From NCBI RefSeq assembly GCF_005116675.2, contig NZ_CP050699.1, positions 248,001 through 312,000 of the forward strand: DNA of 64,000 nt, given 5' to 3'. Below, one piece after another: positions 1 through 64,000 of this stretch; the first letter of the stretch is position 1, and every line of letters begins with the position of its first letter. Origin of the DNA: Desulfosediminicola ganghwensis. Its GTDB lineage: Bacteria; Desulfobacterota; Desulfobulbia; Desulfobulbales; Desulfocapsaceae. The translations under genes and the position numbers were made by a program. The notes below the pieces were generated by a model. That model saw only the letters and a program-made list of their open reading frames with translations, was not told the DNA's origin and searched no databases.

Positions 1-384
1 TGTAATGAAGCAGCCAACAATCTGCCAAAACCCAAAGAGGACCGGCCCAACATAGCAGTGGTCAGCTCAAACGGCATGGAGGTAGATCTGCATCTTGGCC
101 AGGCACCACAACTGCTTATCTACGGGCCCAGGGAAGATGGCTTGAAATGCTTACTTGAGTGCCGACCGGCACCACAGCCCGGAGAAGGAAAAGAGCGCTG
201 GGACATCCTCGCCGGCACCATCCCTGACTGTTTTGCCCTGCTTGCGGCAAGCGCAGGAGATCGACCACGGAGGATTCTGGACCGGCACGGCATCAACGTG
301 CTTATTACCCATGACAATATCGAAGGCAGTGTCGATTTGCTCTATGGCGGCGAACGCAAAAAAGGCTGCGGCAAGAAAGCGTAA
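1..384 (+). CDS. C-terminal part of a NifB-type protein (NifX-like domain), 5' end outside window
   Basis: The open frame runs in from the left edge, so this is the 3' end of a longer gene; the GTG at 58 is unlikely to be the real start because the coding frame is clean upstream of it. The first residue is a cysteine followed by a charged linker and then a NifX/NifB C-terminal domain (core RPNIAVVSSNG, then LHLGQA), laid out like the tail of the full NifB at 16022-17299. That domain binds iron-molybdenum cofactor precursors in known family members. The protein ends in a short Gly-Cys-Gly-Lys-Lys tail. It most likely belongs to a second NifB-like radical SAM protein; a stand-alone NifX is possible but the cysteine-bearing upstream sequence argues for a fusion. 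The SAM domain itself cannot be seen here. Confidence 0.75.
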   Translation, partial: CNEAANNLPKPKEDRPNIAVVSSNGMEVDLHLGQAPQLLIYGPREDGLKCLLECRPAPQPGEGKERWDILAGTIPDCFALLAASAGDRPRRILDRHGINVLITHDNIEGSVDLLYGGERKKGCGKKA

Positions 385-388
385 AAGG

Positions 389-442
389 TTGGACGTTGGA
401 CGTTGGACGTTGGACGTTGGACGTTGGACGTTGGACGTTGGA
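389..442. repeat. Tandem heptamer repeat TTGGACG, about 7.7 copies
   Basis: Seven perfect copies of TTGGACG run from 389 to 437, with a partial eighth copy to 442. The array starts 4 bases after the stop codon of the NifB-like gene and ends about 40 bases before the ferredoxin start. A related TTGGATG array lies on the minus strand at 26871-26888. Copy number is likely to vary between strains by slippage. The unit of 7 would shift the reading frame, so it is not expected to be coding. Confidence 0.95.
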
Positions 443-481
443 AGAGTAAATAATCATATTACTTTTAAAAAGGATTACATA

Positions 482-784
482 ATGGCAACACCGGAAAAAC
501 AAATACTTGTTTGTCAGAGTTTCAGATTAAAAGGTGACCCGAAAGGAATCTGCCACAAGCAGACTGATGGCTTTCTGCAATACATTGAGGAGGAAATCCT
601 CGACCGTGGCCTCGATATGCAGGTCGTTGCGACCGGTTGCCTGAAACAATGCGAGTCTGGGCCTGTGATGGTGGTCCAGCCGGAGAACTGGTGGTTCAAA
701 GGTGTGGACAGCGAGGAAGCTATCGATACCATACTCGACTCCATCGAAGATGGTGAGCCGGCAGCAGAATATCTGATTTCCTGA
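482..784 (+). CDS. Thioredoxin-like [2Fe-2S] ferredoxin
   Basis: A 100-residue protein of the thioredoxin-fold [2Fe-2S] ferredoxin family, small soluble electron carriers. The four expected ligands are visible: two cysteines separated by twelve residues near the N terminus (after ILV and before HKQ) and a CLKQC pair in the middle (motif ATGCLKQCESGP). The ATG at 482 is chosen because an AAGGA ribosome site lies about ten bases upstream; a frame that opens further upstream only reads through the heptamer repeat. Downstream, the acetyltransferase starts four bases after the stop, so they are co-transcribed. Such ferredoxins are common companions of nif genes, and a role in electron supply to nitrogenase or cofactor assembly is inferred from context. 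Confidence 0.88.
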   Translation: MATPEKQILVCQSFRLKGDPKGICHKQTDGFLQYIEEEILDRGLDMQVVATGCLKQCESGPVMVVQPENWWFKGVDSEEAIDTILDSIEDGEPAAEYLIS

Positions 785-788
785 GCGC

Positions 789-1247
789 ATGACCAGAAGC
801 CAGGCAACAATACGGCCCGCCAAAACCAAAGATATCGAGACAATGGCAGCTCTTCTGGCTGAACTGTTTGATGTCGAAGAGGACTTTCAGGGTGATGCAA
901 AACGACAACTCAAAGGTCTCAGGATGCTGCTTGAATCTGATCAGGCTATTGTTCTGGTCGCCGAGGTACAAGGGGAAGTCGTTGGAATGTGCACCGGCCA
1001 GACCCTGATTTCCACAGCCGAAGGCGGGCCGGCCCTGCTGGTGGAAGATGTAGTTATAGACCAAAAGTTCAGGCAAAGAGGTATTGGCAGACAACTGCTT
1101 GAATCCATAGCAGACAAGGCGGGCCGCCACTCCATATCACGCCTGCAGTTACTTGCCGATCGCAACAACAGTGCAGCGCTGGACTTTTATCGCAAGACAG
1201 GCTGGAACTCTACCGATCTCATCTGTCTGAGAAGTCGCGTTCCATAG
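789..1247 (+). CDS. GNAT-family N-acetyltransferase
   Basis: A 152-residue single-domain acetyltransferase of the GNAT fold. The acetyl-CoA pyrophosphate-binding loop is present as RQRGIGRQLL (about residues 98-107), preceded by the core strand VEDVVIDQKF, and the C-terminal NSAALDFYRKTGW motif is typical of the family. The substrate cannot be told from sequence. It starts four bases after the ferredoxin stop codon, so the two are almost certainly translated from one message. GNAT genes of this size occur in several nif gene clusters, but no function has been assigned with confidence. Confidence 0.85.
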   Translation: MTRSQATIRPAKTKDIETMAALLAELFDVEEDFQGDAKRQLKGLRMLLESDQAIVLVAEVQGEVVGMCTGQTLISTAEGGPALLVEDVVIDQKFRQRGIGRQLLESIADKAGRHSISRLQLLADRNNSAALDFYRKTGWNSTDLICLRSRVP

Positions 1248-1309
1248 CTTGATTCCTAAAAAACAGTCTCTCAGCTTGCCGTTTTTATTGGTTTTACCAG
1301 GAGGACTCC

Positions 1310-1756
1310 ATGCAAACAACTCTCATCCAGCCCAAAGAGCTCATTGTCTCCATTGACGACTGGCAGGATTACCTCAGGGATGGACAACAGTTTCTGAGCA
1401 CAGCCGTCGGCGCTTTCAGCAAAAAGCGAAAGGCATTTACCTCAGAGGCACTGTATAACATCACAGCCATGGCCATTGAAAAGCTGATAATGGGCTTTCT
1501 CATGAAAAATGGTGACCTGGCAGAAAACCACACCATGACAGATCTTGCCGCCGCACTTGAACGACATACCGGACCACTGCCGGATCTCCATAAAAAACTG
1601 CTCTTTCTCGACAGCTTCCAGGATATCTGCGACCCGGATGAATACCAGTACGTAGTCCCCGACGAACACCAGGTTTCGGTCATCCTGGATATTGGCCTTG
1701 AAGTTCAGCAGCTTATTTTGCCGCTGGTGCAACAAAACCGGACCAAACCGTCATAA
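1310..1756 (+). CDS. HEPN-domain-like protein in nif context
   Basis: A 148-residue, mostly helical protein. The stretch around AIEKLIMGFLMKNGDL followed by NHTMTDLAAAL resembles the helix pair of HEPN domains, in which a polar residue and a histidine sit between two long helices. The R-x4-6-H motif of RNase-active HEPN toxins is not present, so a catalytic toxin role is unlikely; a non-catalytic, nucleotide- or protein-binding HEPN is more plausible. An AGGAGG-type ribosome site (around 1300) precedes the ATG. It follows the ferredoxin and acetyltransferase on the same strand, 62 bases after the latter, and is probably part of that operon. The assignment rests on pattern only. Confidence 0.6.
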   Translation: MQTTLIQPKELIVSIDDWQDYLRDGQQFLSTAVGAFSKKRKAFTSEALYNITAMAIEKLIMGFLMKNGDLAENHTMTDLAAALERHTGPLPDLHKKLLFLDSFQDICDPDEYQYVVPDEHQVSVILDIGLEVQQLILPLVQQNRTKPS

Positions 1757-1826
1757 AACAGTTTTGCCGACACCAGAGAACTCTTTTAAAATTATCACGC
1801 ACCTCATTTGCGACCACATAAACACC

Positions 1827-2183
1827 ATGATGAGCATGAATCCCGAAACCCATCCCGAAACCGCAACCGCAGTCCCATATCGTCCACTTGGCTTGATAAA
1901 ACAACTGCTCGAACACATGAATCTTGAAGCCACCCACATGTACGAAGACCTCATCTTCGTTGAGCACAACGCTTTTCTGCTGCAGATGGGCGAAAAAGGG
2001 GAAGAACTCTACGTCTGGTTCAATAGCGATTCAGTCCCTGAAGATCGACCGGAGATTCTCACCAGACTCGCAGAACCAGCTGGGTGGCTCTCGCTCAAAC
2101 CCATAGTCAAAGGCATGTTCAGCATGCAGCAAAACGATCAGGATGAATCCTTTCAGCTGGAATTCATCAGCCAGTCGTCGTAA
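1827..2183 (+). CDS. Hypothetical protein, 118 aa, end of nif accessory operon
   Basis: Not recognised. The protein has about 118 residues, soluble and acidic, with the segment LEATHMYEDLIFVEHNAFLL followed by a GEKGEELYVWFNSD strand-turn-strand pattern. Three in-frame ATGs lie at 1827, 1830 and 1836 and none has a strong ribosome site; the frame also extends upstream into the end of the HEPN-like gene, but translation from there would overlap it by about 65 bases and gives an unlikely N terminus. It lies 70 bases after the HEPN-like gene. Gene position suggests a partner of the HEPN-like protein, which is inference. Confidence 0.6.
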   Translation: MMSMNPETHPETATAVPYRPLGLIKQLLEHMNLEATHMYEDLIFVEHNAFLLQMGEKGEELYVWFNSDSVPEDRPEILTRLAEPAGWLSLKPIVKGMFSMQQNDQDESFQLEFISQSS

Positions 2184-2327
2184 CCCGAATACCGTTGCTG
2201 TCAAATCAGCTTCATTTCGGATAAAATAGCAGAGTAGCGAAAAAACACTTGTTGCCTGATAATTTCTCGTTATAGTGTCTGTTTCTATCGACGGCATTCA
2301 TTCGATAGCAAAATAATTGTGAAATTC

Positions 2328-2399
2328 ATCCGGCGACAGAGAGGTTACGCCGGATCTGTTATAAAATCGGGTTCCCTCACCCCGACCAAAAAAAAAGGA
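2328..2399 (+). promoter_or_regulatory. Probable preQ1-I riboswitch with upstream hairpin, controlling the queuosine-precursor transporter
   Basis: The core element is 2367-2399. Stem P1 is TCGGG (2367-2371) with CCCGA (2381-2385). The loop reads TTCCCTCAC and matches the class I pattern GGUUC...C.ACCC. An uninterrupted run of nine A (2388-2396) follows, then GGA, which can pair with TCC in the loop to form the pseudoknot. The GGA is also the Shine-Dalgarno sequence of the gene starting at 2407, so ligand binding should hide the ribosome site. An 8-bp hairpin (2328-2335 with 2348-2355) sits just upstream. The downstream gene is a queuosine-precursor transporter, which fits. Confidence 0.68.
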
Positions 2400-2406
2400 C
2401 TCTTCA

Positions 2407-3075
2407 ATGCTTGTTCTTTCTGATGCGCAGACTAAGCGCGCCCTGGTTATTCTTGTAAGTTTTCATATTTTCATTATCGCCGCGAGCAACTATCTGGTAC
2501 AGCTGCCATTCCAGCTATTCGGCTTCCATACCACCTGGGGCGCATTCAGCTTTCCGTTTGTCTACCTGGCAACCGACCTTACTGTGCGTATCTTCGGGGC
2601 CAGTGAAGCACGGAAGATTATTTTCGGGGCAATGATTCCGGCCCTGATTCTGTCGTATCTGGTATCCGTGCTCTTTTTTGAAGGGGCTTATCAAGGAGCG
2701 GCCGGGCTTGCCGAGTTCAATCTTTTTGTTTTTCGCATCGCTTTCGCCAGCTTCACCGCCTATGCCCTTGGCCAACTGGTGGACATTAGAGTTTTCTCCA
2801 GGTTGCGCCAGAATAAGCGCTGGTGGGTTGCGCCGGCTGCCTCGACAGTTCTTGGCAACCTTCTTGATACAGTGATTTTTTTCTCAGTCGCCTTTTATGC
2901 CAGCACCGATGCTTTCATGGCCACCCACTGGCCGGAGATCGCCGCGGTGGATTACGCCTTTAAGCTGTTCATCAGCCTTCTGCTTTTTCTGCCAGCCTAT
3001 GGAATTCTGCTGAGAATCATCACTGACAGAATCCTTATTCAACCGTTTAAAAGTGGTGCTCTTGCAGGACAATAA
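2407..3075 (+). CDS. yhhQ: Queuosine precursor transporter, VUT/YhhQ family
   Basis: A 222-residue inner-membrane protein with about six hydrophobic segments. Family hallmarks are the N-terminal SNYLVQLPF, the FSFPFVYLATDLTVRIFG stretch with the conserved TDL and acidic residue in the membrane, and GNLLDTVIFF near the C terminus. Members import 7-cyano-7-deazaguanine or related bases for queuosine modification of tRNA. The length is normal for the family. The start at ATG 2407 follows an AGGA ribosome site embedded in the probable preQ1-I riboswitch, which gives independent support for the substrate. A strong terminator follows at 3113-3165, so this is a one-gene transcript. Confidence 0.9.
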   Translation: MLVLSDAQTKRALVILVSFHIFIIAASNYLVQLPFQLFGFHTTWGAFSFPFVYLATDLTVRIFGASEARKIIFGAMIPALILSYLVSVLFFEGAYQGAAGLAEFNLFVFRIAFASFTAYALGQLVDIRVFSRLRQNKRWWVAPAASTVLGNLLDTVIFFSVAFYASTDAFMATHWPEIAAVDYAFKLFISLLLFLPAYGILLRIITDRILIQPFKSGALAGQ

Positions 3076-3112
3076 GTCCCGCCCTGCCAAGTCATCCTGT
3101 TTTACCTGAAGA

Positions 3113-3165
3113 GCTAGGTCAGTGATTGTCCAACAAGCACTGACCTGGCCTGGATTTTTCCTTTT
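3113..3165 (+). terminator. Rho-independent terminator after yhhQ
   Basis: The arms AGGTCAGTG (3116-3124) and CACTGACCT (3138-3146) pair perfectly, with an inner TTGT/ACAA extension, and are followed by T-rich sequence from 3154. The remainder of the 331-base spacer up to 3406 shows no other clear element. Confidence 0.8.
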
Positions 3166-3406
3166 TCTCTTGCGGCAATATGTTCTTTTTTGCCTGTACC
3201 TGCCACCAGCATTTTTCGCGAACTCCAGACCTGCGCCCCCTTCCGCTTTCCATGCATTTTCATATTGTTAATATGTATTCTCGACAGTTTTAAAGCATCA
3301 AGTGTATACTGCATGAATAATCCTGGATTTCTCAGCGATCTTTTCCGAATGGAAACTACGCTGTAAAAGATTTTTCAGCCCTGAAACAGTATTATGCAAT
3401 TGTGAT

Positions 3407-3961
3407 ATGATACGGTTAAAGCCAGTTATACCTAGCTTACTCTCTGCACTTCGCCTGGTTATTGCCCTGATTTTTCCGGCAGTTCCTGAAAAATATTGGC
3501 TGTGGCTGGTCGTCTTTGCAGCTATCAGCGACGTGCTCGATGGCTGGCTTGCGCGTAAGTGGCAGGTTATCAGCTGGCAAGGTGCTCTGGTCGACGCAAT
3601 TGCCGACAAGTTTTTCGTGCTGACAGTTCTGTTTGTCTTTACACTTTCAGACAGATTTGCAGTGTATTGGATTCCCCTCGTCCTGGCTCGCGACTTGCTG
3701 GTCGCGGCTACTGCCGGTTTTCTGGCTACCAGGGGGTTATGGGCAGAATTCAAAAATACCAAGTCACGCCCGACAGGTAAAATCGCCACAGGTGGTCAAT
3801 TCATCCTGTTCGTTATCATTCTGGCAGCGCCGACACAAATACTTTCCGGTTTGATACTAGCCTCCACTTGCAGCATTGTTGCAGCTTTTGATTATGGCCT
3901 GCTCTTTTGTAAATTTCTCTCAACCAGACATTCGGCAACACCGAAGAACAATACAGCATAA
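3407..3961 (+). CDS. CDP-alcohol phosphatidyltransferase family protein (PgsA-like)
   Basis: A 184-residue multi-pass membrane enzyme. The full family signature D-x2-DG-x2-AR-x8-G-x3-D-x3-D is present: SDVLDGWLAR (about residues 44-53), then G and two aspartates in GALVDAIAD. These residues bind the metal and CDP group and move a phosphatidyl group from a CDP-lipid to an alcohol. The alcohol (glycerol phosphate, inositol phosphate or other) cannot be read from sequence. The start ATG at 3407 lacks a strong ribosome site. It lies 91 bases before a CarS-like/metallophosphoesterase fusion on the same strand; a CDP-lipid synthase, a transferase and a phosphatase side by side suggest one polar-lipid pathway, which is inference. 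Confidence 0.88.
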   Translation: MIRLKPVIPSLLSALRLVIALIFPAVPEKYWLWLVVFAAISDVLDGWLARKWQVISWQGALVDAIADKFFVLTVLFVFTLSDRFAVYWIPLVLARDLLVAATAGFLATRGLWAEFKNTKSRPTGKIATGGQFILFVIILAAPTQILSGLILASTCSIVAAFDYGLLFCKFLSTRHSATPKNNTA

Positions 3962-4052
3962 AGTTACTTTACCTGCTTAAGCATTCAACCTTGATTGCAA
4001 CCCTCTGTCCTGTTGCTACTCCCCGACAACGGAACACATTCAGGAGCGGGCG

Positions 4053-5447
4053 ATGTTTGAAACACTCAGGCTTGTTCTCTTTCTTCTCATCGTAAACGCC
4101 TTACCACCGCTGATCGCCCTCCTCTCAAAAGGTCGTTTTTCGCAACCTCTGGACTACGGCAAAACATGGTTGGACGGTAAAAGAATTTTCGGCAGAAATA
4201 AAACCATCCGCGGAATTCTGGCCGGCATTATTGGCGGCACCCTCCTCTTTCCTCTTCTTGACCAGCCAATTTCAATCGCCTTTACAGCCGCGCTTCTGGC
4301 CATGCTCGGCGATCTCTCCTCCTCGTTCATCAAGCGAAGGATGGCCTTGCCAAGCGGCAGTGAGGTGGCTTTTCTCGATCAGCTGTTTGAATCACTGTTT
4401 CCAACAATCTACCTGGCCTCAGTGATACCATTCGGGTTCTTCAAAGCTGCCGCCATCCTGCTCCTGTTTGTTACAGTCGCCTATCTCAGTTCCCGTATCT
4501 GGTCCATTTTGACCGTTGCCGACATACCGGAAGATTATCCCCGTACAGTATCCTCCGCCGTTCGCTATAAGGAATGGAAATCATGCCACACGCCCTATGC
4601 CCGCTACCATGTCTGGTTCAACCTTACCAATATTCTCTCTGACCAGATCCTGTTGACATTCTTTTTTAAAGCGACAGGCCTGTATGGGCTTGGCGAAAAA
4701 AATGCCAGATCCCTCAGGATTGAGGAGAAAATCTATTTTTTCGAATCACTCCCTGAAGAGTTCAACGGTTTCAGAATCGCTTTTCTGACAGATCTTCATC
4801 TGGACGGAATGGAGGGAATAGCAGATCTCATAAAACAACAGCTCGATACCGTTGATTTCGATCTCCTCCTGATCGGTGGCGACATACGAATGAAAACGTA
4901 TGGTTCAATACAACCAGCAATTACAGAACTTCAATCACTGATGGAGGCTGTTGACGCGCCATACGGGACCTTTGGCGTACTCGGCAATCACGATTGCCTG
5001 GAGATGCTCCCGGAGATGGAGGATGCCCGGGTAATCATGCTGGTCAACGACTCAGCGCCAATCACCAAAGGCAACTCCACCATCTGGATTGCCGGAGTCG
5101 ATGACCCGCACTACTACAATCTGGCCGCCCCAGACAAGGCGGTGGAAAATATCCCCGATAATGGCTTTATCATCTTTCTCTCCCATTCCCCGGAACCCTA
5201 TATACAAGCCTCGTTTACCGGCGCCAGACTCTTCCTGTGCGGTCACACCCATGGCGGCCAGATCTGCCTGAAAGAAGGAAAACCGATAATCACCAACAGC
5301 CGCGCTCCGCGATTCACTGCCAGTGGGCCCTGGCACTACCAGGGTATGCATGGATATACCAGCAGAGGTGTCGGTACATCAAGTATCCCTGTTCGCTTTA
5401 ACTGCCCTGCCGAAATTGTGGTGATAACTCTGGACAAATCGACTTAG
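4053..5447 (+). CDS. Fusion of CDP-archaeol-synthase-like (CarS/DUF46) membrane domain and metallophosphoesterase
   Basis: A 464-residue two-domain protein. Residues 1 to about 165 form a membrane domain of the CarS (DUF46) type, with several hydrophobic helices and the conserved LDGKRIFGRNKTIRG stretch (about 41-55), the family's signature. Residues from about 220 are a calcineurin-like metallophosphoesterase with all metal-binding motifs: TDLHLD, GGD, GNHD, SHSP and CGHTHGG, closest in pattern to YkuE/LpxH-like lipid phosphoesterases. An AGGAG ribosome site precedes ATG 4053. CarS enzymes activate unsaturated lipid phosphates with CTP; a phosphoesterase on the same chain could remove a phosphate or cleave a pyrophosphate from a product. 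The adjacent CDP-alcohol phosphatidyltransferase supports a shared lipid pathway. The substrate is unknown. Confidence 0.82.
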   Translation: MFETLRLVLFLLIVNALPPLIALLSKGRFSQPLDYGKTWLDGKRIFGRNKTIRGILAGIIGGTLLFPLLDQPISIAFTAALLAMLGDLSSSFIKRRMALPSGSEVAFLDQLFESLFPTIYLASVIPFGFFKAAAILLLFVTVAYLSSRIWSILTVADIPEDYPRTVSSAVRYKEWKSCHTPYARYHVWFNLTNILSDQILLTFFFKATGLYGLGEKNARSLRIEEKIYFFESLPEEFNGFRIAFLTDLHLDGMEGIADLIKQQLDTVDFDLLLIGGDIRMKTYGSIQPAITELQSLMEAVDAPYGTFGVLGNHDCLEMLPEMEDARVIMLVNDSAPITKGNSTIWIAGVDDPHYYNLAAPDKAVENIPDNGFIIFLSHSPEPYIQASFTGARLFLCGHTHGGQICLKEGKPIITNSRAPRFTASGPWHYQGMHGYTSRGVGTSSIPVRFNCPAEIVVITLDKST

Positions 5448-5703
5448 TCGTTGGATAACATAAGTTTTTTTGCCTTTGTGCTTCACTGCACATTTTCCTT
5501 AGCGTGTAGGCAAAGAAAGCTATGCAAAAGTCTATAAACGGGCTATTAACTCGTCATGCCCTTGCTGCAAATCAATACCAGCTGTCCGAAGAGTTCTCAA
5601 CGGCCTTCCAGGTCGCCAGTTCTTCTCTTGGGTCACATAACCATCAACCGGCATTTCTCATTATCATGAAAATTCCGGGCTCATCTCTTTTCTAATACCG
5701 CCC

Positions 5704-6465
5704 ATGGAACTCTTAGGATACCCAGCAGAAATCGTAATTTTTCTTTTCTTCATAGCTGCAATTGCAGGCATGATTGACACTCTGGCCGGGGGCGGCGGGC
5801 TTATTGCCTTACCTGCACTCATCATGAGTGGTGTGCCGCCTCTTTACGCCCTTGGAACCAACAAACTTCAAGGTTCTGTCGGTACGGCGACAGCGAGCCT
5901 CATAATGTTTCGTAAGCGCAGAGTCAACTGGCATGATGTCAAATGGCTGATGCTCTCCGCCCTTATCGGCTCAACCATGGGCACCATCGCCCTCCAGTTT
6001 ATTAACACTGAAGTGCTTACCTTCGTGGTACCGATAGTACTATTCTGCATTGCCGTTTACTTCCTGATTTCGCCAACTCCAAGACAAGACAAGGGCGAGG
6101 CCAAGATATCGAACCGTCTTTACCGAAACTGTATTGTGCCGGCAATCGGTTGGTACGACGGCATGTTCGGCCCCGGAACCGGCTCCTTTTTTGCTATGGC
6201 AGGTGTATCTTTACGGGGTCACGGCCTGATAGACGCCACCGCCATAGCCAAAACACTCAATTTTTCGACAAACATAGCCTCTCTGATCGTATTTCTTTTC
6301 GCGGGAAAAGTCGTCTGGCTGCTGGGGGCCATCATGATGACAGGGCAGATGCTCGGAGCCTGGGCCGGCTCGCATATCCTTTTTAAAATCAATCCTGCCT
6401 ACCTGCGCGTGCTGGTAGTCATCATGTGTACCGGTATGTTGTTGAAATACTTTTTCTCAGTATAG
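5704..6465 (+). CDS. TSUP-family transporter (TauE/SafE/YfcA type)
   Basis: A 253-residue membrane protein with about eight hydrophobic helices in two repeats. The first repeat opens with GMIDTLAGGGGLIALPALI and the second carries GWYDGMFGPGTGSFF, the characteristic glycine-rich loops of TauE/SafE/YfcA proteins. The family exports or imports sulfite, sulfonates, sulfoacetate and related organic anions. The substrate here is not evident. The ATG at 5704 has no good ribosome site. The 256 bases before it (5448-5703) show no clear element, and it appears to be a single gene. Confidence 0.85.
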   Translation: MELLGYPAEIVIFLFFIAAIAGMIDTLAGGGGLIALPALIMSGVPPLYALGTNKLQGSVGTATASLIMFRKRRVNWHDVKWLMLSALIGSTMGTIALQFINTEVLTFVVPIVLFCIAVYFLISPTPRQDKGEAKISNRLYRNCIVPAIGWYDGMFGPGTGSFFAMAGVSLRGHGLIDATAIAKTLNFSTNIASLIVFLFAGKVVWLLGAIMMTGQMLGAWAGSHILFKINPAYLRVLVVIMCTGMLLKYFFSV

Positions 6466-6742
6466 GCAAACCAGTATTTCGATCCCGTTCCCTTCACATA
6501 TACACGGCTGGCACAACAGATCCCCTGAGCTGCCGGGATATGCCGGTTTGGAATAGTGTCTGGGCGGAACCCGAAAAGGTACGCCCTGCCTGGACTCCGA
6601 TCAATCCACAAAACGCTGTCATCTCTTTCGCCTTTATGCTAATAAACTAGAACAGCTGCCTATTCTGGTTTATTTCAGCTATCCCCCGGCTATTATTGCG
6701 GTATTTTCCAACCACTCCTTTTCTTTCTCTAATTTTTTCCCC

Positions 6743-6772
6743 TTGACACCCAAGAGCTAAGGTGGTTATGTA
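6743..6772 (+). promoter_or_regulatory. Sigma70-type promoter of the nickel transporter operon
   Basis: TTGACA at 6743-6748 is followed after 17 bases by TTATGT (6766-6771), or after 18 by TATGTA. The -35 is a perfect consensus. The -10 overlaps the palindrome at 6770-6796, an arrangement typical of repression. Confidence 0.65.
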
Positions 6773-6796
6773 ACACGTATTGAGAAATCGTGTTAC
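6770..6796 (+). promoter_or_regulatory. NikR-like operator palindrome
   Basis: A perfect 8-bp inverted repeat: GTAACACG (6770-6777) and CGTGTTAC (6789-6796), overlapping the -10 region. The GTAACAC/GTGTTAC half-sites 13 bases apart match the half-sites and spacing I recall for predicted NikR sites in deltaproteobacteria, although the published order of the two half-sites may be the reverse. A repressor acting here would switch off the operon when nickel is plentiful. Confidence 0.6.
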
Positions 6797-7007
6797 CTGT
6801 TTTTGTTTACGGAGTTGCGTTAGCAAAGGACCACTCGATATGACAACACAGTATGGTAGCAGTAACAATCTGGTTATCGATTCTTTCAGGGCTTCCGGCT
6901 ACTCATGCCATGACCTGAATATCGCCTGTACAACAGACCTTTGGTCATCATTGCCGGCGATAACCTCCTTCTTTTTATTTCTCCCTTCCAACACCCCATA
7001 GTTTGCT

Positions 7008-7607
7008 ATGCATATTTCAGAAGGTGTATTATCCGCTCCCGTTCTCATCACCGGTGGTGCCTTAACAGCAGTCGGCACTGCAATCGGTCTGAAGTCTATA
7101 GACTACGACCGTGTCATGCCGGTGGCCATTCTTACGGCAACGTTCTTTGTCGCTTCATTGATTCATGTGCCTATCGGCCCCAGTAGCGTTCATCTGGTAC
7201 TCAACGGCCTGCTTGGAATCCTGCTGGGCTGGGCCTGTTTTCCGGCAATCCTGATTGCTCTGTTATTACAGGCTGTCTTTTTTCAATTTGGGGGAATAAC
7301 CGTAATTGGCGTCAACACCCTGAATATGGCAGCGTCTGCCCTGGCCTGCTACTACCTGGTCCGCCCCTGGCTTGCCCAACCTAAAACCCGAGCTGCGGCA
7401 GCCTTCATTGCCGGTTTTGGAGCCATTCTGCTTGCTGCCATTTTTATGGCGGCTTCCCTGGCCCTTGCGGATATAGGCTTTCTCCGTGCAGCTCAGCTCT
7501 CAATTGTCGCCAACCTGCCGGTAATGGTCATAGAAGGCTTCATCACCATGTTCACGGTAACCTTTATTGCCCGGGTCCACCCAGACATTCTCAAAGGATA
7601 TAAATAA
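7008..7607 (+). CDS. nikM: Nickel ECF transporter substrate-specific component NikM (CbiM family)
   Basis: A 199-residue membrane protein. It begins MHISEGVLSAPVL, the metal-binding N terminus of the CbiM/NikM family in which His2 and the amino terminus coordinate the metal, and includes the conserved PIGPSSVHLVLNGLLG and a GGITVIGVNTLNM loop. It captures Ni2+ or Co2+ at the outer face. NikL and NikK neighbours and a NikR-like operator point to nickel; no cobalamin genes or B12 riboswitch are visible. The gene overlaps nikL by one base. It is the first gene of a five-gene operon (nikMLKQO). Confidence 0.88.
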   Translation: MHISEGVLSAPVLITGGALTAVGTAIGLKSIDYDRVMPVAILTATFFVASLIHVPIGPSSVHLVLNGLLGILLGWACFPAILIALLLQAVFFQFGGITVIGVNTLNMAASALACYYLVRPWLAQPKTRAAAAFIAGFGAILLAAIFMAASLALADIGFLRAAQLSIVANLPVMVIEGFITMFTVTFIARVHPDILKGYK

Positions 7608-8266
7608 TGAAAATGTTCAACTCTATAGCTACGCTGTCTCTGCTGCTCATTCTCACAGCCGGCACAGCGTTCGCCCATAAGGTACGGGTCTTTGCCTACG
7701 TTGAAGGAAATGACATTGTCGGAGAGACAGCCTTCAGCGGTGGTAAATCTGCCAAAAACGTAGCCGTCGAAGTGTATAACGATGCCGACAACGCCCTGAT
7801 CAGCTCAACCACTACCGATGAAAAGGGAGAGTTCTCCCTGCCCATCCCTGATCTCGCCAGGGAACAAAGTCTTAACCTGAAGATTGTCGTCAATGGTGGA
7901 GATGGCCACAGAAACAGCTGGCTATTGAATGCAGATGAGTACCTGCCTGCACCTGAACCCAACGACACTAATCAGGTAGCCCCACCTGCAGCGCAGACAC
8001 CGGCAGAGGTCAGCCCTGCCGCAAAAGGTGTTCCTGGCCTGCCAGGTGCAGAAATCCGGCAGGCAATAGATGAAGAGACACTACGTCGTATTGTCGACGA
8101 GTCTGTAGAAAAACAGTTGAGACCTGTGAAGCATATGCTCGCTCAAACCAAGGAGAAGCAGATATCACTGCAGGATATCATAGGCGGCCTCGGCTATATT
8201 TTTGGTCTTGCCGGCGTCGCGGCATACTTCTCATCACGAAAAAAATCCGAGAAAGGAGAACATTAA
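7607..8266 (+). CDS. nikL: NikL-like accessory protein of nickel ECF transporter
   Basis: A 219-residue envelope protein with an N-terminal signal peptide ending in AFA (about residue 23) and a mature protein starting HKVRVFAYVEG, so a histidine becomes the exposed N terminus. An immunoglobulin-like domain with the motif TTDEKGEFSLPIP follows, then a Pro/Ala-rich linker (about 120-145) and a C-terminal membrane segment around DIIGGLGYIFGLAGVAAYF. This layout is that of NikL, the small component that replaces NikN in some nickel importers. It overlaps nikM and nikK by one base each, so translation is coupled. The N-terminal histidine may help pass metal to NikM, which is inference. Confidence 0.78.
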   Translation: MKMFNSIATLSLLLILTAGTAFAHKVRVFAYVEGNDIVGETAFSGGKSAKNVAVEVYNDADNALISSTTTDEKGEFSLPIPDLAREQSLNLKIVVNGGDGHRNSWLLNADEYLPAPEPNDTNQVAPPAAQTPAEVSPAAKGVPGLPGAEIRQAIDEETLRRIVDESVEKQLRPVKHMLAQTKEKQISLQDIIGGLGYIFGLAGVAAYFSSRKKSEKGEH

Positions 8267-9045
8267 TGATCCGCAACATGATTGTCGCCGGTTGTGCTAC
8301 CGGTATACTTTTATGCGGTGCCGGGCAAACCATGGCGCATTTCGGCATGGTTATTCCCTCTGAAAATATCGTCACCCAGCAAAAGAAAAATATCGACATC
8401 AACCTGTCTTTTTCCCACCCATTTGAACTGATCGGCATGGACATGGTGAAACCGACCCGTTTCTACGTGGTTGCTGAAGGTGAACAGACCGACCTGCTCA
8501 ATTCCCTGCATGAGGCAGAGGTTATGGGCCACCAGGGCTGGGCAACCAACTTTAAAGTGAAGCGTCCCGGCGTGTATCACTTTGTCATGGAACCGCAACC
8601 ATACTGGGAACCAGCCGAAGACCTCTCGATCATTCACTACACGAAAACCATTGTCGCCGCCTACGGAGATGATGAAGGCTGGGACGAACCAGTCGGTTTA
8701 CCGACCGAGATTGTGCCGATGCTGAGACCGTTCGGCAATTATGCCGGTAACAGCTTCACGGGGCAGGTACTTATCGACGGCAAGCCCGCCGCCAATGCTG
8801 AGGTGGAGGTTGAGTTATATAACCGCGACGGCAAATACCAGGCACCAGGCGACTACCATGTAACCCAGGTAATCACCGCGGATGAAAACGGTGTCTTTTC
8901 CTTCACCTGCCCCAAACCTGGCTGGTGGGGCTTTTCAGCGTTATCAGAGGCCGACTACACAATCAAAAATCCAGAGGGTGAGGATAAAGGTGTCGAACTG
9001 GGCGCCGTTCTCTGGACCTACCTCAACGAATACCAATTACAGTGA
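8266..9045 (+). CDS. nikK: NikK-like periplasmic protein (DUF4198) of nickel transporter
   Basis: A 259-residue secreted protein with a signal peptide cleaved after TMA, leaving HFGMVIPS as mature N terminus. Members of DUF4198 found next to NikM/NikL (called NikK) have the same exposed histidine. The C-terminal half holds a carboxypeptidase-regulatory-like beta domain (VLIDGKPAANAEVEVELY, then TADENGVFSF). It probably binds nickel in the periplasm and hands it to the transporter. It shares a one-base overlap with nikL and a four-base GTGA overlap with the cbiQ-type gene, indicating tight co-translation. Confidence 0.78.
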   Translation: MIRNMIVAGCATGILLCGAGQTMAHFGMVIPSENIVTQQKKNIDINLSFSHPFELIGMDMVKPTRFYVVAEGEQTDLLNSLHEAEVMGHQGWATNFKVKRPGVYHFVMEPQPYWEPAEDLSIIHYTKTIVAAYGDDEGWDEPVGLPTEIVPMLRPFGNYAGNSFTGQVLIDGKPAANAEVEVELYNRDGKYQAPGDYHVTQVITADENGVFSFTCPKPGWWGFSALSEADYTIKNPEGEDKGVELGAVLWTYLNEYQLQ

Positions 9046-9797
9046 TATTCGAACAATTCAGTCAGGGTAATTCCCTGCTTCATAGAACAGACACCAGGGT
9101 CAAGCTGGTCAGCGCCACGGCGCTGACCCTGGTACTGGCACTGACAAAGAGCTACCAGGTCGCATCGTACGGCCTGGTGCTCGCCACGCTGCTGGTTTTC
9201 ATGGCCAGGCTGAACCTCAAAAGTGTTTTACTGCGTCTGGCGGTGGTCAACAGTTTTACCATCTTTCTCTGGCTGACCCTGCCCCTGACCTATCCCGGCC
9301 AGGCTATTGCCACACTTGGGCCACTTGGTATCAGCGATGCTGGAGTGCATATGGCTTTGCTCATCACCTTGAAGACCAATGGTATCGTCCTGCTCTGCAT
9401 CGCCCTGCTTGCGACTTCAAACATCGCCGATATCGGCCACAGCCTGAACAGACTGCACTTTCCCGAAAAGCTCTGCCTGCTGCTGCTCTTTTCTTATCGT
9501 TATGTATTCCTCATTCATCAGGAATTTCAACGTCTGGTACGAGCCGCCCGCCTCCGTTGTTTCAGGCCCGCCACCAATATGCACACCTACCGTACCTATG
9601 GGTATCTTTTCGGCATGACCCTGGTGAACAGTTGGCATCGCGCCGAGCGGGTCAATCAGGCGATGACGCTGCGTGGATTCCATGGTAGATTTTACAGCTT
9701 GAATGAAAAGTCCTGTTCCAGATCAGATCTGGTCTTTGTAGTTGCTATGATCTTCGTCGCCGCCGGACTCGGCTCGTTTGAGCTGCTTGTGTTGTAG
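9042..9797 (+). CDS. nikQ: ECF transporter transmembrane component NikQ (CbiQ family)
   Basis: A 251-residue integral membrane protein of the CbiQ/EcfT family, with about five hydrophobic segments. The cytoplasmic coupling helices carry the expected Ala-Arg motif: RAARLRCF (about residues 166-173) and the later NQAMTLRGFHGR. These contact the ATPase. The start is GTG at 9042, which overlaps the nikK stop codon (GTGA). The operon position makes it the energy-coupling subunit between NikM and the ATPase downstream. Confidence 0.87.
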   Translation: MIFEQFSQGNSLLHRTDTRVKLVSATALTLVLALTKSYQVASYGLVLATLLVFMARLNLKSVLLRLAVVNSFTIFLWLTLPLTYPGQAIATLGPLGISDAGVHMALLITLKTNGIVLLCIALLATSNIADIGHSLNRLHFPEKLCLLLLFSYRYVFLIHQEFQRLVRAARLRCFRPATNMHTYRTYGYLFGMTLVNSWHRAERVNQAMTLRGFHGRFYSLNEKSCSRSDLVFVVAMIFVAAGLGSFELLVL

Positions 9798-9827
9798 TTG
9801 CCAATCTTCCTCAAGGACACCCCTGAT

Positions 9828-10568
9828 ATGAAACAACCGGCAATCCTCACCCTTCGGGATATAACTTTTTGCCATTCCATACAATCGACCCCGGTTCTTG
9901 ACGACTTCAACATGGAGTTTCGCCAAGGGCAGCGGCTGGGCCTGATCGGGCCTAACGGTTGCGGCAAAACAACCCTATTTCATATCATCATGGGTTTACA
10001 CGAACCCACCTCGGGGTCAATTCTTTTTCGCGGTAAAGAACTCTCCGACAAAAAGGATTTCGATATTCTACGCAAAGAGATTGGCCTGCTCTTTCAGGAT
10101 GCCGATGATCAGCTTTTTTCCCCGACTGTCCTCGAAGATATCGCCTTTGGCCCGCTCAACCTGGGTGCAACCCCGCAAGAGGCGAAGGATATCGCCGTCC
10201 GCACATTAAATAACCTCGGCCTCGATGATTTCGCCAATCGCATTACCCATCAGCTCTCCGGCGGTGAGAAAAAACTTGTCTCGCTGGCAACCATCCTCGC
10301 CATGGAGCCCAAGGCTGTTCTGCTTGATGAACCGACCAACAATCTCGACCCCGCGACCCGCCACAAGCTTATCCACATTCTGCGGGATCTCGATGTCGCC
10401 TATATCATCATTTCACATGATTGGGATTTTCTCTCGGACACCTGCGACGACATCTACTCCATGCAGAACGGCAAGGTTACCGACTGCGGCAAAGCCCATC
10501 TGCATAACCACAGCCACGCCCACGCTCATGGTGAGCAGCCGCACCGCCATGGACATGGTCGTGCGTAA
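9828..10568 (+). CDS. nikO: ECF transporter ATPase NikO (CbiO family) with His-rich tail
   Basis: A 246-residue ABC ATPase that powers the nickel importer. It has Walker A GPNGCGKTTL, Q-loop LLFQDADDQLF, signature LSGGEKKLVSL, Walker B AVLLDEPTNNLD and the switch histidine in IIISHDWDF. The ATG at 9828 is chosen over an in-frame TTG at 9798 because AAGGA lies about ten bases before the ATG. The last 25 residues are very rich in histidine (HNHSHAHAHG, then HRHGHG), unlike CbiO core proteins, and probably bind nickel or act as a sensor or reserve. It converges with the ExeA-OmpA gene 41 bases downstream with no clear terminator between them. Confidence 0.9.
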   Translation: MKQPAILTLRDITFCHSIQSTPVLDDFNMEFRQGQRLGLIGPNGCGKTTLFHIIMGLHEPTSGSILFRGKELSDKKDFDILRKEIGLLFQDADDQLFSPTVLEDIAFGPLNLGATPQEAKDIAVRTLNNLGLDDFANRITHQLSGGEKKLVSLATILAMEPKAVLLDEPTNNLDPATRHKLIHILRDLDVAYIIISHDWDFLSDTCDDIYSMQNGKVTDCGKAHLHNHSHAHAHGEQPHRHGHGRA

Positions 10569-10609
10569 GCTGCATTTCTTCTGTTTACCCGGATATGTTC
10601 TGAAAAAAT

Positions 10610-12733
10610 TTATTCAACCAGTTCGATCTCAACTCTCCTGTTTAGGCTACGCCCATTTGTGGTATTATTTGAGGCCACAGGCACATTGCTGCCATAGCCT
10701 TTGACCATTATCTGTCCGGGATCAACTCCCCTGCCAAGGAAATAACTCCTCAGCATATTGGCTCTGGAAAGTGAAAGACGATAGTTGTAATTCAGAGAAC
10801 CATGGGAATCTGTGTGGCCTGAGATCTTGATTGTCGCGCTGGGCCGCTGTTTTAAGTGGGCAACCAGAGCCTCTAGACCTGCCAAGTCACCAAAGTCAAA
10901 GTCGCTCGAATCATGATTGAACCGCAGTATCAGCACTCCCTGTGGTACTTCTGATGCAATATTTTTCATCCGGAACCGCACCATTGGTCGTTTTTTTGCT
11001 GTTGTCGAATCACCACTTCTTGAGTTGTTAACCACTGCGGACAGGACCGCAACAGAGGTTAATGTATCCTGAGGCGAGTCGGCCCGACTCATCTGGCCTT
11101 GCTCTATCTCATTCAGCTCGGTCTCAGTAGTACTTGGCACACCATTCTCATCAACAGCCCCCCCTTCTTCGCTCTCCCCGATCAGGATTTCATCCGCTCC
11201 AATTGTGCTCTTTTCGCCCACAGGCTGATCTTCAACTTCTGCCACGACCCCTGTAACTGGTTGTCTGGAATCTTCAGTCAGGTCTTCCGCCGCAACCTCG
11301 GTTGAGCCATCACCTTGGTCAGTTATAGTGCTCCCTATAACGTCTTGTGCTGATTGGTCACCTGCCGGTTCTGTCTCAAATCTTTTTAAATTATTGCCTG
11401 ATTGGAGTTCGATCTCTATCGGTTCCTTGACCGGTTTGTCATGGAAATGCATTTCATTGTCTTGAGCTTCCACTACATTTGAACGTACTCTCGTTTCGGT
11501 TCCTTGCCTTTTGTCGCCCGGCTCACCTTCTGCCTTGTCGGCTCGCCTCTCGTCCGGTTTCAGCGTTGTCGTCTGTTCATCAACCATTTCTGTAATGTTT
11601 GGCCGCTCCAGCACCAGTTTCTCGGTCAACCACTTGTATCCTGTCAGGAAGGTTCCCGGTGCCAAAATATAGAAAATCATTAAACCAGCAAACAGTATGG
11701 CCGCAGTGGTCATTATTCCTGATAGTAGACGATTGGCCTTCTCCTGCTTGAGATCAGTCCGAAGATCATCATTACCACTGGCATATTCAGCTGCTGGAGC
11801 AGAGGGTCCGGGGTTTGCCTTCCCCCCCTCGTCTCTGGCAACAGCTACCGCGGCGACTGCCGGCTTAGTCCGTCTGGGCTGGATGGCAGGAGGAATCGGT
11901 CGAGGCGGCGGCACTGCTTTTCTGGTATATTGCGGGATTTTCAAATCATGGGCACAGATCCGCACCATGTCCGCGTCAATAACACGCCTCTCCTTCACAT
12001 AACCGTTGAGCAGGCAGTGATCGCAGATGATATTTATCCGCCTCGGAAAGCCACCTGAGTAGGCGTGGATTTCGCGCACAGCCCTATCGTTAAACAATCG
12101 CTCAGTCGTGCCGGCAATTTTCAACCTGTGAACTATATACCTGCCGACCTCCACCTCCGAAAGCGGATTGAGGTGATAATTGAGGGTAAGACGCTGGGCC
12201 ACGGCCCTGTTCTCAGTCTGCTCAAGCACCTGATTAAACTCATCCTGGCCAATAAAAAAAATATTGAGAAGATTGTTTCCGTCCTTCTGAATGTTTGACA
12301 GGAGTCGAATCTCTTCCAGCAGATCCTGGGTAAGGAGCTGCGCCTCATCAATAAGCAGCAGCACTTTTTTATTTTCTGCGTAAGCAATCTCCAGTAGATC
12401 ACTGAAATACATCAAAAAGCGACCCTTACTCTTAAATTCCTTCTTTATGTTGAATGCCCGGGCTACATAATTAAAGAAATCGTTCAACTCCAACCTCGGA
12501 TCAGGAACAAAGGCATGCAACACATCTGCACTCAGATTCCTGATCAAGGTGTTGATAAGAGTGGTTTTTCCTGTCCCGACATCTCCTGTCAGCAACATAA
12601 ACCCCTTATTATCGAGCACTCCATAGGTCAGGGTTGCCAACGCCTCTCTATGCTTTTCGCCCAGCCAGATAAATTTAGGGTCCGATGATATCTGAAACGG
12701 CTTCGACTCCAACCCATAGTAGGAAAGATACAT
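10610..12733 (-). CDS. ExeA/GspA-type AAA ATPase fused to a C-terminal OmpA domain
   Basis: A 707-residue inner-membrane protein. The N-terminal 270 residues are an ExeA-like ATPase: opening MYLSYYGLESKPF, Walker A GDVGTGKTTL (about 50-59), Walker B VLLLIDEAQLL and the GGFPRRINIICD sensor region. A Pro/Ala-rich linker leads to one membrane helix (about 340-362), then about 230 residues of acidic, low-complexity sequence, and an OmpA/MotB peptidoglycan-binding domain (HTDSHG, then LSLSRANMLRSYF, RSLNRRVEI) ends the chain. ExeA normally works with ExeB to insert secretin rings through the cell wall; here the wall-binding function is supplied by an OmpA domain instead of the usual one. AGGTG precedes the ATG. 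No secretion genes lie next to it. Confidence 0.85.
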   Translation of the reverse strand: MYLSYYGLESKPFQISSDPKFIWLGEKHREALATLTYGVLDNKGFMLLTGDVGTGKTTLINTLIRNLSADVLHAFVPDPRLELNDFFNYVARAFNIKKEFKSKGRFLMYFSDLLEIAYAENKKVLLLIDEAQLLTQDLLEEIRLLSNIQKDGNNLLNIFFIGQDEFNQVLEQTENRAVAQRLTLNYHLNPLSEVEVGRYIVHRLKIAGTTERLFNDRAVREIHAYSGGFPRRINIICDHCLLNGYVKERRVIDADMVRICAHDLKIPQYTRKAVPPPRPIPPAIQPRRTKPAVAAVAVARDEGGKANPGPSAPAAEYASGNDDLRTDLKQEKANRLLSGIMTTAAILFAGLMIFYILAPGTFLTGYKWLTEKLVLERPNITEMVDEQTTTLKPDERRADKAEGEPGDKRQGTETRVRSNVVEAQDNEMHFHDKPVKEPIEIELQSGNNLKRFETEPAGDQSAQDVIGSTITDQGDGSTEVAAEDLTEDSRQPVTGVVAEVEDQPVGEKSTIGADEILIGESEEGGAVDENGVPSTTETELNEIEQGQMSRADSPQDTLTSVAVLSAVVNNSRSGDSTTAKKRPMVRFRMKNIASEVPQGVLILRFNHDSSDFDFGDLAGLEALVAHLKQRPSATIKISGHTDSHGSLNYNYRLSLSRANMLRSYFLGRGVDPGQIMVKGYGSNVPVASNNTTNGRSLNRRVEIELVE

Positions 12734-13018
12734 TTGTCGTTCACCTGAGTGTTATTTAAGTACAACATATTGAGAAATTTCTTTGCAACGTATGCTGAAC
12801 AGACACGATCCATGCTTTATAACAAAGCAAATCTACATCGATTCCATTGAATATTTGACAAACTGATCCGAAAGCCTCTCTAACACATTATCTACCCTGG
12901 AATATCATTGCAACAGTTTGATAGAAAGAGAGATTTATCTTAACTTTTCATATCAGACCTGCACTCCGCTGCAACGCACCTCCATGCTTCAGACATTTTT
13001 GTTCCTCGCCTACATAAA

Positions 13019-13034
13019 TGTCTATCATCATACA
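13019..13034 (+). promoter_or_regulatory. NifA upstream activator site
   Basis: TGT (13019-13021), ten bases, ACA (13032-13034): an exact TGT-N10-ACA NifA-binding consensus, 107 bases upstream of the -24 element, inside the usual 80-150 base range. Confidence 0.75.
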
Positions 13035-13125
13035 TCATCCTACTCATCACAGAAATTCTTCACACCTCCCAGATCCCCTCGATATCCCTCTGTATTTACG
13101 ATCTTTGAACATTCTCTCCGACAAC

Positions 13126-13141
13126 TGGCACAGTGGTTGCT
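13126..13141 (+). promoter_or_regulatory. Sigma54 (-24/-12) promoter of nifEN
   Basis: TGGCAC (13126-13131), five bases, TTGCT (13137-13141). The GG and GC doublets are separated by exactly ten bases as sigma54 requires. Transcription should start near 13152, about 45 bases before the nifE ATG. Confidence 0.85.
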
Positions 13142-13197
13142 CTTCTCACTGCAAAGTCAGTGAACGTAACCATGCGAAGAGACCGAAAGGAAACACT

Positions 13198-14556
13198 ATG
13201 GAACCATTACATATACTTAAAGAGCGAAAAGCCCAGATCCACCGCAAAGGCGATGCACCTTTTGCCCTTGAATGCAACAAGGATAGCCTCGCAGGTGCAG
13301 TAAGCCAGCGGGCCTGCGTCTTTTGTGGTTCGCGGGTCGTGCTCTACCCCATTGCCGATGCAGTTCACCTGGTACACGGGCCAATCGGATGTGCTGTCTA
13401 TACCTGGGATATACGAGGCGCACTTTCTTCAGGCCCCGAGCTGCACCGGCTCTCTTTTTCCACTGATCTTCAGGAGATGGATGTGATTTTTGGTGGTGAG
13501 CCGAAATTGTACAAGGCACTCATTGAGCTTATCGACCGGCATCAGCCGAAAGCCGCTTTCGTCTACTCCACATGCATTGTCGGCCTCATCGGCGACGACC
13601 TCCAGGCGGTCTGCAAACGTGTTGAAAAAGAAAAAGGAATCCCCGTACTGCCTGTCATGTCCGAAGGATTTAAGGGCAACAAAAGAGCGGGCTACAAAGC
13701 CGCCTGCAACGCCATGGAAAAACTGGTCGGCACCGGTGACACAAGTGGTATTTCCAAACACAGTATCAATATTCTCGGCGACTTCAACCTGGCTGGCGAA
13801 ATCTGGCTTATCCGCGACTATTACCAGCGTATCGGTATCGAAGTGGTGGCCAATATTACCGGCGACGGCCGAATCGACGATATCAAACGGAGCCACGGTG
13901 CCTCACTCAACGTCGTCCAGTGTTCCGGTGCCACCATGGATCTGGCCAACATGATGGAAGAACGGTTCAACATCCCCAATATCCGCGTTTCCTACTTCGG
14001 TGTCGAAGATATGGCCGAATCCCTTTACGAGGTCGCCCGCTACTTTAATGATGCGGAGATGATGGAAAAGGCCCGCATACTGGTTCGTGATGAACTGGAA
14101 ACTTTGCTTCCCGAACTCCAGCAATATAAAGCCGCTCTCACCGGCAAGCGTGCTGCCATCTATGTGGGAGGTGCCTTCAAGGCCTTCTCCCTGGTCAAAG
14201 CTTTCCGCCTGCTGGGTATGGATGTGGTCATGGTCGGCTCCCAGACTGGTACTGCCGAAGACTATGAAGAGCTTCAGGAAATTACCGATGAGGGAACCAT
14301 CATCATCGATGACGCCAACCCTCTGGAACTCTCAGCCTTCATCCGCGAAAAGGATGTGGACATCTTTGTTGGCGGCGTCAAGGAACGCCCCATCGCCTAC
14401 AAGCTCGGTGTGGCCTTTTGCGATCACAACCACGAGCGCAAGGAGTTGCTGGCCGGTTTCAGCGGCATGCTCAACTTCGCCAAAGAAGTATACAGCTCGG
14501 TTATGAGCCCCGTGTGGCAGTTCGTTCCCAGAAGAGCAGAGGAGGAAATCTCATGA
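13198..14556 (+). CDS. nifE: Nitrogenase FeMo-cofactor scaffold protein NifE
   Basis: A 452-residue NifE, the alpha-like subunit of the NifEN scaffold on which the NifB cluster is matured to iron-molybdenum cofactor. Cysteines expected to hold the [4Fe-4S] cluster are present at Cys40 (QRACVFCGSR), Cys65 (HGPIGCAVYTW) and Cys126 (STCIVGLIGDD). The pattern HGPIGC followed by the late VGGVKERPIAYKLGV segment is diagnostic for NifE rather than NifD. The ATG at 13198 has an AAGGA ribosome site eight bases upstream. A sigma54 promoter and NifA site precede it. It overlaps nifN by four bases (ATGA). nifH, nifD and nifK are not in the window. Confidence 0.95.
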   Translation: MEPLHILKERKAQIHRKGDAPFALECNKDSLAGAVSQRACVFCGSRVVLYPIADAVHLVHGPIGCAVYTWDIRGALSSGPELHRLSFSTDLQEMDVIFGGEPKLYKALIELIDRHQPKAAFVYSTCIVGLIGDDLQAVCKRVEKEKGIPVLPVMSEGFKGNKRAGYKAACNAMEKLVGTGDTSGISKHSINILGDFNLAGEIWLIRDYYQRIGIEVVANITGDGRIDDIKRSHGASLNVVQCSGATMDLANMMEERFNIPNIRVSYFGVEDMAESLYEVARYFNDAEMMEKARILVRDELETLLPELQQYKAALTGKRAAIYVGGAFKAFSLVKAFRLLGMDVVMVGSQTGTAEDYEELQEITDEGTIIIDDANPLELSAFIREKDVDIFVGGVKERPIAYKLGVAFCDHNHERKELLAGFSGMLNFAKEVYSSVMSPVWQFVPRRAEEEIS

Positions 14557-15908
14557 GCAAGATGCCTAATTACATATCGACCACCAACGCCTGCAAACTC
14601 TGCAAACCACTTGGTGCTTCACTCGCCTTCAGGGGTATTGAGGGGGCGGTCCCCTTCCTGCATGGTTCGCAGGGCTGCGCCACCTACATGCGACGATACA
14701 TTATCAGCCATTTCAATGAACCGATAGATATCGCCTCTTCTTCTCTTGGTGAGAAACATGCGATTTACGGTGGCTCAGCCAACCTGAAGCTGGGCTTGAA
14801 AAATGTCACAGCGAAATACTCCCCGGAGCTGATTGGCGTGGCAACCACCTGTCTGACCGAAACTATCGGTGATGATGTACAGATGATTATTCAGGAGTAC
14901 AGGGACGAATTTCAAAGCGGTGCCGGTGAACCACTCATCGTCTCGGTCTCTACCCCGAGTTACTCAGGTTCGCACATGGAAGGATTCCATGCCGCCACCA
15001 AAGCAGTGGTTGAGCAGTTAAGCAGTGGAGGTGAACGGAACACCACCATCAACATCCTGCCGGGATTCATTTCAGCCGCCGATCTCAGATATCTCAAAGA
15101 GCTGGTCAGCGACTTTGATCTCAGTGCCACCATTCTCCCTGATTACTCTGAGACTCTCGATGGTGAAGCGCTTAACGAATATCCCCTTATTCCCAAGGGC
15201 GGTACCCCCTTATCCGCTATTACCAGGATGGGGTGTTCGAAAAAAACTCTTGAGTGCGGGCGAACCCTGCCCGACTCAACCGCCGGGACAAGTTTAAAAG
15301 TGAACCATCAGGTGCCCTTGACCCGACTGGGCCTCCCTATCGGTATCCGCGAGACTGATACCTTTATGTCTGCTCTTGCCGAGGTAAGTGGCAATCCTGT
15401 TCCTGAAAAATATGCCACAGCCAGAGGACGTCTGGTCGACGCTCTGGTCGACGGCCATAAATACATCTTCGGTAAACGGGCCATCGTTTACGGAGAGGAA
15501 GATATGGTGGTCGGCATTACCGCTTTACTGGCCGAAATCGGTGTCCACCCGGTGCTATGTGCTTCCGGCGGCAAAAGCGGCAAGTTTAAAAACAGCATCG
15601 AAGCAGTGCTGGAAGGGCTCAACTGCGAGCTGCCTGAGGTTCATGAAAATGTCGACTTCTTCGACATAGAGGAGCGCGCGACAGAACTCAAGGCAGACAT
15701 GCTGGTTGGTCACTCCAAAGGCTACACCTTTTCCAGAAAAGCCAATATCCCTCTTATCCGCGTTGGTTTTCCAATTCACGACCGCGTGGGAGGACAACGG
15801 CTACTGCACATTGGTTACCACGGAGCCCAGCAACTGTTTGACACCATCACCAACACCATGATCGCCAAAAAACAGGACGACTCCGACGTTGGCTACAGCT
15901 ACATGTAG
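14553..15908 (+). CDS. nifN: Nitrogenase FeMo-cofactor scaffold protein NifN
   Basis: A 451-residue NifN, beta-like partner of NifE. The N terminus has CKLC (Cys14 and Cys17) and a HGSQGCATYMRRYI block (Cys42), the NifN/NifK cluster-ligand region, followed by TTCLTETIGDDV. It lacks the long N-terminal extension of NifK, and gene order nifE-nifN-nifB fits. An AGGAGG site sits at about 14540 before the ATG at 14553, which overlaps the nifE stop codon. Length is normal. The 113 bases after the stop, before nifB, show no terminator, so the three genes are probably one transcript. Confidence 0.93.
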   Translation: MSKMPNYISTTNACKLCKPLGASLAFRGIEGAVPFLHGSQGCATYMRRYIISHFNEPIDIASSSLGEKHAIYGGSANLKLGLKNVTAKYSPELIGVATTCLTETIGDDVQMIIQEYRDEFQSGAGEPLIVSVSTPSYSGSHMEGFHAATKAVVEQLSSGGERNTTINILPGFISAADLRYLKELVSDFDLSATILPDYSETLDGEALNEYPLIPKGGTPLSAITRMGCSKKTLECGRTLPDSTAGTSLKVNHQVPLTRLGLPIGIRETDTFMSALAEVSGNPVPEKYATARGRLVDALVDGHKYIFGKRAIVYGEEDMVVGITALLAEIGVHPVLCASGGKSGKFKNSIEAVLEGLNCELPEVHENVDFFDIEERATELKADMLVGHSKGYTFSRKANIPLIRVGFPIHDRVGGQRLLHIGYHGAQQLFDTITNTMIAKKQDDSDVGYSYM

Positions 15909-16021
15909 AGCACAGGAAATTATCGACTCAAGCAATATTCAATATCGCTTCAATACCGTTACATATTGCGACAACAGAGGCTCACAACTCCGGTCAGCCT
16001 CACTGATAAAAGGCCAATACC

Positions 16022-17299
16022 ATGAAAGAACTCAACACCAGGGAGTATCATCGTCATCCATGTTTCAACCCTGAGGCAAAGGGCAAATACGGCCGTGTGC
16101 ATCTGCCGGTGGCCCCAAAATGCAACATTAAATGCAACTTTTGTGATCGTAAATATGATTGCGTCAATGAGTCCCGGCCAGGCGTCACCTCTTCCATACT
16201 CAGCCCCGCTCAGGCCAAAAGATACATGCACAAAGTGCTGGAAAAAGAACCTCGAATCAGTGTAGCGGGTATTGCCGGGCCTGGAGATCCATTCGCGAAC
16301 CCGGAAGCCACCATGACCACTTTACGTATGATTCGTGATGACTTCCCTGACACCCTGCTCTGTCTCTCCTCAAACGGAATGGGTATTGGCCCGTATATCG
16401 ACGAAATTGCCAGGCTTAATGTCAGCCACGTAACGATAACAGTCTGTGCGGTTGACCCTGTGATTGGCAGTCAAATCTACAACTGGGTGAGCGACAACAA
16501 TATCATTTACCGTGGCTTGCAGGCTGCGGAATTGCTCCTTAAACGACAGCTTTCCGCAATTCGCAGACTCAAGGAACATGGTTTGACCGTGAAAATCAAC
16601 TGCATTGTCATACCCGGCGTAAACGACCATCACATAGAAGAGATCGCCGTGAAAATGAAAGAACTCGGGGCTGATCTTTTCAACTGCATGGCACTGTTTC
16701 CCAACGTCAATACGCCATTTGGTCATCTGGAACAACCCAGCAAAAAAGTGATGGAGGAGTTGCGCGCCACCGCCGAACAATACCTGCCACAGATGCGACA
16801 CTGCACCCGTTGCCGGGCTGATGCCGTTGGCCTGCTTGGTGAGGATCGCACCGAAGAGTTCAGAAGTTGCCTAAGTGATTGCTCGAGCCATAAAACCACC
16901 AAGGCTGAAGAACGACCGTATATCGCAGTGGCAAGTCAGGAAGGAATACTGGTCAACCAGCATCTGGGAGAAGCCACCACTTTTCAGATTTGGGCCAGAT
17001 CAGGCGGCACGCTCAAACAGATCGACGATCGGAAAGCCCCGACAACCGGCGGAGGCATCCGGCGGTGGCACCAGTTGGCAAAAGTACTGGGTGATTGCCA
17101 GGCTGTGTTGATCAGCGGCATAGGGGTGACCCCTGCTGATATTCTGACAAAAGCCGGCATTACGCCTGTTGAGGCTGCAGGCTTTATCGAAGAAGCGCTT
17201 CACACCGTCTTCGATGGCGGCAAGACTGAAGGTCTGAAAGGCCGCCGTAAATCATGTGCCTCAGGCGAATGCCTCGGCTCGGGTACAGGTTGCGGTTAA
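16022..17299 (+). CDS. nifB: Nitrogenase cofactor biosynthesis radical SAM protein NifB
   Basis: A 425-residue NifB. Radical SAM cysteines are in CNIKCNFC (Cys34, Cys38, Cys41), preceded by the conserved HPCF, and the SAM glycine motif is GPGDPF. The family ER-x-Arg-type middle and cysteines in HCTRCRADAVGLLG follow. Residues from about 310 form the NifX-like domain (RPYIAVASQEG, then NQHLGEATTFQIW) that can hold the cofactor precursor. NifB makes the 8Fe-9S-C core from two [4Fe-4S] clusters and SAM. The C terminus has four extra cysteines (SCASGECLGSGTGCG), unusual and possibly a further metal site. A second NifB-like C terminus lies at 1-384. Confidence 0.95.
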   Translation: MKELNTREYHRHPCFNPEAKGKYGRVHLPVAPKCNIKCNFCDRKYDCVNESRPGVTSSILSPAQAKRYMHKVLEKEPRISVAGIAGPGDPFANPEATMTTLRMIRDDFPDTLLCLSSNGMGIGPYIDEIARLNVSHVTITVCAVDPVIGSQIYNWVSDNNIIYRGLQAAELLLKRQLSAIRRLKEHGLTVKINCIVIPGVNDHHIEEIAVKMKELGADLFNCMALFPNVNTPFGHLEQPSKKVMEELRATAEQYLPQMRHCTRCRADAVGLLGEDRTEEFRSCLSDCSSHKTTKAEERPYIAVASQEGILVNQHLGEATTFQIWARSGGTLKQIDDRKAPTTGGGIRRWHQLAKVLGDCQAVLISGIGVTPADILTKAGITPVEAAGFIEEALHTVFDGGKTEGLKGRRKSCASGECLGSGTGCG

Positions 17300-17553
17300 G
17301 CCGGGAGTTACCAGACACACCATGATCTCAAGCTGTGTTTATTTTTTGAAGTAGCAGATCTATTACCTTCTCCTGCGGCACAACTCCCAGGTCTCTCTTT
17401 CTGCCATGAGAACCTGGTTCGAATTTCTCATGAGCATTTTGTCGAAATCAGAAGATAGTATGAGTTTTTCAGGCATTGCTGAAATCCGCCCCTCTTTTCT
17501 TCAAAATGCTCACCGAAGGTCAGTCCATCCAGTGTCATCTTCTACAGTATTTC

Positions 17554-17586
17554 GGCAGTAAACATAGTCCACTATGGTTTACTGCC
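17554..17586 (-). repeat. Dispersed palindromic repeat, copy 1
   Basis: An almost perfect inverted repeat with arms GGCAGTAAAC and GTTTACTGCC, an inner ATAGT/ACTAT pair and one bulged base. Read on the minus strand it aligns without gaps to the 33-nt element at 45383-45415, with the same bulge position and paired changes in both arms. Confidence 0.75.
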
Positions 17587-17652
17587 AAAAACTTCGAACC
17601 CGACACTGCCTGAACTGATGAGAAGTTCGAACTGGAGCTGCCGCATTTCCAT

Positions 17653-17695
17653 AAAAAATCCCCCGGAGCCTGAAAACTCCGGGGGATTTTTTTTT
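17653..17695. terminator. Bidirectional terminator between nifB and ompA
   Basis: TCCCCCGGAG (17659-17668) pairs with CTCCGGGGGA (17677-17686), followed by nine T (17687-17695). A6 before the stem gives a T-run on the minus strand, so it can end both the ompA transcript and readthrough from nifB. Confidence 0.92.
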
Positions 17696-17729
17696 CAATA
17701 CCTTCTGCTACGATAGTGCTCTAAGCAGC

Positions 17730-18596
17730 TTACTGCATGTTGCTGGTGAACTGAGCTCGTCTGTTTCTGGCACGTCCTTCCGCGGTGTCATTCGGATAGG
17801 CAGGCTGTGTCTCACCATAACCAACAGAATCAAGGCTGGCCGGGTCAATTCCAACATTCTGTATCAGGTAGTTCATAACTGAATTAGCACGTCTTTCAGA
17901 AAGACCCTGATTGTAGGTCTCGGCACCGATGCTATCGGTATGACCTTCGACCGTGAGTTTCAGGCCCGGATTGAGATCGAAAATACGCTTGGTATCATCC
18001 AATACTGAGAAGTACTCAGGCTTGATGTCATACTTATCAAAATCAAACAGCAAGCCGGTATCATACTCCCAGCATCCTCTCTCGTTGACCTGCACACCTT
18101 TTGGCGTATTCGGGCAGTCGTCCCGAATATCAGGTACCCCATCACCATCGCTGTCGATCAGGGTGTATGCTGAAAGGATATTCTGCCAGGCCCAACCATC
18201 GTAAGCTATGCTCACGCTATCTCCAAAAATCACCTCGTCACCAACAACCCTCGCATAGGACGGCACTTCAAGTATTTCACGAGCATTCTCAGGAAGCAAC
18301 TCAAGACCATAGGCTGTGAAAATATTGTGATAGTATGTTGGCGGATAGGCGATATTATCATCATTGAAGACAGCCTCTCCGTCACCTACTTTCGCATAGG
18401 TTTTGGGAACCATACCTGCGTACTCAGGCATCAACTCAATGCCATACGCTTCCATGATCTGATTGAACTTATACGATGGATAAGCGGTGGACTCGTTCTC
18501 GAAGGTTACTGTTGCATCCTCCGGCATCTCAATAGCCATGGCAGGTGTACTGAGAGCCAGAGCTGCCAGTGAAACAAATAGTGTTTTTTTCAGCAT
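17730..18596 (-). CDS. OmpA-family outer-membrane/periplasmic protein with TSP3-type calcium motif
   Basis: A 288-residue secreted protein. The signal peptide is cleaved at AMA (about residue 21). The N-terminal part holds three degenerate repeats of about 45 residues, each ending in an AYP...(N)I..AYG(I/L)EL core, then a thrombospondin-type-3 acidic stretch (DSDGDGVPDIRDDCPNTP, about 148-165) and an OmpA/MotB peptidoglycan-binding domain (FDFDKYDIKPEY, EGHTDSIG, LSERRANSVMNYL, RARNRRAQF). There is no beta-barrel before the OmpA domain, so it is probably lipoprotein-free and anchored by the peptidoglycan domain alone. A strong terminator follows its stop. It appears monocistronic. Confidence 0.88.
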   Translation of the reverse strand: MLKKTLFVSLAALALSTPAMAIEMPEDATVTFENESTAYPSYKFNQIMEAYGIELMPEYAGMVPKTYAKVGDGEAVFNDDNIAYPPTYYHNIFTAYGLELLPENAREILEVPSYARVVGDEVIFGDSVSIAYDGWAWQNILSAYTLIDSDGDGVPDIRDDCPNTPKGVQVNERGCWEYDTGLLFDFDKYDIKPEYFSVLDDTKRIFDLNPGLKLTVEGHTDSIGAETYNQGLSERRANSVMNYLIQNVGIDPASLDSVGYGETQPAYPNDTAEGRARNRRAQFTSNMQ

Positions 18597-19841
18597 ACTG
18601 TTCTCCTCAATTCGTTTATTACGTTTTCAACCAGCAGATATTCAGGCATCCCAGATGGTTATCGAACCCTGAACTTAGAGCCCATTGCATCGCAGGGACC
18701 CGGTTTCAGCGCCAAGCGCAGACTCGCAGGCTGATTTCAAAACAGACCAGCAAACGCCAGGTCAACTGCAACACGCTGCCCTCATAACAATCCAGCACAG
18801 AGATATAGAGGACAGAAGTTCAATCGAAATCAGACCAACATAACTTTTCACCCCAACAAACTTGCTTTTCGGAGTCGCAACACTCGACTCGCCGTAACCT
18901 GTTGATATTTACAGGAATGAACAAGATGAGCATTGCGTGTGTTAGGTAACGATAATCAATTACACTCCACAATCAAGGAGCTTTTTACAAACATTTCAGT
19001 TGCTTCTGAGCCTTTCCTAACACTATAAAATACTGATAATCTGATATTTATTTGTATTATTGAGAGCCCCGGAGCTATTGGGGTCAAAAAAATAAATTAT
19101 GGGGTTCTTCATTAGCACATATTGAATCAGCAGATTGCCAGACATGGACAAAGAAGTACCGTTTATCTGCTTAGTCACACTTGAAACTCAATCAAAATCT
19201 TATAATCTTCTCACTTCAATCCTAACACACGAAGAGCCTATGAATCCAAATGTTTTTGCAGGAGGCTGATGGCAGCCAACTCTCTCTCCGGATGGTATTT
19301 CCCCACTATTTGCGGCAGAGGTAACCGGAAAATTTCAATTTTCCCTCCTGACTTGTGAATAGCGCCCCCCTCAAAATCTCCCTGCCACCACTGCGTGTCA
19401 TAAGTATTTTTTTCCAGAACCATCCGACAACCGCATTCCCCCGCCAACTCAGGCACAGCACCTGCCGGCCCAGACCACTCCATGCCTATCTATTCTTTTT
19501 TCCGATGCTTTTTTCAATATTATTTGTTTTAATGGCTAGTAACATATTCATCCCCAAAAGGTCATTCTTTTTGCTTTCAGGCTTTGCCAGACTATTTCGT
19601 ATCGCCACACAGCTTTACACGCACCAATCTTGTCCATGTCGAAATACAGATATACCCCTGCTTCAAATTAGCGCTTAAGGAATCCATACCACTGAATCTG
19701 CCCAGTCAGATTTAACCGGAGTTCGGCAGCTATCCGCGCATGCCCGGAACACTCCTTTTCTTCAACAGGCAACAGAAATTGTAATTCGCTCGGATAAAGC
19801 ATTCCCATACTCCTCAAAACTTACACAAGAGGCTCTTCAGA
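18597..19841. other. Gene-poor intergenic region
   Basis: These 1245 bases lie between two divergent genes. They are AT-richer than the neighbours. The only frame with protein-like composition is the 81-codon minus-strand one at 19238-19483. No tRNA, terminator or mobile-element end was seen. Confidence 0.55.
19238..19483 (-). CDS. Possible small protein, 81 aa
   Basis: Not recognised. The predicted 81 residues have a plausible protein composition with three cysteines (ECGCRMVLE) and three tryptophans, a QWWQGDFEGGAIH stretch and a C-terminal helix (ELAAISLLQKHL). No good ribosome site precedes the ATG; a GGAAAAAAG stretch lies about 20 bases upstream, which is too far. It stands alone in a 1.2 kb gap. 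It could be a remnant of a longer gene or a spurious frame. Confidence 0.3.
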   Translation of the reverse strand: MEWSGPAGAVPELAGECGCRMVLEKNTYDTQWWQGDFEGGAIHKSGGKIEIFRLPLPQIVGKYHPERELAAISLLQKHLDS

Positions 19842-22283
19842 ATGATTTTTTCCAACAGGATTTCAAGGATATGGAGCCAGACCATCGTTCTGGCTGCGGT
19901 AATGCTGATTGCTCCCAATCTATGGGCTGGTCGTCTTGGTCCGCATCTTGAGAGAGTGATCGAAACCGAAGGTGCCCGCTTTGCCGGTGGTAAATTTGCC
20001 TCCACATTCACCCGTACAATAGACGGCAAAAAAGAAGGCTTTGCCCATGTCTTCATTGATGCCGATATTGCCTCGTTAAAAAACCTAGAAGCTCTGGGGG
20101 CCGAGATCAACACGGTGACTTCAAGCGGTGTTATGACCGCTGTAGTCCCTGTCAACAAGCTTCGGGCCATAGCCGCAGTGGCCGGTGTTCACAAAATCAC
20201 TGCAGGACAACCCGTAAAGAAGATGATGGATGTGAGCGCCACCGCAACAGGCGTCAATCTACCTGACACGAGTTACCCCCGTTCCGGGGATTCAGGAACC
20301 GGCGCGATCGTTGGTGTCATTGACACCGGGATTGATATTGAGCACCCTGATTTCATAGATGCATATGGCGATACCAGAATAATCGCCATATGGGATCATA
20401 CCCTGGACTCTACCGATGTAACCCAGACAGTTTCTCCTCCGGCAGGCTTCAGCTATGGAACAGAATGGACTTCACCATTGATCAACGGGGGTTACACCAC
20501 CTGCGCGCACCGCGACAATGACGGACACGGTACCCATGTGGCGGGTACGGCCGCTGGTAACGGCAGTGCTCCCAGTTATGCCGGGCCTTATACAGGCCTT
20601 GCCCCTGACGCCGAACTGCTGATTGTAAAATTCGACTTTGATAACGAGAAAAACCGCAACTCAGACACCGCCGTGGTCGACGCCATCAACTGGATTTTTG
20701 AGAAAGCTGCCGCAGCCGGCAAGCCGTGCGTCATTAACATGAGTATGGGCAGCGACTATGGCCCTCACGATGGTACCACCGCTGAAGAGCGTGGTCTTGA
20801 TGATCTCACCGGTCCCGGCAAGATTGTCTGTATAAGTGCTGGAAACGCAGGAAGTAGCTGGGAAGGCCCCTCTTTCGATACCCATGGCGGCCCAATTCAT
20901 GGCTCGGGCAATGTCCAGACCAGCCATGACATCGTCATTTCCACCAACAGTAATTATACACCCACTTCGGCTGACGACTACGCCTTCTTTGACATCTGGT
21001 ATCCAGGCGATGTCACAACCTACGTCCAGATTACCAGTCCGAGCGGTGTTACCTACCCGCAAAGCTACACCGGCAGTAACAAAACCCTGTGGTACACCGA
21101 TGGCAAATCCGGTGGTTTCGCCACTCCGGAAGGAACGGTTTATGTGGAGAATATCTCCGGTGCAAACTCCTTCTGGGAAGCAGAAAACGGTGACAACAAC
21201 ATCTATATCGAAATTTCTGATTTCAGTGGCGTCAATCCCGCCTCCGGTACCTGGGTCGTCAACATCTACTCCACCGCAAGCGGCGATGTAACCTACCATG
21301 GCTGGCAGGGTTTCAGCGACAGCCTGAAACATTCCTTCGTCTGGTATGACAGCGGCAGCGCTTCCCATGTGATCGGAGACCTCACCGATCCCGACCTGGC
21401 CGACAATTCCATGACTATCGGTAAGCCCGCCACGGCAATTTCGGCTATCTCCATCGGCGCATACCAGACAAAAGCCACCTGGCCGGGACGATTCTATGAT
21501 GACTGTGAAGATCCATCGTCTGCATATTCATATATAGATATGGATTACGCTACCCCGCCAATCACCTATTACAACGACTTCCACCTCCAGGACATCGCCT
21601 ATTTTTCCAGTCGAGGTCCAAGTCGTGATGGCCGCAGTCAGCCATTTATCTCTGCCCCTGGTGTGGGCATTGTGGCCTCCCTGTCCCAGGTAAATCATGC
21701 CATACCGGGTTACAACTATTTTCGATGCATGAACCGTGTTGAGTACGGTGGCTACTATACCACCCTGCAAGGGACGAGTATGTCCTGCCCCCATGCGACA
21801 GGTTCAGTTGCTGTCCTGTTAGGTGCAGCCTCAGATCTGGGAATTACCCCGGCACCGGCAGACATGAAAGAAACTCTGCGCCAGGGCGCCCGCACCGACA
21901 GCTATACACACCCCGCTGCCACTGATCCAACTGAAGCCAACGACGATTGGGGTTACGGAAAAATAGATGTGACTACCTCTCTCGACTATCTGGGTACAAC
22001 TCCTTCAGATCCGCCCCCCGCTCTTGACACAGTTGTGCCGGACAGTGCCGGCTGGCGTGACACCGTTACCGTGACCCTGTCCGGTTCCGGTTTTCAAACT
22101 GGAACCACTGTCGACTTTGGGGCGCTTATTACTGTTAATTCCGTAACAGTGGTCTCTGAAAGCGAAATAATCTGTTCAATCAGTGTAGTACACAAGGCCG
22201 TTATCGGCCCCCGTGATGTTACCGTCATCAATCCTGACGGCCAGAGCGCTACGCTGGTCGGAGGATTCACGGTAGTCAAGTAA
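19842..22283 (+). CDS. Secreted subtilisin-like serine protease (S8) with IPT/TIG domain
   Basis: An 813-residue exported protease. After a signal peptide (about 1-29) and a propeptide of about 100 residues come the S8 catalytic residues: Asp161 in GVIDTGIDIEHPDF, His232 in DGHGTHVAGTAAG and Ser646 in GTSMSCPHATG. The catalytic domain carries a large insertion between His and Ser (about 400 residues), including a beta-rich P-domain-like or jelly-roll section, as seen in bacterial subtilases of the lactocepin type. The last 85 residues form an IPT/TIG immunoglobulin-like domain (VTLSGSGFQTGTTVDFG, then VTVINPDGQSA). It probably degrades protein outside the cell. A terminator follows. Confidence 0.9.
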   Translation: MIFSNRISRIWSQTIVLAAVMLIAPNLWAGRLGPHLERVIETEGARFAGGKFASTFTRTIDGKKEGFAHVFIDADIASLKNLEALGAEINTVTSSGVMTAVVPVNKLRAIAAVAGVHKITAGQPVKKMMDVSATATGVNLPDTSYPRSGDSGTGAIVGVIDTGIDIEHPDFIDAYGDTRIIAIWDHTLDSTDVTQTVSPPAGFSYGTEWTSPLINGGYTTCAHRDNDGHGTHVAGTAAGNGSAPSYAGPYTGLAPDAELLIVKFDFDNEKNRNSDTAVVDAINWIFEKAAAAGKPCVINMSMGSDYGPHDGTTAEERGLDDLTGPGKIVCISAGNAGSSWEGPSFDTHGGPIHGSGNVQTSHDIVISTNSNYTPTSADDYAFFDIWYPGDVTTYVQITSPSGVTYPQSYTGSNKTLWYTDGKSGGFATPEGTVYVENISGANSFWEAENGDNNIYIEISDFSGVNPASGTWVVNIYSTASGDVTYHGWQGFSDSLKHSFVWYDSGSASHVIGDLTDPDLADNSMTIGKPATAISAISIGAYQTKATWPGRFYDDCEDPSSAYSYIDMDYATPPITYYNDFHLQDIAYFSSRGPSRDGRSQPFISAPGVGIVASLSQVNHAIPGYNYFRCMNRVEYGGYYTTLQGTSMSCPHATGSVAVLLGAASDLGITPAPADMKETLRQGARTDSYTHPAATDPTEANDDWGYGKIDVTTSLDYLGTTPSDPPPALDTVVPDSAGWRDTVTVTLSGSGFQTGTTVDFGALITVNSVTVVSESEIICSISVVHKAVIGPRDVTVINPDGQSATLVGGFTVVK

Positions 22284-22308
22284 GATAGTCCTCTCCGAGG
22301 CCCCTCCT

Positions 22309-22345
22309 GGCGTACCATCTCCTCCCAGATGGTGCGCCGCTTTTT
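22309..22345 (+). terminator. Terminator after the subtilase gene
   Basis: GGCG-T-ACCATCT (22309-22320) pairs with AGATGGT-G-CGCC (22327-22338), with one T-G wobble-like step, followed by CTTTTTCCCC. Confidence 0.8.
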
Positions 22346-22438
22346 CCCCACTTCAGCTCCTCCTCACCCGCAGACTCCATAAATCAAAGAAAAAACGTGA
22401 TTTTTCTACGACCACTCACCAGATTCTGACATATTAAC

Positions 22439-22464
22439 GTCGTTATATGGTAAAATATAACGAC
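22439..22464. promoter_or_regulatory. ModE-like operator palindrome
   Basis: A perfect 10-bp inverted repeat, GTCGTTATAT (22439-22448), six-base spacer, ATATAACGAC (22455-22464). The TCGTTATAT half-site and spacing resemble the ModE (molybdate/tungstate-responsive) box. It lies 152 bases upstream of the acetyl-CoA hydrolase family gene. The link to molybdenum is inference. Confidence 0.5.
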
Positions 22465-22616
22465 AGCGTAAGATACATATTCCGCCCCCTATTCTCTATC
22501 TCCCTGAATAGTTCCTGCATTTCATGGGGAGTTAAGCTTTCAAAACGATGACGTAACAATGCAGCTGTTCATTTCACGGGTGGTTTTATACCCCGAATAA
22601 TTATGGAGAGTGAGTT

Positions 22617-24503
22617 ATGGCAGAAAATATCTACTGGGCCGACACCTATGTTCAAAAGATCTGCAGTTCAGCCCAGGCAATTCGGAAAATACGGCATGGC
22701 CAGCGTATATTCATAGGCTCTGCCTGTGGCGAACCCCAGGAACTTGTCCGGGCCCTCGCCCATTGTTCAAAAGAGTTCAGCGGACTTGAGATTGTCAGAA
22801 TGATGAGCATGGAAACCTCATCACTTATCGATATCGCCGACCAGACCCATGATGCCAGCCTGAACATCCGCTCCATATACCTGGGGTCTACCAGCAGCGA
22901 ATCACTCTCCCGGAATAAACGCTTTATCACACCGATGAATATGTCCGAAGTGCCCTCACTCTTTACCAGCCGCAGGATGCCGGTGAACGTAGCCATGATC
23001 CAGGTTTCCCCCCCGGATGATTTCGGCTGGATGAGTCTCGGCATCTCTGTCGATGTCACCTACGCCGCGACACTGGCTGCCGATTTCGTCATAGCACAGG
23101 TCAACGACAGAATGCCCAGGGTTATGGGCCACAGTTTTATCCATGTCAACCAGGTCGATGTTGTTGTCGAACATAACGAAGAGTTGCTGACCATAGCACC
23201 AATTGAACAATCTGAAACAGCCGCCCGTATAGGCAAACAACTTTCCAGATTAATAGAAGACGGCTCCACCCTGCAGGTTGGACTCGACGCTGCCTCCCAG
23301 GCCACGGTGCAGGCACTGGAGGGGAAAAATGACCTCGGCTTTCACTCCCAGTACCTCACCGAAGACGTAATGCATCTCTATTCGCAGGGGGTGATCACTA
23401 ACCGCTGCAAAGGATACAACGACGGCAAGCTGGTTGCTTCAGCCGCCCTTGGAAGCTCCAACCTCTACGAATTTCTCCACGACAACCCCGGTATAGAGTT
23501 CTACCCCTCCGATTACGTGAACGACCCATTCACCATCGCGCGCCACAACCGGATGGTCACCATGAACCGGGCCAGTGCTATTGATCTTACCGGGCAGGTT
23601 CTGGCCGAAGCCATGGCCCACACACTCTATGCCGGAGTGAGCGGTATACCTGATTTCGTGCGGGGAGCCCGCGGCTCCAAGGGTGGAAAATCGATTATCT
23701 TTTTACCTTCAACCATCAACAACGGTGCGATGTCGGCGATCACACCTTCCGTAGCGGGTGAAGCCGTGGTGGTACCGCGCGGAGATGTACATTTTGTGGC
23801 AACCGAATTCGGCGTCATCAACCTCTTCGGTAAAAGTCTGCAGGAGCGGGCCATGGCACTGATCAGCATTTCTCACCCTGATTTTCGTGATGAACTGCTC
23901 GACTCAGCCAAAGAAGTCGGTCTGGTTGCGCGTGACCGCAAACTGGGAACAGCCGGAAAAGCTGTTTATCCCGTCCAGTTAGAGGATTTTGTTTATCGGG
24001 ATAATCTCAAGATAACCATCCGTCCTGCCAAGCCGGTGGACGAACGAAGGATTCAGGAGCACTACTATGGCCTTGACAAAGATGATGTCGTACGCAGATT
24101 TTTTCACGAAAAAACAAGTTTTATCCGTTCCGATGTGGAAACTAAATCGCAAATTGATTATATCAGAGAACTCACGCTTATTGCCCTTGTCGGTGAAGCG
24201 GGTTTTGAGAATGTCATTGCCATTGGTGAGTACCTCCTCGAAGCTGAAACCAACATGGCGGAAGTAGCTTTCTCCGTCAACACCCAATATCAGGGACTCG
24301 GCCTGGGTAAAGCACTGCTGAAGAAGATCTCAGTGGCAGCACGTGATAACGGAATTGCAGGACTTGTCGCCTATACGGTGCCGACCAACAAGGCAATGGT
24401 GAACCTGTTTAAATCACTTCCTTATAAGGTTGTGACATATTTTGAAGATGATGGTCTCAAATTGACCTGCAAGTTCGATGAGCTCAAGGAAGGACTCGAG
24501 TAG
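22617..24503 (+). CDS. Acetyl-CoA hydrolase/CoA-transferase family protein fused to a C-terminal GNAT domain
   Basis: A 628-residue fusion. Residues 1 to about 440 are an acetyl-CoA hydrolase/transferase (CoA-transferase family I, 4-hydroxybutyrate CoA-transferase-like) with the late family motifs AGVSGIPDFVRGA and GDVHFVATEFGV. The C-terminal 170 residues, from ITIRPAKPVDERR, form a GNAT acetyltransferase domain (acetyl-CoA loop YQGLGLGKALL and GIAGLVAYTVPTNKAM). Such hydrolase-GNAT fusions exist in anaerobic deltaproteobacteria. The enzyme probably exchanges or hydrolyses acyl-CoA; the GNAT part might acetylate a protein partner or sense acetyl-CoA. GGAGAG precedes ATG 22617. The phosphotransacetylase gene follows after 77 bases. 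Confidence 0.85.
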   Translation: MAENIYWADTYVQKICSSAQAIRKIRHGQRIFIGSACGEPQELVRALAHCSKEFSGLEIVRMMSMETSSLIDIADQTHDASLNIRSIYLGSTSSESLSRNKRFITPMNMSEVPSLFTSRRMPVNVAMIQVSPPDDFGWMSLGISVDVTYAATLAADFVIAQVNDRMPRVMGHSFIHVNQVDVVVEHNEELLTIAPIEQSETAARIGKQLSRLIEDGSTLQVGLDAASQATVQALEGKNDLGFHSQYLTEDVMHLYSQGVITNRCKGYNDGKLVASAALGSSNLYEFLHDNPGIEFYPSDYVNDPFTIARHNRMVTMNRASAIDLTGQVLAEAMAHTLYAGVSGIPDFVRGARGSKGGKSIIFLPSTINNGAMSAITPSVAGEAVVVPRGDVHFVATEFGVINLFGKSLQERAMALISISHPDFRDELLDSAKEVGLVARDRKLGTAGKAVYPVQLEDFVYRDNLKITIRPAKPVDERRIQEHYYGLDKDDVVRRFFHEKTSFIRSDVETKSQIDYIRELTLIALVGEAGFENVIAIGEYLLEAETNMAEVAFSVNTQYQGLGLGKALLKKISVAARDNGIAGLVAYTVPTNKAMVNLFKSLPYKVVTYFEDDGLKLTCKFDELKEGLE

Positions 24504-24580
24504 GACCCACCATAACATATTAATGATGCAGGATATGTCGCAACTATCCTCATCCTGGTAGATTAGCTGTAGAGGGTATC

Positions 24581-26701
24581 ATGGCAAACAATCTGTATGT
24601 GGCTGCAACTGAGCCACGAAGTGGCAAATCAGCCATTACGTTGGGGCTGATGGAGCTGCTTACCCGCAACATCAAAAAAGTAGCATTTTTCAAACCGCTT
24701 GTCCTGGTTGAAGACAGAAACAGAGAACGGGACAACACCATTAACCTTATCAAGAGTCAGTTCAATCTCTGTTTTGATTACGAGGAGATGTGCGGCTACA
24801 CTTTGAATGAAGCCAGTCAACTCATTTCCCTCGGTAAGCAGGCGGAACTGATGGATGGCATCATGGCCAAGTATAACGCCCTGGCCGCCAAAGCTGACTT
24901 CATTCTCTGCGAAGGTGCCGAGTTTGAGGGCGCCTCAGCTTCTTTTGACTTCGACATCAACGTCGATATCGCCAATAATCTGGGTTGTCCGGTCATTCTC
25001 GTCGCAAACGGTAAGATGAAGAGTCCGGAGGACGTTGTTCGCTCCATCAAGGTCTATCATGAGTCCCTTGAAGAGCGCAGCTGCGATATTCTTGCTACCA
25101 TTGCCAACCGCGTCGATCCGAGTTATGTCGAGCAGGTGCAGGAGTTGATGAAGGTCAAGGTTGCACGTGGTCTCACTTACGCTATTCCCAACGACGAGAA
25201 CCTCGGTAATCCCTCAGTCGGCGAAGTTGCCCGCCTGCTCAATGCCGAAATCCTCTATGGTGGTGAAAACCTTACCCGCCACGTCCGCAGCTTTACCATC
25301 GCCGCCATGCAGCTCAGGAATCTGCTGGAGCGTATCGACTACGGCACCCTGATTATCACCCCGGGTGACCGCTCTGACGTGGTTCTTGCCTGTCTGGCCG
25401 CAGTACACTCCATGTCCATGCCCAACATCTCGGGCATCATGTTGACTGGCGGACTGGTCCCGGAAGAGGCTGTTCAGAATGTGATCGAAGGGTTCCAGGA
25501 CACAGTGCCAATCATCTCCGTCAATGAGAACACCTACGAAGCAGCCATCAGGGTTGAGCACATCCACGCTGCGATCACTCCGGACAACACCCGCAAGATC
25601 ACCCAGGCCCTCGCCGTGTTTGAGCGCCATATCGGCATGGATGAGTTGAGCGACAAGATCATCAAGACCAAGACCACCATCGTCACTCCGAAGATGTTCG
25701 AGTCCCAGTTGCTGCAGCGTGCAAAATCTGATAAACAGCACATCGTTTTGCCTGAAGGTGAGTCCGACCGTATCCTCCAGGCCGCTGAGATTCTGCTGCG
25801 CCGCGAAGTGGTTGACCTGACCCTCCTCGGTAACGAAGACAAGATCAAGGAACGCATCAGCAGCCTTGGTCTTCACCTCGACAATGCCCAAATCATTGAG
25901 CCTGCCAAGTCACCGCACTTCGAGGACTATGTCCAGACCTACTATGAGTTACGCAAGAGCAAAGGTGTAACCCTCGACAATGCCCGTGATATCATGGATG
26001 ACCTCAACTACTACGGTTCCATGATGATTTATAAAGGGCACTGCGACGGCATGGTTTCCGGCGCTGAACACACCACCGCCGACACCATTCGCCCCGCTTT
26101 CCAGTTTATTAAGACCAAGCCGGACTGTCCCATTGTCTCCAGTGTTTTCCTGATGTGCCTCAACGACAGGGTACTGGCGTATGGTGACTGTGCGGTCAAC
26201 CCCAACCCAACCGCTGAAGAGCTTGCCGAGATCGCCATCTCTTCAGCCCAGACCGCTGCCATCTTTGGTATCGATCCGTTGGTGGCGATGCTCTCCTACT
26301 CTTCCGGAAAATCCGGGAAAGGTGAGCAGGTTGAAAAAGTGCGGCGTGCCACCGAGATTGCCCAGGAACGCGCCAAGACTGCTTTCCCCGGACTTGAGAT
26401 CGAAGGGCCGATCCAGTATGACGCTGCTGTCGATCCGCAAGTCGGTAAAGCGAAAATGCCTGACAGCAAAGTTGCCGGTAAAGCGACTGTTTTCGTATTT
26501 CCGGATCTCAACACCGGTAACAACACCTACAAGGCTGTTCAGCGTTCCGCCAATGCGGTAGCCGTTGGTCCAATCCTGCAGGGGCTGAAAAAACCAGTCA
26601 ACGACCTGAGTCGTGGCTGTCTGGTACCGGATATCGTCAATACTGTGGCGATTACCGCAGTGCAGGCCCAGGCCGAAAAAAAACAAATAAGCGGCAAGTA
26701 A
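24581..26701 (+). CDS. pta: Phosphate acetyltransferase, long form
   Basis: A 706-residue Pta of the long enterobacterial type. The N-terminal 220 residues resemble a BioD/CobB P-loop domain (TEPRSGKSAITLGL), then a DRTGG domain (about 220-340), and from about 375 the catalytic PTA_PTB domain with LPEGESDRILQAAE, the SSVFLMCL block and SYSSGKSGKGEQVEKV. It converts acetyl-CoA and phosphate to acetyl phosphate and CoA. Acetate kinase is not in the window; the upstream CoA-transferase family gene suggests an acetate/acetyl-CoA unit. A GAGGG site precedes ATG 24581. It ends before a bidirectional terminator. Confidence 0.93.
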   Translation: MANNLYVAATEPRSGKSAITLGLMELLTRNIKKVAFFKPLVLVEDRNRERDNTINLIKSQFNLCFDYEEMCGYTLNEASQLISLGKQAELMDGIMAKYNALAAKADFILCEGAEFEGASASFDFDINVDIANNLGCPVILVANGKMKSPEDVVRSIKVYHESLEERSCDILATIANRVDPSYVEQVQELMKVKVARGLTYAIPNDENLGNPSVGEVARLLNAEILYGGENLTRHVRSFTIAAMQLRNLLERIDYGTLIITPGDRSDVVLACLAAVHSMSMPNISGIMLTGGLVPEEAVQNVIEGFQDTVPIISVNENTYEAAIRVEHIHAAITPDNTRKITQALAVFERHIGMDELSDKIIKTKTTIVTPKMFESQLLQRAKSDKQHIVLPEGESDRILQAAEILLRREVVDLTLLGNEDKIKERISSLGLHLDNAQIIEPAKSPHFEDYVQTYYELRKSKGVTLDNARDIMDDLNYYGSMMIYKGHCDGMVSGAEHTTADTIRPAFQFIKTKPDCPIVSSVFLMCLNDRVLAYGDCAVNPNPTAEELAEIAISSAQTAAIFGIDPLVAMLSYSSGKSGKGEQVEKVRRATEIAQERAKTAFPGLEIEGPIQYDAAVDPQVGKAKMPDSKVAGKATVFVFPDLNTGNNTYKAVQRSANAVAVGPILQGLKKPVNDLSRGCLVPDIVNTVAITAVQAQAEKKQISGK

Positions 26702-26813
26702 TAAAATCCGATTACCAATAAAACTCCGCTTCACGAAGTGAGGCGTGAGGAGTAAGGGGATAGGGCTAACAGCTTAAAACCAAAACCATCCTATCATCCC
26801 GATATGCCGAACC

Positions 26814-26856
26814 CAAAAAAAGGGGCTTTCCTGTTTCAGGAAAGCCCCTTTTTTTT
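26814..26856. terminator. Bidirectional terminator between pta and the prkA2 operon
   Basis: GGGGCTTTCCTG (26822-26833), loop TTT, CAGGAAAGCCCC (26837-26848), flanked by A8 (26814-26821) and T8 (26849-26856). It serves both converging transcripts. Confidence 0.95.
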
Positions 26857-26870
26857 GCCAAGTCAGCCCT

Positions 26871-26888
26871 CAACATCCAACATCCAAC
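26871..26888 (-). repeat. Short TTGGATG heptamer repeat
   Basis: On the minus strand the sequence reads as about 2.5 copies of TTGGATG, one base different per unit from the TTGGACG array at 389-442. It sits just after the stop codon of the converging prkA2 gene. Confidence 0.7.
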
Positions 26889-26894
26889 TCGCCG

Positions 26895-29231
26895 TCACAC
26901 CCCTGTTTCTATATCAGAAATTGTCGACCGGGCAACCTCCTTAACCGCTTTCTCAGCAAATGCCTGGGCCAGATTATTATCAATCACATAAATACAGATC
27001 TCTTTCGCACCCTGGCGTGAGTATTTGTATTTTCTGGTAAGGTTCTCAATCATGTAGGTAACGTCTTCCTGGATCTTGGTGTCGTAGGTTCTGAAAGAAT
27101 CTGAATCAAAATCCCGAATTGCCATCCGGAAGTTCTCGTTTTGCAGGAAGGGCACCAACACCTTCTCCTTGAGATTATGGACGTATCGTCCGTAGAGATG
27201 GATGAAGAGTGAAGTCTGGGTTATATCCAACTCATCGCGAAGAATCTCCTGGGTCAGGGCTGAAGTCGTGTACGCCTTCTGGACATTATTCCTGAAAGCG
27301 TTGGCCTCACTCTCGGTTACCAGCAATCGTGCCTCGACCCTCCTGAAAAAATCGGCCGTAATCTCTATAAAGTCTCCAGTATAGGTGCATCTTTCGCTGG
27401 CACCCTGCTCAAAATTAACAGCGAACATATAATTCTGAATATCGCGGGAGATCTGCTCTTCGTTGTAGTAGTAGAGCGCCTCTTTTACCTCCTGCAACAC
27501 AGTGTAATTGTACATCCTGAGCAGGGAATCAAGAAAACCTTCGGGCAGTAGTTCTTTGTCCTGCTTACAATACTCACGGAAGAATGTGCCCAACATGGAC
27601 ATATCTATCATCTTGTCGTCACGGGCAAACCTGGTGTAAAACTCATTGAACATCCGTATCGAATCACGCCCGGAAAGCCCTATCCAGCCATCATTTTCAG
27701 ATTCAGCGATAACCTTCTTTCTTCTCTTGGCCGTGAACTTTTCAACGTCATTGGCTTCAAGCCATTTCGGAATATTGCCGGTGAAGATTTCCATCTTCAG
27801 CAGCAGCAAATCCTTGTCACAGAACAGTTCATACTTCTCGGGATCACCGATCCACTCGAGCAGCGCTTCCGATTTGCAGCGCAACCTCGTTGCTATAATT
27901 ACCCGGGCAAAATTATGCAGCACCCTGGGCAGAAAACTCTTTTCGATTGCTTTGCCAAAGATCTCCAGGTAAATCTGCACCTCGGTTTTGAGGTCGAGAA
28001 TATACGGGATTTTTATGTATTCGATACGATCAGAAAACGCCTGCAGGTCGTCCAGAATCCTCCGGTCTTCCGGATTCATCAGGGCAAAAAGCAGTGAGTT
28101 TACCCGCTCTTCCAGATCCTCAACCTTATGGATACCGTCACTGATGATATTGTGCAGTTCCATCAACCGATCCGTGTTATGGGACTTCACATCCATCAGG
28201 GCGTATATGCCGTTGTTGGTCTTGGCATACCGTGAATAGAGATACGCTACCTGCTGGGAGCCTGCAAAAAGAGCGTTGAGGTTTTTCTGGATCACATCAT
28301 TGTGGATCACATTATGCCTGAGCGGTTTATCACCAGGATTAAAAACCGAAATACCCTCTCCCAACCTCCTTCGAATGGCATAGGGGCGGGCATAGACATA
28401 CCGCATGATATGTTCGGGATCCTGATATTTTTTCAACAGCCCCTGGTATATTGAGGTGCAGATAGTGCAGGGCTCATCCCGGAATATCCACTCATACTTC
28501 TTCTCGGTGAACAGCTTCCACTTGAACTCTCCATTTTCAAAGAGATCTTCCAGGAATTGGCGTCGAACATCTTTCGGTATAATCAGCAACGGGTTGTCAT
28601 GGCTCGGACAGGGTACGTTGAAATAGTTTGTTGTCTGATCTTTTACATTTATGAAATTCTTTATCTCTGTCGCCGCCCGTTTCTTGCCATCATTTTCAAG
28701 GATTGATGCGATCCGGTCTGTGAACGAGCTGAGAGTCTGTCCTCCTTCCTCATAGTCATCCCTGTTTAAACGCCAGACGACTTCGTAGCGAGCCCCTTCA
28801 GGGGTGTTGGCATATTCCTCGAATTTTCTGAGCAGATTATTTAAAAATGTCGATTTGCCACTGCCGTGGGGCCCTTCAAAAATGTAAATTTTATTCTGCT
28901 GGGCGCCAACAGAGACTGAATCCACATGACGCATCAACCTGTTGGCAAAGAGACGATCTGCAAAAAACGGACGATCGGAACCTTCAACGAAAAGACGGTT
29001 ACAGTTGTAATCGAGGTAGTCTATCGACTCTGCATCATCCTTATATTCATCTATTCCCTCACAAATAAAGGTACTGATCATATCGACATAGACCTGGTAT
29101 ACGTCACGAATATTGCGCTCAGGCTGAGATATAACCTCCTGAAGATAATCAGAAAATGTAATTAGCGCCCGCTTGGCCCAACTCCCCCTGTGCTTTCTGA
29201 GACTCTCCAGGGCTTTGTTCAGTTCTTGCAT
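26895..29231 (-). CDS. PrkA-family protein, second paralogue, atypical AAA ATPase
   Basis: A 778-residue PrkA-family protein and last gene of the operon prkA1-yeaH-spoVR-prkA2. The AAA domain has a clear Walker A, GPHGSGKS (about residues 120-127), and the PrkA C-terminal region is present (TRKYKYSRQGAKEICIYVI). At the Walker B position the sequence reads NNGIYALMDV, so the usual acidic pair is Asp-Val instead of Asp-Glu; ATP binding is likely kept but hydrolysis or protein kinase action may be weak. A CTIC pair near residue 260 might bind metal. AGGTG precedes the ATG. PrkA with SpoVR and YeaH acts in stress and starvation responses in enterobacteria. Confidence 0.85.
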   Translation of the reverse strand: MQELNKALESLRKHRGSWAKRALITFSDYLQEVISQPERNIRDVYQVYVDMISTFICEGIDEYKDDAESIDYLDYNCNRLFVEGSDRPFFADRLFANRLMRHVDSVSVGAQQNKIYIFEGPHGSGKSTFLNNLLRKFEEYANTPEGARYEVVWRLNRDDYEEGGQTLSSFTDRIASILENDGKKRAATEIKNFINVKDQTTNYFNVPCPSHDNPLLIIPKDVRRQFLEDLFENGEFKWKLFTEKKYEWIFRDEPCTICTSIYQGLLKKYQDPEHIMRYVYARPYAIRRRLGEGISVFNPGDKPLRHNVIHNDVIQKNLNALFAGSQQVAYLYSRYAKTNNGIYALMDVKSHNTDRLMELHNIISDGIHKVEDLEERVNSLLFALMNPEDRRILDDLQAFSDRIEYIKIPYILDLKTEVQIYLEIFGKAIEKSFLPRVLHNFARVIIATRLRCKSEALLEWIGDPEKYELFCDKDLLLLKMEIFTGNIPKWLEANDVEKFTAKRRKKVIAESENDGWIGLSGRDSIRMFNEFYTRFARDDKMIDMSMLGTFFREYCKQDKELLPEGFLDSLLRMYNYTVLQEVKEALYYYNEEQISRDIQNYMFAVNFEQGASERCTYTGDFIEITADFFRRVEARLLVTESEANAFRNNVQKAYTTSALTQEILRDELDITQTSLFIHLYGRYVHNLKEKVLVPFLQNENFRMAIRDFDSDSFRTYDTKIQEDVTYMIENLTRKYKYSRQGAKEICIYVIDNNLAQAFAEKAVKEVARSTISDIETGV

Positions 29232-29448
29232 CGAAACACCTGTATATTGGCTTTGCCTTTATCCCGTCATGTTTATGTTGGCACCTTATACCCCGACTTT
29301 CATGAACATCAGCTCAAAACCCTTCTATCCCCTGCAACAATATGAGCTTGAAACTGTACTCTTCATTGTTCTCGCGAGACCACCTTGCCCGCTTGAGTTG
29401 CGAGAAGCGGACAAGTAAGATCCGGGCTCAATCGAAACGTGCAGTTCT

Positions 29449-31080
29449 CTATTCCGCCAACTCCCGTGAAAGTTTACGCCCCTTCATTGTGTATTTGAAC
29501 CGCTTCCAGACATACTGTTTCCGCATTTTTTCTTCAGGTCCGGCAAGAGACGGTGTCTCATCAACTTTTATGGGAATTGGCTCTGACGAGTAGAGGGCCA
29601 CCGGCCCGCCCCAGAGGAACTCCACCCCCATTAAAGACCCGTCCACGAACTCACGTAACAGTGGCTTATTTTCAAATTTATGGTCTAGCACCAAAGTACC
29701 AGCTTCGGTCACATCAACCGTAACCGACGGGGGGTGATAGAGCTGTTCAGCCACCATTTTTCGGTACTCATCCGCTTCCCTGCTTTTCACATAGTACTGC
29801 CAGGTCATCCGCTCCTTGTTCAGCTTTTTCCCCACCACAAAAAGCTTGTGCTTATCAACAAAATCCTGGTCGATGAAAGAATTTACAAACATTGAGTCTG
29901 CGAAATTTTCACGTACATAAAAAATATAATCACGACCTTTATTCTTTTGCAGGTCATACTTGCTGCGAGCATAACTGTCATAAAGCCTGCTGAACTCAAG
30001 GTCAAACTTCCCCTTGTTGGCCTTTTCCTCAAGATAGTAAAAGAGCCGCATGCCAAGGGCATAGGGGTTTAAGCCAACCCGCGGCATCGAGGTCACCTTG
30101 GCATTGATTATGGCGAACTCCACTTCATGACCTTTGATCCTGTCGTCACGGAGAAACAATTCTTCATGCCAGTAGCTGGCCCACCCTTCATTCAATATCT
30201 TGGTTCTGATCTGGGGCTGAAAATAGAGCGAGGTAGTACGGATAACCTCTATAACGGTGGCCATCCAGCGATTCTCTTCCTTTTTTAAAAACGGTGAGTG
30301 TTCTATCAGGAACTGCAGGATATCCATACGGGAGCGACCGGCATCTTGGGCGACATGCTTTTTATAGTAGGATTCCAGCTCAGTGTATTTTGACTTCACC
30401 GTCTCCAGAAACAGTTGTTCCCCTTTCTCCGGATTCTCCTTGATCTTCTTGTTGTAATCCTCTATCTCCTTCACGTAGCCAGAGATACTCTTCTTCTGAT
30501 GTTTCTGTAAAAAGACATCAAAATAATAATCCAGCATAGTTATCCTGCGCCCATCCGGCCGGGCATAACCTGCCAATGTTTCGTAATAACCAACAAGGTT
30601 ATCCACCGCCTTGGCAAATTCGATCACATAATCGACCCAGTGTCCTTTTTCTGAACGCAGCATGGCAATAAGCCGCTTGTCCGAAATGGCCTTGCTGGAG
30701 AAATCATAGTCCCAGGTATGGCGGAAGTAGATATTGTTCTGGAAAAAATCGATATGGCCAATAACGTGATAAAAAATCATCACGTTCAGCCAGTCCGGGT
30801 TATTATCGTTGTAAAACGAGATCGGCGGTCTGGTGTTGATTACCGTTTCATACGGATTTGATGGATAGAGCTCATACCTGCCGGTTTCTTTCAAAATTTC
30901 AACATCCTGCACCCAATAATCATAAAGGGTCGGAATCATGTTTTTCGGGCCGAGCTCGAGCATATCACGGTTGGTGACGATATACTCAAGGCTCTCATCC
31001 TGAAAGGTTAGCCCCGCATCACGGGCGCGTTCCTTACACCCTTCCATGATTTTCTTGGCATGTTGACTGATCAGTTCCAT
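29449..31080 (-). CDS. spoVR: SpoVR family protein (YcgB)
   Basis: A 543-residue SpoVR/YcgB protein. Recognisable blocks are LTFQDESLEYIVTNRDMLEL near the start, the MIFYHVIGHIDFFQNN block, and the WASYWHEELFLRD segment, all typical of the family. The metal-binding-looking histidines in HVIGH and WHE are conserved. The biochemical function of the family is unknown; it is needed for spore cortex in Bacillus and for stationary-phase and stress behaviour in enterobacteria together with PrkA and YeaH. The ATG at 31080 follows AGGAT. The 217 bases before prkA2 include an imperfect hairpin at 29384-29415. Confidence 0.9.
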   Translation of the reverse strand: MELISQHAKKIMEGCKERARDAGLTFQDESLEYIVTNRDMLELGPKNMIPTLYDYWVQDVEILKETGRYELYPSNPYETVINTRPPISFYNDNNPDWLNVMIFYHVIGHIDFFQNNIYFRHTWDYDFSSKAISDKRLIAMLRSEKGHWVDYVIEFAKAVDNLVGYYETLAGYARPDGRRITMLDYYFDVFLQKHQKKSISGYVKEIEDYNKKIKENPEKGEQLFLETVKSKYTELESYYKKHVAQDAGRSRMDILQFLIEHSPFLKKEENRWMATVIEVIRTTSLYFQPQIRTKILNEGWASYWHEELFLRDDRIKGHEVEFAIINAKVTSMPRVGLNPYALGMRLFYYLEEKANKGKFDLEFSRLYDSYARSKYDLQKNKGRDYIFYVRENFADSMFVNSFIDQDFVDKHKLFVVGKKLNKERMTWQYYVKSREADEYRKMVAEQLYHPPSVTVDVTEAGTLVLDHKFENKPLLREFVDGSLMGVEFLWGGPVALYSSEPIPIKVDETPSLAGPEEKMRKQYVWKRFKYTMKGRKLSRELAE

Positions 31081-31118
31081 ATTATTTAGATCCTGATGGG
31101 TCTTCGATATTCCGGAAA

Positions 31119-32552
31119 TTACGCGATGAGTTTCTTTATACCGTCAATAAGTCTGGTTTCTGTGGCATCCTTACTCAGCACATCAAGACGCAAATTGTTT
31201 CGCCACTCTTCAAGCAATCCCGATTTACGCAGATAGGTCTCAACTTCTGTCTTACCCGAGATGCCATACCCGTTCTCGGCGATGGTCACCCCGATTCGAG
31301 CAGCATAGCCCAGCATCTTTTTCAGCTCAGGAATCGCCTCATCCCCCCTGGTATCCCAGTCATCCCCATCTGTACCGTGGAAAATATAGATATTGTAATC
31401 CTTCTCCAGGCTCTCATCTTCCACAATCTTGTTTACCAGCTTATAGGCTGCGGAAACCTGTGTCCCCCCCGCCACCTTGGAGTTGTAATAGGTGTTGAAG
31501 TCGTCCACTTCCTTAGCCTCGGTATCGTGGAGCACGAAACGGGTTTCAACCTGCTTTTCATATTGGAAAATCAGCCATGAATAAATGAGCACATGCTGAT
31601 TCACCACCAGTTCCGTGGGCTTGCCGCTCATGGAGCCGGAATAGTCGCGGACAAAGAACACAACCGCTTGTGATTCATAATCTTTCTCTCTGGAGAGAAT
31701 CCGATAGACCCTGTCACGGGGCGACATGAGCAGGTCCGTAGTGTCTATCCGACCTTGACCGGAAATCCGTTTCAGCCCAATGTTGGTCTGAATTATGCGC
31801 CTGAGAGTCGCTTTTTTATCGAGAACCTGACCAAAGCCACGGTTCTTGTCTGTGAGATCCCAGGTATACCTGGTGAGAGAACGTTTTTTGCCTTTATCGC
31901 GAAGATTGGGCAGCGCGAACTGCTCGGTCAATACCCTGCCGAGGTCATAGGCATTGGACTCTATCTCGTGGGATGCAGCATCGCCCTGGCCTGCACCTGT
32001 TCCAGCGCCATCTTCCTGGCGAACCGGCTGCTCACCGATTACCTCTCCCTCTTCCCCTTCACCAGAACCGCCGTCGCTGCCACCTTCTCCTTCACCCTCC
32101 TCTTCTTCGTCAAGTCGCACCTTGTCATGAATCAATTTCTCTTCGACGGTAGTTGGTACAACCACCACTTTTTCATCACCGTCACGGCCGGGCTTGACCA
32201 GCTTGCCAATCCGGATCTTTCTGGGAAACCCATCCTTTTCCCGCTGGGAATCCTTTTCCAGCAGATAGTCGAGGGAATGCACCGAACTGATTGGCGTAGG
32301 TTCCGGAGCTGCCCCACCATGCAACATCTGGTAATCGTTATAACCATACATGGACAGAGGCCGGATTGGTGGCTGCAGGTTATGGTACAGATCAACATCT
32401 CCTGCTTTCTCAGCCGCCACCAGTTCACGCCTGATCATCTCATCCTGCTCTTTCGTCAAGCCACGCGCTTTACAGCTGACATAGAGTTCACGTAATTTTT
32501 TCATGATCTCCGAGGTGTTACGCCAGTTCGTCTGTCTCGTGCTCAATGACAC
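31119..32552 (-). CDS. yeaH: YeaH-like DUF444 protein with von Willebrand factor A domain
   Basis: A 477-residue DUF444 protein. The C-terminal half is a VWA-like domain whose metal-ion-dependent adhesion site is DYSGSMS (about residues 303-309); a Gly/Glu-rich low-complexity stretch (about 149-170) precedes it. YeaH partners the PrkA kinase. The GTG at 32552 gives a 16-residue extra N terminus with no good ribosome site; the ATG at 32504 has a GGAG four bases upstream and may be the real start (MKKLRELYV). It begins 18 bases after the prkA1 stop codon, so the genes are co-transcribed. Confidence 0.88.
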   Translation of the reverse strand: MSLSTRQTNWRNTSEIMKKLRELYVSCKARGLTKEQDEMIRRELVAAEKAGDVDLYHNLQPPIRPLSMYGYNDYQMLHGGAAPEPTPISSVHSLDYLLEKDSQREKDGFPRKIRIGKLVKPGRDGDEKVVVVPTTVEEKLIHDKVRLDEEEEGEGEGGSDGGSGEGEEGEVIGEQPVRQEDGAGTGAGQGDAASHEIESNAYDLGRVLTEQFALPNLRDKGKKRSLTRYTWDLTDKNRGFGQVLDKKATLRRIIQTNIGLKRISGQGRIDTTDLLMSPRDRVYRILSREKDYESQAVVFFVRDYSGSMSGKPTELVVNQHVLIYSWLIFQYEKQVETRFVLHDTEAKEVDDFNTYYNSKVAGGTQVSAAYKLVNKIVEDESLEKDYNIYIFHGTDGDDWDTRGDEAIPELKKMLGYAARIGVTIAENGYGISGKTEVETYLRKSGLLEEWRNNLRLDVLSKDATETRLIDGIKKLIA

Positions 32553-32570
32553 AGCGACGCTGGCAATCCA

Positions 32571-34631
32571 CTAGTTTTCGTCCACCTGGGTACAGAAATA
32601 CTCGATGGTCTTCTGGGCACAGGTTGGGCAATAACCGAGCTTATTGAGCATGGTATCGATCATCCTGTCATACAGCTTCTGGTTCTCCTCGTTTGTCCGG
32701 TTGGCCAATGCTCCGATGAGACTGCCGGCCCCGGCAATATCAGACTTCAACCGCACATCGGTTACAGCCTTGACCAGCTCCAGATTGTCCATAAAGTCAT
32801 AATTCGGATCAACGGAGATCTTCTGGCCATATACCTTCCTGATCGAGGTTCTGAACGAATCTTTCTGCTCTCTTGTCTTCAGGCCGAGCCGGTCTTCCAC
32901 CGAGTCGATATACCGCTCGTCAATCTTGATCGCCAGCAGTTCACCGGTCTGGGGATTTTTATACTTCCACATTTTATCCGCCCCCAGATTCTCTGCATCG
33001 ATGCCTATGATCATGTTCACATAGTTCAAAACATCTTTTCGTATCGCCAGCGGTTCATCCATATACGCATTGAACATCTCTGTCAGAATACGTTCCCGGT
33101 ACAGGCCCCGTGCTATTTTCAAATCGTCCAGGAATTTTGCCCGATCATTTGCCTCGCTCACGTAGTCGAGAACGATTCGCTCCAGAGACCTGAAGACATC
33201 ATAGGCAAACATACATTTGCCCTCGTTGGTCTCACTTGATTCAAGCATCAGCTGCATTGTGCGGCCGAGATTTCGCTGCCCCAGCCCCTTCTGGCCAAAA
33301 CGTTTGGTAATGTCATGATCCTGGTTCAGGATATCAATTACCTCAGAAAGAGTTTTAAGACTCTTCTCTCCAGCAACCTCCCCCGACGCCAGCTTCATGG
33401 TTTCGATAGGTGTCAGTTTCTCAGATCTTGGCAGCCTGGTGAGAACCACCGCTACTGAAGCTGCGTAATTCAGGTTCGGGTCCTGATGCATCACATCGCC
33501 GGTCAGGGTAGTCTTCGACTCATCACCTATAGCGTAAGCAGTCAGATCACTCTGCAATTTATAGTTGGTATTATGCGAGACATAGCAGATACGGCAGCGA
33601 TCGATAATGGGCGCCTCTTCCTTTTCTGCCAGAAAGCGATTGAACTCAGAGTTGTTTGAAGTAGCGATGATAAGCGTATCAATCGGCCATCTATAACCGT
33701 CAATCTCAATGGTCCTGTTCTGGATTACGCCCAGATAGACCTGCACCAGATCTTTCTTGTTTTTGTAAATCTCATCACTGAAATGAATACCTCCGCCAGC
33801 CACCCTTGCCAGGGCGCCACGCCGCAAATCAAAGCGAAATGGATTATTGGTGTCAGTGATATGCAACAACCGCTGAATAGACTCCTCCCCCAGCAGATCT
33901 ACCGCCGAAGAGGTGATTTTATCCTTGGCAGGATATTTACCGGTCACCGTGCCCAGGCTCTCAACCAGAGGCACTCTCACGATATCGATAAACTCGAGCA
34001 TCTTGTCGACCTGGCCGTCCGTATAGTCCCGTATATCGTTCCAGATATAGGCGGAGCAGGCACCAAGCGGTCTGTAGTTTTCATACCACTCGTCAATCAT
34101 GGCGCTGGTCGAGCGATATTTTTTCTGCAGGTACTCTTTTGACTCCCCTTTATTTTCCAAGAGGTTCATCGCCAAAATCATGGGATCTTCGTAAGTCTGG
34201 GACTCAATAATTTTGATATTGCCGTAGTCCCCGATCTTATCGAGATATTTGAACCGAAAGGTATACTTGTGGTTTCCCGGCTCTGCCAGGAAATCGCGAT
34301 ACATGGCACACAGGTATTCGACCAGAAAGGTCTTACCATTTCCAGGTTCACCCACCAGCACATATGCCATCTCTTTGGATGAACCGCCCTGGGCCGCATC
34401 TTTCACGAAGGAGACAAAGGAATTAATCTCATCGTACATGCCGATGATATGTTTCCTTCCTTCTCTGAAGATGTTGAAGTCAAAAGTGGTTTTACCGTTT
34501 ACCACCACCTTGTCTATTTCCCGGTCGAGGATCATTCGACTGACACTTTGAAAGGCGTTTTCAAATACTCGCTCTCCCTTTTTGACCGCACCAATATGGT
34601 TATGGAGTGTATTCGTCCCTTGGGCTGGCAT
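32571..34631 (-). CDS. prkA: PrkA serine protein kinase family protein, first paralogue
   Basis: A 686-residue PrkA. It has the AAA module with Walker A VGEPGNGKTFL (about 93-103), a Walker B region GGIHFSDEIY with the usual Asp-Glu pair, the sensor ATSNNSEFNRF and the PrkA C-terminal domain. The chain ends with a cysteine cluster (LGYCPTCAQKTIEYFC) that may form a small zinc site. PrkA phosphorylates an unknown substrate or acts as an AAA protease in Bacillus. AAAGGAGG, a strong ribosome site, precedes the ATG, and this is the first gene of the four-gene minus-strand operon with yeaH, spoVR and prkA2. Confidence 0.92.
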   Translation of the reverse strand: MPAQGTNTLHNHIGAVKKGERVFENAFQSVSRMILDREIDKVVVNGKTTFDFNIFREGRKHIIGMYDEINSFVSFVKDAAQGGSSKEMAYVLVGEPGNGKTFLVEYLCAMYRDFLAEPGNHKYTFRFKYLDKIGDYGNIKIIESQTYEDPMILAMNLLENKGESKEYLQKKYRSTSAMIDEWYENYRPLGACSAYIWNDIRDYTDGQVDKMLEFIDIVRVPLVESLGTVTGKYPAKDKITSSAVDLLGEESIQRLLHITDTNNPFRFDLRRGALARVAGGGIHFSDEIYKNKKDLVQVYLGVIQNRTIEIDGYRWPIDTLIIATSNNSEFNRFLAEKEEAPIIDRCRICYVSHNTNYKLQSDLTAYAIGDESKTTLTGDVMHQDPNLNYAASVAVVLTRLPRSEKLTPIETMKLASGEVAGEKSLKTLSEVIDILNQDHDITKRFGQKGLGQRNLGRTMQLMLESSETNEGKCMFAYDVFRSLERIVLDYVSEANDRAKFLDDLKIARGLYRERILTEMFNAYMDEPLAIRKDVLNYVNMIIGIDAENLGADKMWKYKNPQTGELLAIKIDERYIDSVEDRLGLKTREQKDSFRTSIRKVYGQKISVDPNYDFMDNLELVKAVTDVRLKSDIAGAGSLIGALANRTNEENQKLYDRMIDTMLNKLGYCPTCAQKTIEYFCTQVDEN

Positions 34632-35035
34632 TATTCCCCTCCTTTGTACGATAGTTCGTAGAAGTTTGAGCGTTAGGTCATATAATTAATTATCTGCACA
34701 GATTCACTTGGAATACAAGTTGACACATATAAAAAGAGGCACAGTAAATTACTGTCTCCAACGCAAACCTGCCATCTGGCAGCAAAGCTGTTTGCCGTTT
34801 TAGTGTAGCACATTTTTGCCAGGCAGAGGTACTGCCTCAAGCAATTTTAGAATGACGTTCCTGAAGTACAATCGACAATCTTATTTGAGCATATGAACGT
34901 TTTATATTGACAGAGTTGATCAAAATTGAGAAATTAATGGATGAATTAATTACTACAATGTCAGAGTCTTGCTGAATTCTGTTCTTACAAAATTCGCAAC
35001 GCATCATTTTTGATAGAGAAACAAAGGATAATGTA
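34632..35035. other. Divergent intergenic region between prkA and ridA
   Basis: A 404-base AT-rich region with no gene. It must hold promoters for both directions. A possible plus-strand promoter is at 34907-34936; no palindromic operator stands out apart from a short CAGTAA/TTACTG repeat near 34742. Confidence 0.5.
34907..34936 (+). promoter_or_regulatory. Possible promoter for ridA-cyuA
   Basis: TTGACA (34907-34912) is followed after 18 bases by AAATTA (34931-34936), a poor -10. The transcript would have a leader of about 90 bases. Confidence 0.3.
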
Positions 35036-35413
35036 ATGAAAAAAGTGTATACAACCGACAAAGCACCAGCAGCCCTTGGTCCATACTCGCAGGCAGCCTC
35101 TGCCGGAAATCTGGTGTTTATCTCTGGTCAACTGCCGATTGATCCTGCCACCGGGAAGTTTGTCGAAGGCGACATCGCGACCCGCACTCACATGGTTCTG
35201 AAAAACCTCCAGGCTGTCGCCGAAGAGGCCGGAGGATCCCTGGATAATATTGTGAAAACTACAATTTTTCTTACCGATCTCGATGATTTTCAAACTATGA
35301 ACGCCGCCTACGCCGAGTACTTTACCGACTCACCACCGGCACGTTCCACCGTTCAGGTAGCAGCCTTGCCGCTGGGATCGAACATCGAGATTGAAGCCAT
35401 TCTGGCGCTGTAA
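35036..35413 (+). CDS. ridA: RidA family reactive enamine/imine deaminase
   Basis: A 125-residue RidA protein. The family signatures are KAPAALGPYSQAASAGNLVF at the start, the FISGQLPIDP strand, the VKTTIFLTDLDDF strand and PPARSTVQVAALPL with the conserved arginine that binds the carboxylate. RidA removes reactive 2-aminoacrylate and related enamines made by PLP enzymes and by cysteine or serine breakdown. The cysteine desulfidase gene follows after 40 bases, a neat functional match because CyuA releases such intermediates. AAAGGA precedes the ATG. Confidence 0.95.
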   Translation: MKKVYTTDKAPAALGPYSQAASAGNLVFISGQLPIDPATGKFVEGDIATRTHMVLKNLQAVAEEAGGSLDNIVKTTIFLTDLDDFQTMNAAYAEYFTDSPPARSTVQVAALPLGSNIEIEAILAL

Positions 35414-35453
35414 TTACCAGTTAGTTATAACAACGCCCCGAGGTACTATTTTT

Positions 35454-36770
35454 ATGAATTTTACGGTCAAAGACATTCTGCAGATGGAGGTAACTCTCGC
35501 CCTCGGCTGCACAGAACCGGTCGCCGTCGCCCTTGGCACAGCAGCTGCCGCGAGCATACTCCCTGAAAAGCAGTTCGACTCCATTGAGGTTCTGGTAGAC
35601 CCCAACATCTACAAAAATGGCATGGCCGTAACTATCCCTAACAGCGGTGGCCTGGCTGGCATAAACACCGCAGCCGCCCTCGGAGCCTGCGGATGTGACC
35701 CGTTGCTGGGCCTCGAGTTATTTGAATCGCTCAACGAAGAATCCGTCCAGCAAGCCAGGGATTTACTCAAGGCTAAAGCTGTAACTGTGAAGGTACGGGA
35801 GGAGCGCGGGCTCTACATAGCAGCCAGGATTGTCTCCGGCAACTCAATGGCAGAATGTACCATAGTCGATCTGCACAACAACATTGTCAGCCTCAAGCTC
35901 GATGGCAACGAGGTGACCGATTCGCCTCTAATCGCCACCTTGCCTGAAAACGCCGGCAAAAATAAACTTGCCGAGCTTGAAGAATGGCTGAGGCAGCTCA
36001 GCCTTAACGATCTTTACGACCTGGTTGATGAGCTTGATGAAGAAGATCTCGCTTTCCTGCAGGAAGGTGTCGAACACAACCTGCGCCTGGCCGAATACGG
36101 CTTAAAACACGGCAGCGGTCTTGGTATCGGCAAAGGTATCGACCGATTGCTCAAGCAGAAGCTTCTGGTCAACGACATGGCGACCTCGGCCAGAAGGCTG
36201 ACCTCGGCTGCAGCAGACGCCCGCATGAGCGGCGCCAAGCTGCCGGCTATGAGCTCTGCCGGCAGCGGCAATCACGGTCTCACCGCCATTCTGCCCATCT
36301 GGGCCATCAAGGATTTTATCGACACCGATGAAGAAACGGTGCTCAAGGCGATTGGCCTCAGCCATATCATCACCGGCTACGTCAAGGCACATACCGGCAG
36401 GCTCTCAGCGGTATGCGGTTGCTCAGTGGCGGCAGGTGCAGGCGCCACCGCCGGCATCGCCTACCTGGTTGGAGGTGACGCCAACCACATCGCCGGCGCG
36501 ATCAAGAATATCCTGGAAGATCTGGCCGGGGTTATCTGCGACGGCGCCAAAGCCGGCTGCGCCATCAAACTCAATACCGCAGCCGGTGCTGCGGTGCAGG
36601 CTGCGCTCTTTTCCCTGCAGGGTATCAACGTCAAAGACACCGACGGCATTATCGGCACCTCCCCCGAAAGCACCATCAGAAACATGGGAACTCTCAGCCA
36701 CGAAGGCATGAGCGCCGCTGACAAGACCATCCTGCAGATCATGATCGACAAGGAAAAGAACAGAGCTTGA
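35454..36770 (+). CDS. cyuA: L-cysteine desulfidase (CyuA/YhaM family)
   Basis: A 438-residue protein of the UPF0597/CyuA family of iron-sulfur L-cysteine desulfidases, related to the alpha chain of L-serine dehydratase. It splits cysteine into pyruvate, ammonia and sulfide. Conserved cysteines are in ALGCTEPVAV, VCGCSVAAGAGATAG and CDGAKAGCAIK, the first and the last group being candidate ligands of the catalytic cluster. The start is ATG 35454 with GAGGT at about 35440; the frame is open further upstream but overlaps ridA. The pairing with RidA and the convergent terminator after it suggest a two-gene cysteine-catabolic operon. Confidence 0.9.
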   Translation: MNFTVKDILQMEVTLALGCTEPVAVALGTAAAASILPEKQFDSIEVLVDPNIYKNGMAVTIPNSGGLAGINTAAALGACGCDPLLGLELFESLNEESVQQARDLLKAKAVTVKVREERGLYIAARIVSGNSMAECTIVDLHNNIVSLKLDGNEVTDSPLIATLPENAGKNKLAELEEWLRQLSLNDLYDLVDELDEEDLAFLQEGVEHNLRLAEYGLKHGSGLGIGKGIDRLLKQKLLVNDMATSARRLTSAAADARMSGAKLPAMSSAGSGNHGLTAILPIWAIKDFIDTDEETVLKAIGLSHIITGYVKAHTGRLSAVCGCSVAAGAGATAGIAYLVGGDANHIAGAIKNILEDLAGVICDGAKAGCAIKLNTAAGAAVQAALFSLQGINVKDTDGIIGTSPESTIRNMGTLSHEGMSAADKTILQIMIDKEKNRA

Positions 36771-36895
36771 TGCAGCTGCCCATCCCCGGTCTGACTCACT
36801 CGACCGGGGGAGTTCTCCTGCTGGAAGAAAAGTAGAGGTTCTGTAACAGCAACAAACTATCCAGTCACCTCTTTGTTCTGCTCAACAGGCAAAAA

Positions 36896-36935
36896 GAAAG
36901 GCGCATACCCGAAGCCGGGATGCGCCTTTCTTTTT
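36896..36935. terminator. Bidirectional terminator between cyuA and purL
   Basis: GAAAGGCGCAT and ATGCGCCTTTC arms (36896-36905 and 36920-36930) with an inner CCCG/CGGG pair and one bulged A, followed by T5. Confidence 0.9.
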
Positions 36936-36955
36936 ATTCCTCAGGGTGCCTTCTC

Positions 36956-39900
36956 TTATTTCATGCACCACTCATAGGCGTTCTGGAACATCTTCATCCA
37001 TGGAGTAACTTCAAGATGCTTCAGTCCCTCGGGCAAATAATGTGCCTGCCATGAAAGGAAAACACGCTCAGGATGCGGCATCAGCGCCAGGTGGCGGCCG
37101 TCGGCAGAGCAGAGTCCTGCCAGACCTTCCGGTGAGCCGTTGGGGTTGAACGGATAGCTCTCGGTAGCGTTACCTTCGTCATCCACATAGACCATCGGGG
37201 TCATATTGTTTGCCTTGACCTTATCCATGATCTCAGCATCCGGGAAGTGGAGCTTTCCTTCGCCATGGTCGACATGGATTCCGAAAACGGTTCCTTCCAT
37301 GCCTTGCAGCATCATGGCATTGGACTCCTGCACTTTCACGGTGGCCCAGCGGGACTCGAAACGACCTGACTCATTATGAATGAAGCGCGGCTGCTTCTCC
37401 GCCGGGATATCAAGCTCAGGCACCCAGCCAAGCAGGCCGAAGAGCTGACAGCCGTTACAGATACCGAGGGTAAAGGTATCTTCGCGGTTATAGAAATCCC
37501 TGAACATCTTCTGCAGACGCTCGTTAAAACGGATGGTGGCTGCCCAGCCCTTGGCGGAATCGGGCACATCGGCGTAGGAGAAACCGCCTACTGCAGCGAG
37601 GCCTCTGAACTCTGCGAGGTCGATGGTGCCGGCCAGCAGGTCATTCATGCAGATATCCCAGGGCTCGAACCCTGCGGCGTAAAAGGCACTGGTCATCTCG
37701 CGATCTGAATTGGAACCCTCATCACGCAAGATAGCTACCTTCGGCTTATCACCAGCCTCAAGTCGCTCAACCGGAGTCGCAGTGGGCTCAAATGTCAGTA
37801 CATAGCCTGGACCTTTACGATCGTAGATATTGCACTTTTCCTGCTCTACACAGTCCACATTGGCCTGCAGACGCTCGAGCTGGTAGCTGGTCTCTTCCCA
37901 GAGGCCACGCAGCACAACCATCTCTTCAGCAAGAACTGAACTACCATTAACCGCAACCTTGATCTGCTTTTCAGTTGTGGTGTTACCGAGCACCGCATTG
38001 GCGACACCGGCAGTTTCAAGCAACTGCTGTACAGCCGCCAGATTTGCGTCGTTGCACTCAACCACCATACCGACCTCTTCTGAGAAGAGCGCTTCGATGG
38101 CACCAGACTCCGTTGCCAGATCGATATCAATACCGCAGTTACCGGCGAAAGCCATCTCGAGCATGGTGGTGATAAGACCGCCATCACTCCTATCGTGACC
38201 GGCACTGATGAGTTTTGCCGCAATCATCTGCTGCACCGCATTAAAAGCCGCCTTCAGCCCTGCAGGGTTTTCCACATCGGGGCTGTCCGCACCAAGCTGG
38301 CGATGGACATGGGCCAGAGCTGAACCGCCCAGGCGATTTTTGCCACCGGTCGGATCGATGAACAGCAGTACGGAATTGCCTGGGTTCTTGATATCCGGTG
38401 TCACCTTGGCGGTGATATCCGGCATGGTGGCGTAAACGGAAATGGTGAGTTCACGCGGAGATTTTACAGTCTCTTCACCGACCATGGTGGCCATTGAAAG
38501 ACTGTCTTTGCCTCCATCGACCGCGATACCCACCTCGATCATGGCGTCGCACATGGCTTTGGCAGCATCATAGATGGCCGCACCCTCGCCCGGCAGTTTC
38601 GGTGCCCACATCCAGTTGGCTGAACATTTAACCTGGTCGATTGCATCAATTTTGGCCCAGACCAGGTTGGTCATAACCTCACCAACCGCCATTCTGGCAC
38701 CTGCCGCAGGGTCGACAAGCATCTTGATCGATTGCTCACCGATCGCAGTGGCTATACCGGTTTTACCGAGATGACTCTGGGCCACAACTGCCACATCGGC
38801 CACGGTCAGCTGCAGCGGACCACAGCACTGCTGCTGGGCAATAAGGCCGGTTACCGCACGATCCACCTTGTTGGTGAGAAAACGCTTGGAACCAACCGAT
38901 ACCAGACGCAGCACCTTGTCCAGTGCATCACGGACGGTGAGGTCTGCCGGCAGCTCAACAGGATTGGAAGCGATCCTGGTACGGTTATCGGTAAAGGTCT
39001 TCTGGGGTATTTCACCCAGCAGGGCATCCAGATGGATATCCACCGGGGTAGAACCATCGTTGGAATCATGTACCACGAATCTCAGATCGCCGGTCACTTC
39101 GCCCAGCACTTCGCAACCAACCTTCTCACGAGCGCAAATCCTCTTAAATTCCTCAATATTCTCAGGACGAATCAAGAGCCCGCAGCGCTCCTGGTATTCG
39201 GCAACATAGATTTCCAGCACAGACATGGTGGGATCACCCACCCGAACGTTTCTAATCTCAACCCGACCGCCGGAATTCTCAACCAGCTCTTTCATTACGT
39301 TGGCGGGACCACCTGCGCCCTGGTCGTGCATGACGTCGATCAGGGTCTTGTCACCCATCTCGTTACAGGCACGAATGACACGGCTCATCTTCTGCTCCAT
39401 CTCAGCGTCACCACGCTGGACGGCATCGAAATCGAGCTCGGACTCGTTTTCACCCTGCATCATCGAAGAAGCCGCGCCACCACCGAAACCGACCCGATAG
39501 GCCGGGCCACCCACCTGCACGATGAGCATGCCTTTTTCTTCTTTTTCCTTCTCGGAGTGGCGATCATCAATCTGGCCGATACCGGCGGTGAACATGATCG
39601 GCTTCAAAAAGCCCCAGCGCTCCCCGTTATCAAGACGCATATCAAACGAACGGGCGAAACCCTGGATCACCGGCTCACCGAACTTATTACCATAATCGGA
39701 GGCACCGTTACTCGCCTCGATCATAATCTCCAGCGGACCGGCGAGGTTATTAGGGACCGGTGCATCGTCTTCCCAGCTGAGAGTGTATCCTGGAATATTG
39801 AGATTACCGACGCAGTAGGCCGCAGTTCCTGCCACGACATAGGCCCCTTTACCCGTACCCAGTACGTCGCGAATACGGCCACCCGTTCCTGTCTCGGCAC

Positions 39901-40759
39901 CCGGGAACGGTGCCACGCCGGTGGGGAAGTTATGGGTCTCGGCGGTGAGCAACGGATTATAGGTCGCATTTACTTTTTTAAATGGAGAGGGCTTACCAGG
40001 CTCAACCGGATGCAATGTGGTGATTTCGTAGCCCTTGATGGCGCTGGAGTTATCTTTAAAAGCAATGGAGGAACCTTTCGGGTTGGCCTTTAAGGTATCG
40101 ACCACCAGATCAAAGAGAGTATCCGGATACTCTTCGCCATCAATTACCTGCTTACCCTTGAAGTAACCGTGGCGTGAGTGTTCAGAGTTGGCGTTATTGA
40201 GATCCATGATCTCAACGATGGTCGGGTTACGCTTCAGTCTGCCCACGAAATAATCGTAGTAGAGGTTGCGATCCCACTCATCCATGGAAATGCCCGGAAT
40301 ATTCAACAGGCCGTCAGGCCCCTCGCTGATCAGGTCCACATCGTATACCTGTTCCGGCTCCACGCCTGTCTCAAAGCTTGCCAGCGGCTCCGGGTAATGA
40401 CACTCGGTCATCCGGTCATGATTGGCGTCGATAAACTGCTGGATATCCTGGCCCTCCGGCACAATGTAACGGCGGGATCTCTCAACCCTGGTAATCATGT
40501 CAAGGCCGGTCGCCCTGCAAATGGAGACCATATTCGACGACCAGGCGGTGGCGAAATTCATGCGCGGTCCAAGCTCGACAACACGGTCACCCGCCAGAAC
40601 CGGAGAGGTGGAGACAGTCTCCGCCAGAAAGCCATCGGCCAGGATCAAGCGTACCCGTAGCACTTCTTCATCCGTTAACTCGCGGCTGGATTCTATGTTA
40701 AAACAGTAGGCCCGGCTATCGTCAATCTTCCGATACAAACGTGTGATTTTCACACTCAT
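36956..40759 (-). CDS. purL: Phosphoribosylformylglycinamidine synthase, single-chain large PurL
   Basis: A 1267-residue FGAM synthase of the large single-chain type, joining N-terminal, two synthetase and C-terminal glutaminase domains. The glutaminase carries Cys in LGICNGCQLFGLLG and the His-Glu pair in LMPHPERVF. The synthetase region shows ETHNFPTGVAPFPGAETGTGGR and GGGAASSMM. It catalyses the fourth step of purine synthesis using ATP and glutamine. Length is close to the enterobacterial enzyme. AAAAGGA precedes ATG 40759. No other pur gene is adjacent. Confidence 0.97.
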   Translation of the reverse strand: MSVKITRLYRKIDDSRAYCFNIESSRELTDEEVLRVRLILADGFLAETVSTSPVLAGDRVVELGPRMNFATAWSSNMVSICRATGLDMITRVERSRRYIVPEGQDIQQFIDANHDRMTECHYPEPLASFETGVEPEQVYDVDLISEGPDGLLNIPGISMDEWDRNLYYDYFVGRLKRNPTIVEIMDLNNANSEHSRHGYFKGKQVIDGEEYPDTLFDLVVDTLKANPKGSSIAFKDNSSAIKGYEITTLHPVEPGKPSPFKKVNATYNPLLTAETHNFPTGVAPFPGAETGTGGRIRDVLGTGKGAYVVAGTAAYCVGNLNIPGYTLSWEDDAPVPNNLAGPLEIMIEASNGASDYGNKFGEPVIQGFARSFDMRLDNGERWGFLKPIMFTAGIGQIDDRHSEKEKEEKGMLIVQVGGPAYRVGFGGGAASSMMQGENESELDFDAVQRGDAEMEQKMSRVIRACNEMGDKTLIDVMHDQGAGGPANVMKELVENSGGRVEIRNVRVGDPTMSVLEIYVAEYQERCGLLIRPENIEEFKRICAREKVGCEVLGEVTGDLRFVVHDSNDGSTPVDIHLDALLGEIPQKTFTDNRTRIASNPVELPADLTVRDALDKVLRLVSVGSKRFLTNKVDRAVTGLIAQQQCCGPLQLTVADVAVVAQSHLGKTGIATAIGEQSIKMLVDPAAGARMAVGEVMTNLVWAKIDAIDQVKCSANWMWAPKLPGEGAAIYDAAKAMCDAMIEVGIAVDGGKDSLSMATMVGEETVKSPRELTISVYATMPDITAKVTPDIKNPGNSVLLFIDPTGGKNRLGGSALAHVHRQLGADSPDVENPAGLKAAFNAVQQMIAAKLISAGHDRSDGGLITTMLEMAFAGNCGIDIDLATESGAIEALFSEEVGMVVECNDANLAAVQQLLETAGVANAVLGNTTTEKQIKVAVNGSSVLAEEMVVLRGLWEETSYQLERLQANVDCVEQEKCNIYDRKGPGYVLTFEPTATPVERLEAGDKPKVAILRDEGSNSDREMTSAFYAAGFEPWDICMNDLLAGTIDLAEFRGLAAVGGFSYADVPDSAKGWAATIRFNERLQKMFRDFYNREDTFTLGICNGCQLFGLLGWVPELDIPAEKQPRFIHNESGRFESRWATVKVQESNAMMLQGMEGTVFGIHVDHGEGKLHFPDAEIMDKVKANNMTPMVYVDDEGNATESYPFNPNGSPEGLAGLCSADGRHLALMPHPERVFLSWQAHYLPEGLKHLEVTPWMKMFQNAYEWCMK

Positions 40760-41124
40760 TTTCGCATCCTTTTATTTGGAGGTATTCCTGCAGTTACAAC
40801 AATTTTCCCAGACTGGTTTGGACTGCGGGAGATGGTTTTTAAAGTGAAGATACTTCAGCTTTGCTGGTGAGTAACATCTTAGCTGCAGAAAAACATCCCA
40901 ACATAGCATTTTTTACCAGAAATATCTTGCTCAAAGTGTATTTAGCGGTGGTTTTCAATCAGAGTATCAGCCCTCTGAGATTATTGCAGAGCGTCAGTGA
41001 AACAACTATCAGCCTTGAATATCTCATGAAATAATTGTACGTTCCCGAACGTATTTAGCTGACTCGACGAGCAGACAGTTTCATTTCTACCCGCTTTTTT
41101 TAATACATCAGGATAACAATAGTC
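40760..41124. other. Divergent intergenic region with operator-like palindrome
   Basis: These 365 bases between purL and the HTH gene hold no gene and no recognisable purine riboswitch. The inverted repeat TACGTTC-CC-GAACGTA at 41038-41053 is the clearest signal. Confidence 0.6.
41038..41053. promoter_or_regulatory. Operator-like inverted repeat upstream of the HTH gene
   Basis: TACGTTC (41038-41044), CC, GAACGTA (41047-41053): a perfect 7-bp inverted repeat, 72 bases before the HTH gene and 279 bases before purL. The regulator is unknown; the HTH protein downstream could bind it. Confidence 0.45.
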
Positions 41125-41634
41125 ATGACATTACAATCTTCATCCTCAAACTCCGCAGGTCTGCTTCTTTCCCCGGACCACCAGATCGTTTGTGCCAAAC
41201 TCAGCAGATTGAACGCCCCTGACGTCAGTCAGCGCGCCGCCGCCCTTATCCTGCTCGATCAGGGCACGACCCAGGCTGAAACCGCCGAGCAGTCAGGACT
41301 GAGCATCGGTCAGATCCGCTACCTCGTTAAGCGTTTTAAAGAAAAAGGTATGGAGATGTTTCCCGCAGACGTTCTAAAAAAGGCTGCCGACAGCGAGCCG
41401 GTGTCATTGAATGCAGCGCCTGAAAAAGCAGCTGAAGCTCAGAAAGCGATTGCCCCGGATGGCGCCGAAGCGACACCAGAGTCTACCGATACCTCTGCAC
41501 GCAAAAGCCAGGATCCCTCTGCCCCAAAGCCTTGCAAAATCAGCAAAAAGGGCTCTAAAAAACGCCCTAAACGACCAAAGCCGATTAAAAAGAAAAAGAG
41601 CAAGCGCAAGCGCAGAAAGAAAAAACAGGGCTGA
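41125..41634 (+). CDS. Helix-turn-helix protein with a strongly basic lysine-rich tail
   Basis: A 169-residue protein. Residues about 30-75 form a homeodomain-like helix-turn-helix of the kind found in transposase and sigma-related proteins (SQRAAALILLDQGTTQAET, SGLSIGQIRYLVKRF). A Glu/Ala-rich spacer follows and the last 33 residues are almost all Lys and Arg with some Ser and Pro (KKGSKKRPKRPKPIKKKK), resembling histone-H1-like bacterial proteins. It probably binds DNA through both parts, a nucleoid-associated or regulatory role. No ribosome site of note precedes the ATG. It is divergent from purL and has an operator-like palindrome upstream. The family is not one I can name. Confidence 0.75.
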   Translation: MTLQSSSSNSAGLLLSPDHQIVCAKLSRLNAPDVSQRAAALILLDQGTTQAETAEQSGLSIGQIRYLVKRFKEKGMEMFPADVLKKAADSEPVSLNAAPEKAAEAQKAIAPDGAEATPESTDTSARKSQDPSAPKPCKISKKGSKKRPKRPKPIKKKKSKRKRRKKKQG

Positions 41635-42005
41635 TTCCCCAATCTCTCTTTTTTCAGTCTGACGCACTTTTCATCCGCACATTCGACATTGAACTGCTGC
41701 GCTCGACAATTTTGTCGAGCGCAGCACCCATCCTGCCCATCCGCCGGCACTTCCCCACCGATACCTGCACACACTTCCTGCACCTTATTCTCCTGATTTA
41801 TCGGTCTATTCTTCAAAAGCACTTCATTAATATCACGTTGTGGCAATCCGGTACGGGATTTGTATCGGCAACACAGATAATAACCTGAATTTCATACCGG
41901 CATTGAGCCAGAACCATCAGCTGCGACTTTGCCCGAACCAATGACAATTTTGCTCGATACCACCGATCTGTTTTGTCTGCAACTCAACCTATCAGGAGAT
42001 AACAC
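41635..42005. other. Intergenic region with a perfect hairpin
   Basis: No gene is seen in these 371 bases. The perfect 14-bp inverted repeat at 41696-41725 is the main feature. Confidence 0.6.
41696..41725. repeat. Perfect 14-bp inverted repeat
   Basis: GCTGCGCTCGACAA (41696-41709), TT, TTGTCGAGCGCAGC (41712-41725). No T-run follows on either side, so it is either a factor-dependent or unusual terminator of the HTH gene, or a protein site. Confidence 0.7.
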
Positions 42006-42467
42006 ATGAAGAGAATCACCCTGCTTTTTCTGGCTGCCACCCTGCTTTTCACCGGTCAGGCCTTTGCCAAAACCTACGGAAATGGTATCAGCGAAGGCGA
42101 ATCCACCGCCATCTCTAGAATTCTCGATGCACCTGACGAATATCTCGGCAAAACAGTAAGAGTTGAGGGCCTTATAATCGAAGTGTGCGCCAAACGAGGC
42201 TGCTGGATTTATGTGGCAGGAGATCGCCCCAATGAAAAGATCCAGGTAAAGGTCACCGATGGTGAAATCGTCTTTCCCATGAGTGCTACCGGCCGGGTTG
42301 GCATTATAGAAGGTATTGTAGACGAGGTGAAACTTTCCCGGGAAGAGCTCATCAAGTACCAGCAACATCTTGCAGAGGAAAAAGGTAAACCATTCGACCC
42401 CGCCTCGATTGATGAAGGAACACGCTTTATCCGCCTGATCGGCCTTGGCGCTGAAATTAACGAATAA
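42006..42467 (+). CDS. DUF4920 family periplasmic protein
   Basis: A 153-residue exported protein with a signal peptide cleaved after AFA (about residue 21). The mature part is an OB-fold-like DUF4920 domain with the CAKRGCWIYVAG motif (two cysteines) characteristic of the family, and the KVTDGEIVFPMSATG strand. The function of the family is unknown; the cysteine pair could bind metal or haem-like ligand, or be redox active. AGGAG precedes the ATG. It lies 12 bases before the PepSY-type membrane protein, so the pair is probably co-expressed and may work together at the periplasmic side of the membrane. Confidence 0.82.
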   Translation: MKRITLLFLAATLLFTGQAFAKTYGNGISEGESTAISRILDAPDEYLGKTVRVEGLIIEVCAKRGCWIYVAGDRPNEKIQVKVTDGEIVFPMSATGRVGIIEGIVDEVKLSREELIKYQQHLAEEKGKPFDPASIDEGTRFIRLIGLGAEINE

Positions 42468-42479
42468 CCGGTGCCCCAT

Positions 42480-43034
42480 ATGAAATGGCGTCGCTGGAAC
42501 AACATAATCCACCGGGATCTCGGCTACCTCTGCTTTGGACTCACCATTATCTATGCGATTTCGGGAATTGCGGTAAATCATATTGCAGACTGGAATCCCA
42601 ATTACCGGATTGAACGAATTCAATCTACCATCAACCCTGCCCCCTTAGTCGGACTGACCGGCGATGGTTTAATCAGGAACATACTGACCCAACTCAAAGA
42701 GAGTGGCGAAATCAAGGGAAGCTATCAGACAGACGATACGACTCTGCAGATTTTCGTGGTAAACAACAACATTACTGTCAACCTTCGCAGCGGAGAAGTT
42801 TTCGAGGAGAAGAACCAACCGAGAAAAGGGCTGTACCAGATGAATTTTCTGCATATCAATCATGCCAAAAAGCTCTGGACCTGGGTAGCTGATCTCTATG
42901 CGCTGGCGCTGATGATCGTTGCCGTCACCGGGCTTTTTATACTGCGTGGTAAAAAAGGCCTACGCGGCAGAGGCGCCTGGCTGACCGGGGCCGGAATCGC
43001 CCTGCCTATATTTTTCCTCTGGCTCTATCTGTAA
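42480..43034 (+). CDS. PepSY-associated transmembrane protein
   Basis: A 184-residue membrane protein of the PepSY-associated TM family. It opens with MKWRRWNNIIHRDLGYLCF, the family's typical His-containing first helix, has a periplasmic loop and ends with two helices around WVADLYALALMIVAVTGLF and IALPIFFLWLYL. Members are linked to iron reduction, siderophore reductases and haem handling. ATG 42480 is preferred to a GTG nine bases upstream because it matches the family start. It follows the DUF4920 gene by 12 bases. A terminator follows at 43074-43107. Confidence 0.82.
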   Translation: MKWRRWNNIIHRDLGYLCFGLTIIYAISGIAVNHIADWNPNYRIERIQSTINPAPLVGLTGDGLIRNILTQLKESGEIKGSYQTDDTTLQIFVVNNNITVNLRSGEVFEEKNQPRKGLYQMNFLHINHAKKLWTWVADLYALALMIVAVTGLFILRGKKGLRGRGAWLTGAGIALPIFFLWLYL

Positions 43035-43073
43035 AAATCCCCTGTAAAACAGTAGTTCATTCTTCCCTCCCCG

Positions 43074-43107
43074 AGCCCTGTGCTAGTTCTCTTGCACAGG
43101 GCTTTTT
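43074..43107 (+). terminator. Terminator after the PepSY-type gene
   Basis: AGCCCTGTGC (43074-43083), ten-base loop, GCACAGGGCT (43094-43103), then TTTT. A perfect 10-bp stem. Confidence 0.92.
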
Positions 43108-43176
43108 CAGGTCCTGTAACACCCTTCCCTCTCTATTATTTTTTGGTTAGCGCCCACCCCTTTGCCTACATTTTAA

Positions 43177-43225
43177 TTGACAGATGTGGCACCGCACCAC
43201 TATCATTTAGCCGGTCAGCTAAATG
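43177..43225 (+). promoter_or_regulatory. ars operon promoter and ArsR operator
   Basis: TTGACA (43177-43182), 18 bases, TATCAT (43201-43206). The palindrome CATTTAGC (43204-43211), CGGTCA, GCTAAATG (43218-43225) overlaps the -10 and the expected start site. It is a standard ArsR-type site that would block transcription until arsenite binds. Confidence 0.85.
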
Positions 43226-43238
43226 AGGTTCTAATACA

Positions 43239-43643
43239 ATGATTGAAAACATAATCACACTAACCAAGGCATTTGCAGATGGTAACAGGATGAGAATCCT
43301 GATGGCGCTGCAGCATGCAGGCGAACTCTGTCCCTGCCAGATCACCGAATTGCTTGAGGTGAGCGGTGCAACGATTTCCCGACATCTTGGGGTTTTGCAG
43401 CGATCTGCAATAGTCGAGAGCAGGAATGTCGGCAAATGGGCCTATTTTCGCCTCAAAGAAGATCAGGAGCACCAGACGATGATCACCTGGCTATCGTCCC
43501 AGCTCGAGTCAACGGAGCAGATACAAAGGGACAGAGAGGCACTGACTGCGATTCTCGCCCTTGACCCTGAAGATATATGCAGAAAGCAACGAGGGACGGA
43601 ATGTTGCCCCGTACCGTCTGAAGAAGGAAAGGAGGATAAATAG
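43239..43643 (+). CDS. arsR: ArsR-family arsenic-responsive repressor
   Basis: A 134-residue winged-helix repressor. Cys31 and Cys33 in GELCPCQITELL match the ELC(V/P)CDL-type arsenite site of ArsR. The HTH is TISRHLGVLQRSAIV. The C-terminal tail has more cysteines (ICRKQRGTECCPVP), a possible extra arsenite site. It is the first gene of arsR-arsC-acr3. A GAGG site lies ten bases before the ATG. It probably binds the palindrome at 43204-43225 just upstream. Confidence 0.93.
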   Translation: MIENIITLTKAFADGNRMRILMALQHAGELCPCQITELLEVSGATISRHLGVLQRSAIVESRNVGKWAYFRLKEDQEHQTMITWLSSQLESTEQIQRDREALTAILALDPEDICRKQRGTECCPVPSEEGKEDK

Positions 43644-43644
43644 C

Positions 43645-44103
43645 GTGTCCGTTAACAAACCGAATGTCCTGTTTCTCTGTACGGGAAATTCCTGCCGAAG
43701 CCAGATGGCTGAGGGCTTTGCCCGTCACCTGAAAAGTGACAGGATGAACGCCTTTTCGGCAGGAATAGAATGTCACGGCTTAAATGAGAATGCCGTGGCT
43801 GTTATGGCGGAAAAGGGGGTGGACATCTCAAGCCACACCTCAAAAGTAGTCGAGGAACTGGGCCAGATTGAATTCGATTACGTGGTGACGGTATGTGGTC
43901 ATGCCAACGAGACCTGCCCCATGTTCAGAGGTGACTGCAAGGTTATCCACGTGGGTTTTAACGATCCACCCCAAATGGCCCTGGCCTTTGAAGATAAAGA
44001 GCAGAAGCTCGAATGTTATCGAAAGGTTCGAGACGAAATAGAAGTATTTATCAAGACTCTGCCTGACAACCTGCCGGGCTATACGGAGAAAGGAAATGAC
44101 TGA
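43645..44103 (+). CDS. arsC: Thioredoxin-coupled arsenate reductase ArsC
   Basis: A 152-residue low-molecular-weight phosphatase-type ArsC. The catalytic P-loop is CTGNSCR (Cys12 and Arg18), and the two further redox cysteines are Cys84 and Cys91 in [13 protein letters not shown], the Bacillus-type (thioredoxin-regenerated) arrangement. It reduces arsenate to arsenite for export. The GTG at 43645 follows GGAGG by about ten bases; an upstream start would overlap arsR by about 80 bases. The gene starts one base after the arsR stop and overlaps acr3 by eight bases. Confidence 0.92.
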
Positions 44104-45280
44104 TCAGCACAACTCAAACGAGCGTCGGATGACTTCGATTTTCGAACGTTATCTTACGCTCTGGGTAGGAGCCTGTATTGTCGGCGGCATCCTGCTTGGC
44201 AAGATTGCACCCGACTTTGCCCACACTCTGGACGGGATGGCAATCCATGTCAACGGGGCCCCTGTGGTTTCTATCCCCATCGCCATCTGCCTGTTTTTCA
44301 TGATGTACCCGATCATGGTCAAAATCGACTTTGCCTCAGTGGTCAAAGCCGGCAAGAGTGCCAAGCCGGTTCTGCTGACCCTCTTTATCAACTGGGCGGT
44401 AAAACCTTTCACCATGTACGCCATCTGCATTTTCTTCCTTGGCTTTTTGCTTAAGGGCTTTATCGGGGAGGCCGCGACGGATCTGGTAAAGATTCCCTTC
44501 GGGCTTGATCTTGATGTCGGCGCAATCCATGGCGCCGGTACAGTGGTAATGCACGAGGGCCTAAAGATGCTCGAAATTCCGCTGTGGCGCAGCTATCTTG
44601 CAGGCTGCATTCTACTTGGCATCGCACCATGTACCGCGATGGTTCTGGTCTGGGGATATCTCTCACGCGGAAACGACGGCCTCACCCTGGTGATGGTTGC
44701 GGTAAACTCACTGCTCATGCTGCTGCTCTACGGTGTCCTGGGTGGATTTCTTCTTGGCGTGGGCAGACTGCCGGTACCGTGGCAGGCATTGCTGCTCTCC
44801 ATCTCCATCTATGTGGCACTGCCATTGGTTGCCGGATATTTCTCAAGAAAGTGGCTGATTCAGACCAAAGGCAAGGTGTGGTTTCATGAAAAGTTCCTGC
44901 ACGTCCTGACTCCGATCACCATTATCGCCCTGCTCACCACTCTGGTGCTGCTCTTTTCTTTCAAAGGCGAAGTGATCCTGCAGAACCCGCTCACCATTCT
45001 CTGGATCGCCATTCCGCTTTTCATCCAGACTGTGCTGATTTTTGCTCTTGGTTACGGCCTGGCGAAGGTCTTGAAGCTTTCCTATGAAGATGCGGCACCC
45101 GCTGCGATGATTGGTGCTTCAAACCATTTTGAAGTAGCCATCGCTACTGCGGTTATGCTTTTCGGCCTCTCCTCGGGTGCAGCCCTTGCCACGGTTGTCG
45201 GTGTATTGATCGAGGTGCCGCTGATGTTGATGCTGGTACGTATCTGCCTTAAAACCCAGCACTGGTTTAACCATCAGTAA
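44096..45280 (+). CDS. acr3: ACR3-family arsenite efflux transporter
   Basis: A 394-residue membrane protein with ten hydrophobic helices. The conserved cysteine of helix 4 is in [14 protein letters not shown] and the late motif [20 protein letters not shown] is typical of ACR3. There is an expanded loop between helices 3 and 4 (roughly residues 130-160, with [20 protein letters not shown]), longer than in many ACR3 proteins. It exports arsenite using the proton or membrane potential. It follows arsC with an eight-base overlap, so all three ars genes are one transcript. Downstream is a weak CTCCCC/GGGGGA hairpin and then the palindromic repeat at 45383. Confidence 0.92.
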
Positions 45281-45382
45281 CTCGTATTCAGAATGTCATT
45301 CTCCCCACTTGAGGGGGGAAAGACAACAACCATACCCCTGTTTTTTTTAATCAATTCAGGCAGGGCCGGATTCATTTTTATT

Positions 45383-45415
45383 GGCCGTAAACTATAGCAA
45401 GCTATGTTTACGGCC
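45383..45415 (+). repeat. Dispersed palindromic repeat, copy 2
   Basis: Imperfect inverted repeat with arms GGCCGTAAAC and GTTTACGGCC, an inner ATAGC/GCTAT pair and one bulged T; flanking TT/AA extend the pairing by two bases. It aligns to the 17554-17586 element read on its minus strand: most positions are identical and the changes in the arms are paired. Confidence 0.75.
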
Positions 45416-45465
45416 AAAACACCGAATAAGCTGGTGGTGTACCGTGGCTGATGAGAAAGCCGGAT

Positions 45466-45858
45466 TCAACCTCTGCTCAAGATCATATGTTCAACCTGGG
45501 GGCCGACTTTTTTCCAGTCAACGCAGGGGCGGGCAAATTTTCTCGGAAAGATCAAGGGACAGCCAAAAGCCGCATCATCTATATAAAGTTCGCCATACGC
45601 CTTGGGACTGGCGGTCCAGCTATCCTGATCGGGATTCCGGTTAATGCCATACAGCTCAACCCCTTCACGCCGCAGATAATTCACAGCATCCGTAAGCAAC
45701 ATTCTCCCCGCCTGATCCGAGCGCATGGTGAAGAGGATTATTCGGCCGCCACATTTATGAAGCCTCTTCAGCCACTGGATAGCTCCCGGCACCGGCTCAC
45801 CAATATCGGGATATCGATGGTCGACAATGGTTCCATCAAAATCTATGCACAAATACAT
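45466..45858 (-). CDS. HAD-superfamily hydrolase (small, polynucleotide-phosphatase-like)
   Basis: A 130-residue HAD protein. The first motif is IDFDGTIVD (nucleophile Asp at about residue 6) and the second is IILFTMRSD. A cap is absent, as expected for the short C0-type HADs (BT0820-like); a late acidic motif is IDDAAFG. These act on small phosphate esters, substrate unknown. It converges with acr3, separated by 185 bases that include a weak hairpin and a palindromic repeat. No operon partners are visible. Confidence 0.82.
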   Translation of the reverse strand: MYLCIDFDGTIVDHRYPDIGEPVPGAIQWLKRLHKCGGRIILFTMRSDQAGRMLLTDAVNYLRREGVELYGINRNPDQDSWTASPKAYGELYIDDAAFGCPLIFPRKFARPCVDWKKVGPQVEHMILSRG

Positions 45859-46303
45859 TTCCCCTCCCGCACATATATCTCATGAAAATAACCAGCAAGC
45901 TATTTTCATGTTTTGTAATTGCAAAGTATTAAGCCTACTGCCTGAACATTTCATACGGGTACAATACCCAAAGAGCAGCTCTATAGTGTGTTGAAGATTC
46001 GCCCCTGTGGACCATGTCGACAAGGGCTGCTCTGCGGCAGACCACTTCAACTCGTTCTATAAATCGGCTGAACATCGCTTGATACCAAATTCTTTTGCTA
46101 CAGTACGTAAATGTGCTGCATTTTGCAATCAATAGCACACACCATCACCCTGTTTATCGTTGTCATTTTGACGCTTTGAGTATGCATAGCCTGGCAAACA
46201 TGCTGAACTGATCACCACTTTGTTGTATAGTGATGCTTTAAATCGCAATCTTCTTAATTTAACTTATGGCATCAGCTTCATTACGCTTTAGCATTCTACT
46301 ACC
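45859..46303. other. Intergenic region before the molybdate/sulfate-type transporter
   Basis: No gene is supported in these 445 bases. TGTGCT/AGCACA arms (46112-46117 and 46134-46139, 16-base spacer) could be an operator, weakly. No ModE-like box was seen. Confidence 0.4.
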
Positions 46304-47530
46304 ATGACGCCCATACCAAGCAGAACAGAGCATTACCGGACCATGCGCTTCAACCGTATGGAAATTGCAGGCTCGCTCGGCGACCTCGGAACCCTGTTGC
46401 CGTTGACCATGGGAATGATCCTGGTCAATGATCTCTCCGCGGTTGGCACTTTTTTCGCAATAGGACTCTTTTATCTGCTGGCCGGATATTATTTTAAAAT
46501 CCCGGTTGCCGTACAACCTATGAAAGTGATCGCCGCCTATGCCATAGCCACGGGCATGACCGCGCAACAGGTAAGCAGCTCAACCCTGCTGATCTGTATA
46601 TTCATGGCCATAATAGGTCTCACAGGGGCTATCACCCACATCGGCAGACTGATTCCCAAATCTGTGGTACGCGGCGTGCAGCTTGCGACCGGCGTGCTAC
46701 TGATGAACCAAGGGATTCACTTTATACTGGGAACTTCCGCCTCGCAACAGGCAACCGGCCTTGCCGAACCGTTTTTCCGACTGCAGCACATTGGCCCTGT
46801 ACCTGTTGGCTTTCTACTCGGTATCGGGGGCTTTTTCATAACCCTGGCCCTGCTGAACTCCAAACGTTTCCCGGCCGCTATCATCCTGATCTCGCTCGGC
46901 CTGCTGGCAGGATTCTGCTTCGGTGACTACGAAAATCTCATAAAAATCCTGCCCGGCATTTATCTTCCCCAGATTCTGCCCTATGGCTTTCCCTCTTCTA
47001 TCGACCTGAGCTTTGCGCTCTTTGCCCTGGTGCTGCCGCAGATCCCCATGACTCTCGGCAATGCCGTTGTCGCCACCACAGAACTCTCTAAAGAGTACTT
47101 TCCGGGGGCTGCAGAACGGGTGAGTTACAGATCAATGACTCTCAGCATGGCCTTTGCCTCCGGTCTCTGTTTTTTACTGGGAGGAATCCCACTTTGCCAC
47201 GGTGCCGGAGGGCTTGCCGCCCACTACCGCTTTGGTGCCCGAACCCATGGCTCTAATATTGTCATCGGCACCCTGTTTATTATGATGGCAATTTTTCTCG
47301 GCCCCCATGCCATCGCCTTGCTGCATCTCTTGCCTATGGCGATTCTCGGCGTGTTACTCCTCTTTGCCGGTGTTCAGCTCGGCATGAGCATTATTGACAT
47401 TGAGGAACGTGCAGATCTATTCGTTCTCTTGATAATGCTGGGCCTCACCCTTGTTCTGAACCTGGCCTGGGCATTTGTCGCAGGTGTTCTGCTCGCCCAC
47501 GCCCTGCGCTCGGGCAAGCTGCATATTTAA
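46304..47530 (+). CDS. MOT1-type molybdate/sulfate transporter
   Basis: A 408-residue integral membrane protein of the MOT1 branch of the SulP superfamily. It has the diagnostic RMEIAGSLGDLGTLLPLTMG stretch near residue 20 and a second repeat beginning FALVLPQIPMTLGNAVVAT. About ten to eleven helices are predicted. Family members carry molybdate (and possibly sulfate). Molybdate import would serve nitrogenase and molybdoenzymes. The first ATG at 46304 lacks a ribosome site; ATG 46343 (MRFNRMEIAG) is an equally likely start. The IMPACT-family gene follows after 12 bases. Confidence 0.83.
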   Translation: MTPIPSRTEHYRTMRFNRMEIAGSLGDLGTLLPLTMGMILVNDLSAVGTFFAIGLFYLLAGYYFKIPVAVQPMKVIAAYAIATGMTAQQVSSSTLLICIFMAIIGLTGAITHIGRLIPKSVVRGVQLATGVLLMNQGIHFILGTSASQQATGLAEPFFRLQHIGPVPVGFLLGIGGFFITLALLNSKRFPAAIILISLGLLAGFCFGDYENLIKILPGIYLPQILPYGFPSSIDLSFALFALVLPQIPMTLGNAVVATTELSKEYFPGAAERVSYRSMTLSMAFASGLCFLLGGIPLCHGAGGLAAHYRFGARTHGSNIVIGTLFIMMAIFLGPHAIALLHLLPMAILGVLLLFAGVQLGMSIIDIEERADLFVLLIMLGLTLVLNLAWAFVAGVLLAHALRSGKLHI

Positions 47531-47542
47531 AGTGTTAATGCC

Positions 47543-48151
47543 ATGAAACCCTATTCCATCCCGGCGGCCCCGGTAGTCGTTGAACAGATTGTCAAACGCA
47601 GCCAGTTCATCTGTTATATAGAGCATTGCCCCACCAAGGCCGACGCCGATGCGTTTATACGCCGTATCAACGAGAAGCATCCAGACGCAAACCATAATTG
47701 CTGGGCCTGCGTGGCCGGTAACCCCGGCGACCCTGCCGGGTATGGTATGAGCGATGATGGTGAGCCCCGCGGCTGTGCCGGAAAGCCCATGTTCAACGTA
47801 CTGCATCATTCCGGGATTGGTGAGATCTGTGCCGTGGTCAGCCGGTACTTCGGTGGCATCAAGCTGGGAACAGGAGGTATGGCCAGGGCCTACAGTTCAA
47901 GTGTTCAACTCGCCATGGATCAGTTGGACACAAGAGTAAAGATAAACTATGCCAAGATATCCCTGACTCTGCCCTATTCATTACTTAAAACAACTGAACA
48001 CCTGATCTCGGAGGTGGAAGGTACAGTTGCAGACGCGGAGTACGCCGCTGACATACAGCTTATTGCTGAAATTCCGGAGAGTATGGAAGAGTTGTTTCAG
48101 GAAAGAATACGTGAAGCAAGCCAGGGAACAATACTTTACCAAAAAGACTGA
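47543..48151 (+). CDS. yigZ: IMPACT/YigZ family protein
   Basis: A 202-residue protein with an N-terminal Impact (UPF0029) domain, diagnostic motifs KRSQFICYIE, CWACVAGNP, DDGEPRGCAGKPMFNVL and RYFGGIKLGTGGMARAYS, and a C-terminal DUF1949 ferredoxin-fold domain. Bacterial members bind RNA or act in translation control; YigZ function is not settled. It follows the transporter gene by 12 bases and is probably co-transcribed, with no obvious functional link. Confidence 0.9.
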   Translation: MKPYSIPAAPVVVEQIVKRSQFICYIEHCPTKADADAFIRRINEKHPDANHNCWACVAGNPGDPAGYGMSDDGEPRGCAGKPMFNVLHHSGIGEICAVVSRYFGGIKLGTGGMARAYSSSVQLAMDQLDTRVKINYAKISLTLPYSLLKTTEHLISEVEGTVADAEYAADIQLIAEIPESMEELFQERIREASQGTILYQKD

Positions 48152-48203
48152 CGGCTGGGCGAAAGCAAGCGAGAATCTGCAAAATGGAGCACACTCAACC
48201 GGC

Positions 48204-48452
48204 TCATTTCTCCGATACTGCTTTCTCCTGCCGGCACTGGATCAGCTCAAATAGCTGAGCCGGCCCACCCCGGAATATACAATACAGCCCAAGGCCGATC
48301 ACAAAGAGCGCGGTGAGCACGGAATCGTACCCTGTGTTGGAAAGTAAGCCAGTTCCGCGCAACAATTCCCAGCCTGAATACATCATCACCATGCCGATGC
48401 CTATGCGGCAAAGGTTCATAACCACGAAAGTGACTTTTTCTGCAAAACCCAT
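48204..48452 (-). CDS. Small membrane protein, 82 aa
   Basis: Not recognised. An 82-residue protein with two hydrophobic helices (about residues 7-27, VVMNLCRIGIGMVMMYSGWEL, and 38-58) and a hydrophilic C-terminal end (LIQCRQEKAVSEK). The ATG at 48452 follows AGGAGG at the right distance; a longer frame starts 13 codons upstream but has no ribosome site. It stands alone, with the 127-residue protein to its upstream side on the same strand after 70 bases. The strong ribosome site supports it being a real gene. Confidence 0.7.
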   Translation of the reverse strand: MGFAEKVTFVVMNLCRIGIGMVMMYSGWELLRGTGLLSNTGYDSVLTALFVIGLGLYCIFRGGPAQLFELIQCRQEKAVSEK

Positions 48453-48522
48453 GTTTCCTCCTGCAGAGGTCTGTTTTCCGGTCCGATACAATTCGACCGC
48501 AACAGCACTCTATAAGAGAAAT

Positions 48523-48906
48523 TTAATCATGGACGTATAACTCGTCGACTTCATCCCAGGCGTCCGGGTTTCCTTTTCTCAGCTGAACCAGCTGCCTGAA
48601 GTAATATACCAGGGCCACGATATAGCGCAGCTTGCACTCGATCGAGCAACGCGGATCACCGGGCGACATCTCATAAACCTCTTCATCACTGAGCACGATG
48701 ATCTTTTCGATCTCACTCAGCAGTTCGAGTTTTCTGATCCGCAGGAAGCGCTCAAGAGGCAGCACCACCGTCGGTGCATAGTTAAGCGCCTCCAGTCTTG
48801 CTGCGACCTCTGCAACTGTCCTGGCGTCGGCGATATCATTCAAGGCCCGCACCTCGTCCTGGAGTGCGCTCACCTCAAGCAAAAAATCAGATGCCGTTAT
48901 CATCAT
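48523..48906 (-). CDS. Hypothetical protein, 127 aa
   Basis: Not recognised. A soluble, strongly helical, acidic protein with leucine-rich N-terminal helices (VSALQDEVRALNDI), a CSIEC cysteine pair about two-thirds along (SPGDPRCSIECKLRY), and an aromatic helix IVALVYYFRQLVQL near the end. Two ATG codons are adjacent (48906 and 48903); a GGGAGGAG ribosome site directly upstream suits the second slightly better. It lies 97 bases from the E2-like gene on the same strand and may be co-transcribed with it. Confidence 0.65.
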   Translation of the reverse strand: MMITASDFLLEVSALQDEVRALNDIADARTVAEVAARLEALNYAPTVVLPLERFLRIRKLELLSEIEKIIVLSDEEVYEMSPGDPRCSIECKLRYIVALVYYFRQLVQLRKGNPDAWDEVDELYVHD

Positions 48907-49003
48907 CTCCTCCCTATAACACTCGCTAACATCTCAATCCATTACCACAGATGATTTTTGCACCTACAATGAACAACTCTCAATCAACATCCATAATACG
49001 CTG

Positions 49004-50602
49004 CTACAGTCTCTTCTCAGTATACAAATTCCATTGGGAATTACCCGGGTCATACTGATAATAAAGTCTGTATTCAGTAGCCTTTCTCTTCACCAACTCT
49101 ATACACGACATTATAAAGACATAATTCCCGCCGGATCGCCCCATGTAGCGTACCTTAGGAGACCTAATCCCATCACGGTCAAGGCCAGGGTAGTGTTTCG
49201 TAAAGATATCTTTGTAATTTTCAACCAGGTAGTCACTGCCACTGTTTACCTGAGCCTGTTCCCGGAGACGGGCGTTTTCTCTTCTGGCCTCTGCCTGCAT
49301 CGAAGAAAGTGCTTTATCGGAACTGAAGCCGCTGCGGCTGATAAGCACCACTATTGACCTGTTACGATCAGCCGCCTGCTGATATTTTTTCTGCTGCTCC
49401 GCTGCGGCAGCCTCTGACCTGAGACTATTCACCCGAGCCAAGAGCCTCAATTTCTTAATCTTACTCAAGGTGGAAATGGTATTTTCCGGCAGCACCCGAC
49501 GGTCTGTCTCGAGGATGGTTACCACCTCGTCATAATATTTAGCTGCGCTCTGCCATTTGCCCTCATTATAGCGTTCATTCGCTGCACCAAGTGCCCTCTT
49601 AAGACGCGTTTCTGCAGCAAGACCCTTCAACTCCGAAAGCTCTGTCTCTAATTCATTTTCTTCGGCAAGCAATATTGCAGAATCAAGCTCTGCAAGTGCC
49701 CCTCTGAGGTCTCCTGTGGCGATCATGGAGGTTGCCGTCGTTCGCAGGCTGTCAATTTCGGTCAAAGCGTCGGCTTTGGCGAAAGAATAATAGATCCCGT
49801 TATGGGCAATGTTCCCCGCAAGCCCCTCCCGTATCTCTGTTGACTCGATGAATGACGCCAATCTGCTGGCCTGCTCCTCCCTGTCGAGCTGAAGCATGAA
49901 AATCCTGTCGAGTTTAATCAGAGCCCGCTCAGCACCTTCCAGCGCCTCACTGAATTGCCGCTGGTCCATGAGCTTTCGACCATCTTTAACCGAGTTTTCC
50001 GCACCCCGGATATACATCATATCGTGATAGTAAACACCGGCCCCAGCCAGAGTGGCCAGCAAGCCCATCGTGAGAACGAGACGCTTGAACACGATCCCAA
50101 AGGAGGATTCGCTCCGTTTCTTCTCGGCCTTGTCCGGGTCCATATGATATTTAAGCTCGGCGAGAGGAAGTTTACCTTCCTTTTCCCCATAGAACCTGGC
50201 GGCCTCCTGATTGAAGGTGCCATCACTGCTGTATATTTCACCGCGAATCATATCGGCGATGTATATTACCAGATCGGCCAGCGATTGATTTCTCTGCCAC
50301 TGGTCAGCGATACGGACTGCCTGTTCATCAACGTCCGGATGGTACGTGGCGGTAAGGGGTTTTACCGTTGGCGGGAAATGTGGATAGCCAAATGGAAGTT
50401 CTATCTGGATGCGATGCCGCCTTCGCACCTCGATCTTGCCTTTATCATTATATCCGTAACCGAACAGCTTATATTCAATAATGTACTTCTCGGGCGGCTC
50501 CTTTTCTGTCGAGACTATGGTGATTTGCGGGTAATGCCGCAATCTCTTTTTAAGAGCGTCATAGTCGTCGGCATAGGCGCCATGAGTCTGTGAATTGTTC
50601 AT
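49004..50602 (-). CDS. Membrane protein with N-terminal ubiquitin-E2-like (UBC) domain and C-terminal helical repeats
   Basis: A 532-residue protein. Residues about 40-140 follow the ubiquitin-conjugating-enzyme fold: a RIQIELPFGYPHFPPTV strand (about 64-80), the TATYHPDVDE loop (about 84-93), and the closing helices around NQSLADLVIYIADMI and NQEAARFYG. The E2 catalytic cysteine position reads RIAD instead of RIC, so Ala99 replaces it; the domain is probably a non-catalytic UEV-like binder. One membrane helix (about 171-192) follows, then about 250 residues of helical, TPR-like or coiled-coil repeats (REEQASRLASF, LEGAERALIKLDR, KWQSAAKYYDEVV) and a small beta-rich C-terminal domain (about 470-532) with RRLYYQYD-type strands. 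The topology suggests cytoplasmic E2-like and periplasmic repeat domains. The function is unknown. Confidence 0.72.
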   Translation of the reverse strand: MNNSQTHGAYADDYDALKKRLRHYPQITIVSTEKEPPEKYIIEYKLFGYGYNDKGKIEVRRRHRIQIELPFGYPHFPPTVKPLTATYHPDVDEQAVRIADQWQRNQSLADLVIYIADMIRGEIYSSDGTFNQEAARFYGEKEGKLPLAELKYHMDPDKAEKKRSESSFGIVFKRLVLTMGLLATLAGAGVYYHDMMYIRGAENSVKDGRKLMDQRQFSEALEGAERALIKLDRIFMLQLDREEQASRLASFIESTEIREGLAGNIAHNGIYYSFAKADALTEIDSLRTTATSMIATGDLRGALAELDSAILLAEENELETELSELKGLAAETRLKRALGAANERYNEGKWQSAAKYYDEVVTILETDRRVLPENTISTLSKIKKLRLLARVNSLRSEAAAAEQQKKYQQAADRNRSIVVLISRSGFSSDKALSSMQAEARRENARLREQAQVNSGSDYLVENYKDIFTKHYPGLDRDGIRSPKVRYMGRSGGNYVFIMSCIELVKRKATEYRLYYQYDPGNSQWNLYTEKRL

Positions 50603-50970
50603 CCCTTTCAGATACCTCTCCTCGTTTCAGCGTGCATATCCACCATCTCTTTCCCCTCGATGCACACTCACCCAAAATTCGATTTATTGTACCAGAGGCT
50701 ACGAGACAAGGAAACCTCAGAAAATTTTAAACTTTTTCAGTTGCTCCCTCAGCAGCCCGATGATTTTCCAATCTCTGATTTCATAGCTAACACAAAGTAA
50801 CGACTCAAATTACCCGCGCTCCTGATCAACAATTGAATATTGGCAGGATTTACCTGTATAATAGACCATATACCCACACCTATCTACGGATAGGCAATGC
50901 CGCGGCAGATGATTTTTTTTCTGCGATACGGTATTGCCCAATACCACGTAGCACTTCAGGAGGGATGACC
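50603..50970. other. Intergenic region, nothing clear
   Basis: These 368 bases separate the divergent E2-like gene and the cysteine-rich gene. No gene, repeat or strong hairpin was seen. Confidence 0.5.
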
Positions 50971-51327
50971 ATGACAATTCTACAGGAATTAAACGATTTT
51001 CAGAAAATGTGGACCTGGCTCAGCTCACACCCCGCACATGACCAGAACTATTACATACAGCACGTAATCAGGCTGGACACCCCCTGGAAAAACTCCTGCC
51101 CACTGTGTCATACAGATTCCGGCAAATGCCGTGAATGTGACCCGTTATGGCAATCAGATTCAGGAGGGCTGTGTGATGATCAGGACTCTCCGCTGAGCCG
51201 GTGGCAACAGACTTCGATACACGACCCGGACAACAGGACCTGGTTTGCCAACAGGGTCTCTCTGCTGGCCATGCGCGCCATCAGATCCCGCCGCCAGCTG
51301 GAGCAGGGGCAAACAGAACATGCTTAA
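50971..51327 (+). CDS. Small cysteine-rich hypothetical protein, 118 aa
   Basis: Not recognised. The chain has a tryptophan-rich start (MWTWLSSH), and a cysteine cluster CPLC (followed by CREC and a further Cys) that could form a zinc-binding knuckle or ribbon, then a basic C terminus (RAIRSRRQLEQG). ATG 50971 follows GGAGGG; two more upstream in-frame starts are possible (ATG 50965, MTMTIL). It converges with the recD2-type gene, whose stop lies nine bases away. No function can be assigned. Confidence 0.6.
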   Translation: MTILQELNDFQKMWTWLSSHPAHDQNYYIQHVIRLDTPWKNSCPLCHTDSGKCRECDPLWQSDSGGLCDDQDSPLSRWQQTSIHDPDNRTWFANRVSLLAMRAIRSRRQLEQGQTEHA

Positions 51328-51336
51328 AAAAGCACC

Positions 51337-53844
51337 TCACCTTTTCCCATGCGCTGAACGAACTGTAAGAATACGCTCTGGTTGCCGTAGCAGGGTTTCC
51401 AGAGCGGTCTGTCTTTTGCTGGTATCCTGTTGCCGGATTGCCATTGCCAGAGCTCGTCTGGTTCCGACGAAAACCGCCAACTCACGCGCCCGGGTGAGCC
51501 CTGTATAAATCAGGTTGCGGTAAAGCATCTTGAAGTGCTGGGTCAGAACCGGCAGAATTACCACCTTAAATTCACTCCCCTGCGATTTGTGAATGGTGAT
51601 GGCGTAGGCCAGATCCAGCTCGACAACATCTTCCCTTTGATACCGTACCTCCCTGCCGTCCGGATAGAAAGCAACTACACAACTGAGGGTATAGGTATCT
51701 ATCTCGATAATTTTGCCGATATCTCCGTTGAAAACCGCAAGATCATAGTTATTGCGGCGATGAATGACCCTGTCCCCCACCCTGAAAACACGCTCACCAA
51801 CCTGCAACTCCGGTTTATCTTCGGCTGGAGGGTTGGCCGCCTGCTGGATAACCTTGTTGAGATTATTGGTCCCGAGGCTGCCGCGGGTCATGGGGGAGAG
51901 AATCTGAATTTCACTTTCCCGGCCATAATATTTTGGAATCCATTCCAGATAGAGCTTCACCACGGTGTCTACAGCCATCAGGCCGTAATGCAGGGTGGAC
52001 CAGGGATGAACCTTTTTCAAGACCCTTTTGAGCTCTTCTATGCCACCTTCGGCTTTGGCAAGTTGTTGCAGATCAACATGGGCAAATTTCTTTGGCACCT
52101 GAAATTCTTTCTCATAGGCAGAATGAATCGCCTCCCCGGTGCGGAAGTCATATGGAGTTTCATTGGTTGAAAGCCCCTCAAGCTGGTTTATCCGCAACTT
52201 GAATTGATTCTTTACCCTGGTAACGAAACTCATCTGCTCCTGGGTCGGCTCATCTGAGTCGAGAAAAATGCAGTCGGTACCATCTTTCCAGACTTCAGGA
52301 TGCTTAAACGGCGACTCAATCCTCGGAGTCTCGCCACTATTCATCTGGTGGGCAAAGCCGATAATCTTCGATTCCCTCGCTTGCCTGAACACCTGGGTCA
52401 GGCGAAAACAGGGCACAACACCGGAGGCAATGATATCATGTAACACATTACCCGCCCCAACGGAGGGAAGCTGGTCGGCATCACCGATAAAAAGAGTCTG
52501 ACAACCTTCCGGCACCGCTTTTAACAGTGACGCGGTGAGCGATATATCGAGCATCGAGCATTCATCGACGATCAGGAAATCCGCCTGCAACGGTTGCTCC
52601 TCGTTACGTTTAAAGGCTCCACCCTGCCATTCCAGAAGCCTGTGCAGGGTTTTCGCTTCACGGCCGATCACCTCCCCCATACGCTGGGCGGCCCTGCCCG
52701 TTGGCGCAGCCAGCAACACCCTGTTGCCCATGGACTCAAGCAGATGAACGATAACCTGGGTGGTGGTGGTTTTTCCACAACCCGGACCACCTGTTAAAAT
52801 AGCAAAGCGGTACTGCACCACCTGCCGCACCGCTGCCATCTGCTCATCACTGAGCTGAATCTTCTGCTTTCCACAGTAATCAGTAACCCAGCGTTCAACC
52901 CGCTTTTCATCAACACGTACCCGGGCCTTCATGGCGGAGATTCTCGCTGCCACGGTTTCTTCATCGTAAAAGAGCGATTTCGAATAGTAGCAGGAGATTT
53001 CTTTCCCCTCAGATTCAGCAAGTTTTCTCAGCCTCAGATGGTTTTCTTCCTCCATCTTGAGCAGAATCGAATCGATTCGACCCTCAAGATCAAGGCCAAG
53101 CAGTTCCTCAATTTCGGCCAGGATCTGCTGCCGGGTAAGATAGCAATGGCCCTGCTCCCTGCTGGCAGCAAGCACGTGTCTGATGGCCGCTATAATACGC
53201 TCTTCGCTATCTTCTGAAAAACCGATACTCAGCGCCACTTTATCCGCCGAGAAAAAACCGATCCCATAAAAATCGTTCGCAAGACGGTATGGGTCGCTGC
53301 TCACCGTCTCAATGGCTTTGTCTCCATATTTTTTGAAAATCCGCACGGCAAAGAGTGTTGAAATACCATGGCCCTGCAGAAATATCATTACATCCCTGAT
53401 CATCCGGTGTTCTGACCAGGCGTGCTTGATCATGTCCAATTTTTTGGCGGCGATACCGCCAACCTCGGTGAGCCGATCAATCTCACCCTCAAATACCTGC
53501 AGCGTCTCATCGCCGAAATGGGCAACGATCTTCTTTGCTGTTTTCGGCCCCACCCCTTTAATCAGACCTGAGCCAAGGTACTTTTCCAGGGCTGCTGCCG
53601 AAGCAGGTTTTTTTTCAATGGCTTCAGTCGCCTTAAACTGCCTGCCATATTGGGGATGATGGGTCCAGCAACCATGGAACTCCATGGTTGCCCCGGCAAA
53701 GACCTTGGTCTGGTGCACTGTGACTGTCAGCTGCTCTCCCATATTCTGATAGGACTGCACCCGAAGCACAGACCACCCGTTGACCGGATTATGGTAAGTA
53801 ACGCGCTGGACTATTCCCTGGATTTTTTCAGAAATGACTGTCAT
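51337..53844 (-). CDS. recD2: ATP-dependent RecD2-like DNA helicase with an insertion
   Basis: An 835-residue SF1B helicase. The N-terminal OB-like domain, a helix-hairpin-helix region (GVGPKTAKKIVAHFG) and the helicase core are present: Walker A GGPGCGKTTTT, Walker B FLIVDECSML, motif III region LFIGDADQLPSVGAG, motif IV-V SPMTRGSLG and the final YTGLTRARE. RecD2 works independently of RecBC in repair and replication restart. Between the INSGETP-type motif and QILSPM lies about 130 residues, some 80-95 more than usual, containing helical segments (DPYDFRTGEAIHSAYEKEF-like). ATG 53844 is chosen; a TTG 21 bases upstream has no better ribosome site. Confidence 0.9.
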   Translation of the reverse strand: MTVISEKIQGIVQRVTYHNPVNGWSVLRVQSYQNMGEQLTVTVHQTKVFAGATMEFHGCWTHHPQYGRQFKATEAIEKKPASAAALEKYLGSGLIKGVGPKTAKKIVAHFGDETLQVFEGEIDRLTEVGGIAAKKLDMIKHAWSEHRMIRDVMIFLQGHGISTLFAVRIFKKYGDKAIETVSSDPYRLANDFYGIGFFSADKVALSIGFSEDSEERIIAAIRHVLAASREQGHCYLTRQQILAEIEELLGLDLEGRIDSILLKMEEENHLRLRKLAESEGKEISCYYSKSLFYDEETVAARISAMKARVRVDEKRVERWVTDYCGKQKIQLSDEQMAAVRQVVQYRFAILTGGPGCGKTTTTQVIVHLLESMGNRVLLAAPTGRAAQRMGEVIGREAKTLHRLLEWQGGAFKRNEEQPLQADFLIVDECSMLDISLTASLLKAVPEGCQTLFIGDADQLPSVGAGNVLHDIIASGVVPCFRLTQVFRQARESKIIGFAHQMNSGETPRIESPFKHPEVWKDGTDCIFLDSDEPTQEQMSFVTRVKNQFKLRINQLEGLSTNETPYDFRTGEAIHSAYEKEFQVPKKFAHVDLQQLAKAEGGIEELKRVLKKVHPWSTLHYGLMAVDTVVKLYLEWIPKYYGRESEIQILSPMTRGSLGTNNLNKVIQQAANPPAEDKPELQVGERVFRVGDRVIHRRNNYDLAVFNGDIGKIIEIDTYTLSCVVAFYPDGREVRYQREDVVELDLAYAITIHKSQGSEFKVVILPVLTQHFKMLYRNLIYTGLTRARELAVFVGTRRALAMAIRQQDTSKRQTALETLLRQPERILTVRSAHGKR

Positions 53845-53899
53845 GGGTTGAGAAAAACATATCAATCCCCATTCGAAAAGTGGAAAGTATGAAAAATGA

Positions 53900-53975
53900 A
53901 TCCGATGCCCCCTGAAGCTCAGCTTTAGGAAGTAAGGGGTGAGAGGTTAAGGGTAACAGTTTCGAGCTAAAAAAG
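53900..53975. repeat. Purine-rich intergenic repeat, related to 26729-26775
   Basis: AGTAAGGGGTGAGAGG is followed by TTAAGGGTAACAG; the pta-prkA2 spacer has GAGTAAGGGGATAGGG followed by CTAACAG. Both are non-coding, purine-rich, and may be a dispersed repeat family. Only two copies are visible. Confidence 0.4.
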
Positions 53976-54040
53976 AATTCACTGCAACTCGATAAGATGA
54001 ATCGATAGCGAATTTACTATGAAGCGTCCGGTATCACCCT

Positions 54041-54319
54041 TCAACACCTTGCCGCCTGTCCTTTGAAAGAGCCGCCATCAGCCCGGATAATATCAACCTG
54101 ACTCACAGCGTCATCTATGTCTGCGGCACTCATCTCATCCTCACCGACACAGTACAAATCACTATCATTAGCCAGGTGGCATAATTCAGCAACCGCCGTA
54201 ATGGTCCTCGCCCTCTTGATGTAGTTTTTGTAAGCAAACATTGCAAATTCTGCCAACAGGCCAATCATGACCACTACCACCAGCAGTTCAATCGAAGTAA
54301 AACCTTCCCGGTAAAAGAT
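54041..54319 (-). CDS. Type IV pilin-like protein lacking a standard start codon
   Basis: A pilin-like protein of about 92 residues. The class III signal is intact: GFTSIELLVVVVMIGLLAEF with Gly before Phe, Glu5 after cleavage and a hydrophobic helix. Upstream of it the frame has no ATG, GTG or TTG until a stop codon; the best start is ATC at 54319, which has AGGGG five bases before it. Translation from the GTG at 54280 would remove the signal, so it is not the real start. The mature protein is short (about 87 residues, with three cysteines) and may be truncated. It is either an unusual-start gene, a sequence error or a pseudogene. Confidence 0.55.
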   Translation of the reverse strand: MFYREGFTSIELLVVVVMIGLLAEFAMFAYKNYIKRARTITAVAELCHLANDSDLYCVGEDEMSAADIDDAVSQVDIIRADGGSFKGQAARC

Positions 54320-54642
54320 ATTACCCCTGGAATTCTTATATCGATTTTCCGAACTTTTCCCACATTAAAACGTTCCCGTTGGCTCGACTGGTGATAAGGC
54401 GCTTTGCCTTCCATGCCCTCAGAAAGGCCTCATATAAGAGAGGAATCGCTACTAGTACAGCCTCGACAAAAAGCAGGGAAAATCAACGCGAAATTGATAT
54501 TTTAACCAATTGACTATACAATTCAGCAGGAATTGCCTCGTCAGGATACGAAACAGGCCACCATCCCCCCGGGAGAACAAGCCAATTATTTCATTACCCA
54601 GCAATCTCAAATCATTTTGACTTGATTTAGAGGTAAACCAAT
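54320..54642. other. Divergent intergenic region between pilin-like and HAMP-like genes
   Basis: No gene is supported in these 323 bases. A promoter for the pilin-like gene is expected here but none stands out. Confidence 0.45.
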
Positions 54643-55230
54643 ATGGCCCTCAGAGTGTTCAGAAAAACCTGGATTATCGACTCGAATCAATACAAAGTAC
54701 TGGCAATCATAATTCTTTACATACTTCTGGCCTTGCTCCTCTCCGGCGCTATGATCTTCCTGCCTTCAATCACCAGCCTCGTGTCAGACCAGCCTCCCGA
54801 ACAGCAACAGCAAGCAGCCTTTGAGATGCTCCTGTTACATGAACGCTTCTGGCCCACCATCCTCATCGTCACCATCATCCTCGGTCTGCACTCGGTCTTT
54901 ATCTTTCACAAAATTTTCGGCCCCCTCTATAGATTCAGGACCATTTTCAACAACGTTGCCGAAGGAGATCTTTCCACTCTTATAAAAATTCGTAAAAAAG
55001 ATTTCCTGAAAAGTGAAGAAATAGCTATTCGCCAGATGGTTACCTCGCTCAATACCCAAGTCGGCCTGTTGCAGAAAACCCACCATGAATTGCAACACAA
55101 CTTATTGGCCTTAAAAGAAAAGATTGAAACAACTGAAGACCTGACCCAAGCAGAGCTGCTCACCCAACTGGCTACCCTTGAGTCAATGTGTTCGGAAATG
55201 GATACAAACCTGAGACATTTTCGAACCTGA
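54643..55230 (+). CDS. Two-helix membrane protein with HAMP-like region
   Basis: A 195-residue inner-membrane protein with two helices (about residues 17-40 and 70-95) around a short periplasmic loop, then a HAMP-like linker (GPLYRFRTIFNNVAEGDLS) and a coiled-coil cytoplasmic tail (about 130-190, QKTHHELQHNLLALKEKIE). This resembles the front half of chemoreceptors or sensor kinases without any signalling output domain. GAGGTAA precedes the ATG. It diverges from the pilin-like gene, hinting at a link to pili or motility, which is speculation. Confidence 0.78.
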   Translation: MALRVFRKTWIIDSNQYKVLAIIILYILLALLLSGAMIFLPSITSLVSDQPPEQQQQAAFEMLLLHERFWPTILIVTIILGLHSVFIFHKIFGPLYRFRTIFNNVAEGDLSTLIKIRKKDFLKSEEIAIRQMVTSLNTQVGLLQKTHHELQHNLLALKEKIETTEDLTQAELLTQLATLESMCSEMDTNLRHFRT

Positions 55231-55263
55231 CAGCACGGCTTGCCTGACACGCAAAACCCGTCG

Positions 55264-55770
55264 TTACTTTTTTTTCTGCTCCTGCAACGGTATGACAATT
55301 CGCTGCAGCGACACCACCGTGCTTTCAGGCACCGTGACTTTAATTCCGCCTTGACTCAGGTAGCTTAACATGCCTTCACCAAACGATATCTTATCGGCAA
55401 TGGTGCCGGTACCGTTCGTGAACTCAAGCTGATAGAGATACTTTTTCCCTGCAGGAGCAACTTCGGTGCTGAAAACCTTGCGCATGTCCGCCTTCCCGCG
55501 CCCGACCTGCTGCTGTTTCTGCTTCAACACTTCCTGAGTCGCTTTTTCAACATCTTCAGCCGAATATACATGGTGCTTTCCCTGCATTTCCATTTCATCA
55601 ACATTTTCAAGACCAGGTAGATACTCCTTGATTGATAAAGACTTCACCTGGTCAACAACCCGCTTCGCAGTCTCGATTGATACAAGTTCAGGCCTGAGCC
55701 GATACACTGTTCCCCCTGCAGCAATTCCCCCCAGCAGCAAAAGCAATAATAACAGTTGTCTCATTGTCAT
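55264..55770 (-). CDS. Exported or membrane-anchored hypothetical protein, 168 aa
   Basis: Not recognised. A strong N-terminal hydrophobic segment (MTMRQLLLLLLLLGGIAAGG) acts as a signal peptide or anchor. A charged, helical central region (YSAEDVEKATQEVLKQKQQQ) and a C-terminal beta-rich part (YQLEFTNGTGTIADKISF, GIKVTVPESTVVSL) follow. An AGGTT-type ribosome site is weak. It converges with the HAMP-like protein, 33 bases apart, and has a lysine-rich end (EQKKK). The extracellular domain might be a pilus or envelope assembly factor, which is speculative. Confidence 0.6.
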   Translation of the reverse strand: MTMRQLLLLLLLLGGIAAGGTVYRLRPELVSIETAKRVVDQVKSLSIKEYLPGLENVDEMEMQGKHHVYSAEDVEKATQEVLKQKQQQVGRGKADMRKVFSTEVAPAGKKYLYQLEFTNGTGTIADKISFGEGMLSYLSQGGIKVTVPESTVVSLQRIVIPLQEQKKK

Positions 55771-56205
55771 GAGGTTTCAATCCCTTTATAAACTTCATCA
55801 GTAAACGGCAATGCTGGTGCAATCACTGGAATTCCAGTTGAATTCCCAGTTTATTCTTACCTCTTCAGGAACATTCACTATACCATTAAAGCCAGCCGAT
55901 GAAGACGGTCATCTTAAACAGTTCACGCAGTAACCCCATAAAATCAATTGAGATTGCCAATACACAAATCATTCCCAGGCGAATTGTAGTTGTCTATTCA
56001 CCCCTCCAAGAAATTTCTATTTCCCCATGATGCCTTGGCCGACCATCTTGACTCCCCCGCTCTATGGCGATATCATTTTTAATGAAACCTCCTTTAATTT
56101 AGCCTTCTTCGTCATGTTTTAGTTATCAGATCATTGCTTTGGGCAAGAGTTGGCATGTATTTCATGTTGTTCTGCTGCTACCAGGAATCACACTGAGGGA
56201 TTGCT
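55771..56205. other. Intergenic region before the methyltransferase gene
   Basis: No gene is seen in these 435 bases. A perfect 14-base palindrome, ACTGGAATTCCAGT, lies at 55825-55838; it could be an operator for the divergent genes. Confidence 0.45.
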
Positions 56206-57141
56206 ATGAAAAAAAAGCTTCTCGAGCTGCTTATCTGCCCGCAATGCCTGCCCGAAGAACATGGCCTGCAGGTTGAGATACGAGAAGAACTCAGCGAAGA
56301 TATCATCGACGGCAATCTCAGCTGCCTCAAATGCCGGGGGAGATACCCCATCTCAGACGGTATCGCCAATCTCGACCCAGACAGTAAAGGCTCCGGCCAG
56401 AACAATACGTATGAAACCGACGAGCTTGTTGCCTCGTATCTCTGGAGTCATTATGGTGAGCTACTCAACGACAGGCATGCATCTAACGCCTATAGTGTCT
56501 GGGCAGAACAGCTCCAACCCCATGAAGGAATAGCTCTTGACGCCGGTGGTGCTGTGGGTAGATTCGCTTTTGAAATGACCGGCCGTGCCGAATTTTCAAT
56601 AGGGCTTGATAACTCCGTTGCCTTCATCAGGACTGCCCGACAGTTAATGAACGAACGCCAGATGACCATCTCCTTAAAAGACGAGGGGTTTCTCCGTAAA
56701 GAAGTTACCTTTATCCTGCCCGGCCGATGGAAAAGTGACAAGGTTGAGTTCATCGTCGCCAACGCCATGGCGCTGCCTTTTCGCGCAAAATCTATCTCTT
56801 CCATATCTTCACTGAACTTGATCGACAAGGTGCCGTCTCCCACTCAGCATCTTGTTGAAATGAACCGGGTAGCCAGGAACAGGTGGGCACAGTTCATTCT
56901 CTCCGATCCATTTTCATGGTCAACTGAATGCACCCCAGTACAGGAATGGCTCGGCGGCCATGTCGAAGGAAGATATTCGGGCAAAGGGATAGAGAACATT
57001 GCCTCCATGCTCACAGAAGACGAAGGCCCCCTGTCTCCCCCCTGGCGTGTCACATCCCCGGCGAGTGTCTGGTGGAAGATCCGCACTCACTCCAACCATT
57101 ATGAACTCATCCAGAGCTGTTACATCCTCGCACATCGCTGA
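56206..57141 (+). CDS. SAM-dependent methyltransferase with N-terminal zinc-ribbon (Trm112-like)
   Basis: A 311-residue methyltransferase. Residues 1-55 form a small zinc ribbon with Cys11 and Cys14 (ICPQC) and Cys40 and Cys43 (LSCLKCRGRYPI), as in Trm112p-type domains attached to UbiE-like methyltransferases. The Rossmann core has the SAM motif I region ALDAGGAVGRFAFEMTG (about 105-121), and the later NAMALPFRAKSISSISSLNL block. The acceptor is unknown. GAGGG precedes the ATG. It stands next to a decayed molybdopterin oxidoreductase gene with no other operon partner. Confidence 0.85.
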   Translation: MKKKLLELLICPQCLPEEHGLQVEIREELSEDIIDGNLSCLKCRGRYPISDGIANLDPDSKGSGQNNTYETDELVASYLWSHYGELLNDRHASNAYSVWAEQLQPHEGIALDAGGAVGRFAFEMTGRAEFSIGLDNSVAFIRTARQLMNERQMTISLKDEGFLRKEVTFILPGRWKSDKVEFIVANAMALPFRAKSISSISSLNLIDKVPSPTQHLVEMNRVARNRWAQFILSDPFSWSTECTPVQEWLGGHVEGRYSGKGIENIASMLTEDEGPLSPPWRVTSPASVWWKIRTHSNHYELIQSCYILAHR

Positions 57142-57164
57142 TAATAGATAATCCCTGGTAATTA

Positions 57165-57903
57165 ATGATATACGATACAGTGTGTCGCCAGTGCTCTTCG
57201 TGCTGTGCCATCGAGGCAAAGGTGATCATAAAAAGAGTTGTGTCTGGCTGGCGCAAATCCTTTCTCGCACAAGACAAACGACTCACCTGCCCTAAACTGC
57301 AGGCGGCACCCGCAATAGTCTATTCAACTTAACGAATAACAGACCCGCTCATCAAAAAGCCCAATAGGCTGAAATTTGAGAAGGTGAGCTGAGATAGCGC
57401 ACTGAATTGTGTCGCCGAAAAACTTCACCGCCCAAAGAAGAAGTCAGGCGCTCGCTCTATCGCCTGGCTTTGCGCTCTAACCGGCAACATCTATCTTGCC
57501 GGCGGCGACCTTCTGCCACAACCGGTACCGGTTCGATATATCCAGATAAAAGACCGCCTGCCGGCCGGAACACAGCCGTTTACCGAACAGTATGCACTGT
57601 TCAATACGTTCTTCGAGACCCGGGGAATCAGGTCCAGGGCTGTCCGGTGGATGCTGTTCTCGATCATCAACCACATCCTGTCGAGGCAATTATCGCGCAG
57701 TCCGCCAACCCGGTTATCCTGCAGAATGCGGTCATCGATCATGTGAGTGACTCGTGACCGGATTGGAAGATCGTTTTTGAGCTTGCCCCTAAACTCGGAT
57801 ACAGCGAAGAATTTCCATGGCAGACGGCGGAAGATGAAGTGCGTGGTCGAGTAACCGGTACTCCCAGCTACAGAAGTGTCATGTGCAGGGTTGAGAAAAA
57901 GTA
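57165..57903 (+). pseudogene. Decayed molybdopterin oxidoreductase (MopB family) gene
   Basis: The frame starts MIYDTVCRQCSSCCAIEAKV, the [4Fe-4S] cysteine N terminus of MopB enzymes, and continues LTCPKLQAAPAIVYS, matching the family's CPKG...A.EIVYSP block. It then hits TAA at 57330 and a second stop at the position of a conserved tryptophan (KFEKVS-stop-DSALN), yet reads on in the same frame through RITDPLIKKP and AVAEKLHR-like pieces. After a probable internal deletion it continues GNIYLAGGDLLPQPVPVRYI and LFNTFFETRG, then, in another frame, AVLDHQPHPVEAIIAQSANP and KIVFELAPKLGYSEEFPW. All segments are in natural order. The gene has stops, a large deletion and a frameshift, so it cannot make a full enzyme. 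Confidence 0.82.
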
Positions 57904-58416
57904 GGAACCGCCCTATCCCGCATCTTTCACAAGTTCAGACAGCCTACCTGCCAAGTAACTTTTATGATCACGATGCTCTATAGAGTTTGACTGGCAATTT
58001 GCATGAGATATGCGACCGAAAAACTTCACGAGAAAACTTCCAACCGGTTCAAAATCGCCCGAAAATTGGTAGGGCCAATTTGAGCAATTCAGCAAGATAC
58101 AATTTTGTTTTGATCTCTGCAATGAAAATTACTCACTTAGTTTCAGTAAGCTAGAAATCTAAACTTTCCCCCAAAGAGCTGTACGATTGGACTTGCCTCT
58201 CTGGTCTTACCAGCGTATTGTGGGACCAGAAATCAACCACGGCTTTATCCTTCGATACAGGCAAAACCAGATGCGCCTGAGAGAGGAACAAGCCCTGGTC
58301 GCAGAAACCTTGCTTCGAGCAAAGTGCAGCACCATGGCGGTCGCTAAGAAATTTGCTGATCGCCGTTCGAGCGGGTTACCCACCAACCAATTGCAGCAAA
58401 TGAAAAGGAGTATATT
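57904..58416. other. Intergenic region before the 33-codon gene
   Basis: Only weak frames occur here, including one starting TTG at 58187 that I do not support. No element stands out. Confidence 0.45.
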
Positions 58417-58518
58417 ATGAGTAGCGAATCTAAAAAAGAAATGAATGAGTATCTTGAGATGGCCCTTATCACAGCAGGAGTCATAGCAGTGATGAGCATT
58501 TATGCGGTAATGATCTGA
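58417..58518 (+). CDS. Small single-span membrane peptide, 33 aa
   Basis: An ATG at 58417 is preceded by AAAGGAG seven bases upstream, one of the best ribosome sites in the window. The peptide opens with a charged part (MSSESKKEMNEYLE) and continues as a membrane helix rich in Ala, Ile, Met and Val (MALITAGVIAVMSIYAVMI), then a stop. That hydrophilic-then-hydrophobic layout is common to short regulatory membrane proteins such as the small subunits of transporters, cytochromes and toxin-like peptides. It has no close gene partner. The peptide is very short and I do not recognise the family. Confidence 0.6.
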   Translation: MSSESKKEMNEYLEMALITAGVIAVMSIYAVMI

Positions 58519-58612
58519 TATATATCTGCCTTACTCTTCATCCCGAAAACAAAACTTCACGGCTGGAGAAAAGCGGAAAAACTTCCTTCCACTACGTATT
58601 ACGAAATATTAA

Positions 58613-58734
58613 AGGAGCCTGTCCCTCCCAAGATGGCTCCTCCCCCCCCACATTTGCAGGTCTCAATGCTTAGCCTGGGTCGCCCCAGGCTCCCACCGCA
58701 TTCACATGGGGCAGAGTCAATAAACTCTGCCCCA
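58613..58734. repeat. Cluster of three hairpins
   Basis: AGGAGCC/GGCTCCT (58613-58619 and 58635-58641), AGCCTGGG/CCCAGGCT (58672-58679 and 58684-58691) and TGGGGCAGAGT/ACTCTGCCCCA (58707-58717 and 58724-58734). None has a long T-run. They lie between the small peptide gene and the converging membrane protein gene; they could be terminators, an RNA element or part of a repeat. Confidence 0.6.
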
Positions 58735-58796
58735 GCCTGAACTGATAAGAAAGAGTGGCAGCGCACAGAACATGAAGGCTATGCTTCCGATATCAC

Positions 58797-59501
58797 TTAG
58801 GAACAGACCTTCCTCTCAGCTGCGATGGCCAGGATGAGACCCAGAGTCACTCCCAGTATGGCTGCAAAAAACACCTGAAACTCTGCAGGCAGCAGAAAGG
58901 TAATAGTATGGGCGGGCACCCAGAAAAATGGGATGGTCTTTTTGAAGACAAAGTTCCACATTACCGACCAGTCTATTTCTCTCAAAATAGAGGCAATATC
59001 AATCGCCGACATGGAACCGCGCAAGCTCCCGCCCACCTGCCGAATGTGAGTGTCTGTGATTTTATGCAAGGTCATCAACACCGGCGCAAAAATCAGATTC
59101 ATGGTCAGGCTTATGGAAAATGCCAACAACAACCTCTGGAAAGACAATCCTGAACGTATAGCATCAGGGTTCAACTGCACACCAAGCGAAGCCAGTACAT
59201 TCGGTGCGCCTGTGGCAAAAATCACAAACGCGGCCTTTATTAACAGACCAAGCATCCCCCAGACCAGCATTTTCGGCAACAGACCAAACCCCGGCTGCAG
59301 GTAATTCCCCGTGGTTATCCGAAGAGCCATACATTCACCGAAAGTGGCAAGCAAGGCAAATTTCACAAAACTCAACAGATAGGGATACTCGATATTCAGT
59401 TGCCGATATGTCTCGAAAACTCCAGGTACAATTGCAAAAATTCCAGCTGTGGCGCAAAAAACAGTTATTACCCGTAAATCAATACTCTTTATTTTTAACA
59501 T
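58797..59501 (-). CDS. Multi-pass membrane protein, 234 aa
   Basis: An integral membrane protein of 234 residues with five or six hydrophobic segments, ending in a cluster PFFWVPAHTITFLLPAEFQV and GVTLGLILAIA. The pattern of a late WNFVFKKTIPFFWVPAHTITF block has some resemblance to Mpv17/PMP22-type proteins, but I am not sure enough to name it. The frame opens further upstream, inside the neighbouring ligase gene; the ATG at 59501 gives the first start outside it. No clear ribosome site. The ligase gene ends 34 bases upstream on the same strand. Confidence 0.6.
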   Translation of the reverse strand: MLKIKSIDLRVITVFCATAGIFAIVPGVFETYRQLNIEYPYLLSFVKFALLATFGECMALRITTGNYLQPGFGLLPKMLVWGMLGLLIKAAFVIFATGAPNVLASLGVQLNPDAIRSGLSFQRLLLAFSISLTMNLIFAPVLMTLHKITDTHIRQVGGSLRGSMSAIDIASILREIDWSVMWNFVFKKTIPFFWVPAHTITFLLPAEFQVFFAAILGVTLGLILAIAAERKVCS

Positions 59502-59535
59502 ATATACGTACAAGTCATTAGCTGAAGTCCCCACC

Positions 59536-61947
59536 TTACAACCCAGCTCCATTGCGTATCCGCTCTGCATAAAGGCGGCTCTCAATATACAAAGAGACAG
59601 AAGCAACAGCTCGATCACAGACTGGAAAAACAGGTACACCACGTTCAAGCAGAGCATCCCGCATGGGATCATAAAGACGGCCACCGTCAACCACGCCGAT
59701 AATCGGCACCTCGCTCTTCTTCACCACTTCAGCAACCAGCTGCACTATGCCATTGTCTGCACCCAACTCAAAAGCAGGGACATCACTATTCATGATGGAG
59801 TGAACTGCCGGTGAAAGCGGGTCAAGCCCCACCACAATCGCATCCACCGCACCATCCTGGCTCAGCACCTCAACAATAGAGGCATGCACCCCGTCATTAG
59901 CGGATGGGTTGATATCCATAGGATTCTTAACAGTGACCAAGCCATCGAGCCTGTTCTCTTTCAAAAGCGCTCCGAGTCGTGCCTGGGTCTGCAGCGAGAA
60001 AGAAGCAAGTTCCATTTGAAAATCATCAGACTGAATGGAGTCGGCCATGCCCACCGCCTCAAAGCCAGCACCGCTCACCGCAGCCAACCGGTTTCCCATG
60101 ATCTTCTTTGGCCCGAGAGTCTCAGCCAATAGAAACAGGTCCTGAAACTCAGTAAACGAACGGGCAACAATCGCGCCCGCCTGACGCACACAGCTCTCGC
60201 AGACCATATAATCACCAGCAAGTGAGGCGGTATGGCCGCTGGTGGCTGTCTTGCCCTCCGGGGTACGACCGGCTTTATAAAACAGCACTTCCTTGCCTGC
60301 GAGTACAGCTCCGCGTACAGCCTTGCAGAACTCAAGCCCGTCGAGATCCGAGAAGCCTTCCGCGTAGACGGCGATCACGTCCACCTCATCCGAGTCCTTG
60401 AAGTACTTGAGCATATCGCCAAGGGTAAGATCCGTCTGGTTGCCCATGGAGACCATATAGGCCGGAGCCAACTCCGGGCACTGGCTGTAGCGGTGCAGCA
60501 TAAATGCGCCGGACTGACTGACCAACGCCGCCCGTCTGTAGGGCTGATTGCGGCTTACAGGCAACTTCTCCTCAGGGATGAACCAGGTGTCGTAATTACC
60601 GGGATGTGAGACCACCCCCATACAGTTGGCCCCCAGAAAAACCGGGCCGCCATCCTCTGTACCATGTACCGCGTCGATCTTGGCGATAACTTTTGCGGCC
60701 CGCTCCTGACTTTCCTCATTCTCGCCCATACCGCCGGGGATGAGCATCACCGAATTGGCTGCATCGAGTGCAATCACTTCATCAACCAGCTCAGGCACCT
60801 GGTCCGCACCGATGGCTACCACAAAGAGGTCGAGCTTCTCCGGCAGCGATTTGAGATCAGGGAAACATTTCACACCCTCAATCTCATCCACACCATCTCG
60901 AATTATAACGACATTTTCTGCAGGATAGCCTTCAGCCAAAATGTTGTCGAGAATGATACGGCCAAAGTTTTTGCGGGTGGCAGAAACACCGACAAGACCG
61001 ATCTGGCCGGGATGCAATAAGGTGTCGATCTTGACCACTGGCCTGGTATTGCCGAGTTTCTTCGGTAAGGAGAATCGGCACATGCCATCCAGCGGCACCA
61101 TCAGGAAATCGGTAAAGGCGTATGGATTTATCTCCATCTCCTCAATGACGAACTCCGCCTGCGGGTTCACCGGTGAGTATCTGCGTCCCATCTCGATAAA
61201 TGAGCTGAAGCATTCGATCAACTGTTCATCGGAGACGATACGCCTTTGACCGCGGGTGAGACCTGCCAGCTTTTTGTAGGAGATGGTTTTGCGAAACAGT
61301 TCAAAGAAATGCTCGCCATCTATCAACTCGCAGGAAGCAGCAATAATTGCCTGGCCTTTACGGAACCGCTCAGCGTACAACTCGGTATCTGTGCCACCAA
61401 GCCCGGCACTGATAACCATCCCGAATTCCCGGGTGTTCCTGAGGCCCACGATCAGCTCGTTGCCAAAGGCCGCCGAGTCAGGTGGCATGAACTGCACCAT
61501 CAACACACCCACCACATCGCGACTGATAGCGGCCAGCAGCGCCTCGCCACTCAAACCTCGATATGAGTCCGGCACCGCGGCCGGGTTCGCCTGGCACCAG
61601 GCAGCATAATTCTCCGGCACTTCATACAGCATACGTCTCAGCGCCGAGCGGATCTTGTTCGGGTCCTTGGCAACGATACGAACACCACCCACCTCGGTTT
61701 TATGGATGATGGTGGGTGAGGCTATCTTCAGCACCACCTTCTCGCCGGGCAGAGCCAGCAACTCGTCTTCCGAGGGCCTTGCTCCGCGTGGAATCAGTAT
61801 CGATTTCGGCGGCGTTTCGGCACCTGAATCCGCAAGGAGGTTATACACCTCGTACTCATATAAAAAATTACGCCCTTCGTTCCCTGCATTCTGAAACAGT
61901 TCGGTAATAGCATCGAAATGAATTTCCGGCCCATATTGAACAGTCAT
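59536..61947 (-). CDS. acdAB: ADP-forming acyl-CoA (acetyl-CoA) synthetase, single chain
   Basis: An 803-residue NDP-forming acyl-CoA ligase. The order is reversed from most single-chain enzymes: an ATP-grasp beta-like domain comes first (EYEVYNLLADSG, KIASPTIIHKTEVGGV, LIVGLRNTREFGMVISAGLG), followed by the CoA-binding alpha-like domain (GLVGVSATRKNFGRI) and the flavodoxin-like domain with the phosphohistidine motif SGHTASLAGD. It reversibly converts acyl-CoA, ADP and phosphate to the acid, CoA and ATP, conserving energy. AAGGAG precedes the ATG. It lies directly downstream of the IorA-IorB gene, separated by a terminator, a classic pairing for amino-acid-derived 2-oxoacid oxidation. Confidence 0.9.
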   Translation of the reverse strand: MTVQYGPEIHFDAITELFQNAGNEGRNFLYEYEVYNLLADSGAETPPKSILIPRGARPSEDELLALPGEKVVLKIASPTIIHKTEVGGVRIVAKDPNKIRSALRRMLYEVPENYAAWCQANPAAVPDSYRGLSGEALLAAISRDVVGVLMVQFMPPDSAAFGNELIVGLRNTREFGMVISAGLGGTDTELYAERFRKGQAIIAASCELIDGEHFFELFRKTISYKKLAGLTRGQRRIVSDEQLIECFSSFIEMGRRYSPVNPQAEFVIEEMEINPYAFTDFLMVPLDGMCRFSLPKKLGNTRPVVKIDTLLHPGQIGLVGVSATRKNFGRIILDNILAEGYPAENVVIIRDGVDEIEGVKCFPDLKSLPEKLDLFVVAIGADQVPELVDEVIALDAANSVMLIPGGMGENEESQERAAKVIAKIDAVHGTEDGGPVFLGANCMGVVSHPGNYDTWFIPEEKLPVSRNQPYRRAALVSQSGAFMLHRYSQCPELAPAYMVSMGNQTDLTLGDMLKYFKDSDEVDVIAVYAEGFSDLDGLEFCKAVRGAVLAGKEVLFYKAGRTPEGKTATSGHTASLAGDYMVCESCVRQAGAIVARSFTEFQDLFLLAETLGPKKIMGNRLAAVSGAGFEAVGMADSIQSDDFQMELASFSLQTQARLGALLKENRLDGLVTVKNPMDINPSANDGVHASIVEVLSQDGAVDAIVVGLDPLSPAVHSIMNSDVPAFELGADNGIVQLVAEVVKKSEVPIIGVVDGGRLYDPMRDALLERGVPVFPVCDRAVASVSLYIESRLYAERIRNGAGL

Positions 61948-61970
61948 TACTTCTCCTTATCCGGCTTAAC

Positions 61971-62000
61971 AAAAACTCTGGATGACATATCATCCAGAGT
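61971..62000 (-). terminator. Terminator after the ior gene
   Basis: On the minus strand a perfect 11-bp stem, ACTCTGGATGA and TCATCCAGAGT (61975-61985 and 61990-62000), is followed by TTTTTG. It may end or attenuate the ior message before the ligase gene. Confidence 0.85.
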
Positions 62001-62017
62001 CACCGTGTTGTCAGTTG

Positions 62018-64000
62018 CTAATTTTTCGCGACAATCACCTGAGCCATCAACTCACGACCCGCTTCGAAGGCAGCGTAGTTTGCTGCCCAGATAGCCGGTT
62101 TCGGGCTGACGTTCTGCAACGCCTGATACCAGAGTTCCGCCGGGAAATCGGCAAAGGCCGAAGTCGCGGAAAGCGCACCCATCATCACTACATTGGCACT
62201 GCGACCGCTCTCATCACCCAGGGCCAGAGCCTCTCCCAGCACATCCACCTCAAGCACAGTATAACCTGAAAGTGACTCAAGAATAGATTCGTAAGCTGGA
62301 TAGCTCGATTCATCCACGCCATATGGGAAGACCCTGGTTCCGGCAAGCAGAACGGTACCTCCAGGCTCAAGCATGGAGAGAAAGCCCGGTCGCAACACCT
62401 CGCTCATCTCCATGGAGACCAGACAGTCCGCAGTACCTGGCAGGAGGTTTGGCGAGCAAGCCTTACCGCAGCTGAAAGTCGAGATTACCGGCCCACCCAT
62501 CTGGGCCATACCATGGGTCTCACCTTTCACGATATTGGTGTCTCCATAACCGGCCAGGAAAGCGAGTTGGGTCAATACACGGCCAAAGAAAAGGTTTCCC
62601 TGACCGCCCACACCGCGAATGGCAACTGCCAGCTTCTCCGGCAGGGTCAGATCTTTAGCATTCGGAAGCACTATGTTTTGGGGTGGTTCAGCAAGATCAA
62701 CCTTACCCTGCCCAGCGCTTTGTACCGCTTCGGCCGGGGCAAGCGCCCCTACCGGGCACATCTGGGCACAGGCCGAGCCCTGGCTTACGCATCCGGAGCA
62801 GATGTTATTGTACGATGGCAGGCCATCTTCATCCGCCTGAATACCGGGACAGACCTGGCAGAGGCCGCACCGTTTACACTTTTCCTCATCCACCATCATT
62901 TTGGTGTTAAAAGAAGCTTTCGGCATCCGGCGAATACAGGTTCCGGTAACCACCAGGGTGGTAAAGCTGCCCTTTTCAGCCTGCTGCAGCACTTCGGTCA
63001 ACGCCTTCTTGATCGCCTTGCGGTCATAGCCGTTCACCACAACTATCTCCGCGCCATGGGCAGCAAGTGATGATTGCAGGTTAAATATATTTTCCTCACC
63101 GGCAAAGTTGGTCGGCGATGTCGGACCAGGTTGGCCACCGGTCATGGCCGTCCAGTTATTATCTAGAATAACTTTTACCCCCGGGATCTTCCGAAAGAGG
63201 GTATTTCTGGTGGCATCCATACCGGAGTGCGTCTCGGTACCGTCACCGAGAAGAGAGATACATTTGCCGACTTTTTCCGGATTGGAGAGCACATAACCGG
63301 CACGATTCGCCTCCGATGCTCCCATACAGAGGTTGGTATCCACCGCATCCATAAAATAGAGCAGGGTATTGCAGCCGATATCACCAAAAACCGTCTCGAG
63401 CTTCTTGCGCTTTTTCATCAGCCGCACCTCTTCCCCGAAGAGACGGTACGGACAACCACCACAGATCATCGGCGGACGCATCAACGGCTGGGCCGCAGGA
63501 GGTGTAGCCGTGGCAATCCCGAAGCCAAGTTTTCTCGCGATCATTTCCGGGTTCCACTCGGTGAGAGTATCATATTCAGCCTTACCTGTTACCTCCAGGC
63601 CTTTGCGCTCCAGCTCATCCTGCAGATAGCGATAGCCATCCTCAATCACATATACCGGTCCGTCGATGGACTGGCAGAACTCATTGATCAGCTTCATCGG
63701 CAAAGGAAAGGTGAAACCGAGGGAAAGGATATCAAACTGCTCGCCCAGGGAGTTCTGTACCTCACGCACCATCATATCGCTGACGCCATAGGTGATGATG
63801 CCGATCTTGCCGTTGCCCTTGTCCCAGGTATTAAGGGGGCTGTTCTCCACCATCTCCACCAGCGCAGGCATGCGCTCGCCGAGCACCTTGTCGTAATCCT
63901 TTCTGGCTGTTACCGGTAAGGTGTTGAAAGTCTTGAGGGGCACCTCGATTTCAACTCTGTCGCGTTTTTTCAGCTCAGAGAGACGCACCAACCCCTCACT
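62018..64000 (-). CDS. iorAB: Indolepyruvate:ferredoxin oxidoreductase, IorA-IorB fusion, 5' end outside window
   Basis: The frame runs off the right edge, so the N-terminal part (the first pyrimidine-binding TPP domain) is missing. Present are a transketolase C-terminal-like domain, the thiamine-diphosphate domain with CGGCPYRL and GDIGCNTL plus LGDGTETHSGMDATRN, an 8Fe ferredoxin-like cluster region (CKRCGLCQVCPG, then SGCVSQGSACAQMCPVG), and a gamma-like IorB domain starting AIRGVGGQGNLFFGR. It oxidises aryl 2-oxoacids to acyl-CoA with ferredoxin. The TTG near 63991 is not the real start because the frame is clean to the edge. It precedes the ADP-forming ligase, which uses the acyl-CoA. 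Confidence 0.92.
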   Translation of the reverse strand, partial: SEGLVRLSELKKRDRVEIEVPLKTFNTLPVTARKDYDKVLGERMPALVEMVENSPLNTWDKGNGKIGIITYGVSDMMVREVQNSLGEQFDILSLGFTFPLPMKLINEFCQSIDGPVYVIEDGYRYLQDELERKGLEVTGKAEYDTLTEWNPEMIARKLGFGIATATPPAAQPLMRPPMICGGCPYRLFGEEVRLMKKRKKLETVFGDIGCNTLLYFMDAVDTNLCMGASEANRAGYVLSNPEKVGKCISLLGDGTETHSGMDATRNTLFRKIPGVKVILDNNWTAMTGGQPGPTSPTNFAGEENIFNLQSSLAAHGAEIVVVNGYDRKAIKKALTEVLQQAEKGSFTTLVVTGTCIRRMPKASFNTKMMVDEEKCKRCGLCQVCPGIQADEDGLPSYNNICSGCVSQGSACAQMCPVGALAPAEAVQSAGQGKVDLAEPPQNIVLPNAKDLTLPEKLAVAIRGVGGQGNLFFGRVLTQLAFLAGYGDTNIVKGETHGMAQMGGPVISTFSCGKACSPNLLPGTADCLVSMEMSEVLRPGFLSMLEPGGTVLLAGTRVFPYGVDESSYPAYESILESLSGYTVLEVDVLGEALALGDESGRSANVVMMGALSATSAFADFPAELWYQALQNVSPKPAIWAANYAAFEAGRELMAQVIVAKN

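Follow-up and report, generated by a model that had tools for sequence, protein, structure and literature searches.

We refer to the whole stretch of DNA analyzed here, 64,000 nucleotides of the Desulfosediminicola ganghwensis genome, as the window. On its minus strand, an open reading frame at positions 49004 to 50602 encodes a 532-residue protein that, based on its translation and an AlphaFold2 model, crosses the membrane once and is a short paralogue in a family combining an E2 domain, a transmembrane segment and a helical solenoid. An open reading frame had originally been predicted at these positions and is present there, on the minus strand; the plus-strand reading of 49004 to 50602 contains six stop codons. 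The protein begins with a predicted E2/UBC-fold domain (residues 8 to 152; 50147 to 50581, minus strand) that is identified by Pfam UQ_con (E = 3.2e-7 for this piece), by a profile match to E2 proteins in the PDB and by the model, and in which alignment places the catalytic-cysteine position at Arg97 (codon at 50312 to 50314, minus strand). It is followed by a transmembrane segment at approximately residues 175 to 192 (50027 to 50080, minus strand), which was recognized in the sequence and lies inside a predicted helix of residues 171 to 213, and by a helical, TPR-like solenoid of residues 196 to 425 (49328 to 50017, minus strand), which is predicted to be periplasmic, appears as helices in the model and has a TPR_2 match below the cut-off (E = 1.9e-4). 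The C-terminal alpha/beta domain (residues 430 to 532; 49007 to 49315, minus strand) was modeled with a pLDDT of 95.4. Helices in the model continue to residue 470 and strands run from 479 to 526, in line with the membrane helix, helical repeats and C-terminal beta part of the original prediction.

A hydrophobic segment separates the E2 and C-terminal parts in all 88 distinct proteins having both domains. Lys and Arg residues precede this segment in the window protein, and the N-terminal side is the more positive in 71 of the 88 proteins, with a tie in 10 and the reverse in 7. Because of this charge distribution, which is the sole basis for the orientation, we suggest that the E2 domain is located on the cytoplasmic side of the membrane. 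Using Foldseek, the C-terminal domain had no match in the PDB at E ≤ 0.001 (best, 0.1), and six sequence-profile hits over 12 to 24 positions were taken as chance. NCBIfam contains no named family for the window protein or for one long form (L046), and the sole match of the long form from the window genome, to MPN121 (0.087), is far below the cut-off. Kinship to Amuc_1098 pilus proteins was likewise rejected, as the matches (L151 and L139) are far below the cut-off and lie in helical-repeat parts. A PADLOC scan for anti-phage systems returned no match for the window protein or its paralogue, and this assignment was rejected.

Immediately downstream of the E2-like gene, and supported by homologues, are genes for a conserved 127-residue protein (48523 to 48906, minus strand) and a 95-residue protein (48204 to 48491, minus strand), the latter being the third gene of a possible operon. 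Upstream, a divergent conserved small gene (50833 to 51327, plus strand) has homologous open reading frames of 111 and 123 residues in two relatives.

Fold of the N-terminal domain and residue at the catalytic position

Pfam UQ_con matches the entire window protein with E = 3e-6 (27.3 bits versus a cut-off of 27) and matches 22 of the 22 members of our first alignment at E ≤ 1 (best, 2.6e-9). Against the PDB, UBE2C was matched at 8.9e-7 by phmmer with the window protein and at 2.6e-9 by a profile of the 22 sequences. The AlphaFold2 model (mean pLDDT of 90.7) has the order helix, four strands, helices, with strands at residues 27 to 33, 39 to 51, 57 to 68 and 79 to 82 and helices at 3 to 21, 99 to 104, 108 to 119 and 132 to 140. 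Searching with this model in Foldseek, 48 of the 50 rows listed were E2 entries, with TM-scores (target length) of up to 0.71 among the rows listed; the other two were helical-repeat proteins. The Pfam RWD family was not reached by the window piece (14.5 bits versus a cut-off of 22.8), and 2 of the 22 alignment members matched RWD at E ≤ 1 (best, 0.039). Profile searches and structure prediction, the checks initially proposed for this domain, thus both return the UBC fold, and the E2 (UBC) assignment is confirmed at the level of sequence and model as homology beyond chance.

The original prediction also stated that the catalytic cysteine is replaced by Ala99. The cysteine is indeed missing; however, in alignments with Cys-bearing relatives, the residue that aligns with the Cys of their AVC/AIC motif is Arg97, two residues away, which also matches the ICL of UBE2C after placing a one-residue gap. 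In a set of 100 distinct domains including that of the window (22 of 122 rows were dropped as duplicates or for having fewer than 110 filled columns), the catalytic column contains Arg in 59, Cys in 34, Pro in 3, Ala in 2, Ser in 1 and Asp in 1. Active E2 enzymes have an HPN tripeptide with its Asn. None of the 80 domains listed has HPN, the tripeptide being HPD in 77, HPE in 2 and HPA in 1; HPD is present in the window domain and, in place of HPN, in the Cys-bearing clade. The window domain accordingly lacks both the cysteine and the HPN of an active E2, and a UBC fold without the cysteine, tethered to a membrane, agrees with the UEV-like reading proposed at the outset.

In a quick tree of the 100 domains, one clade of 33 rows comprises 32 Cys and 1 Ser, and a second of 62 rows (support 94) comprises 57 Arg, 3 Pro and 2 Ala and includes the short forms; one Cys row and two Arg rows lie outside both. 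The near-invariance of Cys within its own clade (32/33) fits catalysis there. The trait column was left out of this tree, which was built from few columns. Because its base is unresolved, three rows lie outside the clades and the branches to the two outgroup rows are very long, we do not claim a single origin of Arg. Four Cys rows are labeled Desulfobulbaceae at NCBI, so that the clades do not separate neatly by named family; taxon names at the order and family levels are used as in record titles. A second cysteine, in a PPxC motif, accompanies a Cys at the catalytic column in 33 of 34 domains, compared with 2 of 59 domains having Arg there, and also occurs in the Ser row and the Asp row.

Long and short forms in the Desulfobulbales

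The window genome also encodes an 855-residue copy in which the catalytic Cys is kept. The window protein is matched in 42 of the 58 genomes searched (own included), and a full-length short form is present in 6 of these 58, which belong to two genera (G000, G002, G003, G004, G021 and G033). The Cys position is occupied by Arg, Pro or Ala in the six short forms and in Desulfobulbus and its kin; G002 holds both forms, with Ser in its long one. Desulfobulbus elongatus has an Arg long form, and Desulfosediminicola flagellatus has both forms, with Cys in the long one. The linker between the E2 domain and the membrane segment is 16 to 21 residues in the six short forms, and its median over all 88 proteins is 194.5. 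From these sequence comparisons, the window gene is an additional, short copy that has no long linker before the membrane and groups with the Arg clade. In a sample of the phylum, 12 of 395 genomes (own included) matched the E2-domain profile, 10 of them within the same order. Beyond the phylum, the E2-domain search consisted of a scan with one heptapeptide, from which we used the best 80 of 147 loci ranked by likeness to the window domain, a selection biased toward close relatives and the Arg form. By sequence, the E2-transmembrane-solenoid proteins are a family of the Desulfobulbales, the group related to Desulfobulbus and Desulfopila. At one locus (L111:5968-8475), two frames of 566 and 262 residues contain the E2 and C-terminal parts of the long gene separately, through either a sequencing error or decay.

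Both other short-form genomes of the window's genus encode homologues of the 127- and 95-residue proteins, in this order, downstream of the short gene, and the small neighboring genes noticed originally are therefore real. Of 56 genomes (own included), 17 have homologues of the 127-residue protein, and 11 of these 17 have no short form; in G004 the homologue lies approximately 30 kb from the short gene, and in G021 and G033 on a different contig. Around the 127-residue homologues, in four stretches, the sole other match to a window gene was to a different gene (L157). Because the protein is found without the short form and unlinked in G004, G021 and G033, it is not an obligate partner of the E2-like protein, and the partnership that the original prediction proposed to check was rejected. 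In all three genomes of the second genus (L026, L027 and L028), the short gene directly follows clpS-clpA on the same strand (clpS-clpA identified by Pfam for L028 only).

The long form keeps the same flanking genes in most loci, whether it has Cys, as in the window's family, or Arg, as in Desulfobulbus and its kin. Counting loci with enough flank among the best 80 of 147, a divergent gene for a cNMP-binding/DUF4388 protein is found no more than 800 bases away in 16 of 18 Cys loci and in 44 of 52 non-Cys loci, 60 of 70 overall (for example, L004:6694-7758, with Pfam run on L004), and a convergent SIS/CBS (kdsD-like) gene lies within 1500 bases in 17 of 18 Cys and 41 of 44 non-Cys loci. These common flanks support orthology of the Cys and non-Cys long forms. 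The four short forms within the 80 loci were counted apart and have neither gene. In seven loci from cable bacteria and kin (L061, L068, L080, L092, L093, L100 and L117), the SIS/CBS gene is the sole sought neighbor that is kept. Many long-form loci also have secDF, a gene for a CxxCxxCC-domain protein and a HAD gene upstream, and dsrAB-like genes downstream; secDF, metK, ahcY and dsrAB near the long form were read by eye from translations, as were other neighbor names not assigned by Pfam. The divergent cNMP/DUF4388 protein is a possible regulator or partner, and the sole candidate partner that recurs beside the long form.

Conservation of the domain and copies without it

Mean identities in 120 sampled pairs of Cys long forms were 52% (E2 domain), 31% (middle part) and 39% (C-terminal domain); the corresponding values in 120 pairs of Arg long forms were 61%, 38% and 41%. 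In each set, the E2 domain was more similar than the middle part in 120/120 pairs and than the C-terminal domain in 119/120 pairs (pooled, 240/240 and 238/240). The E2 domain again had the highest identity in the Arg short forms (3 pairs) and the Pro short forms (3 pairs), and the single Ala pair had 58% identity in the C-terminal domain versus 51% in the E2 domain. Because the E2 domain has the highest identity of the three parts in Arg and Pro forms, we conclude from these sequences that it is under selection even without the Cys; since this holds in the Arg long forms too, the Arg form is not decaying.

The domain can nevertheless be dispensed with: in G027, a gene for a 503-residue protein at the usual locus (L153), between kdsD-like, HAD and secDF-like genes, has no E2 domain and encodes approximately 41 residues before the membrane segment. 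Distant homologues of the body of the protein (L149 to L152) also have no E2 domain. Three of these (L149, L150 and L152) lie near NrfD-, ferredoxin- and cytochrome-like genes of a redox complex, as judged by eye.

Search for a ubiquitin-like conjugation system

The original prediction suggested that the protein may belong to an undescribed ubiquitin-like system and proposed a search for a conserved gene for a ubiquitin-like protein (Ubl), an E1-like protein or a JAB protein. Among the conserved neighbors of the short or the long form, judged by eye and in a few cases by Pfam, we found no Ubl, E1, JAB or RING gene. A YukD-type Ubl was matched in 0 of 56 genomes, own included; among 14 control genomes, B. 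subtilis alone matched. Prok-JAB had no match in the window genome, and matched in 30 of 56 genomes at E ≤ 0.001, in 17 of them above the cut-off. The linkage of E1, Ubl and JAB genes expected of bacterial Ubl operons (types 6a-6e, Bil, Bub and CBASS type II) was not observed. Membership in such a system is not supported by these searches.

ThiF was matched in 53 of 56 genomes, and a ThiF-type E1 encoded elsewhere could in principle serve the E2-like protein. Two genomes with an E2-like gene, G047 (Ala form) and G014 (Cys form), have no ThiF match, which may reflect assembly gaps (one contig in G047, approximately 230 in G014). In G009 (Cys form), ThiF and JAB hits are adjacent, on a different contig from the E2-like gene. 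The window genome has six ThiF matches, of which five surroundings were read by eye: thiamine genes, a MoaD/ThiS-like open reading frame (L141), two others and a DUF6791-ThiF gene. This last gene (L144, 5854-7670; G000:C1, ~799.9-801.7 kb) lies beside a DUF6527 gene, both by Pfam, among transposase-like genes; no Ubl was recognized nearby by eye, and the locus may be a fragment of a polyUbl-type (6e-like) cassette.

Outside the order, the E2-domain profile was matched in G392 and G082. The G082 copy has 1054 residues, with Asp in the catalytic column, a membrane segment and repeats. The G392 domain matches the family profile at 1.1e-33 and keeps the Cys and HPN; the protein has a zinc-ribbon-like stretch below the Pfam cut-off. 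It is encoded in an operon-like run (L138, 4104-15795) with, by Pfam, a YukD-like Ubl, a ThiF E1, JAB, FHA, Prok-RING_1, the E2, and DnaJ plus zinc ribbon, and, by eye, an AAA ATPase and an 824-residue subtilisin-like protein. We take this operon to resemble those of Burroughs et al. Because this distant relative lies in a Ubl-E1-JAB-RING-E2 operon, the E2 domain of the family was, judging from the sequences, probably derived by recruitment from an E2 of a bacterial Ubl-conjugation system and has since lost that role.

Discussion

We propose, with a probability of roughly 0.55, that the window protein acts as an adaptor spanning the membrane, with a UEV-like domain that binds without catalyzing; the E2 fold would then probably act as a binding module outside a ubiquitin-like tagging pathway. 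This reading builds on the observed fold, layout and constraint, and for the membrane side, the binding and the partners we infer the following. By analogy to eukaryotic UEV domains, which bind without covalent transfer, the E2 fold would bind a protein or peptide non-covalently in the cytoplasm, and the solenoid and C-terminal domain would engage a partner in the envelope, on the side of the periplasm.

The cysteine of the long form invites a different explanation, in which this form functions as an active E2 anchored in the membrane, accepts a MoaD/ThiS-like protein from a ThiF-type E1 encoded elsewhere, and has the Cys-less window copy as its UEV-like partner, as Uev1/Mms2 are the UEV partners of Ubc13. 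The presence of Cys in 32 of 33 members of its clade, of both forms together with a MoaD/ThiS-like open reading frame beside a ThiF hit in the window genome (L141, by eye), and of adjacent ThiF and JAB hits in G009 speak for it, as does the G392 relative that keeps its Cys inside a Ubl-E1-JAB-RING operon. Nevertheless, we consider it unlikely: HPD replaces HPN in the Cys clade, G014 has the Cys and no ThiF match, G002 has both forms yet Ser in the long one, and Desulfobulbus and its kin combine these flanks with Arg, with no Cys partner seen in the parts of their genomes searched. A further reading, to which we attach quite a low probability, is an undescribed transmembrane pathway of the Desulfobulbales, in which the cytoplasmic E2 fold would read a Ubl or peptide signal and hand it on to the periplasmic solenoid and, in genomes such as that of the window, the Cys and Cys-less membrane-bound copies would pair at the inner membrane as a bacterial equivalent of Ubc13-Uev1. 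It is also improbable, in our view, that the PPxC and AIC cysteines of the Cys clade make up a redox or metal site by which binding is switched, with Arg as a fixed charge instead in the other clade. The co-occurrence of the two cysteines (33/34 Cys versus 2/59 Arg domains) is what this idea would explain, but shared ancestry alone would yield the same pattern, and the Ser and Asp rows carry the PPxC cysteine as well.

Two further explanations concern the gene as a whole. The position of the short gene directly downstream of clpS-clpA in all three genomes of the second genus might indicate that it belongs with ClpS/ClpA proteolysis, as a membrane receptor for substrates; we regard this as very unlikely, as clpS-clpA is not adjacent in the window's genus and does not recur beside the long form. 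We see still less chance that the E2 domain is a functionless relic hitch-hiking on a solenoid protein. Its absence from the G027 gene at the usual locus and from L149 to L152 would fit a relic, whereas its conservation, higher than that of the other two parts compared in Cys as well as in Arg long forms, argues against it.

The adaptor reading concerns an E2 fold that stands outside a Ubl operon, is fused to a membrane protein and is kept in many genomes of one order. In the literature searched, which did not include Burroughs 2011 and 2012, we found no description of this membrane family. The family, in which one column is occupied by Cys, Arg, Ala, Pro or Ser and one copy lacks the domain, is a natural comparative series that allows asking when an E2 ceases to be an enzyme and what the fold binds later, a transition from enzyme to binder that is mostly considered in the context of eukaryotic UEV and RWD domains.

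Among known systems, the nearest UQ_con (PF00179) protein is UBE2C/UbcH10, which has the same fold as the window protein and aligns with it over the PFGYPxFPP and HP motifs and the Trp that follows the active site; the window protein differs in having Arg97 for the Cys, HPD for HPN and a membrane anchor, and no cognate Ubl or E1 was found. The E2 of the G392 operon matches the family profile, but keeps the Cys and HPN, has a zinc-ribbon-like stretch and is surrounded by a Ubl-E1-JAB-RING cassette. Inactive bacterial E2/RWD-like domains occur with E1 and JAB in polyUbl operons of type 6e, according to Iyer et al. 2006 (PMC1779556), and inactive bacterial E2-like domains in polyUbl operons are also described in a 2024 review (PMC11354881). 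The type 6e domains are likewise bacterial E2 folds without the conserved Cys, but polyUbl, E1 and JAB are together in their operon, and none of these was seen beside the genes of the window family. YfgM-type inner-membrane proteins have an N-terminal transmembrane segment and a C-terminal periplasmic domain (PMC9643414); compared by layout alone, both have one transmembrane helix followed by a periplasmic part, if the predicted orientation holds, and the window protein differs in having an E2 fold ahead of the membrane.

TSG101 and Mms2/Uev1 are eukaryotic UEV domains. By analogy, the window protein has in common with them a UBC fold without the catalytic Cys that is likely a non-covalent binder; in contrast to them, it is bacterial and transmembrane.
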